The notes below the pieces were generated by a model. The model had not been told where the DNA came from and searched no databases. It saw nothing but the letters and a program-made list of their open reading frames with translations. Made by a program: the position numbers and the translations under genes. This document shows, one piece after another, positions 1-38,302 of a stretch of 38,302 bases of DNA (its first letter is position 1; each line of letters begins with the position of its first letter). Source of the DNA: Rhodothermaceae bacterium (GTDB taxonomy: Bacteria > Bacteroidota > Rhodothermia > Rhodothermales > Bin80); the NCBI GenBank assembly GCA_009841335.1, contig VXLY01000069.1, forward strand, positions 1 to 38,302, given 5' to 3'.

Positions 1-55
1 CGTCAAGCTCACAGCATAGAAGTTGCATCTGAGGCAGTCTGATCCTGCACGAATT

Positions 56-283
56 CCTGACTTCGACAGGTACGGGTTGACTCGGGGGTCGCGAACGGGC
101 ATTTTTGGCCATTTTCGGGTGATTTCGGGGCATTTTGGGGGTATTTGGGGCCATTTTAGCCTTGAGTTCCGCCATCCTGTTTTGTAGTGTTCAAATTGCC
201 CGGGACACGCCCAAAAACAAGCTTATACCCCTGGCGATGGGGCTCTTTTGACCTTCGTAGAGTTACAACCTGTCGAAGTCAGG
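56..283. repeat. 16-bp perfect inverted repeat pair (arms 56-71 and 268-283)
   Basis: The left arm reads CCTGACTTCGACAGGT and the right arm is its exact reverse complement. The arms do not extend further on either side. They enclose 196 bp containing a G-rich tract, and the right arm lies 20 bp upstream of the start of a small secreted-peptide gene. A perfect 16-bp match this close together is unlikely by chance. A 12-bp core also occurs inside the addA-like gene near 5744, where the protein sequence explains it. Possible roles are the ends of a small element, paired binding sites or a cruciform; none can be chosen from sequence alone. Confidence 0.7.
117..150 (+). other. G-quadruplex-type motif
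   Basis: Four G-runs of 3, 4, 5 and 4 bases are separated by loops of 7, 6 and 5 bases, which satisfies the usual G3+ N1-7 pattern. Further G-runs lie just upstream (84-88 and 97-99). The tract is built from imperfect ATTTTNGGGG-like units. It lies between the two arms of the inverted repeat and upstream of the small peptide gene. Whether it folds is untested. Confidence 0.55.
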
Positions 284-303
284 TTAACCAGATTTTTGTA
301 ATC

Positions 304-561
304 ATGAACCGATTTAGTTTACTCCCCCTGATTTCTGCTGGGTTAGCTCTGCTGTTCCTAGCTGCGATACCAATAGTTTTCAGTGCCGAGGACGGAGTTG
401 TTGTGGAGCATGCGCCAATAACTTCTTGCGTTGCAACAGACACCGAGAATGGGACGTGCTGCCCGTTACAGGGAGCTCATTGCGTTATCGCCGGGACCAG
501 TGAGGGTACTGTAATTATCCCAAACACGCAATGGATCACTGGTGGTGATCCGTGCCCGTAA
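304..561 (+). CDS. Small secreted cysteine-containing peptide, unknown
   Basis: This is an 85-residue protein I do not recognise. Residues 1-27 form a classical signal sequence: short basic start, long hydrophobic core, and a likely cleavage after a FSA motif. The predicted mature peptide is about 57 residues and has five cysteines (one CC pair) and a C-terminal DPCP. The frame stays open upstream to 187, but the ATG at 304 places the signal peptide at the very N-terminus and is preferred. It stands alone, just after the right arm of the inverted repeat. Its role could be a small exported effector, a bacteriocin-like peptide or an orphan precursor; nothing visible decides between these. A chance ORF is possible, but the signal peptide argues against that. 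Confidence 0.5.
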   Translation: MNRFSLLPLISAGLALLFLAAIPIVFSAEDGVVVEHAPITSCVATDTENGTCCPLQGAHCVIAGTSEGTVIIPNTQWITGGDPCP

Positions 562-770
562 ATGGATTTCAGTCGGACATTTTGTCCGGATATATAACAA
601 AACTCCGGAAGCGGCCGGATTTCCCGGTGATCGCGGGAAGGGGTGAGACATAATGCCCTTATGTGACATCCGCGCCCCCAGACATACAGATTACACATAT
701 TCAGCGCCGTAATTCTGTGTCTGTTCTCATGTGCCCTGCGCGCCCTCAACGCGCGGCACGATTCAGAACT

Positions 771-986
771 TCATTGGATAGTCCAATCCCCCGCTTCACG
801 TTTATCCTGCCGCCGCTGAGCCTGTTCTTGCCTGTACTCCTTCAATAGCTTATTCAGTATCTCTTGTGCTTTCTTGACCTCACAAATCTCCCGCGGAATC
901 TTATCACTATCCAAAGAGACCAGGGCATTGGCAAGCAGGTTATCGGCTTCCCGGATCTTGTTCTTTGTCTGGATGTCCATCTCCAT
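771..986 (-). CDS. Small charged helical protein, unknown
   Basis: This 71-residue protein is very rich in Lys, Glu, Gln and Arg and reads as one or two amphipathic helices, probably a coiled coil; the C-terminal third is REQAQRR-like. I know of no family for it. It is the last of three short minus-strand ORFs. There may be more to the gene. A different frame starting with ATG at 1051 gives about 22 plausible residues (MRKGGEHSEV...) that run directly up to this start. A single-base shift near 990 would therefore fuse them into a protein of about 93 residues. Either the gene starts at the ATG at 986 or it is broken or frameshifted. The composition resembles small phage or plasmid proteins, which is inference only. 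Confidence 0.5.
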   Translation of the reverse strand: MEMDIQTKNKIREADNLLANALVSLDSDKIPREICEVKKAQEILNKLLKEYRQEQAQRRQDKREAGDWTIQ

Positions 987-1072
987 TTTGTTGCAGGGCT
1001 GTTTGCTTGCGCAATATAGCCCACTTCCGAATGCTCACCCCCCTTACGCATTGCTCGCAGGGTCCCGCCGCA

Positions 1073-1306
1073 TCATTTCAATGTTGTTACTCGAATCCAT
1101 TGAATCTGTACGTGTCCATTCTCATCAACGGCTCGGTATACAGGGCCGGGGCCTTTCCTCTTAGCCATACGAATCTCCCATTCCTGTCGCTCTCCATTCC
1201 TCTTGTAATTATCTATTGCCTTCATCGCATTGTCTCCCTCCCATTCCCCTCTCGGCTCAAAGACATCACCATCCTTACTCACATATACCTCAAAAATGCT
1301 CATCAT
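1073..1306 (-). CDS. Small conserved-looking protein, unknown
   Basis: This is a 77-residue soluble protein with balanced composition: SIFEVYVSKDGDVFEP near the N-terminus, a basic middle (MAKRKGPGP), and a beta-like C-terminus (HVQIQWIRVTTL). The alternating hydrophobic pattern and the acidic/basic spacing look like real coding sequence, not a shadow frame. Two ATGs in tandem could start it (1306 or 1303). It lies 38 bp after the upstream ORF, and 21 bp before the ATG at 1051 that may begin the next one. This spacing suggests a three-gene transcript on the minus strand. No domain is recognised. Confidence 0.55.
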   Translation of the reverse strand: MMSIFEVYVSKDGDVFEPRGEWEGDNAMKAIDNYKRNGERQEWEIRMAKRKGPGPVYRAVDENGHVQIQWIRVTTLK

Positions 1307-1344
1307 GCTTGCCGACCTATCGGCGTTTAGTTAGTGTATTGGTG

Positions 1345-1578
1345 TTATGCTGCCGCGCCTCTTTTCTCTTTCTCACACGGCGCACTTTTTCGTGCATATT
1401 GCTTGCCGCGCAGCTTGTCCGTCAGCGGGTACGGGACTTGCTTGGGATCCAGGTCAAAGAAAGCTCCGTACGTCTCTTGCGTAGCCTTGCGAAACACAAC
1501 TGCATCCGCCTTCGAAGTTACCGTGCTACACCCACGCACAGGCACAACGCGCAGGATTTTGTACGGGTCCCCCAACAC
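1345..1578 (-). CDS. Small protein, unknown; N-terminus probably incomplete
   Basis: From the GTG at 1578 this gives 77 residues. The frame is open upstream to 1692, and the extra residues (for example RETLESNGHKHALQRFL) look like genuine coding sequence continuous with the rest. No ATG, GTG or TTG exists in that upstream part, and three stops lie just beyond it (1693-1710). The gene may therefore be a truncated 3' portion of a longer one, or it may use a rare start. The visible protein contains RVVPVRGCSTVTSKADAVVF and a DLDPKQVPYPLTDKL segment. It would be the first gene of the minus-strand trio. The function is unknown. Confidence 0.4.
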   Translation of the reverse strand: MLGDPYKILRVVPVRGCSTVTSKADAVVFRKATQETYGAFFDLDPKQVPYPLTDKLRGKQYARKSAPCEKEKRGAAA

Positions 1579-1841
1579 CAGCAGAAACCGCTGCAGCGCG
1601 TGTTTATGCCCGTTCGATTCAAGCGTCTCTCGCAGTTGTACACCGTATAGGCGCCACCCCCGCGCCGTATATTGTGATCCTACGACATGATGTCAAGGTC
1701 ACAACAACTACTTTGAAAAACCCAAGTAAGAGCAACGTATTCGCAGGTTGCTGGAAACAATAAAGTTCGATAAGTCCGACATGCGGAAGATTTTCAATCG
1801 TTCTGTCATTTATTGTCGTACGTGCAAGCTCAACCTACAAA

Positions 1842-2519
1842 GTGATTACTCCCATTAGCACCGTGCCTTTGCTTAACTGTAATGCCTTACTCTTTGATCT
1901 AGATGGTGTCCTCGTAGATTCAAACCCTGTCTACGAAACTCACTGGCTGATCTGGGCCCAGGAGCGGGACGTGTCTTATCAGCACATTTTGGAGGTTCAT
2001 CATGGCCGGCCTGTATCTGATACAATTCGAGTTGTTGCGCCGCACCTGGATCCGATCACAGAGGCTGAGGCTTACCGGCAGTCCGTTATAGCCGACAACC
2101 ATCTGGAGCGTGTACGATCGTTCCCAGGCGTTTCAACGATGCTAAAGGAACTCCCGCCTGACCGATGGGCCATTGTCACAAGTGCACCACGGGCATTCGC
2201 ACTCAAAACACTCCATTACTTGGACTTACCCATGCCGAAAGTATTCGTTAGCAGTGAAGACATCGGCGTGGGTAAACCGGCCCCCTATCCGTATTTGAGA
2301 GCTGCGTGGGGACTGAATCAATCTATTGAGGACTGTATCGTAGTTGAGGACGCACCCGCAGGCATACAATCTGCTAAGGCTGCTGGCGCTCGCATAATCG
2401 CAGTTCAGACGACCAATAGCCCAGATGTCCTCCATGAAGCAGATTTCCTCGTCAATGAGGTTTCAGATTTGACAATAGTTTTTAGCGGCTCCAATCTGAA
2501 GGTCACCTTGGACTTGTAA
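1842..2519 (+). CDS. HAD-superfamily sugar-phosphatase-like hydrolase (subfamily IA)
   Basis: This is a 225-residue cytoplasmic phosphatase or phosphomutase-type enzyme. Motif I is DLDGVLVDS with nucleophile Asp19 and general acid Asp21. The helical cap (about 28-95) follows, then motif II Thr113-Ser114 (VTSAP), motif III Lys145 (GKPAPYPYL) and motif IV Glu169-Asp170 (VVEDAPAGIQSAKAAG). The ED-AP-AG-(I/V)-AAG ending is typical of sugar phosphatases related to yeast 2-deoxyglucose-6-phosphatase and glycerol-3-phosphatase and to E. coli YfbT, so a small phosphorylated sugar or polyol is the likely substrate. Beta-phosphoglucomutase relatives are an alternative. The start is GTG at 1842, with a second in-frame GTG at 1863. 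It appears monocistronic, 256 bp before the addB-like gene. Confidence 0.85.
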   Translation: MITPISTVPLLNCNALLFDLDGVLVDSNPVYETHWLIWAQERDVSYQHILEVHHGRPVSDTIRVVAPHLDPITEAEAYRQSVIADNHLERVRSFPGVSTMLKELPPDRWAIVTSAPRAFALKTLHYLDLPMPKVFVSSEDIGVGKPAPYPYLRAAWGLNQSIEDCIVVEDAPAGIQSAKAAGARIIAVQTTNSPDVLHEADFLVNEVSDLTIVFSGSNLKVTLDL

Positions 2520-2775
2520 CTGAAATGCTCATGACTCAGTCGGCAGACGGCCTGCATAATGACTGTTCAGATCAGCGTTGCGCCAAAGTTAGATTTTCTA
2601 GGATTGTGGTCGGTTTGGGATTCCAAATCATTCAATTATCACAATTTGCGATAGCATCGTGCGCAGATCAGATGAGTTTCGTCATCTGGACCAAAAACTT
2701 CGCGGGGCTGAGGAGGCGCTGCGACCGACACCAGATGAAAAAACTGGGTAGCGTCCCCCTCGGTTTGCAAACTAG

Positions 2776-5502
2776 ATGAACTCCAGTACAAAGAATACAC
2801 TCGTTGTGCTTGATCGCCATGCAGCCTTGGCGCAACGCCTTGCCAGCGCACATGAACGCGCGCACGGTACTCAAGTCATGACGATGAACGATTTTGTCGC
2901 CCGACTCGCAGGAGGGTTTACGACAACTATTGATACTATACTGCTGCGCAAAACCGTACACGAGGTACTAAGCGAAACACATCTGGGGAACCTGGACACC
3001 ATAAAAGACCTTCCAGGTTTTGTCCATGCGGCGACACACACACTCCACAAGGCCTGGTATAGCGGCTTTGATCTGCAACAAGATCATCCCCGTGTGCAGG
3101 CTATTGCGCGCCTGGAGCGCGCCGTTTTGGACAAACTGCCGGCTTCCATGTTGCGACCCTCGGCCCTTATTGAGGCTGCCAGCACCAGAATACAACATGC
3201 ATCTGCCATATTTGGGTCGGTGCGTATCCTGGGCATGACAGAACTTCACCCCTGCTGGTGGCCACTGATTGAATTACTGTGCAAACACATATCGGTGACC
3301 TGGGTGGCTGGCCCCAGGCACATCCCGGCAAGGCTACCTAAGATTTGCAACCTTGAATCCGGCCCCAAAGAAAGCCCCGAAATCACTGCGGTTAGTGCCT
3401 CTACTCCCTACCATGAAGCCATCGAAGCAATTCGGTGGGCGCGCCAGATGGTGGTGCAGAAGAATGTTAAACCCGGAGACATTGCCATCGCATCTACGGA
3501 TACTACCGCGTACGATGACTACTTCATCGCGCTGCGCGAAGAGTCCGATCTTCCACTGTATTTTGCGCACGGCGTATGCGTTATCAATAGCCCCCAAGGA
3601 CAGGCTACAGCCGCTTTGGCAGATATGCTGCTACGCGGAATATCGGCAGATCGGCTGAATCGGCTAAGTGCCCACAAGCGTTTTTTAGCGGATGATGTTA
3701 AAGGGTTTGGAAAGACCTGGCGCGAGCTATCCCGCAAAATTGATGATGTTCATACACTCTCGCATGAACAACTCGGTGTACGCCTTGAAGCTTTGGCTGC
3801 CGCGGATGTGGCCAACGAGCAACACGCACTATCCAGACTGCTATCCGAAGTAACCGACAGTTACTCTGTTTCACCCGAACGGAACCCCACAATGAGTCTG
3901 GCCGATCATGTGACCATGAAGCGAATATGGTTGCGAGCAGGCGAAAATTTGCTTAAGGACGCTGCCCTAACTCTTTGGAATCGTGCACTACAATCTGCTT
4001 CGGCTGCCTCATTTGAGCAAACAATCGCCAGTGTTTCATTACAGGAGCCTCCAGAATTCTGTGAGAGGGTAGCCTGGATGCCTGCAAGATCACTGGCTGC
4101 GTCACCCCGCCGATACGTTCGGCTCCTGGGATTGAACTCGCGTCACTGGCCCCGCGAGAATACTGACGATCGCCTCCTCACAGGTCCTGGCCTGGAAGAT
4201 GCAGCCAAAGCACTGGATCCACTGCCTGTGGCAGACGCTGATCGAAGGGATTTCACTACCATATGTAAGACTACGACCGACTCCGTGACCTGCTCCTTTG
4301 CACGACAGGACGGAGACGGAAAGGTACTCGGAAAAAGCCATCTCCTGTCAGCTGAACTGCTCGAACAGACATCACGTCTGTTTCGGAATGCAAAACCCCT
4401 TCACGCTATGAGTGAGGCGGATCGACTGCTGGCACAGCCTGAGGATCTCAATGAGGATCCATCAGCCAAACGAGCACTTGCATGCTGGCATAATTGGCGG
4501 GCCGGTCACGTCACTGAACACGACGGACTGATTCGAGCCGATCATCCTCTTATAAACCACATTCTCAGTAAGCCAGCATCCGCTACCTCACTTACACGAA
4601 TGCTGCGCGCTCCCCTAGGTTATGTATGGTACTACGGATTAGGTTGGCGGGGAGCCGATACAGGCGCAGATACACTGACCTTAAATCTAAAACTATTTGG
4701 AAAGCTGGTACACAGTGTACTGCAAACGGTGCTGCAAAAGCTGAACCTTAACCGAGGAGCCCCAAACCAGAAACCCTTGGAAGAGTGCATCAGAGCAGGC
4801 GTGCAATCTGGAATGGATGCTTGGGAAACGCTTCACGGAACACCACCAAGACTGCTATGGGGTTACATGCGGGAACTCATGTTGGAAATCGCTTCGCGCG
4901 TATTTCTTAGCCAGAGCCAAATTGAAAATGGAGTTTCATACGCGGAAATCCCCTTCGGCTCCCAGTCCGCAGATGTAGAGGATGATTTCCCTTGGGATGT
5001 TACGGCATCTGTAATCCTTAAAGGGACCGGCTTACGTGTAACTGGATCGATTGACCGTCTGGATATTGATCCCGACAATGAAAGAGCTTATCTGTTGGAT
5101 TACAAGACTGGAAAACGACAAAAGGAAGCCGGACTAAATGGCGGTCGTGAAGTGCAACGCTGCATTTATCTTGTAGCCGCACAGCAACTACTTGGACAGA
5201 ATATAGAAACCACCGCCAGCCTGCTGTTCGTGAAAACTGGAGATCAATTGGAACTCCCCGAGCCACAAAATTCCTTTATTGATGAGCTTGCAAGTGCCAT
5301 CAATGAAGCGGTCAGTAGTCTTAGAAGTGGCAATGCCCTATTAGGGGTTACTTCTGAGGACAAGAGCGACTGGGGCATCTATGGAGGTCTGAGGCTGGCT
5401 TTACCGGCTGATTTACACAGAGGATACACCACCAGAAAAGAGGTTGACGTAAAAACCCGGCTTGGACATGATCTGTGGAGTTTTTTGAATACAGATACAT
5501 GA
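2776..5502 (+). CDS. addB: AddB/RexB-like PD-(D/E)XK nuclease subunit
   Basis: This 908-residue protein is the likely partner of the AddA-like helicase-nuclease that follows. Together they would resect double-strand breaks and load recombinase. The C-terminal third carries the RecB-family nuclease signature: His646 (KLVHSVL), Asp760 (GSIDRLD), then Asp775-Tyr-Lys777 (LLDYKTG) and a following Q/Y helix (EVQRCIYL). The N-terminal two thirds resemble the inactivated helicase-like part of AddB. I see no Walker A GxGKT. I also see no cysteine cluster after the nuclease motifs, so the iron-sulphur staple of Bacillus AddB appears absent, and at 908 residues the protein is shorter than that subunit. 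The ATG at 2776 is the first sensible start. Its stop overlaps the next start as ATGA, implying translational coupling. Confidence 0.82.
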   Translation: MNSSTKNTLVVLDRHAALAQRLASAHERAHGTQVMTMNDFVARLAGGFTTTIDTILLRKTVHEVLSETHLGNLDTIKDLPGFVHAATHTLHKAWYSGFDLQQDHPRVQAIARLERAVLDKLPASMLRPSALIEAASTRIQHASAIFGSVRILGMTELHPCWWPLIELLCKHISVTWVAGPRHIPARLPKICNLESGPKESPEITAVSASTPYHEAIEAIRWARQMVVQKNVKPGDIAIASTDTTAYDDYFIALREESDLPLYFAHGVCVINSPQGQATAALADMLLRGISADRLNRLSAHKRFLADDVKGFGKTWRELSRKIDDVHTLSHEQLGVRLEALAAADVANEQHALSRLLSEVTDSYSVSPERNPTMSLADHVTMKRIWLRAGENLLKDAALTLWNRALQSASAASFEQTIASVSLQEPPEFCERVAWMPARSLAASPRRYVRLLGLNSRHWPRENTDDRLLTGPGLEDAAKALDPLPVADADRRDFTTICKTTTDSVTCSFARQDGDGKVLGKSHLLSAELLEQTSRLFRNAKPLHAMSEADRLLAQPEDLNEDPSAKRALACWHNWRAGHVTEHDGLIRADHPLINHILSKPASATSLTRMLRAPLGYVWYYGLGWRGADTGADTLTLNLKLFGKLVHSVLQTVLQKLNLNRGAPNQKPLEECIRAGVQSGMDAWETLHGTPPRLLWGYMRELMLEIASRVFLSQSQIENGVSYAEIPFGSQSADVEDDFPWDVTASVILKGTGLRVTGSIDRLDIDPDNERAYLLDYKTGKRQKEAGLNGGREVQRCIYLVAAQQLLGQNIETTASLLFVKTGDQLELPEPQNSFIDELASAINEAVSSLRSGNALLGVTSEDKSDWGIYGGLRLALPADLHRGYTTRKEVDVKTRLGHDLWSFLNTDT

Positions 5503-8500
5503 CCCCCCAGGGACACCAACTCCCCGACGCTAAATCCAGATACCGCGCGCTCACGGCCATTGATCAGTCGTTGGTCGTGGAGGCGGGCGCAGGTACAGGA
5601 AAAACCACAATTTTAGCCGGACGAATTGCAGTCCTGCTAGCCCGTGGCAAGAACCCCGAGAATATCGTCGCCGTTACTTTTACGGAGTCTGCCGCGAGCG
5701 AGCTATTGCTGCGCGTTCGGGAATACATCAGAAGACTTCGACAGGATGATTTTCCACCTGGCCTGGGAGACGTTTTCAAGAGTGGAATTTCCTCCCGGGA
5801 AAAGATTTGTTTAGAAAAAGCTGAGGAAAACCTTGACAACCTTGTTTGCTCTACCATTCATGGCTTCTGTCAGCGCATACTCAAAACCTTTCCGGTAGAA
5901 GCCAACATTGATCCCGGTGCGACCATTATGGACGAGCGTCAATCTAACCGGGTTTTCAAGGAGGTGCTGGATAATTGGTTACACAAGACACTCTCAGACG
6001 AAAATGGAGCATTAATTGCGGGGTTAATAACCCGCTACGGAACCAACTACACGTCTGGATACCGCCACATCCAGGATGTAGCAAACAGGATTCGGGCCCA
6101 CCGCAATGTTAAAGCTGCGAACCCTGAAGGGTTTGACGAAAAACTGGAAGAATTTCGGAATGCACTTCTGTCATATGTGACGTTTATCAAGGCTTTACCC
6201 GTTCCTGAGCCCAAATCGAAGATTATTGCCGATTCATTCACCCATTGGTGCGAACTGGCCCAAATTACATCCAACAGTGATGTCAACCAGCTTCTAGCCC
6301 TGATAGATTTTCCGTCAGAACATGGCTTGGTAACAAAGAATTCCCGCGCAACTGTCACTACCTACTCCCAAAAAGCACGTACAGTTGATTGGTACAGTGC
6401 ACTGGATGGAACGAAAAAATCAATAAATGATGCCCGCAGGCAAGCGAGCACTGCATACGAACGTGTTAGATCCTTATGGAACGGCGAGATTCGGCTTGCA
6501 CTTGCAGACCAGCTTCTGGCAGACCTTGTAGACAACTTGAAAGACTTACTGAATCACTATCAGCTCTACAAGCGATCAGCCGGTCTGCTGGACTTTGATG
6601 ATTTGATTATTGGTACGAGGAATCTGCTTCGCCATGGGAAACATGGTCTTTCCGTCCGACGGGCACTCGCCCGGCAGTATGAATACATCCTGGTAGACGA
6701 ATTTCAGGACACAGACGCACTTCAGGCGGAAATTTTCTGGTGTCTCTCCAGTGACGACGACAGCCATGACTGGACCAGTTTTGCGCTTCGTCAAGGAGCA
6801 CTGTTTATCGTTGGGGACCCGAACCAGTCCATTTACAGGTTTCGCGGGGCAGATGTGGATATCTATACAAGAGCGCGGAAAACTTTTCCCGAAGATCGGG
6901 TCCTAAGCATTGTAACGAATTTCCGATCCAGCGCGTCTGTTCTTGACTTTGTGAACAACCGATTCAATCAACCGCTCTCGGAACCAGATCAAGCCGGATA
7001 TAAGGCGCTGAAGCCATTCAGACTGGATTCAGACAACGCGCAGGCTGTGGTCTCTGTGGTCTTCAATACCGAAGAACAAAGGCTAGCAACCTTTCATGAG
7101 CATGAAGCACAGACTGTGGCGCAAATCTGCCATGAGCTGATTAGCACTGGCTACTCTGCAAAGGATATCGTATTGCTCACGCCCGTTGGAACCGGAATCC
7201 ATTGTTATGAGCGCGAACTCCAGAGTCGAGGCATCAGTTTCGTGACCCAGGCCGGGAAAAGCTTTTTTCTACTTCAGGAAACACAGGACCTGGTGACACT
7301 AACATGCATCCTGGCCAATGGCTACGATCATCTCGCACTCGGGGCGTTTTTGCGTGGTCCAATTGTGGGGCTTACAGATGAGGAACTTCTTGACATTGTT
7401 TGGAACTTGGAGCGGGATCCCGACGAACCGGACAGGGTGCCCAGGCTTAGTGCCCTCGTTGATCTGGATCAAATCAATAATGAAGTAGCAAAGAAAGCTC
7501 TTGGACATCTCCAGTCTCTGTTAAGAATTGCCCAGACGGTAACTCCACACGCGCTGTTGTCAGCAGCAATTGATGTCTTCCATATTCGACCCTTGTTGCA
7601 ACAACGCTTTAGCCAGCAATCGGCACGGGCACTCGCAAATGTGGACCTGTTTCTTGAATGGGCGAGGGCCTACAGTGTGCGAGGCCTGAAAAGTTTCGCG
7701 CGGGCTATGTATCAGAATTGGGAGCGGGAATCCAAAATGCCCGAAGCCAGACCGGACACAATACGCGATGCAGTCACCATAAGCACGATGCACAATGCCA
7801 AAGGGCTGGAATGGCCTGTTGTGATACCGATAAATACTTGGAGAAAGTATAGAAGGCCGGAAAGTATAGCCGTTGATCGGGTCCATCAACAGCTTTACGC
7901 CAAGGTGCTTCACATCCCTACTAGCGGCCACGAGACATTCGTGAAAACTGAGCAAAAACACGAGGGCCGCGAACGGGTCCGCCTCTGGTACGTTGCCTCA
8001 ACACGTGCCAGAGATCTCCTTGTACTTACACTCCCAGACTCGCAGCAGAATCTGAATGGGTCTTGGCGCTCAGTTGTGGACCTTCGTGTGGATGAGTTGC
8101 CGGAAATGAATCTTGATTTGTTGCCGAGTGCCCCAAGCAAATCGGAGGACAGAAGACCAGGGCCCCAACTCCAAGTACAGTCACGCGACCAGTACCTGAG
8201 AGAATCAAACAAACTCAGGCAGTCGTCCGGCCAGCTCACGTGGGTTACGCCCAGCAAGGATGAAGTGCCTGTAACAGATCTGGACACAGCATTTATTGAT
8301 CTCGGCGAATCGACCATTCTTGAGGCTGAATTGCCTCCGATAACCGGTGCCGGACTCGTACGAGGACAAGTAATTCACCGACTGATTGAAGAAATCCTTA
8401 CCGGGGAGACTACCCTCGACCAAGCCACAGAAAGGGCTGAAATCCTCATAACTCAGATCCAGTCGTATCCCGAAATTGAACCTCAAGACTCAATTGATCC

Positions 8501-8813
8501 CGTCGAGTTAAGTCTTCGGGTGGATAGAGCATTAAAGCTTCCCCAAATTCATCCGATTGTCGACTCACTTGTCCCCGAATGCCCGGTCTACAACTTCGAA
8601 TCAGAAAATGGAGCGTCCTCTGTCGTTGTGGGCATTGCTGACGCTATCAGCGTTTCCTTGGATGGCACACCACAATTGATCATCGACTGGAAGAGCGGCC
8701 AAGTTGAGCCGCATCATGAAGAACAGATTGCTGCCTATTTGAGAGCAACCGGAATAAACCGCGGCCTGTTGGTCTATGTTGACAGTGCACAAGTCAAGGA
8801 GGTACAGATATAG
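5499..8813 (+). CDS. addA: AddA-like UvrD/Rep helicase with C-terminal nuclease
   Basis: This 1104-residue superfamily 1A helicase-nuclease forms, with the upstream gene, an AddAB-type break-processing enzyme. Motifs in order are Walker A GAGTGKT (30-36), Walker B DEFQDT (400-405), motif III GDPNQSIYRFRGAD, motif V TMHNAKGLEW (763-772) and motif VI YVASTRARD (831-839). The C-terminal PD-(D/E)XK nuclease has His960 (GQVIHRLI), Asp1048 (GIADAI), Asp1063-Trp-Lys1065 (IIDWKSG) and a downstream EEQIAAYL helix. Both subunits therefore keep nuclease residues, as in AddAB and unlike RecBCD. An in-frame GTG exists at 5475, but the ATG at 5499 overlaps the preceding stop as ATGA and is preferred. It ends 37 bp before the convergent hemL. 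Confidence 0.9.
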   Translation: MTPQGHQLPDAKSRYRALTAIDQSLVVEAGAGTGKTTILAGRIAVLLARGKNPENIVAVTFTESAASELLLRVREYIRRLRQDDFPPGLGDVFKSGISSREKICLEKAEENLDNLVCSTIHGFCQRILKTFPVEANIDPGATIMDERQSNRVFKEVLDNWLHKTLSDENGALIAGLITRYGTNYTSGYRHIQDVANRIRAHRNVKAANPEGFDEKLEEFRNALLSYVTFIKALPVPEPKSKIIADSFTHWCELAQITSNSDVNQLLALIDFPSEHGLVTKNSRATVTTYSQKARTVDWYSALDGTKKSINDARRQASTAYERVRSLWNGEIRLALADQLLADLVDNLKDLLNHYQLYKRSAGLLDFDDLIIGTRNLLRHGKHGLSVRRALARQYEYILVDEFQDTDALQAEIFWCLSSDDDSHDWTSFALRQGALFIVGDPNQSIYRFRGADVDIYTRARKTFPEDRVLSIVTNFRSSASVLDFVNNRFNQPLSEPDQAGYKALKPFRLDSDNAQAVVSVVFNTEEQRLATFHEHEAQTVAQICHELISTGYSAKDIVLLTPVGTGIHCYERELQSRGISFVTQAGKSFFLLQETQDLVTLTCILANGYDHLALGAFLRGPIVGLTDEELLDIVWNLERDPDEPDRVPRLSALVDLDQINNEVAKKALGHLQSLLRIAQTVTPHALLSAAIDVFHIRPLLQQRFSQQSARALANVDLFLEWARAYSVRGLKSFARAMYQNWERESKMPEARPDTIRDAVTISTMHNAKGLEWPVVIPINTWRKYRRPESIAVDRVHQQLYAKVLHIPTSGHETFVKTEQKHEGRERVRLWYVASTRARDLLVLTLPDSQQNLNGSWRSVVDLRVDELPEMNLDLLPSAPSKSEDRRPGPQLQVQSRDQYLRESNKLRQSSGQLTWVTPSKDEVPVTDLDTAFIDLGESTILEAELPPITGAGLVRGQVIHRLIEEILTGETTLDQATERAEILITQIQSYPEIEPQDSIDPVELSLRVDRALKLPQIHPIVDSLVPECPVYNFESENGASSVVVGIADAISVSLDGTPQLIIDWKSGQVEPHHEEQIAAYLRATGINRGLLVYVDSAQVKEVQI

Positions 8814-8850
8814 CCTCGTCACACCACCACGAGACAACTGTCCTCCAACA

Positions 8851-10143
8851 TCATCCGACAGCTTCCTTTAGGGCTTTGTCAAACGCATGCAGCGTGTGGG
8901 TTACAGCGGCAGCATCATGGGCTGTGGACATGAACCAGGCTTCATATTGAGACGGTGCAAGATGAACGCCAAACTTGAGCATTGCATTGAAAATCTTGGC
9001 GAACAAATCAGTGTCTGATGTGGACGCCGTTGTCCAATCGGTTACTGCTGCATCCGTAAAGAAACAGCTGAACATAGTTCCCAAACCATTCACCTGCATC
9101 GGAACCGACCAGCGCGTAGCAATGGATGCTAATTCCTCCATTAACAACGCGGTCTGAGAAGCCGTGCCCGCCCACATATCTTTGTTCAACCCCAAGTCCA
9201 GCGTAGCGAGACCAGCCCGCACCGCAACTGGATTCCCGGAAAGCGTGCCTGCCTGGTACACTGGCCCCTCAGGGGCAACCCAGGACATTATGTCCGCTCT
9301 TCCTCCGTAGGCTCCGATCGGAAGCCCTCCTCCAATTACTTTACCGAGTGTCGTTAAATCCGGGGTCACGCCAAACAGAGATTGGGCGCCACCTGGATGC
9401 ACCCGGAAACCCGTCATTACCTCGTCGAAAATCAGGAGTACATCGTGCGCCTTCGTGACCCTACGCAATCCTTCCAAATAGCCATCTACAGGTGGAATCA
9501 CACCCATGTTGCCTGCCACCGGTTCAACTATCATCGCCGCAATCTGCCCGGCGTATTGATCCAGGACTGTCTCTACCGCGGAAAGATCGTTGAATGGCAC
9601 AACCAGCGTGTCTTTTACGGTACTGTTGGGAACCCCAGGACTGTTCGGTAAACCCAGTGTGGCGACTCCGCTGCCTGCCTGCACCAACAGACAGTCCGCA
9701 TGACCATGGTAGTTGCCGGCACACTTTATAATCTTATCGCGTCCGGTAAAGGCTCTTGCCAACCGAAGCGCACTCATTACAGCTTCCGTTCCTGAGTTCA
9801 CCAACCGTAATCGATCGATTCCGGGCATAACCGTCTGCACTTTGCCCACAAGCGCCGATTCGTGCTCGGTACAGGCTCCAAAACTTGTTCCTTTTGCAGC
9901 TGCATCTTGCACAGCGGCAACCACCTCTTCATGGGCGTGTCCCACAAGTAATGGCCCATAGGAGAGTACATAATCAACATATCGGTTGCCATCTACATCT
10001 TCGATCCATGCTCCAGCCCCTTGCTTAACAAAAACCGGCGAACCACCAACTGCTTTGTAGGCGCGAACTGGTGAGCTGACCCCTCCGGGCATGCGGGTTT
10101 TAGCAGCTGCAAAGAGTGCTTGTGAGCGTGAATGTGTGTGCAT
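8851..10143 (-). CDS. hemL: Glutamate-1-semialdehyde 2,1-aminomutase
   Basis: This 430-residue PLP enzyme converts glutamate-1-semialdehyde to 5-aminolevulinate, the committed precursor of haem and other tetrapyrroles in the C5 pathway. The sequence is close to the whole family. It has MPGGVSSPVRAY near the N-terminus, the cofactor phosphate site SGTEA (118-122), NYHGHAD (144-150), Asp240-Glu241 in FDEVMTGFR and the Schiff-base Lys268 in TLGKVIGGG. Length is normal for HemL. It is transcribed alone and converges on the addA-like gene. Tetrapyrrole synthesis is thematically related to the B12 uptake unit further on, but there is no direct linkage. Confidence 0.96.
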   Translation of the reverse strand: MHTHSRSQALFAAAKTRMPGGVSSPVRAYKAVGGSPVFVKQGAGAWIEDVDGNRYVDYVLSYGPLLVGHAHEEVVAAVQDAAAKGTSFGACTEHESALVGKVQTVMPGIDRLRLVNSGTEAVMSALRLARAFTGRDKIIKCAGNYHGHADCLLVQAGSGVATLGLPNSPGVPNSTVKDTLVVPFNDLSAVETVLDQYAGQIAAMIVEPVAGNMGVIPPVDGYLEGLRRVTKAHDVLLIFDEVMTGFRVHPGGAQSLFGVTPDLTTLGKVIGGGLPIGAYGGRADIMSWVAPEGPVYQAGTLSGNPVAVRAGLATLDLGLNKDMWAGTASQTALLMEELASIATRWSVPMQVNGLGTMFSCFFTDAAVTDWTTASTSDTDLFAKIFNAMLKFGVHLAPSQYEAWFMSTAHDAAAVTHTLHAFDKALKEAVG

Positions 10144-10649
10144 GATTTCGTTTTGTGCTGACTTGGTGATAATTATCTAATAAATTGTACTCGCTTGGGA
10201 TATTCCGTACAAGTATCCCACACCTGAAGCTATCCCGAGAGAATCTTGAATAATCAGGTAATTCTCTGGTCTGGTCTCCATAAAAAGATACTATTGGGTG
10301 TGCAATTTGAGCTATAAAGCTATTTGAAGCACGCTCCCGCAACCCAATCACAGCGCAAGAGCCGAGTATTCCTGATACTTCGAAAGTCATCTTCATTAGT
10401 TGAGCAAGCTGCTCGTAAAACAAAGTTAGTTAGCTTCGCTATTGGTCTGAATAGGAGCCGGAATTCGGCCTTCCCGATTATCCGTGGAAAAACTCCTAAT
10501 CTTGCTGCCTTATATATTCATCGCTTCCTGGCAGACGTGGCCGATGACGAGATTGCCAGTGAAGTCAATGAATTGGGGTCCATTCTGGCACCATGCACCC
10601 AGCAGGACTTCAGATTCTTTATCTTGCTTAAGTAACCACCTTAATTCCT
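10144..10649 (+). other. Intergenic region, 506 bp, no confident gene
   Basis: The left part must hold the promoter of the divergent hemL; it is AT-rich around 10170-10190. The right part must serve the lipoprotein gene at 10650. An open frame ends at 10635. Its last 35 or so residues (RFLADVADDEIASEVNEL and on) look more protein-like than the rest and faintly recall the N-terminal helices of an ATP synthase delta subunit. No start or family match is convincing. Confidence 0.5.
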
Positions 10650-12569
10650 ATGCGCTCCAAACTTGTTTTTACAGTCTTTCTCGCTTGCCTAGCCGGATGC
10701 AGCGGCCCGAGCAGCAACGAACCGCTTACCGTTAGCAAACTTTTTCGAACAGGTGCCGTGCTGCAACGCAATACAACTGTTCCTGTCTGGGGAACCGCTG
10801 CACCCAGCACCACGGTCACCGTTACCCTTGACTACGCCGAACAATCTGTTCGTGCAGCACGCGATGGAACTTGGATGGTCGAATTGGAACCTCGCCCCGC
10901 TGGTGGCCCACACCAACTCATGGTAGCGACGAACACGGATACCCTGATCGCTGATAATATCATGTTCGGAGATGTCTGGATCGCATCAGGACAATCCAAT
11001 ATGGAATGGACCGTGGCAAACTCAGCAGACGCCGAAAATGAAATCGCCTCCGCTGATGATTCACTCCTGCGCCATTACAAAGTCCCCCGCACATGGTCTT
11101 ACGATCCCCAAGACACACTCGCAGGTGGTGAGTGGCACCATGCTAATCCGGAGCACGTGGCCGCCTTCACAGCTGTTGGGTATTCCTTCGCCAGAGAGCT
11201 CCGTGCAGCAACTGATATACCCATCGGCATTCTGAACACCTCATGGGGTGGAAGTAGAGTAGAGGCATGGATGGACCCCACCGCACTTGAAATGGATGAA
11301 ACGCAAATCGCACAGCTCCTAGATTCTCCACGGGCTCGTGCAGATAGTCTGATGCAGGTTTTCATTGAAGAGCATGGTGCATCTGCTGACGCAGATCCAG
11401 GCTTTGACGGCGATGAGCCAGTCTGGGCCGATCCCGAATTAGACTCGTCGGACTGGATGGATATTGCTGTGCCGGGCTCATGGGAAGCAGGTGGACTGGA
11501 AGGGTTGAACGGTTTCGTCTGGTACCGTACCACTTTTGAACTTGAGTCTGTCCCTTCCGAAGCGGTACTGCGTCTTGGGACAGTAGATGATCGCGATATG
11601 ACCTGGGTCAACGGTCAGCTAGTGGGAGAAACCGGCCGGTATATGGTTGAACGAGCCTACACTGTTCCCGAAGGTGTTTTACGTGCCGGCACCAATCAAC
11701 TGACCGTTCGGGTACATGATACGGGCGGTAACGGGGGGATCGTGGTTGGAGATTATCCTCTAGCACTGCAGTGGTCGGAAGGGGAAGTGCAACTGGCAGG
11801 GATGTGGAAAATCAGAGTTGGACAATTCCAGATTAACCCAGGAGGCAACCCCAATCAGCAGCCGACACTGCTTTACAATGCAATGATTCATCCCATTTTC
11901 AACTTCCCCATTACAGGATTCATATGGTACCAGGGAGAGTCTAACGCAAACGATCCCGAGACCGCCACCGCGTATGCTGGCCAATTCCAGTCAATGATTC
12001 TCAGGTGGCGTGAGCTATGGGATAATGAAGCTGCACCCTTCCTGTTTGTGTCTTTGGCCAGCTTTCGTGCAGCACAAGAGGAACCTGGAGAGAGCAACTG
12101 GGCCATTCTTCGCGAGTCGCAGTCTGCTGCACTGGAACTGCCCTTGATTGGACAGGCCATCACGCTGGATATTGGCGAAGCCGACGATATCCATCCCAGA
12201 AATAAACAGGATGTAGGGTTGCGGCTTGCACTTTGGGCCCGAAACCTCGTATACGGAGACGAGCTCGTATACTCGGGTCCAATTTACCGTGACCACCTCA
12301 TAGAGGATGGGAAGGTCTACATCACATTTGATCACACTGGTGGAGGGCTTGTCTCACGTGACGGTCCTCTTGGAGGGTTTGCCATTTCGGGACCAGATGA
12401 AGTCTATGTTTGGGCGGAGGCCCAGATTCAAGGAGACTCAGTCGTTGTCTCTCATCCCGATATCCCAGACCCGGTCGCAGTACGCTATGCTTGGGCAGAC
12501 AACCCGGATACAGCTAATCTTATTAATGTTGAGGGATTACCTGCAGCTCCATTTCGAACGGGACAATAG
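10650..12569 (+). CDS. Sialate O-acetylesterase-like SGNH lipoprotein
   Basis: This 639-residue exported esterase probably removes O-acetyl groups from sialic acids or other polysaccharide sugars. The N-terminus is a lipoprotein signal (MRSKLVFTVF...LAGC, lipidated Cys17). A beta-sandwich occupies about 25-105. The SGNH/SASA block begins with GDVWIASGQSNMEW, in which Ser116 is the nucleophile. NTSWGGSRVEAWM carries the Gly block, and DDIHP has Asp512/513 and His515 of the catalytic machinery. Between about 255 and 395 there is an inserted galactose-binding-like jelly roll (SDWMDIAVPGSWE...GFVWYRTTFEL), as in many bacterial members. There is no neighbouring sialidase, so the polysaccharide target is not evident. 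Only 55 bp separates it from the TamB-like gene, so they may share a transcript. Confidence 0.88.
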   Translation: MRSKLVFTVFLACLAGCSGPSSNEPLTVSKLFRTGAVLQRNTTVPVWGTAAPSTTVTVTLDYAEQSVRAARDGTWMVELEPRPAGGPHQLMVATNTDTLIADNIMFGDVWIASGQSNMEWTVANSADAENEIASADDSLLRHYKVPRTWSYDPQDTLAGGEWHHANPEHVAAFTAVGYSFARELRAATDIPIGILNTSWGGSRVEAWMDPTALEMDETQIAQLLDSPRARADSLMQVFIEEHGASADADPGFDGDEPVWADPELDSSDWMDIAVPGSWEAGGLEGLNGFVWYRTTFELESVPSEAVLRLGTVDDRDMTWVNGQLVGETGRYMVERAYTVPEGVLRAGTNQLTVRVHDTGGNGGIVVGDYPLALQWSEGEVQLAGMWKIRVGQFQINPGGNPNQQPTLLYNAMIHPIFNFPITGFIWYQGESNANDPETATAYAGQFQSMILRWRELWDNEAAPFLFVSLASFRAAQEEPGESNWAILRESQSAALELPLIGQAITLDIGEADDIHPRNKQDVGLRLALWARNLVYGDELVYSGPIYRDHLIEDGKVYITFDHTGGGLVSRDGPLGGFAISGPDEVYVWAEAQIQGDSVVVSHPDIPDPVAVRYAWADNPDTANLINVEGLPAAPFRTGQ

Positions 12570-12624
12570 CCCATGCACTGTGACACATATTGTCATAAGC
12601 AACAAATAGATGTGGTGACTTCTC

Positions 12625-15600
12625 GTGAACCACAAGCCCTTTTCAGAATCTAAACCCGAGACGAAAAGCCGCAAAAAAAGAACGGTATTGAAATACTTTG
12701 GAGCAGCCGCAGCCTTCCTTCTTGCAGGCTGCTTCCTTGCTTACCTTGGCCTCACGCACACAGAAGTAGGGCGTGACTCCCTACGCCAAGAACTTGAGCG
12801 CTCGTTTGCCGAATCCTTTAACGGGCGCCTCGCCATAGGTAATATTTCCGGCAACTTCCGCCCGATCGTTCGCTTTCAGGATGTGAAGCTCTATGACGAA
12901 AAGGATCAACTTTGGTTACGCGCAGAGGAAATAACCAGCCAGCCAAGTTGGTGGGCCGTTCTCAGCCGTAAAATAGACTTGCGCACACTCAGCATTGTGC
13001 GCCCCTCGCTAAACCTTGAGTATCGAGCCGACAGCACTTGGAACCTCGCCACTATACTGAGACGGGATCGAACGGGAGCATGGACATTTGAGTCTACACA
13101 GATTTCCATCACTGAGGGAACCCTCAACGTATCGTACGAAGAATTCGCGCCACCAGCAGTTAAGTCGGGATGGCTGTTCGACTTGGCGGCAGCGAATGTA
13201 TCCAACCTGTCACTCAAGAGCGAGATCATACTGTATCCCGACAGGCGGCTCCTTACGATTGACTCGTTTGAGGCTTCAATAGACACTCTCCAGGTGGAGG
13301 CTGCCGGAGAGCTGGTACTAGAGCGTGGACAATTGCACGTGAATGCATTACAGCTGTCAAGTTCACTGAATGAGGCCGAGGTTGTAGGTGTATACTCCGG
13401 TGACGATCAACGCGTCAACCTTTCGCTGGCCCGGAGTTTCATTACTCCCGGCTTCGCCAACGCTCTCGTCCCAAATCTGATGCTTCCAGACTCGCTATCC
13501 CTGAGTGTTGATATAGAAGGTGACGGAAGACAATGGAATCTGAAAGACCTCAGCGCGAATACGAAACGCTCACATATTATCCTGAACTCGTCTGACATCA
13601 GCTTCGACAGGGACCAGTTATCATTTAACGCTGTGGTTGGACCCAGCGTGTTAGATCCTTTGGATATACACGCACTCCTTGGCACAAACACCTGGAGCGA
13701 GAGAGCCATACAACTTGAGGGCCAATTGAGAGGTCTGAGAAACATTGATAGCACTCAGATTGCGGGAGTGCTCGATATTGCAACCGAAGCAAGTGGTCGT
13801 GGACTACTCGAGATATCAGCCTATCATGACACAACATGGAGTTACGCCGCACAGTTAACGGCAACGGAGGTTGACTTACAGAGCCATACAGGCCGGCAAG
13901 AACTTAACAGCACCATTAATGGTCAATTAACGATCGAAGGAAGGGGGATTCGTAAGCCATCCCTTTACACCTCCCTTGCGATTGCTCCGTCCACAATCGC
14001 CAACCGTTCTCTGGACAGTCTTTGGATTGCGGGAACTGTTGTCGACCACCAGATAAGGCTCGATGGCTTTGCAGTAGAGCAAGACGCTCGCCTCGAAACC
14101 GATTTTATGGCCTCTTGGGCAGACAGCGTCTTTTCGTACGAAGCTCAAGGCAACTTGACAGCAGTTGATCTCGGAAGAATCCTTGCAATCCCTGAACTGG
14201 AAACAAGCGTGAATGCGGGATGGACACTCAATGGATCAGGGACCGATTTGTCTACCCTTGCCGCCGCGCTAGACATTCAAACCGACTCATCTACGGTCAA
14301 CTGGAACGACGTGCAACGTTCTGCCCCCCCTACCCAGTGGTCTATTTCTGTAACTGATCCAGCGGCAATAGGCCCGCGCCTGATCATTGGAGGAAACGTA
14401 TTAAACCTTGAAGCTTCGGGCACACTTCATGCAAACCTGCTCGAAAGTATCGGAGGCGCTTGGATTGGAGCGTTTTCTGAATTGTTTGACCGATTCGCTG
14501 TCAAATTGAAAGACAATCCGCCGACGACATTTGCAAGTGGACCCTCACTGGATCAACTCAACGCGGCCCTCCAGATAGAGGGGGTCTTGGCATCTGCCCA
14601 ATTAGCTTCATTAGATCTGGACATAAACTGGAGGCTATTTGAACATCCAGCCACCAGTGCACTACTTCCCATGCTGCCCGAGCTATCGAGCAATATCCAG
14701 GGTGAGGCAAACATTCGCGCGGATTCTGACAAACTCCGTTTACGTTCTCAAATCCAGGACGAGGTACTGGTTTTCGGCAATGTTACAGCGTACCAACCTA
14801 GTGGTACGCTTACGCTTGAGGCGGACCTGAACCAGACTCTGGAATCATCATGGCAAATTGATCTCAGCCTGTCAGCCGACTCTCTTACCAATAGTGGAAT
14901 TGCCCTTCTGCAACCCGACGTATTTATTAAACAGGACGGACTAACCGGAACAGTGGATATTAGCGCATACGGCAGAGACACAAACCAGCCTGGCCACCTG
15001 TTCTCAAATATCCAACTCCTCCCGGATCGATCAAGAATCCAAATTCAACAGGTAGTGCTCCCACTTGAGGAAACCACATGGGAAACATCCCAGCCTGCCA
15101 GTATCGACCTGTTTGCTGATGCAACTGTAATTACCCCATTTCGTCTCGAAAATGTCGGACCATTTCTTGATGAAGTACAAGCAATTACTGTTTACGGCAG
15201 TTTATCGAGCCAGCCAACCGACACGCTTAATCTTGAACTAAAGGCCGTAGACTTGAATTATCTCTCGAGCACATTCAACCTTAGACGACCACTAGGGGGG
15301 CAAGTTAATGCAGATTTGCGGTGGACTGGTCTCTGGCAACCTGAAATCACCGGGACCATGGGGGTTGATACGCTTACTTTCGACAAAACGGTGATCGGCC
15401 AGGTACGGGCCTCCAGTACCCTGCTACCCGGTCAGTCCGATCTGCAGGTGTCCATGGTCGTGGATTCAATTCAATCTGCACCTGCAGGGTTTGAGGATGC
15501 TAGTAATCAAATGTTGCTCACCGGCAATATGACTGTTCCCAGTAGGGAGAGTGCCGGAGCGCTTGACTTCTCACTCGATGTGCAGCGCCTTGATGCATTT

Positions 15601-17208
15601 TTTCTGAAGCTGTTTCTAAGAAGATTTGGAGATTTTGAGGGCGGTTTCAATGGACAAATTACACTTAGCGGTCCTCCAGATGATCTGGCGCTTGGCGGAA
15701 CACTGACTTGGGAAGACGGCCATTTTGACATTCCAAAATTCAACACCTCCTATAAAGCTGCTGCGTCTGTCACGCTTCTGGACGACAAAATCCTCGTGGA
15801 TGAACTGCTGGTGCAGGATGGAGACGGTGGTTCAGCCACTCTTTCTGGAATGCTTGATCTCAATGGCTTCAGATTTCTCTCCTTCGATGCATTCGCGGAG
15901 GTTGACGCACTGCAGATATTAAATGTTGTCAACTTTACGCGCGACCTCTCTTTCTATGGAGATATTCGTGTATCCGGTGATGCCACATTAACTGGACCTG
16001 TTCACACTTCGTTTCTACGTTCGGACAACCTAGTCATTACACCACAAAGCGAGATATATATTCCGGTTCGTGAATCCGACTCTGTTCACGACCCAGGATT
16101 CATCGTCTATATAGATCCTGAGCGGCCTGTTGAGGATCAGTTGGCCTCTTTCCAGCAGCGTGATAATATTTTGGCAAGGCGCCCCGAAGGTGAGCGGGAG
16201 TTTCGGGATGGACTGGATATGGATCTCAATATCGTGGGGCCCCCTGGATCAACCATTCGCCTCGTTATTGATCCGTTGCTGGGCGATGTGATAAATGGCG
16301 TCGGAAGTGCCCGCGTTCAGATCCAGCGAACAGGCGGAGATGTCGCAACGTACGGCTCATTTGAATTATCGTCCGGGGACTACCTTTTCACGGCGGGTGA
16401 GGTATTCGTACGGCGTTTCCTGATTGATTCCGGCACGATCACCTGGACCGGCGAACCACTCAATCCTGCGCTTGATATTGAAGCGGCCTACCGCACCCGC
16501 GCATCGCGCAACGGCCTACCGGACGATGTGGGTGGATCAATAAGAACAAGTTTACCGCTGTTCGTAAATTTGAACGTTGCTGGCACACTTAATGCAGTGT
16601 TGATTGATTTGTCGCTGGAGATTGATCAGCGACAGGAAGCCATCAGCGATACACCACTGCTGGATTCGTATTTGAATCGACCAGATCTCGCTGCAGAACA
16701 CGCCACCAGCGTTTTGCTTACGAACTCATTTCTGCTTTCCGCAGACGGCACACGCAGTGGGATTTTGACCAGTTCTGCGGTCAATAGTGTATCCAGTCTC
16801 GTGGCTAGCCAACTCAACCGTTACCTGAACCAGGTTATTCCGCAAGCGGATTTCACACTTGGGGTTCAGAGTGACGAAGACATACAGGACCTGGATGTGG
16901 CTGCGGGAATTTCGTTAAGACTTTTGAATGAGCGTTTGATTATCCGCGGAGAGGGCGTGTACCGCGGACTAAATGCCGAGGAGACGGTTTCCAAGGGCCT
17001 TGAAGGTGAGTTCGTTGTAGAGATCCGATTAAGCCCTTCGGTAGCCGTGGAAGTTTTTTACCGACGTGAAGGAGATGTTCTCAGCGAAACTCTCATCACG
17101 AACGAAACCGGACTTGGTCTAAACTATCGTACTGAATTTACCTCTTGGCGGAAGTTGTTCGGACATCAAGTTTCCGAGCCAAAGGAACTTGCAGACAGAA
17201 ACCAATAG
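12625..17208 (+). CDS. tamB: TamB-like translocation and assembly module protein
   Basis: This 1527-residue protein has one N-terminal membrane anchor (about 22-43, hydrophobic after a lysine-rich start). A very long beta-strand-rich periplasmic part follows, built from AsmA/TamB-type repeats. The early segment (GNISGNFRP, VRFQDVKLYD, LRTLSIVRPSLNLEY) matches the AsmA/TamB N-terminal pattern. The last 350-400 residues fit the TamB C-terminal domain (formerly DUF490), with GRGxVxxxGSFELSSGDYLF-type strands (GGDVATYGSFEL). TamB-type proteins bridge inner and outer membranes and act in outer-membrane protein assembly or lipid transport. The usual TamA/BamA-type partner is not in the window. The start is GTG at 12625; no upstream ATG fits. 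A short inverted repeat lies just after the stop (17232-17247). Confidence 0.88.
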   Translation: MNHKPFSESKPETKSRKKRTVLKYFGAAAAFLLAGCFLAYLGLTHTEVGRDSLRQELERSFAESFNGRLAIGNISGNFRPIVRFQDVKLYDEKDQLWLRAEEITSQPSWWAVLSRKIDLRTLSIVRPSLNLEYRADSTWNLATILRRDRTGAWTFESTQISITEGTLNVSYEEFAPPAVKSGWLFDLAAANVSNLSLKSEIILYPDRRLLTIDSFEASIDTLQVEAAGELVLERGQLHVNALQLSSSLNEAEVVGVYSGDDQRVNLSLARSFITPGFANALVPNLMLPDSLSLSVDIEGDGRQWNLKDLSANTKRSHIILNSSDISFDRDQLSFNAVVGPSVLDPLDIHALLGTNTWSERAIQLEGQLRGLRNIDSTQIAGVLDIATEASGRGLLEISAYHDTTWSYAAQLTATEVDLQSHTGRQELNSTINGQLTIEGRGIRKPSLYTSLAIAPSTIANRSLDSLWIAGTVVDHQIRLDGFAVEQDARLETDFMASWADSVFSYEAQGNLTAVDLGRILAIPELETSVNAGWTLNGSGTDLSTLAAALDIQTDSSTVNWNDVQRSAPPTQWSISVTDPAAIGPRLIIGGNVLNLEASGTLHANLLESIGGAWIGAFSELFDRFAVKLKDNPPTTFASGPSLDQLNAALQIEGVLASAQLASLDLDINWRLFEHPATSALLPMLPELSSNIQGEANIRADSDKLRLRSQIQDEVLVFGNVTAYQPSGTLTLEADLNQTLESSWQIDLSLSADSLTNSGIALLQPDVFIKQDGLTGTVDISAYGRDTNQPGHLFSNIQLLPDRSRIQIQQVVLPLEETTWETSQPASIDLFADATVITPFRLENVGPFLDEVQAITVYGSLSSQPTDTLNLELKAVDLNYLSSTFNLRRPLGGQVNADLRWTGLWQPEITGTMGVDTLTFDKTVIGQVRASSTLLPGQSDLQVSMVVDSIQSAPAGFEDASNQMLLTGNMTVPSRESAGALDFSLDVQRLDAFFLKLFLRRFGDFEGGFNGQITLSGPPDDLALGGTLTWEDGHFDIPKFNTSYKAAASVTLLDDKILVDELLVQDGDGGSATLSGMLDLNGFRFLSFDAFAEVDALQILNVVNFTRDLSFYGDIRVSGDATLTGPVHTSFLRSDNLVITPQSEIYIPVRESDSVHDPGFIVYIDPERPVEDQLASFQQRDNILARRPEGEREFRDGLDMDLNIVGPPGSTIRLVIDPLLGDVINGVGSARVQIQRTGGDVATYGSFELSSGDYLFTAGEVFVRRFLIDSGTITWTGEPLNPALDIEAAYRTRASRNGLPDDVGGSIRTSLPLFVNLNVAGTLNAVLIDLSLEIDQRQEAISDTPLLDSYLNRPDLAAEHATSVLLTNSFLLSADGTRSGILTSSAVNSVSSLVASQLNRYLNQVIPQADFTLGVQSDEDIQDLDVAAGISLRLLNERLIIRGEGVYRGLNAEETVSKGLEGEFVVEIRLSPSVAVEVFYRREGDVLSETLITNETGLGLNYRTEFTSWRKLFGHQVSEPKELADRNQ

Positions 17209-17816
17209 AACATTTGGGGAACTATGTGCCTATAGGTCCAGACCTATTCTTGTGTCTGACCAAAGGTTCTTCTGTTTTGAGTCTGGTTGGAGCATTGCAG
17301 AGACTCATTCGTGCCCTTAAGGATTGTGCTACAACACCGCGGTGATGCAGCGCGGAAGTCGTACCCGATTGCTCTGATCAGAAAATGGATGGTTCTGAAA
17401 AGAGCCGTCCGACCTTGGATCCGGCAGCCGAGAGAAATGTCAGACCTGAACAGACCGTAGCGAACCGCCACTGGTTCAGAACAAGCATATCAGACATCCT
17501 CCACCGTCGACGGCTGGCCCCGGCACATATATGCCATGAAATGACCGCCCGATGTACCCATCTGCCTGCATTGAAGTGCTAGATACGGCGAACCCGGCAT
17601 CGGTAGCCTTCTTGCAGCCGACCATCGATTGATAGTCAGGCCGACTCAGCACATTGAAGCCGCCGGAATTGGGCTCCATTCACGATACTCAGCTGTCGGG
17701 ACCGATTGGAGAGGTTTTCGTCAACATAATTTTCACTCACATACCGAACATTTCCCAACTAATGGCTCTCCACCCGACGCGGAATACATGGTTATTTGTA
17801 TATTGGGGCCATTGCG
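17209..17816 (+). other. Intergenic region, 608 bp, no gene seen
   Basis: I see no coding sequence. A 16-bp near-palindrome at 17232-17247 (ATAGGT, CCAG, ACCTAT) follows the TamB stop by 23 bp. It could be a weak terminator, but no T-run follows. The right part should contain the promoter for the cobalamin-riboswitch transcript; no clear promoter hexamers can be assigned. Confidence 0.5.
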
Positions 17817-18045
17817 CCTTCGGTCTGGGCATTTCGCCTGGGTAAAGGGGAATCCGGTGCCTTCTTGCTGCAAGAACAAGCCGGAACTGTACCCGCAACT
17901 GTAGGCCGTACGGAAGTTGAAATACTTCCAGGAAAGAGGAAAGAGGGAGTTCATAGTCACTGTCCGCGTTGATGGGAAGGCTGTGAACACCGCCTCTTCG
18001 GACACACTGAGTGTGCGTACGGCGAGTCAGGAAACCTGCCGAAGG
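17817..18045 (+). promoter_or_regulatory. Cobalamin (vitamin B12) riboswitch
   Basis: The conserved blocks occur in the right order: GGGGAATCCGGTG (about 17847), AAGCCGG followed by CCCGCAACTGTAGG (about 17878-17904), GTCACTG (about 17956), GATGGGAAGGCTG (17971) and the B12 box AGTCAGGAAACCTGCC (18025-18040). The closing helix pairs CCTTCGG (17817-17823) with CCGAAGG (18039-18045), a perfect 7 bp. It precedes the btuB-like start by 108 bp. A hairpin can form just downstream (about 18049-18076) but no T-run follows it, so control of translation is more likely than termination. In known cases cobalamin binding represses the downstream transport gene. Confidence 0.96.
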
Positions 18046-18153
18046 GAAAACGCGCCACCAACCTCCGGGCGTTGAGGTCATCGGTCGGCATCTGCTGGAG
18101 TGACCAGCTAGACGCAGCGGCCTGGATCTCTTGAATGGGGTTCAGGCACTGAC

Positions 18154-19980
18154 ATGCTGCGTATCCTACTTCTTTGTGCACTTCAGCCGCTTCCGGTCTT
18201 CGCCGCGCAAGTGGCCGATAGTACTGTCACGCTTCCTCCGATTACGATTACCGCTTCGCGGATACCCGTTTCCGTTGTGCACGCCCCCATACGGACGCAG
18301 GTGCTTGATCGCAGTGCCATCATAGAATCCGGGTCACTGACCGTGGCAGACTTACTGCGCCAACGTTCTGCGTTGTATGTTCGACATTACGTTGGAGGGC
18401 TATCAACTTTATCTCAGCGCGGCGGAACGGCCTCACAAACTCTGGTTCTGCTTGATGGCCATAGAATCGCAAGTCCACAAGCCGGACAACTGGACCTGTC
18501 CCTGCTACCAACGATACTGTTGAATGCGGTGGAGATCACCTCCGGCGCGGGTGGAGTTCTCTACGGCACCGATGCTGTTGGCGGAGTTGTAAACCTTCAA
18601 ACGGCATCCTCCGAAAACCTCTTCACAGTACATGCTGAGACAGGAGAATGGGGAAAACGCAATGGTGCATTCTACGCCACCATGCGCCGTGGACGCTTAG
18701 CAGGTACAGTGGCAGGTGAGATAGATCGCTACAAGGGCGACTATCCTTACTTGAATCGCGCACTGTTCCCCCCGGAAGAATCGCCTCGTGAAGGAGGCGA
18801 CCAGCAAAAGCATTCGATCTTTGGGTCAATGACGTGGACACGACCCAAAGAAGAATGGCGGGTAAGTGCATGGTACAATGACGCGGAGCGCGGACTGCCG
18901 AGTATTAATTCCTCGCTGCATTCTGGTGAGCGCCAGTGGGATGAGCATCTGCGTGTATGGACGCATGTCAGGCGGAAATGGCCATGGGGTTCATTGAAGG
19001 CCGGCGGCCTCACGCAAGTGGGGGCACTCCGTTACATGAATCCACGTACGGATATTGATAACACTGGTCGAACGACCTTATCATCTGTCCATGCCAATAT
19101 TGATCTAAATCCAATCCGTGCCTGGCAACTGGGCGGAGGAATAGAAGCAGGATTTGGTCAAGCAGACCACCCAAGGCTGCAACAGGGCAATATGGAGCGT
19201 CGTTACGCTGGGTATGCCCACGCGATAGGGAGCTGGGGGCCAATGTCCATTTACCCAGCCGTGCGCCTGGATCATTATGCCCAACCGAAAAGGGTTAGTC
19301 CCATCATTCCCAGCCTGGGAGTAAATGTCCGTCTAAAGCGCAATCTCCATCTGAAGGGCTCGGCAGCCTCGGCATTTAGGATGCCCACCTTTAACGACCG
19401 GTTTTGGTTACCGGGAGGGAATCCAAATCTGAATCCTGAACGTGGTGAGTCTTTCGATGCCGGTCTGATATGGCTGTATGGTGGGCTACAGATTGAAATC
19501 ACCACCTTTATGAACCGGCTACGCGATCAAATTGTGTGGCAGCCCACATCGGCCGGGTACTGGTCGCCGCTGAACGTCAGTCGTGCGACCAATTACGGAC
19601 TGGAAACCTCTGTTGATTTTCAACGGGCCCTGACTAGACGGATGGAAACTCGAGCAGGTTTCGTGTGGACGCGCGTGGCACAGAAGAGCGATTCGTTTTT
19701 GCGGCTTATCCCGCGTAACGCAATCAAAGGCCACATGCGCCTCCGCTGGAGATTCTTGGCAGCCAGTGTCGCCGCGAGCTACACTGGCACGCTCGCAGTA
19801 ACGTCGGTTACCGAATCAGATCCCTTTTTTCTGGTACATGGCCAACTGAACATGCATGTCGGTCCTGTTTCTCTGGGTGTCCACGGTGAAAACCTTCTCG
19901 ATGCCCGCTACGAATATCTGCCGGCCAATCCAATGCCTCCGAGACAGGCGCGGCTGATTCTAACCCTAACATTTCACTAA
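18154..19980 (+). CDS. btuB: BtuB-like TonB-dependent cobalamin receptor
   Basis: This 608-residue outer-membrane receptor would import cobalamin or corrinoids using TonB energy. It has a signal peptide (1-18, ending PVFAA), a TonB-box-like ITITASR at 30-36 and a plug domain of about 110 residues (VADLLRQRSALYVRHYVGG, LVLLDGHRI, VEITSGAGGVLYGTDAVGGVVNL). A 22-strand-type barrel follows, with the late signature FRMPTFNDRFWLPGGNPNLNPE. It ends in LTLTFH, with an aromatic near the C-terminus as barrel proteins need. The size equals that of E. coli BtuB (about 600). The substrate assignment rests mainly on the riboswitch directly upstream. It is followed after 13 bp by a beta-propeller gene, so the two are probably one operon. 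The start is ATG at 18154. Confidence 0.92.
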   Translation: MLRILLLCALQPLPVFAAQVADSTVTLPPITITASRIPVSVVHAPIRTQVLDRSAIIESGSLTVADLLRQRSALYVRHYVGGLSTLSQRGGTASQTLVLLDGHRIASPQAGQLDLSLLPTILLNAVEITSGAGGVLYGTDAVGGVVNLQTASSENLFTVHAETGEWGKRNGAFYATMRRGRLAGTVAGEIDRYKGDYPYLNRALFPPEESPREGGDQQKHSIFGSMTWTRPKEEWRVSAWYNDAERGLPSINSSLHSGERQWDEHLRVWTHVRRKWPWGSLKAGGLTQVGALRYMNPRTDIDNTGRTTLSSVHANIDLNPIRAWQLGGGIEAGFGQADHPRLQQGNMERRYAGYAHAIGSWGPMSIYPAVRLDHYAQPKRVSPIIPSLGVNVRLKRNLHLKGSAASAFRMPTFNDRFWLPGGNPNLNPERGESFDAGLIWLYGGLQIEITTFMNRLRDQIVWQPTSAGYWSPLNVSRATNYGLETSVDFQRALTRRMETRAGFVWTRVAQKSDSFLRLIPRNAIKGHMRLRWRFLAASVAASYTGTLAVTSVTESDPFFLVHGQLNMHVGPVSLGVHGENLLDARYEYLPANPMPPRQARLILTLTFH

Positions 19981-19993
19981 AAACTCTTCGAAA

Positions 19994-21352
19994 ATGACCA
20001 AGTTTTTTCGGTCTTGCACCTTGATGTTGTTGATCGCCGCACCTGTGTCCGCGCAGCAAATTCATGGCGTGTACATCACTAACCAAGGAAATTTTTCTGA
20101 CGGTAATGCCTCAATTACATGGTACGATTTATCAACCAGACAGGCAGAGCAGGTCCTATCTGACTTTGGCACTATTGCCCAAAGCATCACACTGCACGGT
20201 GGTCTTGGCTATATCGCATCAAACTCTTCGAACAATGTGGATATCCTGGACTTATCCAACAACATGCGTGTCGGCCAGATTCGTGAGGTGGCCAGTCCGC
20301 GATATATCAGCGTGGTTGATCAGGACAAAGCCTACGTATCTGAGCAGTTGGATCCGGGCAAAGTCAAGGTGCTGGATCTGCGGTCACGGACCGTGTCCGC
20401 CTCTATAGACGTAGGCTCTAGACCTGAGGACATTGCCGTGGTGGGCAACCGTGCATTCGTGGCCAACTCAGGGTGGAGTCACGATTCTACGCTTACGGTA
20501 ATTGACACCCAGACCGATACGGTAATTGATACAATTGATTTGGCGTGTGATGGTCCCCGGCACCTTGAAGTCGACCAGCAGGGTGATCTCTGGGCTTTTT
20601 GCACGGGCAAAACAGTTTGGAACGCGGACTTCACCGAGATAATCGAACAAACCAACGGCGTGGTTGTCGTTCTGAATCCGCAGACCGGCGACATTCTGAA
20701 TCGTATTGAATTCAGTCATCAAGTCGGCTCAAGTGGGCCCGGCCAGGACTCCCATTACAGCCCTGAAAGCGAAGAAATATTTTTGATTCGTAGTGACACT
20801 GCAATGGTCTTGGTTTTTGATGCCACCACTAACATGTACAAGGAGTCCATCCCTTTCTCGGGGACTGAGAGAGTTGGTGGTCTGGCTTATGATGCGTCCG
20901 AGCGTCTGTTCTACATTGGCCGATTTGACAGGGACTTTAGCATCGCCTTTACCCAACCAGGGTTTATTCAGATTGCAAATCGGGATGATCTGTCAGAGGT
21001 TGGGCGATTCACAGCGGGAATTGCTCCCGCACATTTGGCCTTGCATAAGTCTCCTCAGGCCACAGCCGTGGATGAAATTGGCGTACCTCAGGTTTTAAGA
21101 TTGTCTCCAGCCTATCCGAACCCCTTTAATGATGCCACCACACTCACTTTTTCGCTTGAACGAGCTCAGCAGGTATCTCTTGCGATCTATGATGCATTGG
21201 GTCGTGAGGTTGCCCGTCCGGTGTCCGGCTCGTGGTCGGCCGGAGAGCATCGCGTTGTCTGGCAAGCGGACCATTTGCCAGCGGGGACTTACTTCAGCAG
21301 GCTGATAATTGACGGTCAGATAGCCACCGGAACACTTGCGCTGACCCATTAA
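19994..21352 (+). CDS. BtuG-like surface beta-propeller with type IX sorting domain
   Basis: This 452-residue exported protein has a signal peptide (1-20, PVSA then QQ). Residues 25-350 are beta-propeller blades of the YncE/DUF5074 kind (YITNQGNFSDGNASITWYD, RPEDIAVVGNRAFVANSG, LTVIDTQTDTVIDTIDL, PRHLEVDQQGDLWAFCTG). BtuG of Bacteroides is such a propeller; it binds B12 very tightly and sits next to BtuB. The opening blade and the position after a riboswitch-controlled btuB support the same role here. BtuG is a lipoprotein, but this protein has no lipobox. It ends instead in an approximately 80-residue sorting domain with YPNPFN (374-379), IYDALGREVA and AGTYFSRLIIDG, typical of type IX secretion. 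Surface attachment by that system is inferred. Confidence 0.8.
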   Translation: MTKFFRSCTLMLLIAAPVSAQQIHGVYITNQGNFSDGNASITWYDLSTRQAEQVLSDFGTIAQSITLHGGLGYIASNSSNNVDILDLSNNMRVGQIREVASPRYISVVDQDKAYVSEQLDPGKVKVLDLRSRTVSASIDVGSRPEDIAVVGNRAFVANSGWSHDSTLTVIDTQTDTVIDTIDLACDGPRHLEVDQQGDLWAFCTGKTVWNADFTEIIEQTNGVVVVLNPQTGDILNRIEFSHQVGSSGPGQDSHYSPESEEIFLIRSDTAMVLVFDATTNMYKESIPFSGTERVGGLAYDASERLFYIGRFDRDFSIAFTQPGFIQIANRDDLSEVGRFTAGIAPAHLALHKSPQATAVDEIGVPQVLRLSPAYPNPFNDATTLTFSLERAQQVSLAIYDALGREVARPVSGSWSAGEHRVVWQADHLPAGTYFSRLIIDGQIATGTLALTH

Positions 21353-21784
21353 TCGCATCCATTCGAAAATCCCCCAGCACCCCGATAAGCCGCCAACATG
21401 TGCACAAATCACATCACGGATTCTCTCACAGATTGGATTCCCTCACGGCTAAAGGCTTCGTACAGTTTTAGCTGCACCTCCTCCAAATATTTCACCTTTG
21501 GTTCAACTGGCCGCTGTCCTCAATTCAATCAAACAGACACAGGTCAAGAACTGTACCGGTGGGCTTAATCAGGAGCGAAATTCCGATTCGCTGATCAACA
21601 GTTCAATTGTCGTTGAATTTCAGGAAGATCAAGTCTGAACGAAGCTTGAAGCTTCACAAAGACAGGATCCGGAAAGCTTTTCACATGGGCCTGATTCGAC
21701 AGTCCTTTCTTTGGCTGCAAGTGGACGGGATAGAAACTACTAAGGATATCGGTGAGGTTATAGGACAAATGCCTGAAAACCGAA
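21353..21784 (+). other. Intergenic region between convergent genes, 432 bp
   Basis: This lies between the 3' end of the BtuG-like gene and the 3' end of the minus-strand barrel gene. A plus-strand frame starting at 21607 runs into the barrel gene but has no coding character. No strong terminator hairpin with a T-run is visible on either strand, although both genes must end here. Confidence 0.5.
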
Positions 21785-22612
21785 TCAGAAGTAGAGAATC
21801 GCTTTTACGGAAAACCCGGTTTCACTTCCGTCAAGTGATAGGGGAACCGTGGTTGCTTCCTCAGAAAAGGCCCCCCATTCCTCTTTTCCGTACTGTGTGT
21901 GGTGCACTTCGCCGCGGATCCCTAACCTATCTCCTATCATCTTTTCAACTCCTCCACCTACAGTAAATGTGTAGAGTGTTCGGTCGTGGGAATCCATGCC
22001 CGAACCAAATTCCCCTGGTCCGCAAAGTTCAAGTGGATTAAAGCATCCGCTGTAGTTGACAGTTAAATCCGCCTCCAAGCGGCGTACTCTGCCAAGAACG
22101 TATACACCGGTATCCGAGCCAAGAAGCGAAACCATAAACGAGGGGCTCACACGGAACATCAACGCTGCACCATAGCTGTTTTTTCTCTCCACACTCCACT
22201 CATCGGGCCAGGCCTCTCCATACTGGTTTCTACTCTCGGATTGTCCGTCTCCGGGAAACGTACCATTTGCCGTGCCACTGTGGAGTTGCACATCAATCTC
22301 TAGCCCTATGTCAAAGGTGTTGCCTGGATCCAAATCTAGGCGGTAGCCGACAAGAAATCCAGTACTAAAACCCGATTCGCTCGCCGAAGCGCTTGTGCTG
22401 TAGATGTTTCCTCTCTGCAAGTAATTCGCCGGTACACCTGTATTGTCTACAGTCTTTGCATGTTCAAAGCTTACTCCCTCAGCTCCGACGAAAGTACCCG
22501 CGTAGAATCTGCTGTTCTGTGCAATTGCGATCTGGCAAATACCAACCATCATCGCAATCATGATCAGTATGCTCCCGAATCCTGTTTTTTGATTCCTGGA
22601 CATTCTACTCAT
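21785..22612 (-). CDS. Small outer-membrane beta-barrel protein (porin-like)
   Basis: This is a 275-residue protein with a signal peptide (about 1-31, hydrophobic core, cleavage after AIA). Alternating amphipathic strands follow (FYAGTFVGAEGVSF, GFSTGFLVGYRLDL, NTFDIGLEIDVQL, GAALMFRVSPSFMVSLLGS, YTFTVGGGVEKMI). It ends in VKAILYF, the terminal Phe required for barrel insertion. It resembles the OmpA-barrel-like/porin superfamily, with 8-10 strands expected. Two cysteines 8 residues apart in one loop (GCFNPLELCG) could form a disulphide. It is a single gene, with an inverted repeat about 75 bp upstream of its start. Another in-frame Met at residue 4 could also start it. The ligand or function cannot be named. 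Confidence 0.8.
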   Translation of the reverse strand: MSRMSRNQKTGFGSILIMIAMMVGICQIAIAQNSRFYAGTFVGAEGVSFEHAKTVDNTGVPANYLQRGNIYSTSASASESGFSTGFLVGYRLDLDPGNTFDIGLEIDVQLHSGTANGTFPGDGQSESRNQYGEAWPDEWSVERKNSYGAALMFRVSPSFMVSLLGSDTGVYVLGRVRRLEADLTVNYSGCFNPLELCGPGEFGSGMDSHDRTLYTFTVGGGVEKMIGDRLGIRGEVHHTQYGKEEWGAFSEEATTVPLSLDGSETGFSVKAILYF

Positions 22613-23568
22613 GGTTTCTCGTCACTCAAAATGAATCGGGAATTTTTTATACGGTGTTTTTGGTGTCGTGTGCCCCTGCATGTTCAGCATTCCGGTCACA
22701 TTCCCACTCACCGGAATGTCAGAAGAACTAAATTGAATTCCCATATTGCGTATATCCAGGAGTGAATCTTGTCGATCTCTTGCACGTTCGGTCAATTACT
22801 CGATGCCTCACTCCTTTGTCTATTCGGAATCTTCTGATTAGGTTGAGCCAAATTGTATTTATTTGCAAGGGCAATCTGCTAGACAATCCCAATAACCCAG
22901 TAATGCGCCGCCCACGGCACCAGCCAACCAAACTGTAGCACTAATATACACAGAGGCCCATCCATCGTACCCAAGCTGTGCAAGCGGGCGGCGATGCTAC
23001 ATAGGTACCGCTAATCTTCAAAACCTTCAAGATGTATCTGGCCTTGCATCTTTCTTCCGTGCATGGCTATGACTTGATAGTGGATGATGGTGTACGCAGC
23101 CGCAAGTGCCGACGAACAAACGATTTGAGTCTAAGACCTACATCTTTACGGTGCAAGTGGTTTGCTTGACCAACTACATGTTGTCGATTTCAGGGATCGA
23201 TTTAATTCATGGACCGCTATAGCAGGCATTGATGCCCTTGACGGGGATACGTTTACCTGAACATTGCGCCACGAGAGATGCCCGCCCGCTCAATAAGATG
23301 GCTTGATAGCACCCGGAATCTACCCGGTGTTCAGTGATTATTGTACGGACTCGCCAGTATCCACGACAACTAACAATGGGCTTGGCGACAACTCGCTAGA
23401 ATAAATTTGTTCATAATAAATCGACCAGAATCATTTGAATCAATTATGATTTACCAAATTCCTGGTTCGGAGCATGCCTTCCCCCTTGTCGGACTACTTG
23501 CTGATTCACCTACACCTGCCTCCATCTTGGTAACACGGTGCCTTCATTTCGGCCGCGACCAAATAGAA
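22613..23568 (+). other. Intergenic region, about 950 bp, no confident gene
   Basis: Apart from the inverted repeat near 22700, no gene can be supported. Short open stretches in 23030-23400 (one frame reads VVDFRDRFNSWTAIAGID) have a protein-like flavour but are broken by several stops, and I cannot assign a family. This may be a decayed gene or chance. Confidence 0.45.
22688..22718. repeat. Inverted repeat upstream of the barrel gene
   Basis: CATTCCGGT at 22688-22696 and ACCGGAATG at 22710-22718 are a perfect 9-bp inverted repeat with a 13-base spacer. It lies about 75 bp upstream of the start of the minus-strand outer-membrane protein. No T-run follows on either strand, so it is not an obvious terminator. 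It could be an operator for a dimeric regulator or a hairpin in the 5' leader. Confidence 0.5.
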
Positions 23569-23599
23569 AGCGCGCACGATGACAAACACCGTGCGCGCT
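23569..23599 (-). terminator. Rho-independent terminator after the small exported protein
   Basis: A perfect 10-bp GC-rich stem (AGCGCGCACG at 23569-23578 paired with CGTGCGCGCT at 23590-23599) has an 11-base loop. Read on the minus strand, TTTCTATTT follows it. It lies 44 bp past the stop of the minus-strand gene that ends at 23644, as expected for its terminator. Confidence 0.75.
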
Positions 23600-23643
23600 C
23601 AATCTTGCAATCCAACCGGCGAGGCTGGACCAAAGTCAGATGG

Positions 23644-24078
23644 CTACCCAGTGACTGGATTCTGATGATTAATATAATAGTCGTTCAACACTGATGCCAC
23701 CGTCAATCGCCCTTCGTCAAACTCCGCCTGCGTGGTATTACGAGCGAGAAAATCCTGAGCACGATTGCCTCCAATAGCCTGGAGCAAAGCTACAGCCAGT
23801 TTTCTGTTCTTTGGGGACTTTGATTCTTCGTAGATCTTGTGTAGGAGTGATCTCTGGCCAGCCAGATCAACCTTGTCTCGGTAGAGCGTGGCCAACACAA
23901 TTGCATTCTTGAGTGTCTGTTCACGAACTGACTGATATTCAGAGTCCAACGAAGTTTCAAGTTGAGCGATTGCCAGATTCCACCGAACGGTTTCGTTTGC
24001 TAGCGCTGGGGGACTGTCTTGTGCAAGGACGGGTGCTGCGAACAACACCAAGAGACTAAAAGCGAGAAGTTGTTTCAT
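23644..24078 (-). CDS. Small exported protein, unknown
   Basis: This is a 144-residue protein with a clear signal peptide (1-19, FAAPVLA then QDS). The mature part is helical, with patterns resembling tetratricopeptide or HEAT-type helices: VRWNLAIAQLETSLDSEY, QTLKNAIVLATLYRDKVD, SLLHKIYEESKSPKNRKLAVALLQAIGG. No family is recognised. The ATG at 24078 gives the signal peptide directly. The start diverges from the AlkA-like gene 115 bp away, and a strong terminator follows its stop. It is therefore a single-gene transcript, probably for a periplasmic protein. Confidence 0.75.
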   Translation of the reverse strand: MKQLLAFSLLVLFAAPVLAQDSPPALANETVRWNLAIAQLETSLDSEYQSVREQTLKNAIVLATLYRDKVDLAGQRSLLHKIYEESKSPKNRKLAVALLQAIGGNRAQDFLARNTTQAEFDEGRLTVASVLNDYYINHQNPVTG

Positions 24079-24193
24079 TGTATTGGGATGTTTGAGTTAA
24101 ATGCGGACCTAAATGTCAGTACGGAAAATGCTCAGCATAGGTTACATTGTGTGTCAAGTTTTTTCATAAATATTCGATTTTTAATATTTCGCA

Positions 24194-24811
24194 ATGCTCT
24201 CTCTTGACATCGACGAAGCAGTGAGCGCCCTTCGGGCCTCCGACACACACATGGCTAATCTGATTGCCCGTGTGGGCCCTTTTGAATTGGCTCTGACCGA
24301 TGAATGGAGTCCGTTCCAGGCATTGGTGCGCTCAGTTATCTTCCAGCAAATTTCGACACACGCCGGTCGGGCAATTCAGGGCCGCCTCTTCAGCTTATTT
24401 GACGGCAGCGCCCCCGAACCCGATGCAGTACTTCAAACAACACCCGAAGAATTAAGGGGCGTGGGACTCTCCCAAGCAAAGGAAAAAACCATTAGAAATC
24501 TGGCCGTTCACGCAGCTGATGGCACACTCCCAGATCAAGTCGCCATGGAAAAGCTGACCGATGAAGAAATAATCAAAACGCTGACCATACACCGCGGCAT
24601 TGGTATTTGGACTGCCCAGATGCTTCTCATCTTCAACCTAGGGCGTCCAGATGTGTGGCCTGTCACAGACCTCGGCATCCGGCGAGGCTACAAGATCGCC
24701 TATGGTTTGGATGAACTTCCCATGCCATCCGAACTTCGTGACATCGGTGATCGCTGGAAGCCGTTCCGTAGCATTGCCAGTTGGTATCTATGGCGGGCAA
24801 ATGACCTCTAA
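24194..24811 (+). CDS. AlkA-like DNA-3-methyladenine glycosylase (HhH-GPD)
   Basis: This 205-residue base-excision repair glycosylase removes alkylated purines from DNA. It shows the helix-hairpin-helix/GPD pattern: an early helix VRSVIFQQISTHAGRAI, then GVGLSQAKEKTIRNLA, the hairpin GIGIWTAQMLLIFNLG (135-150) and the catalytic Asp159 in VWPVTDLGIRRG. At about 205 residues it lacks the N-terminal domain of E. coli AlkA, as do many bacterial and yeast Mag1-type members. Start context is AT-rich without a clear Shine-Dalgarno site. It is monocistronic, and its promoter region is shared with the divergent small exported protein. Confidence 0.92.
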   Translation: MLSLDIDEAVSALRASDTHMANLIARVGPFELALTDEWSPFQALVRSVIFQQISTHAGRAIQGRLFSLFDGSAPEPDAVLQTTPEELRGVGLSQAKEKTIRNLAVHAADGTLPDQVAMEKLTDEEIIKTLTIHRGIGIWTAQMLLIFNLGRPDVWPVTDLGIRRGYKIAYGLDELPMPSELRDIGDRWKPFRSIASWYLWRANDL

Positions 24812-25298
24812 GTCAGTTACCCGCATCATATACGATCTTGCCGTTTTGCTAACCAAACAAGACGGAATTGCTGAGTATATGCCGTGAGCTTAATCCAATT
24901 GACCTGGAGATGACCAATACCCACACTGCATATTCTGATGCTCTGGGAAAAGTGTCAACAATCCAGAATAACCATAAGAGTTCACCGCGGGAATTCTGCA
25001 ATGAACGGTGATTCGCGACGATCATTTGCCGCTATCTGCTGTCCTGAATCGCGACTCTACACATCCTGACTGGCACTACATAGAAGAGGGCGCAAGAAGT
25101 TGAACAACCCAATCAGTTGGCGGCACTGCAGAAAACCTTACCGGAACAAGCCGTAAAAGCTGAAGTTGTTCCGGCGATTAGCCCGTAGAAATAGAGAGTT
25201 CCAACTCAAAATGAAACAATGCCTCGCTCCGCGAGCCAACCCAGTTCTACCACGGCTCGAACCTTACACGTGCCGCTGGCGACTAGATTGAGATCACG
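24812..25298 (+). other. Intergenic region, 487 bp, with a possible gene remnant
   Basis: No intact gene is visible. The stretch 25068-25188 may be the decayed 3' end of a sulfatase and is listed separately. The rest holds nothing I can name. Confidence 0.5.
25068..25188 (+). pseudogene. Possible remnant of a sulfatase C-terminus
   Basis: In one frame, DWHYIEEGAR recalls the DWRYIxYxDG(x)EELYD block near the end of arylsulfatases. After one frame change, the sequence QEVEQPNQLAALQ continues into LPEQAVKAEVVPAIS and ends at TAG (25186-25188), where sulfatases have ELYDL..DPxExxNLA and a lysine-rich tail. Only about 40 codons are recognisable, and the upstream catalytic domain is absent. This is a weak pattern-based call. 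Confidence 0.25.
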
Positions 25299-26711
25299 AT
25301 GGCAGACTCTGCTGTGCGGATATCTATGGTTATTCTCGGTGCCTTGTTCCTGGCAGGCGGGGCATGCCAGTCGGGCGATCAAATAACGGTCGGCGGTACA
25401 TTGCTCGGTTCAGACGGCAAGCCGATGCGGCACGCACGTATTAAGGTGGAAAGAAGTTCTGGCAAAGTAATTGCCAGGGCCACCGCTGATACTGACGGAC
25501 GGTATACCCTTGCCCTACGTGAACCCGGCGGATACGCGCTTACGGCACGGGGCCGGCGTCACGAAACCATTGAGGTACCGCTTGTCCTGACATCTCGTAA
25601 GCCTGTACAACTGGACATAGGCCTCACAGCCAGTGAAGCCGAGGATGATCAGTTGCCCGAGGTCACATCCCACCCCGTCACCGTGGGCGAAATTGTGGCA
25701 ATATACCTCGATGTGGAGGCAAGAGAGCGCCGAATCAGCCGAATCGGTCGTATAGCTGCCGCCACGACGGTCGAGTCGAAGTGGGGCGGAATCGTGGTTA
25801 CCGATACACTTTTGTACCAGGAAAGGGCGCCTGTCCTCGAACGTATTGAGACTGAGAGCCAACCATTGCTTAGACAGTGGCTGCTGCTTCGGTTCTTAGA
25901 CGAGTTGTGGCCGTTTTGGCCTCCAAGACAGTATCAACACCTTGCTCTCGAAGCCCTCCAGACAGTGCCTCCGACATCACCCCTTTGGACTTTCGAGGCC
26001 TGGTTCACTTTCGGAGCCTCAAACCTCATAAGCATTATCTCCCGCACTGCGGACAGTCCCGAGGATGTTGCCGAATACATACAGCGTGTAATTGATGACC
26101 ATCCTGATCCGGAAGTCCGTGCGCAGTTTTTGTCCGTGGGGCTATACGCGGCCGACCGCGCCGGAGACGAAGAATTGAAATGGCGCTATTACAACCAGTT
26201 GCAGACCGAACATCGTCGTACCGAAAATGCCGCCAGGGCGCGACTAAATTTTGACGAAGGGCGGAAGGTGCAGTATGGCAAGTCCGTTCCAAAGTTTCGG
26301 TTTGTTTCACTCGACGACCGTAGGGTAATTTACACCAAAAGAGGTCTCCTCGGCACTACCTATCTCATTGATTTCTGGGGGACATGGTGCGCTCCCTGCA
26401 TCAGGGAGATCCCTGAAATTCAAGACGCTTACGACAAATACCGCGAGGCTGGATTCCAGATATTGAGCGTAGCTATGCGGGACGAGAAAGAGGCGATTGA
26501 GGCATTCCGTGAGGAACGATATTCCATGCCCTGGATGCATACAATCGTTAGTGGTGCACGCCATAATGCCGTGAAGAGAGCATTTGAAATTGACGGATAT
26601 CCGCGTCCAATTCTCGTCAATGGGGAGGGCAAGATTATTGCCGTCGACGATGAACTGCGAGATGGCAAACTGCTCGAAGTTTTGGCAGAAGTATTTGGCA
26701 AAGACTCATAG
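25299..26711 (+). CDS. TlpA-like thioredoxin protein with carboxypeptidase-regulatory-like N-terminus
   Basis: This 470-residue envelope oxidoreductase starts with a hydrophobic signal (MVILGALFLAGGAC from residue 10). Cys23 may be lipidated, although GGAC is an imperfect lipobox. Residues about 30-105 are a carboxypeptidase-regulatory-like beta-sandwich (TVGGTLLGSDGKPMRHARIKV, ATADTDGRYTLALREPGGY). A helical middle follows, and residues about 335-468 are a TlpA/ResA thioredoxin fold. The active site is WCAPC (Cys364, Cys367), followed by IREIPEIQDAYDKYREAGFQILSVAMRD, with a cis-Pro region at YPRPILVNGEG. Such proteins reduce disulphides in the periplasm, for example for cytochrome c maturation. 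ATG starts are possible at 25299 or at residue 10. It appears monocistronic. Confidence 0.88.
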   Translation: MADSAVRISMVILGALFLAGGACQSGDQITVGGTLLGSDGKPMRHARIKVERSSGKVIARATADTDGRYTLALREPGGYALTARGRRHETIEVPLVLTSRKPVQLDIGLTASEAEDDQLPEVTSHPVTVGEIVAIYLDVEARERRISRIGRIAAATTVESKWGGIVVTDTLLYQERAPVLERIETESQPLLRQWLLLRFLDELWPFWPPRQYQHLALEALQTVPPTSPLWTFEAWFTFGASNLISIISRTADSPEDVAEYIQRVIDDHPDPEVRAQFLSVGLYAADRAGDEELKWRYYNQLQTEHRRTENAARARLNFDEGRKVQYGKSVPKFRFVSLDDRRVIYTKRGLLGTTYLIDFWGTWCAPCIREIPEIQDAYDKYREAGFQILSVAMRDEKEAIEAFREERYSMPWMHTIVSGARHNAVKRAFEIDGYPRPILVNGEGKIIAVDDELRDGKLLEVLAEVFGKDS

Positions 26712-27076
26712 GAGCGAACCACTTTGGGTCTTGTGGTGCGGGCGGGCGCGTTCAGCTTGCAATGTGATTTGCCCGCGAGCTGTCAAAACCGTGCACGTCA
26801 ATGTCACAATTAATTGGACATTCCGGGAGAATGTACGTTCCAGTCTACGGCGCTAGGTACAGCGGACCCTGTGCACGTAGGAATTCCATCCTGACAATTT
26901 TCGGAGGTAGAGACTAGGTCTGGTAGAGCCGGCAAATCCCATCCACGAGTAATAGACTGGTTGTATGGAGTCTACGCTGCGCCGTACTTGGGCAGAAGAC
27001 ACCATCGCTGCACACCGATGGCGTAGAGTGCGGCTTAGACGCCCCATAGCAAAGAGCCTTAGGGACTGGTAAATTC
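26712..27076 (+). other. Intergenic region, 365 bp, no gene seen
   Basis: This probably includes the missing 5' part of the decayed transposase that follows. Short open frames on both strands show no coding character, and no terminal inverted repeat of an insertion sequence could be found by eye. Confidence 0.4.
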
Positions 27077-27756
27077 ATGGCCCGCCACCCGTTATCCGGG
27101 CGTCCGCTTCTTTTGTGCATGGGGGCCACCTTCGAGGGCCTTCGGCATGTGTTGGGGGTTGTGGAATCCTCTGTCCAATACCTTCCGTCGGTGCGCGGAT
27201 TGTCTCAAGACCTGCTGGATCGTGGGTTGTCTTCAGACGGGGGCCTGCTTGTATCACACCGGGAGCGGCGATGCTTTCCTGGATCCTGACCGAATGCTTT
27301 GGGTCACAGATCCGACTGCAACATTGTCAGATGCACAAGCTTGCACGAGTGGTCAGCTATCTTGCCGCTGCAGAACAACGGCCAATCCAAGGCGCGATCA
27401 CCCGCGCCTTTGCCCTTCCAGATCTGGCATTGGCCCGTGCGTTGCTGTTGCAAATTCACACCCAGTTACGGTTGTTGAGCTGAGCGGCAGCCCGGCGGTT
27501 GTTGCAGGATCTGGCCCGATCGATGACCTTTCATCAAAGTGGCGCCTATGACCGTTTGAGTGACAGCCTGCGCGGTACGCAGCGTGTTGTCCGTACTGTC
27601 CAGCAGCAGAATCGGCGTGTTCGCGGAAACTGGCTTCCGCCTACCTCGCATCGTGCCCTGTTTGCACTTCTGCTGCCGGAGATGGAAGTGCGCATGCACC
27701 GACTCGCGCATGCTTCGGTTCATCCTCGATGCAAAATGGAAACACACCGGCAATAA
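27077..27756 (+). pseudogene. Decayed IS256/Mutator-family transposase
   Basis: The fragments align in order with Mutator-type transposases. The first frame from 27077 reads GATFEGLRHVLGVVES and QDLLDRGLSSDGGLLV, matching the GxxxDGxKHVLGLxEG and DLVERGL..GLLVVIDG blocks. Near 27250 the match moves to another frame, with LQHCQMHKLARVVSYL, where the family has the hallmark RCQxHKxRNVL, then RAFALPDLALARALLLQI. An in-frame TGA at 27481-27483 interrupts it, and the same frame continues with LSDSLRGTQRVVRTVQQQNRRVRGNW and LLPEMEVRMHRLAHA, matching the TLxSTNxIESxxSxxRRRTRNVxRW end. The N-terminal domain is missing. With at least one frameshift and one stop, it cannot work. The 290 or so bases after it, up to the rluA-like gene, hold nothing recognisable. 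Confidence 0.7.
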
Positions 27757-28060
27757 CGAAAACAACTCGATCGGTGACATCGACAGCAGCGACCTGTGCC
27801 AGCCCTACGCCTATGAAAAACGGTACAAGTGCCAAACCGTCGCTCTAGTCTAATCCAGACCTTGCCGATCCATAGGCCATTCGGTTTTTCGACTACTTGA
27901 GACTCGTTCTCCTACCGTTTGATGTTTCGTCACCTGCAGGTCCCCGGCGCGGCGTGCGCTACGAACTGAAGTACGAAGAAGGGCACCAAGACCAATAAAG
28001 ATTGTAGGCCTGTGGTAGAAGACGGCGCCCAGGGACGGTTCGAATCTCAACCGGCTCTTC

Positions 28061-28726
28061 CTAATCAGTCTCTATGAGATTCAGAAGCTTAGCCGACCAA
28101 CTCTCAGGAAACGCAGCATTCACTTCCAAAGGCACCCGAGCTACCGGATGTTCAAAAGTCAGACGGCAACAATGTAACGCAATGGTTCGCCCGTCAAAAC
28201 GGTGACGTGCACCGTAACGCACATCTCCCAATACAGGGAAACCCCGGGCAGAAAACTGACACCGAACTTGATGAGCACGGCCCGTGATAAGCTCCACGCC
28301 CACAGACGTAAAAATCCCATCACTGTTCAGTGCCCTCCAACGCAGACTTGAATACTTTCCGGATCGTTCGTCCTGGACAACATGTGCTCGCCCCGCCTCC
28401 TTGTGCAGATAGTCTTCCATTACACCGCTCCCTTCAATCAAGCCCTCCACTACAACGATGTATTCCTTTGTTACCCGACGATCGCGGAATGCTTGACTCA
28501 AGCGTCGTGCCGCCTTGGATGTTCTCGCAAGCACCATAGCACCTGATACCGGACGATCCAGGCGATGAACCAATCCAATGTAGACATTGCCCGGTTTGCT
28601 GTATTTCTTTTTCAGGTAGGCACGGGCTAGCGTTACCAAGTCTGGATCCCCTGTAATGTCGGCTTGGGATAATAGACCTGCAGGTTTATTAAGCGTCAAC
28701 AAATGATTATCCTCAAAAAGCCACAT
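28061..28726 (-). CDS. RluA-family pseudouridine synthase
   Basis: This 221-residue RNA-modifying enzyme isomerises specific uridines in rRNA or tRNA. The family signature HRLDRPVSG has the catalytic Asp57. It is preceded by LLTLNKPAGLLSQ and followed by the ELITGRAHQVRCQFSARGFPVLGDVRYG block (RTHQIR-like motif). It lacks an S4 RNA-binding domain, so it is a compact RluA/RluC-type catalytic unit; the exact target position cannot be read from sequence. The start is ATG at 28726, since a stop lies three codons upstream in frame. It is the last gene of the minus-strand cluster, 23 bp after the second DUF5686 gene. Confidence 0.92.
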   Translation of the reverse strand: MWLFEDNHLLTLNKPAGLLSQADITGDPDLVTLARAYLKKKYSKPGNVYIGLVHRLDRPVSGAMVLARTSKAARRLSQAFRDRRVTKEYIVVVEGLIEGSGVMEDYLHKEAGRAHVVQDERSGKYSSLRWRALNSDGIFTSVGVELITGRAHQVRCQFSARGFPVLGDVRYGARHRFDGRTIALHCCRLTFEHPVARVPLEVNAAFPESWSAKLLNLIETD

Positions 28727-28749
28727 GAGAATTCAGTGTACACACCATG

Positions 28750-31104
28750 CTATCGACGCCCTGCTAAACCAATACTGACAAACAGTCCAGGTTGGTTAAT
28801 TCTGCGACTAAGGTCCACGCGTAATGGAGCTCGCGCAATACTCAAAGTGATTTCATGGATCCACCCGTCATTAACATACACATGTGCAGCCCCAAATCGG
28901 GTACTGACCTTTTGATCTACAAGTGGCCTGACGCGAAACAGCTCAAACAGTAGGCTGCGAAAATCGTGCTCCCAATGTACTCCTGCCACATGACGTCCAA
29001 TTAAACGACGGTTACGGACGGTGCGGAGCGTACCGAGTGCTCCAATCGGACCCATACTGCCCTCTGCAACATGCCATTCCTGAATAGGAGCTCCAGATGT
29101 TGTGAACCCCGCCAGTACACGTACCGACATTCCAGCGGACTGCGGGCGACGGCGCATCAGAGTACGCATGTACCCATCCGCAAACAGGGTTGCTTTCAGA
29201 TACCGACGGTCTTCAGGAGCGTCGCCATACTCAACCCTGACCTCAACCCTCTCCTGAGGATCTATGCGATATGGCTGCCAATCGCTACCGGTGGCTACCC
29301 TGAGCTCGAAGGACTTGTGGTGCCCTGGACTGATCAGGAAATTCGTCGGAAACTCCCGTTTATGCGGCCATGGCCTCCTGACCTGGGTTTGTACGGAATC
29401 AATAACGGCGTACGTCCCGGAAATTTTCGCCCTGATCCCATGCGCCTCGTAACTTGCATTCAAACGCACCCTCGTCGCCCAATACCAGTCAAAGTAATCC
29501 CGGGCCAGCAATCTGGCTGACAACGAATTCGTAGCCTCCGTGTGAATTAATGTACCATTTTGCGGCTGCATATCCCGCTCTAGTATTACGGAGGATTCCA
29601 AGACATTTGTCAATTGACTACGCAGCGCAGCAGCCACGCGCGTATAGTCATACACTAGAGATTTTCCGATGCGGGCTGCCAGTTCCGTGCGCTCTCCTAT
29701 GGGAAATGCCTTGCCAACTCCTACGAGAGTGCCGTCCACGCGATTATAGCGCAGCCATGGTGCAAAACCTCCGATAAGGGGCCAAACAAACTGCGGACGA
29801 TCTCCCAAATGAAAGCTACGTGCCTCCATTTCTGAGCCGCGAACCGAGGCAGTGGCTGGAAGCGCCTGACGCAGGGTTAGCGGTCGTTCACGAAGCAGGT
29901 CATCAATCACATCCAATTCTTGCACCGTCAGCGCAACCATATCCAAGCCCAGCAAAAACAGATCGTCCCGGAAGACCGAAACAGAATCCACCTGCAACTG
30001 CTCTTGACGCATGAATGGCGCAGTAGGTACGGCCTGATTGATCTGATAATTCATTAGCCTGGCAACTTGCTGGACCGTAGTTGGGCTAGTAGCCTCGCCC
30101 TCCGGCTCCACATGAATGCGGCCTTCTGTCCGAAGGTCTATTGGCAGCCAAAATGAATCCGCCGGGGCAAAACTCTGACGGTAAGCGACCCTCCAAGCCC
30201 GGGTATCAGGGGAAAAAACTACATGAGAAGCAGGCCTCACATCAACCTCTGCCAGTGCGTAAACACTGTCCAGGACAGAAATTCGTCCAATCAGTGTGGC
30301 TTCCTGATTGTTCTTCGGAGCAATGTATATATCGTAGAGTTGCTGATCACCCCAGCGGCGACGACCCGCAAGTGTAAAATTGTAGTGATCTAGCGCATCT
30401 GGATGTGTAGGCCCGAAAAAAATCAATCCATTTATCTGCACATAATCTGAAGAAAAATCCTGAGGTGCCGGGGTCAGACCCAGCTGTTCATAAAAATCCG
30501 ATGTCAAACGCATCGACCGTATGATGTCCCGGGTTCCGGCCTGACCGGTCGCGAACCGATCAAGGACGGCCTCACTAATCAGGACGATCCTTTCGCGATG
30601 CCGTAAAGTTATCCTGGAATACATCCGAGCACCGAAGGATTCCAGATGGGCTCGGCGGGCAAGCTTACGGTGAATGACCCTCTGCATGATGCCAGCGGCC
30701 AGATTATCTCCTGTCACCAGTACTTCAGGCAGGGTGATAGCCGCCGGTTCTAGACTCACGTTAATTACTCGTGGATCGTCCGGCCCCAGTGTTACCTGCA
30801 CAGAATTATAGCCGATATGCCGAAAAATCAAAGTCGCTGGCAAGACAGGAAGCGTGATCTCAAAAGCACCATCACGATTTGTGATCGTACCCTGAACAGT
30901 TCCATCCAGAATTACATGCGCGGACACCAGTGGCAATAGCGTGACAGAATCTCGCACGGACCCTGTAACAAGCACCTGCCCCGACGCCCACTGCGTAGAC
31001 TGCTGGATTACAACGACGCTCAAAACAATGAGCAGCCACCGCAGGACCGACCGCCTGTCCGACAGCCCGGAATGCGCCTCTGACAATCGGGAACAGGCCG
31101 TCAT
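28750..31104 (-). CDS. DUF5686 outer-membrane protein with carboxypeptidase-regulatory-like domain (second copy)
   Basis: This 784-residue protein has a signal segment at about 22-43 (LRWLLIVLSVVVIQQ, cleavage before QVLVTG). A carboxypeptidase-regulatory-like domain follows (VTGSVRDSVTLLPLVSAHVIL, NRDGAFEITLP, IFRHIGYNSVQVTL), then a short helix (AAGIMQRVIHRKLARR). The long DUF5686 region has FGARMYSRITLRHRERIVLISEAV, the repeated FFGPTHPDALDHYNFTLAG block, and many amphipathic strands of a C-terminal barrel. It is clearly paralogous to the gene just upstream, which begins 12 bp away. It ends in GLAGRR, not in an aromatic residue, unlike its sister. The function of DUF5686 proteins is not established; they are outer-membrane or surface proteins in Bacteroidota and relatives. 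Confidence 0.82.
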   Translation of the reverse strand: MTACSRLSEAHSGLSDRRSVLRWLLIVLSVVVIQQSTQWASGQVLVTGSVRDSVTLLPLVSAHVILDGTVQGTITNRDGAFEITLPVLPATLIFRHIGYNSVQVTLGPDDPRVINVSLEPAAITLPEVLVTGDNLAAGIMQRVIHRKLARRAHLESFGARMYSRITLRHRERIVLISEAVLDRFATGQAGTRDIIRSMRLTSDFYEQLGLTPAPQDFSSDYVQINGLIFFGPTHPDALDHYNFTLAGRRRWGDQQLYDIYIAPKNNQEATLIGRISVLDSVYALAEVDVRPASHVVFSPDTRAWRVAYRQSFAPADSFWLPIDLRTEGRIHVEPEGEATSPTTVQQVARLMNYQINQAVPTAPFMRQEQLQVDSVSVFRDDLFLLGLDMVALTVQELDVIDDLLRERPLTLRQALPATASVRGSEMEARSFHLGDRPQFVWPLIGGFAPWLRYNRVDGTLVGVGKAFPIGERTELAARIGKSLVYDYTRVAAALRSQLTNVLESSVILERDMQPQNGTLIHTEATNSLSARLLARDYFDWYWATRVRLNASYEAHGIRAKISGTYAVIDSVQTQVRRPWPHKREFPTNFLISPGHHKSFELRVATGSDWQPYRIDPQERVEVRVEYGDAPEDRRYLKATLFADGYMRTLMRRRPQSAGMSVRVLAGFTTSGAPIQEWHVAEGSMGPIGALGTLRTVRNRRLIGRHVAGVHWEHDFRSLLFELFRVRPLVDQKVSTRFGAAHVYVNDGWIHEITLSIARAPLRVDLSRRINQPGLFVSIGLAGRR

Positions 31105-31116
31105 TCCTTGCGAAAA

Positions 31117-33498
31117 TCAAAAAAGGCGGGCTAGACCAAACGTTGGATACAGGAAACGTTTTTCCTCAATGTGATAGGCGAAATCCACACGTGCTAAGCC
31201 GAAAATTCCGCTCAGTGATAGACCTAACTCATTATGACGACGCCAACTGTGCCGCGAGACTCCCAACCCTCGAATAAAAGCATGCCCACCAAAAATTGAT
31301 ACATTATAGCCCCTATCCACCATGGCCGACAGCCCCAGCAGCTCAAATGGCAGCGTACGAAAGTTATGCTCCCAGTGTCCAAAAACAATTCCACTGCCTT
31401 GATATGGGAGTCCCCGAAGGGTGTGCAACGAACCATCCCAATGATAAACCGTGGTGCCTCCCTCAACAATAAACGAACGCTGCAGCGGCAGAGTCCGACC
31501 GCCTTCAGAAGCCATACCTACTGAAATGCCGTAATCAAGGGTTGCCGGTATAAAACGTCTGCGCAAAAGTGTATTCACGCGGCCCCCTGCTCTCAGATAG
31601 TACCGACGAAAAACAAAATCTGACTTCGGCATTGAGAATTCAGCACTGAAAGCCAGGTGCTTTGATGGATCAATTAGTATCACCGAGGGGCGACCGAAAG
31701 CAAGCTCAATCGTGACTGTCCTCATTTCGCCTTCCATAACCGTCGCGTTTGGCCGCTGTGGTTCACTCCTACCTAACAAGTCGTAACTGGTGTTACCGGT
31801 CAACGGTGAATGATTTTCATGCAGGTACGTAGCCGATATCGTGCCTTGAGGAGCTTGCAATTGATAGCCCCCTGTGATTGATACCCCCTGCCTTCGATAG
31901 TAGTCAAAGTAATCTTCCTGCCCAATGAGCATCAAACTACTGTTAGTCAATCTGTTTTTGTTGCCGGACTGATAGGTGAAAGTGTTTTCCGACCTGTACC
32001 CCACGTTGACGAACCAATCTTTCTCCCAGCGAACAGCTCCATCATACGAAAACTGCTCAGCCCCTTTTTGCCCGGTGCTCAAACCTGCCCCCACTTCTAC
32101 GGCAAAGGTATGGTCGGACTCTTCGCGAGAGAATTCTTTGCGGTATCCTAGACCTCCATGGAAATCATCCACCCGGTTGTACCATACACGCGGGCTAATC
32201 CCATACTTGGCGAAAAACCCGAAGACCCTGTCCGTAGATTCGCGTCGCTCTTCCATTTCGGCGCGCCTGTTCATTGCACGTCCCAAGGGTCCCCGCATTT
32301 CGTAGGCTTCTCTTAGCGAGTGAGTACTGTCAATGGATGCATATGCTATTGTTTCTTGGGGATCAAGCGGAACCACAACCCCCTCACGTTGGAATCCTTC
32401 GTCAGATGCTACCGCTAACGAATCCACATGCAGCCTCCAACCTTCCTCAAACAGACTGTCTGCCAATACAATATTCAACTCGTAGTCCGTGAAGCGAGAC
32501 ACCTGATCAACGATGATAGTTGGAAAACTGAGTAATACGCCAAAAGAGATTTCGACAACCGCATTTGATCGCAAATCCACGGGCAGCCAAATATCTCCAC
32601 CGTAATTAGAAAACTGCTGCAGATAGGTGACCTCATACCTCCGGATCGGGAATGGGAATATAAAGGCCGGTCCCGGACGCAACCTGGCTTCAATAAGCGC
32701 GAACACCCCGTCCATGACAGAAACTGTGCCCACGAAGGCGCTGGTCTGTCTATACTTCGGTTCAACTGCAATATCATAGATGAGTACATCATCAACGCTG
32801 CGCATCCCTTCCAACGTGAATACATACTTGTCTAGGGCATCTGGATGTGTGACGCCAAAAAGTGTATGGCCGCTAATTTCCACGTCGTCATCATACAGAT
32901 TTAACATGGTCAGAGCTGCGGGCATCGCATCTACACCGGGGAAATTGCCCGTGCTCCGCGTTCCGGTTATCTCTTCGCGAATTCCCCTATCCTTATCCCA
33001 CCATGCCGTGGCAGCAGATTCAGTAATAGCAACAATACCGGAGTCATTGGAGAACGTATATCGTGAGTATGCCTGAGCCTCAAATGTGCTCAGCTTCTCT
33101 TGCCAAACCGCTTTGCGCTCGATCACCTCGCGCATGATTGATACAGCCGGATCCTCATCTGTAACTACCAACTGCCTCATCTCTATGACCACGGGCTGCA
33201 ACCGAAACTCCAGTGGAGTTTCGGTGTGGGCCGTAAGCGTATCGGTTCGGTAGCCGATGTAGCGCACCACAAGATCAACCGGCAGATCATCTACTGCAAT
33301 TTCATAGACCCCCTCCCGGTTTGTGATGGTGCCTCTATAAGTACCCGCGATCTGCACCGTTGCCGCTGGCAGGGTTTCATTGGTGCTGGCATCAACAACA
33401 CGGCCACGGAGAATCTGTGCTTTGATCTCCGGTGGACATGCCAAGCACAGAAGCAAGATCAACCCCGATGTTATGCCGATACTGCGTTTATGCATCAA
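31117..33498 (-). CDS. DUF5686 outer-membrane protein with carboxypeptidase-regulatory-like domain (first copy)
   Basis: This 793-residue protein has a signal peptide of about 27 residues (ITSGLILLLCLACPPEIKAQ). Residues about 29-105 are a carboxypeptidase-regulatory-like beta-sandwich (LRGRVVDASTNETLPAATVQI, GTITNREGVYEIAV, VVRYIGYRTDTLT). AVSIMREVIERKAVWQEKL follows, then the DUF5686 core (FEAQAYSRYTFSNDSGIVAITESA, LFGVTHPDALDKYVFTLEG) and a barrel ending in FGLARLF with a C-terminal Phe. The CarboxypepD-reg/DUF5686 arrangement is the standard one for this family. Its start overlaps the end of the patatin gene by 11 bp, and its stop is 12 bp from its paralogue. The three genes are therefore surely co-transcribed. 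The role is unknown; a contribution to envelope lipid or protein handling is inference from the neighbour. Confidence 0.85.
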   Translation of the reverse strand: MMHKRSIGITSGLILLLCLACPPEIKAQILRGRVVDASTNETLPAATVQIAGTYRGTITNREGVYEIAVDDLPVDLVVRYIGYRTDTLTAHTETPLEFRLQPVVIEMRQLVVTDEDPAVSIMREVIERKAVWQEKLSTFEAQAYSRYTFSNDSGIVAITESAATAWWDKDRGIREEITGTRSTGNFPGVDAMPAALTMLNLYDDDVEISGHTLFGVTHPDALDKYVFTLEGMRSVDDVLIYDIAVEPKYRQTSAFVGTVSVMDGVFALIEARLRPGPAFIFPFPIRRYEVTYLQQFSNYGGDIWLPVDLRSNAVVEISFGVLLSFPTIIVDQVSRFTDYELNIVLADSLFEEGWRLHVDSLAVASDEGFQREGVVVPLDPQETIAYASIDSTHSLREAYEMRGPLGRAMNRRAEMEERRESTDRVFGFFAKYGISPRVWYNRVDDFHGGLGYRKEFSREESDHTFAVEVGAGLSTGQKGAEQFSYDGAVRWEKDWFVNVGYRSENTFTYQSGNKNRLTNSSLMLIGQEDYFDYYRRQGVSITGGYQLQAPQGTISATYLHENHSPLTGNTSYDLLGRSEPQRPNATVMEGEMRTVTIELAFGRPSVILIDPSKHLAFSAEFSMPKSDFVFRRYYLRAGGRVNTLLRRRFIPATLDYGISVGMASEGGRTLPLQRSFIVEGGTTVYHWDGSLHTLRGLPYQGSGIVFGHWEHNFRTLPFELLGLSAMVDRGYNVSIFGGHAFIRGLGVSRHSWRRHNELGLSLSGIFGLARVDFAYHIEEKRFLYPTFGLARLF

Positions 33499-34657
33499 TA
33501 GCTTCCTCCAAAAATGTTTCTATGGTGGCAGATTGCCGCTTGCCGTCTTCGTAACCTAGCTCCAGCACCCGACTGATGAACTCTGGATCAAACAACATCA
33601 CACTGAGCCAGTCTGGACTCAGGGTATCCCCGCTTCCGAGCCCTCGAGTAAGCAATCTTAAGACACCCTTCGTCCTGACCTCCAATCCCCTTGCCAGCAT
33701 GCCGATGTCCTTGGATGGTTCAATCAAAAGAATGTTGACCGGACGCATTCCATTTCGTTCGGCATGCGGCGTACTCCTGACCAATTTAGTTATCCTCTTG
33801 GCCACTCGTATGTCATGATCAAAAGCATCCAAAAAAATGGCGTTCAGCATGATGCCCATTACCTGCGCTGCTGGAGGGTATCCGATAACCGCTGGCTCAC
33901 CTGCTTCCTCCCAAGAGCGTGGGTATTTGTGCGAAATACAGATGATATCCGTTGCTCCCAAGTGCAGTGCGGGCGCGAGTGGAGCAATCAAACGAATACC
34001 ACCGTCCCCATGCCATGCTCCGCCAAGCTTTACCGCAGGAAATAACAGTGGCAAAGCCGAAGATGCCATCACGTGATCAAGCGTGATTTCAGTCTTGTGT
34101 GCTATGCGACTCGGGCGATGCCACATTCCAATATCCCGCCCCTGTACCCAGCTCACCGACTGACCTGTGGTGAAGCTGGTTGTCGTAATACAAACCGATT
34201 GTAATTTTCCGCTTGCGAGATTCTCGCTAATCTGCGGCAATTTTCCGTCTGGGGTAGCTGGTAACTGCCCGGACAAATACTTGCGCAGCGGTTCTGTGTT
34301 GAGAAGTGCTTCGCCTTCATTCACACGAATCACGGGATTGCCAGGCCGTATGTGCCGTAGAAGGCGCCGAAACAGGCCTCCGCTGGATTCTGGCAAGTAT
34401 ACCTTTTCCTGACTGATATTCTGCCAACAGTGTAACAACGCTTCTGCACCTCCTGAGTCGGGGTGCCCAGCAAGAAATGCAGCATTGATTGCCCCGGCAG
34501 AAACCCCCGTAATGATCGGGAAAGTAATTTCCGGGACCAATTCCTTCATGAAGTGCACAACGCCAGCCTGATAGGCCGATCGTGCACCGCCTCCAGTGAG
34601 CACCAATGCCAACTGCCTCGAGGGCTCCTCTTCACTAAGATTAGATGTATTGCTCAT
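33488..34657 (-). CDS. Patatin-like phospholipase
   Basis: This 389-residue lipid acyl hydrolase has a Ser-Asp dyad. The oxyanion block is LTGGGARSAYQAG (20-32), the nucleophile elbow is GVSAGA with Ser53, and the second catalytic residue is Asp218 in HGDGGIR. The C-terminal part is helical, and its cluster neighbours are outer-membrane proteins. There is no signal peptide, so it should be cytoplasmic or peripheral on the inner membrane, as for RssA/YchK-type proteins. BamA-fused patatins have a barrel that is absent here. Its stop overlaps the start of the DUF5686 gene by 11 bp. The start ATG at 34657 lies 184 bp after the S46 gene on the same strand, so read-through from there is possible. 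Confidence 0.92.
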   Translation of the reverse strand: MSNTSNLSEEEPSRQLALVLTGGGARSAYQAGVVHFMKELVPEITFPIITGVSAGAINAAFLAGHPDSGGAEALLHCWQNISQEKVYLPESSGGLFRRLLRHIRPGNPVIRVNEGEALLNTEPLRKYLSGQLPATPDGKLPQISENLASGKLQSVCITTTSFTTGQSVSWVQGRDIGMWHRPSRIAHKTEITLDHVMASSALPLLFPAVKLGGAWHGDGGIRLIAPLAPALHLGATDIICISHKYPRSWEEAGEPAVIGYPPAAQVMGIMLNAIFLDAFDHDIRVAKRITKLVRSTPHAERNGMRPVNILLIEPSKDIGMLARGLEVRTKGVLRLLTRGLGSGDTLSPDWLSVMLFDPEFISRVLELGYEDGKRQSATIETFLEEAIDA

Positions 34658-34841
34658 CTCCTGTCGGCACTCAACTCCGAATTGTAGGACTGTTTTTGTC
34701 CAACAGTCTCAACATATTCAGTCCGTCTTATTAGGTGTGAAGTAACAATTAAGATTATTTCCTTAGATAGAAATCATCGTTCCACATTGCCCAGACGCAG
34801 CGCAGTATCATAAAGTAGCGGTAGGATCATCTACCTAACTT

Positions 34842-37064
34842 TCATTCATCCGACTCGGAGACAATCTCCTGTACCAAGTGATTAGCCCCATAGATGTGGC
34901 GCAGCGATTCTAGAATGGCGCGCACGTCCACCGAAATGGCCCGTGCAGCACGATCAGAGAATACATACTCATTGGTTAAGGATTCAATGTTACCATCGTA
35001 GAGTAACCCCACAACCTCCAGATTCTGATTCAGGAGTGGGGACCCTGAATTACCCGCGGCTAAATCGTTGGTACTGACCATACTAAGCGGCGTGGACAGA
35101 TCAAATGCCTCGGGAGGATTGCGCCAACGTTCGGGAAGATCCCACTCCCGGCTGACATCACGATAGGCGTGAAAGTGGTCATACATCCCATAGAATGTGG
35201 TGAATGCTGGAGCACGCGTTCCGTTATACACGTATCCGCCAACACGACCATCGGATATCCGCAAAGTAGAGGATGCGTCCGGGGGCACGTCCGTGCCGTA
35301 GAGCGCGAACCGCAGTGCCGCCAACTCCGCAACAAGCAAGTCTTCGCGATTCTGAAAACTCTCCACCTGCTGTTGAGCCGTGAAGTACAACGGGGCCAAT
35401 GCACTGATCACCCGAACGGTCGGATCATCGCTTCCCAAAAATCCCTTATCTAAAAGTTCGGCAAATCCAGCCGAGTCCGCGAGTGATGTATTGGCGACAA
35501 TGCCTGCGGCCAAGCTATCTATCGCGATCTCTCCCAACAGACTGCGCATTGTCGGATCCTGCGCTCCCAAAGCTTCCTGGATCTCCCGAAGCCGCAACTT
35601 GATCAGTGACTCATCCACTTCTGCGGGGAAATCGTCCAGTGCCAATGCATCCTTGCGCACATCCGTGATTATTTCCTGATCTACAAAGCCTCTACGCTGC
35701 AGATTAGCATAATAATATCCATACAGCGCACGCAACAGAATCCTTGACCCGAGCGTCGTCCCGAAGAGTGCAAACCCTGCCATGCGGCCAGCCTCTGCCC
35801 GCTTCGAAAGCTGGAGTTCATCCAGCTCCTGAAACAGTTGGCCGTAGCGACCCGACAGGGAGTCCGATTTGAAAAGATCGTCCCTCACCTGGTACTCAGC
35901 TGCGCTGCGCCGAGCGATCAGCGTATCATTTTGCAGACCCGCCAACCTTCCCGAAAACGACTTGAGCGTGTTGCTGACATTGAACCACATGTTGTTCAGC
36001 CCATCCGCAGTATCCGATTCGGCGGAATTTGCAAACGGGCGAAGTAATTCTGCCCGCCGCTCCAATGCGGCAACCTGTTGAGGCAATACGTAGTCGCGCT
36101 CAAAAACTAACTGTGATACACTTCCAAGTCGACTGGTCGAACCCGGATTACCCACGAGAAAGACCGCATCACCAACTGATGCCCCCTCGGTACTCCACGC
36201 AAAATGATGTGGTGTTGCTGCAGGATTGCCGTCTTCGTCATAGGCCCGCAAAAAAGCCAGATCAAGCGAGTAACGGGGAAAAGTGAAGTTGTCGCTCTCA
36301 CCCCCGAAGTAACCTATTTGCTCCTCTGGAGCCATGACCAAGCGCACGTCTTCGTAGCGCCTGTAGGTATAAGCGGCATAGCGTTCGCCACTGTAGAGCT
36401 CTACCACTTCCACATGCAAAGCGGAATCACGTTCTGCTGCTGCAGCCCCCAATTCGTCTTCAATATCCGTAGCTTTGTTGCGACGGGCCTGGACCCGTTC
36501 AGTATCCCCCCGTACGATGCGGCTGGCCCCGTGAACCCGTCTCGTAACGTCTGTGATTCCCCAGAGCTGCTCAACATACAGGTCAGGTACTTTTCGCTCA
36601 TCCGCACCGGTTGCAGCTAGAAAGCCTTCCTCCATCAAACTCTCCCCGTCACGGGACACATCCACAATGCTCTCACGCGCGCAATGGTGGTTCGTCAGGA
36701 TCAATCCCCGATCTGAGACAAAGCTGGCGGAGCAGCCTGACGAGAGTCTCAAAGCTCCTAATCTGGCTTTAGCAAACCAGGCAGAATCGGCATCTATGCC
36801 ATATTCTTCGGCGAACCAGGCAACCGGCGGATTATCAAAAGTCCACATTTTGCCTCCATCAAAACGACCAAGATCCACATCATACCTGTCCACCTCAAAG
36901 GAAACTTCCTCCACCGGTTCCGCTACCGGGGGCGGAGCCTCCTCTACGACCAGAGGCTGCTCTATCACCTGCACAACTTCCACAGCAGAAGTGGCACAGC
37001 CCGCCAGTGCCACCAGAAGAAGCGGCAATCCGATAGACAATCCCTTCATGCGGCTAAGCGTCAT
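34842..37064 (-). CDS. S46 family dipeptidyl-peptidase, lipid-anchored, DPP7 type
   Basis: This 740-residue chymotrypsin-like exopeptidase removes dipeptides from peptide N-termini. A lipoprotein signal ends in ALAGC (lipidated Cys23), followed by an acidic Pro/Glu linker (about 35-56). Triad residues are His127 in LTNHHC, Asp268 in FPRYSLDLAFLR and Ser673 in AAGNSGSPLL. The helical domain characteristic of S46 lies between about 300 and 590. Residue 691, 18 after the Ser, is Gly (YDGN). In the family this position is Gly in DPP7 (hydrophobic/aliphatic P1 preference) and Arg in DPP11 (acidic P1), so a DPP7-like preference is expected. Most S46 enzymes are soluble periplasmic proteins, so the lipid anchor is unusual. 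It starts 3 bp after the upstream pseudopeptidase. Confidence 0.93.
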   Translation of the reverse strand: MTLSRMKGLSIGLPLLLVALAGCATSAVEVVQVIEQPLVVEEAPPPVAEPVEEVSFEVDRYDVDLGRFDGGKMWTFDNPPVAWFAEEYGIDADSAWFAKARLGALRLSSGCSASFVSDRGLILTNHHCARESIVDVSRDGESLMEEGFLAATGADERKVPDLYVEQLWGITDVTRRVHGASRIVRGDTERVQARRNKATDIEDELGAAAAERDSALHVEVVELYSGERYAAYTYRRYEDVRLVMAPEEQIGYFGGESDNFTFPRYSLDLAFLRAYDEDGNPAATPHHFAWSTEGASVGDAVFLVGNPGSTSRLGSVSQLVFERDYVLPQQVAALERRAELLRPFANSAESDTADGLNNMWFNVSNTLKSFSGRLAGLQNDTLIARRSAAEYQVRDDLFKSDSLSGRYGQLFQELDELQLSKRAEAGRMAGFALFGTTLGSRILLRALYGYYYANLQRRGFVDQEIITDVRKDALALDDFPAEVDESLIKLRLREIQEALGAQDPTMRSLLGEIAIDSLAAGIVANTSLADSAGFAELLDKGFLGSDDPTVRVISALAPLYFTAQQQVESFQNREDLLVAELAALRFALYGTDVPPDASSTLRISDGRVGGYVYNGTRAPAFTTFYGMYDHFHAYRDVSREWDLPERWRNPPEAFDLSTPLSMVSTNDLAAGNSGSPLLNQNLEVVGLLYDGNIESLTNEYVFSDRAARAISVDVRAILESLRHIYGANHLVQEIVSESDE

Positions 37065-37067
37065 TTT

Positions 37068-38183
37068 CTACGGCAGTGCTTGTTCAGCTAATTCGTCCGC
37101 CACGCCCTGGGCTTTCAGTACAGTGCGCAATAGCGCTAATATCCCGGAAGTAGACATGACCACGCAACGCGTACCTTCCTCGGTATTCGCATTATCGAAG
37201 GCAATGCCTAGAATTTCCATGTCCACATTTATAAGTCCTGCACCAGTTTGTGCACATTCACCGACCACAGAAAAATTTAACGCAGTTGCCAAATCATTCT
37301 CCTTGATGCCGGATAGCCAGTCTTCCGTCAACTCCCAGGCGCCTGTCGCGCCATGCGAATAATACTGGTCCAGCATTCCATACAATGTGGTGTGCGGCGG
37401 TGAGATTGTGCCATTGTAGCTGAATGTGTCTGAGAGCGTTATGACAGTGAACGGCGTATTTGCGTCAAATGCAGTTGCAAAGAGCCTCTCCCGTACATAT
37501 GGACTGCGATCATTCCACGCAAAATAGCTCTCCGTTTCCAGGGGTAGAGCCTGGCCATCGTAAACCCTGAATAGTGCAAAATCTATTGCGTATCTGGGGT
37601 ATACACCTTCCTCGTTCCCAAAGTCTGTGACATCCGCAGGAGGGATCACGACGAGCCGCACATCACCGTATGTGCGCCAAACATATTCCCAGAAGGTACT
37701 GCTATCATCGGCCGCAATAAGCTCTGCTTCAAACCCGGTCTCCAAATCCTCCGATGCTTCCTCAATGCGAGCAAACTCACGAATTTCCACGAGCTGCCGC
37801 GCGGTCAATCCTGGCAATTTACGTTCTTCCAAAAGCGTACCGGCTACAAAGACACTGTCATCTGGTCGGATCCAATTCTCCAGCGAGCGCAGGCATGTTG
37901 CACTGGTCACCGCCAGACCGTCGGCACTCACGAGTGCCGCAGCGCATCCGGACAACTTAAGTGTTCCTAAACGTGCATTTTCGATCCAATTGGCATCTAC
38001 AGCGCGTGGAAGCGAAGACCGGGACTCCGTCTCTTGGGCAAATCGCCAGACATGCTCCACCTCGGCGTTATCGTCCGCGCTCAGTGGAACAGACTGCTGC
38101 CCTACCTGAGCAAACGCATTCGCGGCAACTGACCCAAATAGCAAAGCACCGACCACGCGGCAAGGGATGGAACAATATCTCAT
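37068..38183 (-). CDS. S46-like pseudopeptidase lacking the helical domain
   Basis: This 371-residue protein has a signal peptide (about 1-26, AANAFAQ). It is paralogous to the S46 peptidase that follows. NARLGTLKLSGCAAALVSADGLAVTSATC matches KARLGALRLSSGCSASFVSDRGLILTNHHC. YPRYAIDFALFRVYDG matches FPRYSLDLAFLRAYDE. YNGTISPPHTTLYGMLDQY matches YNGTRAPAFTTFYGMYDHF. Its key differences are that the His position is Thr96 (SATC), the Ser position is Thr313 (GECAQTGAG), and about 290 residues forming the helical domain are gone; the Asp (201) is kept. It should fold as the two barrels but not cleave. An upstream ATG at 38207 is possible, but a Shine-Dalgarno site favours 38183. It is the first gene of a two-gene unit. 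Confidence 0.8.
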   Translation of the reverse strand: MRYCSIPCRVVGALLFGSVAANAFAQVGQQSVPLSADDNAEVEHVWRFAQETESRSSLPRAVDANWIENARLGTLKLSGCAAALVSADGLAVTSATCLRSLENWIRPDDSVFVAGTLLEERKLPGLTARQLVEIREFARIEEASEDLETGFEAELIAADDSSTFWEYVWRTYGDVRLVVIPPADVTDFGNEEGVYPRYAIDFALFRVYDGQALPLETESYFAWNDRSPYVRERLFATAFDANTPFTVITLSDTFSYNGTISPPHTTLYGMLDQYYSHGATGAWELTEDWLSGIKENDLATALNFSVVGECAQTGAGLINVDMEILGIAFDNANTEEGTRCVVMSTSGILALLRTVLKAQGVADELAEQALP

Positions 38184-38193
38184 GAACGTATAT

Positions 38194-38199
38194 CCACCT
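38194..38199 (-). promoter_or_regulatory. Shine-Dalgarno site deciding the pseudopeptidase start
   Basis: On the minus strand AGGTGG lies 10 bases before the ATG at 38183, and 3 codons inside the longer alternative that starts at 38207. It favours the shorter start, which also puts a normal signal peptide at the N-terminus. Such sites are scarce elsewhere in this window. Confidence 0.55.
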
Positions 38200-38214
38200 T
38201 TCTGCAATTTCTAT

Positions 38215-38298
38215 GCCGGAGTGGCGGAACTGGTAGACGCGCAGGTCTTAGGAACCTGTGTCCCTTCGGATGTGTGGGTTCGAGTCCCACCTCCGGCA
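38215..38298 (+). tRNA. tRNA-Leu (anticodon UAG)
   Basis: An 84-base class II tRNA. The acceptor stem GCCGGAG pairs with CTCCGGC over 7 bp, with discriminator A at 38298. The anticodon stem CAGGT/ACCTG holds the loop CTTAGGA, giving anticodon TAG. There is an extended variable arm, as for leucine tRNAs. The T-arm is GTGGG TTCGAGT CCCAC. CCA is not encoded (ACT follows). It reads CUN leucine codons and diverges from the S46 pair, with only 31 bp between it and the pseudopeptidase start codon. Confidence 0.97.
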
Positions 38299-38302
38299 CT
38301 TG

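Follow-up and report, generated by a model that had tools for sequence, protein, structure and literature searches.

Why would a bacterium keep a half-length and apparently dead peptidase gene directly beside an intact gene of the same family? The question is raised by the last two minus-strand genes of the window, by which we mean the whole 38,302-nt stretch of DNA that was analyzed. The upstream gene (U) encodes a secreted protein of 371 amino acids with the fold of the S46 peptidases, runs from an ATG to its stop codon without interruption and is separated by 3 nt from the downstream gene (D), which encodes an intact S46 peptidase (Table 1).

Both proteins belong to family S46. The Pfam profile Peptidase_S46 (PF10459, cut-off 22) matches D end to end with 570 bits (profile positions 2-696 of 698) and U with 105.9 bits in three stretches. 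D carries the motifs TNHHC, PRYSLD, GNSGS and YDGN, and both the catalytic triad and the cap domain are present; its relatives in the PDB are DPP7, DAP BII and DPP11 (matches with E 5e-51). Because the S1-determining site holds Gly, D is DPP7-like by the published rule (PMC8041751, PMC6753110). Together with the triad, the cap and the full-length profile match, this identifies D as a predicted DPP7-type S46 peptidase. D has a lipobox, LAGC, and U has a Sec signal without one. A Pfam search found no further S46 gene and no detached helical domain elsewhere in the genome, and relocation of the cap domain to another gene was rejected on that basis.

Table 1. Features of the tandem S46 locus, in window coordinates
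Feature	Positions	Strand	Remarks
U	37068..38183	-	Half-length, predicted catalytically dead S46 homologue; Sec signal peptide (MRYCSIPCRVVGALLFGSVAANAFA followed by Q)
U Thr96 codon	37896..37898	-	Catalytic His position; T/A/S/E in the 15 short forms
U Asp201 codon	37581..37583	-	Catalytic Asp position, retained here; D in 11/15 short forms
U junction, about residues 240-245	37449..37466	-	Point of loss of the helical cap domain (roughly 290 residues)
U Cys310	37254..37256	-	Conserved in every short form (15/15) but found in neither D nor active U; predicted to form a new disulfide with Cys340
U Thr313 codon	37245..37247	-	Catalytic Ser position; T/M/I/Y/S/N/L/D in the 15 short forms
U Cys340	37164..37166	-	Conserved in every short form (15/15), missing from D; among active U only in the full-length U of G013
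D	34842..37064	-	740-aa S46 lipoprotein; LAGC lipobox; His/Asp/Ser present; S1-determining position Gly (DPP7-like)
tRNA-Leu	38215..38299	+	Transcribed away from U, whose start codon is 31 nt distant; marks the U slot by synteny across the order
Patatin-like phospholipase gene	33488..34657	-	Context; downstream of the pair in many Rhodothermales

We mapped the catalytic sites of U on His84, Asp222 and Ser655 of SmDPP7 (PMC8041751). Thr96, Asp201 and Thr313 stand in their place. Across the 15 short forms, the window's included, the catalytic His is gone in all, even in the two that have a Ser at the nucleophile site, and eight different residues occupy the Ser position; this pattern indicates that no alternative nucleophile is being kept. 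Nor is the catalytic Asp position fixed (N, A, G and G in the four remaining short forms). The oxyanion loop ahead of the Ser site is two residues shorter, with GN replaced by AQ in the window protein. From the set that recognizes the substrate N-terminus in S46 enzymes (Asn213, Trp214 and Asp672 in SmDPP7 numbering), the equivalents of Asn and Trp are lost and that of Asp is kept (D330, 14/15 short forms); the equivalent of Arg218 is also kept (R197, 15/15). The alpha-helical cap with its N-anchoring Asn is absent, and strand b9 passes straight into b10. By all signs, as read from these residues and domains, U would be unable to work as a peptidase. The first-pass annotation, made from the DNA letters and their open reading frames without database searches, had correctly placed both genes with their 3-bp spacing and had read the exchanges of His and Ser for Thr, the conserved Asp and the missing helical domain in the same way. 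It missed two further losses, of about 30 residues in the first half of the protein (an alignment gap) and of the S1 loop.

What is left of U appears to be a well-formed domain. An AlphaFold2 model built with 40 sequences has a pLDDT of 84.3 and a pTM of 0.84, and its low-confidence part is residues 1-35, the signal peptide and linker. The model is closest to the double beta-barrel of DPP11 (5jxf; Z 35.9 over 326 residues). Its alignments with S46 structures reach Z 30-36 (322-326 residues, 2.9-3.1 A) and those with other trypsin-fold proteins Z 16-17; MamO is among its fold matches. According to the model, U is a folded S46 catalytic domain minus the cap. Compared with the S46 enzymes DPP7, DAP BII and DPP11 (MEROPS S46, clan PA; PDB 7DKB, 3WOJ, 4XZY, 5JXF), U has the same double beta-barrel and conserved blocks and descends from an active member, but it lacks the elements listed above and adds the invariant pair Cys310/Cys340. 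The position of this pair would resemble that of Cys191-Cys220 of chymotrypsin; Cys80 and Cys97 of U are common to active S46 proteins. Asn257 and a YNGT-P-TT block are also invariant in the short forms. In the alignment of the short forms, a Gln also tends to stand at the predicted start of the mature protein or close to it (38097-38183), with one Gln column invariant. This is reminiscent of the Bacteroidetes Q-rule, in which Gln shields exported proteins from aminopeptidases (PMC10653852).

In order to assess whether U is retained, we read the same locus in 15 other genomes of the family. In 14 of them (9/9 congeners and 5/6 other genomes), an intact short U immediately precedes D, and every genome read that has the short form has it adjoining D. 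In most members of the family the two genes lie next to each other or share a few bases, and all frames are open, with no internal stop in any short form. The single exception, G013, has a full-length active U and is the only family genome that does; this genome carries 8% contamination, although its U and D share a contig and its D clusters with those of the window's family. Within the genus, dN/dS is 0.10-0.22 for U and 0.09-0.14 for the active D, and U evolves faster than D. We also mutated the window's U at random to the observed divergence (2000 runs per pair). Such neutral change is expected to leave each pair with 4-6 stops, and stop-free outcomes were rare (3-36 of 2000 runs). The observed amino-acid changes (42-75) fall below the neutral minimum (64-107). 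U is under functional constraint: the catalytic residues are lost and the rest of the protein is under purifying selection. The first-pass annotation had argued that U was not a random pseudogene and had proposed a dedicated pseudopeptidase made beside an active lipoprotein dipeptidase. It would have given this up had relatives of the short form been missing or riddled with stops. Neither is the case, and the checks it suggested, of conserved adjacency to S46 genes and of the predicted structure of U alone, came out in its favour: the rejected neutral simulation and a dN/dS close to that of D speak against a random pseudogene, and the presence of the short form in 14 of 15 genomes under purifying selection supports a retained pseudopeptidase beside D.

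The origin of U is different from what its position suggests. Throughout the order Rhodothermales, a divergently oriented tRNA-Leu gene adjoins a tandem of two S46 genes (tRNA-Leu, U, D). Most families with the two genes have a full-length U whose triad is intact. A quick tree containing all dead forms put the short forms at the root with long-branch warnings, and was replaced by a careful tree made without the other dead forms, those from outside the family. Here the short forms make up one clade (100/100), whose sister is the U of G013, full length and active (99/96); this group in turn joins the other active U genes (99/99), which speaks against U as a copy of the adjacent D. U is a degraded orthologue of a separate full-length tandem S46 gene and not a decaying copy of D. 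The profile scores of U versus D are close, so the case rests on the tree and on synteny, and synteny bears much of it because the alternative placement is rejected weakly: holding the short forms with all D genes is rejected marginally (p-AU 0.048), and holding them with the D genes of the window's family is not formally rejected (p 0.083). Together with the repeated loss of catalysis described next, this refines the earlier reading of U as a half-length paralogue of its neighbor.

The slot occupied by U has lost catalysis elsewhere in the order. For instance, one genus of family f14, which we take to be Salinibacter, has a full-length dead U (nine genomes read) with the catalytic His changed to R, S or N and the Ser to N, D, Y or R; U is active in other genera of f14 (three genomes). 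Pairwise dN/dS of these dead U genes is 0.18-0.50, compared with 0.08-0.26 for D, a weaker but real constraint that is looser than in the window's family. In one of the nine genomes (G086) the dead U lies in a long open frame of 1236 codons (L175, 4297-8007, minus strand), which probably reaches upstream across the tRNA region. In one genus of family f5 (three genomes, among them G043), the slot holds a dead U of roughly 300 amino acids without the cap and without the extra cysteine pair. The short U of G043 is too divergent to place. Because its D groups away from the window's family, the evidence favours an independent origin of this half-length form. In a search of 296 genomes of the phylum, the half-length S46 proteins among the matches listed were confined to the window's family and G043. 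In D, all catalytic positions that can be read are intact; a few copies run off the contig, and in G082 (L190), for instance, the Ser region is out of view. Taken together, these patterns point to an S46 pseudopeptidase, paired with an active paralogue, that is selected and recurrent. At loci L178, L179, L183, L187 (family f5), L058 and L077, D is flush with the tRNA-Leu gene; U has been lost from the slot or was never in it, which indicates that D does not universally need U.

What U does can be proposed from these patterns. We favour a non-catalytic partner of D, a reading to which we give about an even chance and in which the pairing is inferred. S46 enzymes are dimeric (PMC8041751, PMC5460201, PMC6753110) and the genes of U and D are neighbors, which makes D the most likely partner; moreover, the catalytic residues of D stay intact while U repeatedly dies, an asymmetry also found in M16B peptidases and in MamE/MamO. 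The ancestor of U was an active full-length S46 dipeptidyl-peptidase encoded between tRNA-Leu and D in Rhodothermales. In the window's family the whole helical cap disappeared, together with the catalytic His and Ser and most of the site for the substrate N-terminus, and U has been retained as a secreted, probably disulfide-stabilized double-barrel protein. Gene order and spacing suggest that U and D are co-translated. U may pair with the D lipoprotein in the periplasm through its barrel domain and could tune the stability, assembly or activity of D, in the way that the inactive subunits of M16B peptidases serve the active ones. A stronger version, that the tandem pair of Rhodothermales is an obligate enzyme-pseudoenzyme heterodimer in which U has repeatedly given up catalysis, and twice also the cap, to become a structural or allosteric subunit of D, we consider possible but somewhat doubtful. 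If true, it would be the first enzyme-pseudoenzyme holoenzyme in family S46.

Other roles would account for part of the evidence. U could act alone, independently of D, as a periplasmic scaffold or peptide- or ligand-binding protein whose cleft, freed of cap and nucleophile, holds a ligand. The retained R197 and D330 are in keeping with this, since it is by the corresponding residues that S46 enzymes fix and bind the N-terminus of a substrate (PMC8041751), and so are the invariant N257 and YNGT-P-TT block and the free variation of the His and Ser positions, as expected after loss of catalysis; the dead trypsin-like domain of MamO, turned metal binder, is a precedent (PMC4794232). Yet with the equivalents of Asn213, Trp214 and the cap residue Asn328 lost, most contacts to the amine are gone, R197 and D330 may be purely structural, and the short form always stands beside D in the genomes read, so that we regard this role as unlikely, though worth keeping in mind. 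A smaller chance still goes to U as an inhibitor or buffer of D, a dominant-negative subunit that replaces one half of the D homodimer. The shared operon, the homologous barrel, the known S46 dimers (PMC8041751) and the fact that U is encoded first fit this proposal, but no sequence feature tells an inhibitor from an activator.

Two further explanations fare much worse. If U were a functionless, slowly decaying relic of a redundant duplicate, one would understand its faster evolution, its absence from the slot in several lineages and the free drift of its catalytic positions; purifying selection close to that of D, open frames at odds with the neutral simulation, the gain of invariant cysteines and the confident fold make such a relic very improbable. 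That U is still a peptidase with a different nucleophile, for example Thr313, is hardly credible: Thr does occupy the Ser position in the window and in three close relatives, but the range of residues at the Ser and His positions over the 15 short forms and the shortened, altered oxyanion loop contradict it.

The partnership that we favour has counterparts in other peptidases. In the M16B heterodimers (beta/alpha-MPP, SPH2681/2682, TTHA1264/1265, AlbF/AlbE), an active subunit cooperates with a homologous inactive one, and the subunits of TTHA1264/1265 come from neighboring genes, like U and D (PMC12731061). These are, however, unrelated zinc peptidases in which a full-length inactive subunit completes the chamber; a complex of U and D is predicted from gene order and a common dimeric ancestry. 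MamO, the pseudoprotease partner of the HtrA protease MamE in magnetosome formation, is like U a dead trypsin-fold homologue beside an active one and acts without catalysis; pseudoproteases arose independently in three taxa (PMC4794232). MamO differs in belonging to the HtrA family, in having an extra TauE domain that is required for MamE activation and in having lost no inserted domain. The CLIP-domain serine protease homologues of insects are also catalytically dead chymotrypsin-fold cofactors of active proteases; unlike U, they are eukaryotic, are not operon-encoded and carry a CLIP domain.

MEROPS lists inactive homologues for many families, and dead protease paralogues beside active ones are known in a few. 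For S46, we found no description of a pseudopeptidase or of an active/dead pair in the literature searched, in which coverage of subscription papers was thin. A pseudopeptidase beside an active paralogue is itself a known kind of arrangement; what is unusual here is the loss of a whole regulatory domain and the repeated origin. The Rhodothermales thus offer a natural series in one gene slot (active full-length, dead full-length and dead half-length), which lets one ask what a peptidase subunit still does after losing catalysis and then the substrate cap. S46 dipeptidyl-peptidases are studied as antibiotic targets because mammals are not known to have them. If U modulates D, the family would have a natural protein regulator, which could inform inhibitor design.

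The surroundings of the pair show two further features. The 31 nt between the 5' end of tRNA-Leu and the start codon of U (38184-38299) recur as an arrangement across the order, and with this spacing the promoter of one or both genes must overlap the other gene. Downstream of D (28061-34657) lie the patatin-like phospholipase gene, two DUF5686 genes with CarboxypepD_reg-like domains and a gene for an RluA-type pseudouridine synthase. Many genomes of the order likewise have patatin after S46, and matches to the DUF5686 genes came from the window's family alone.
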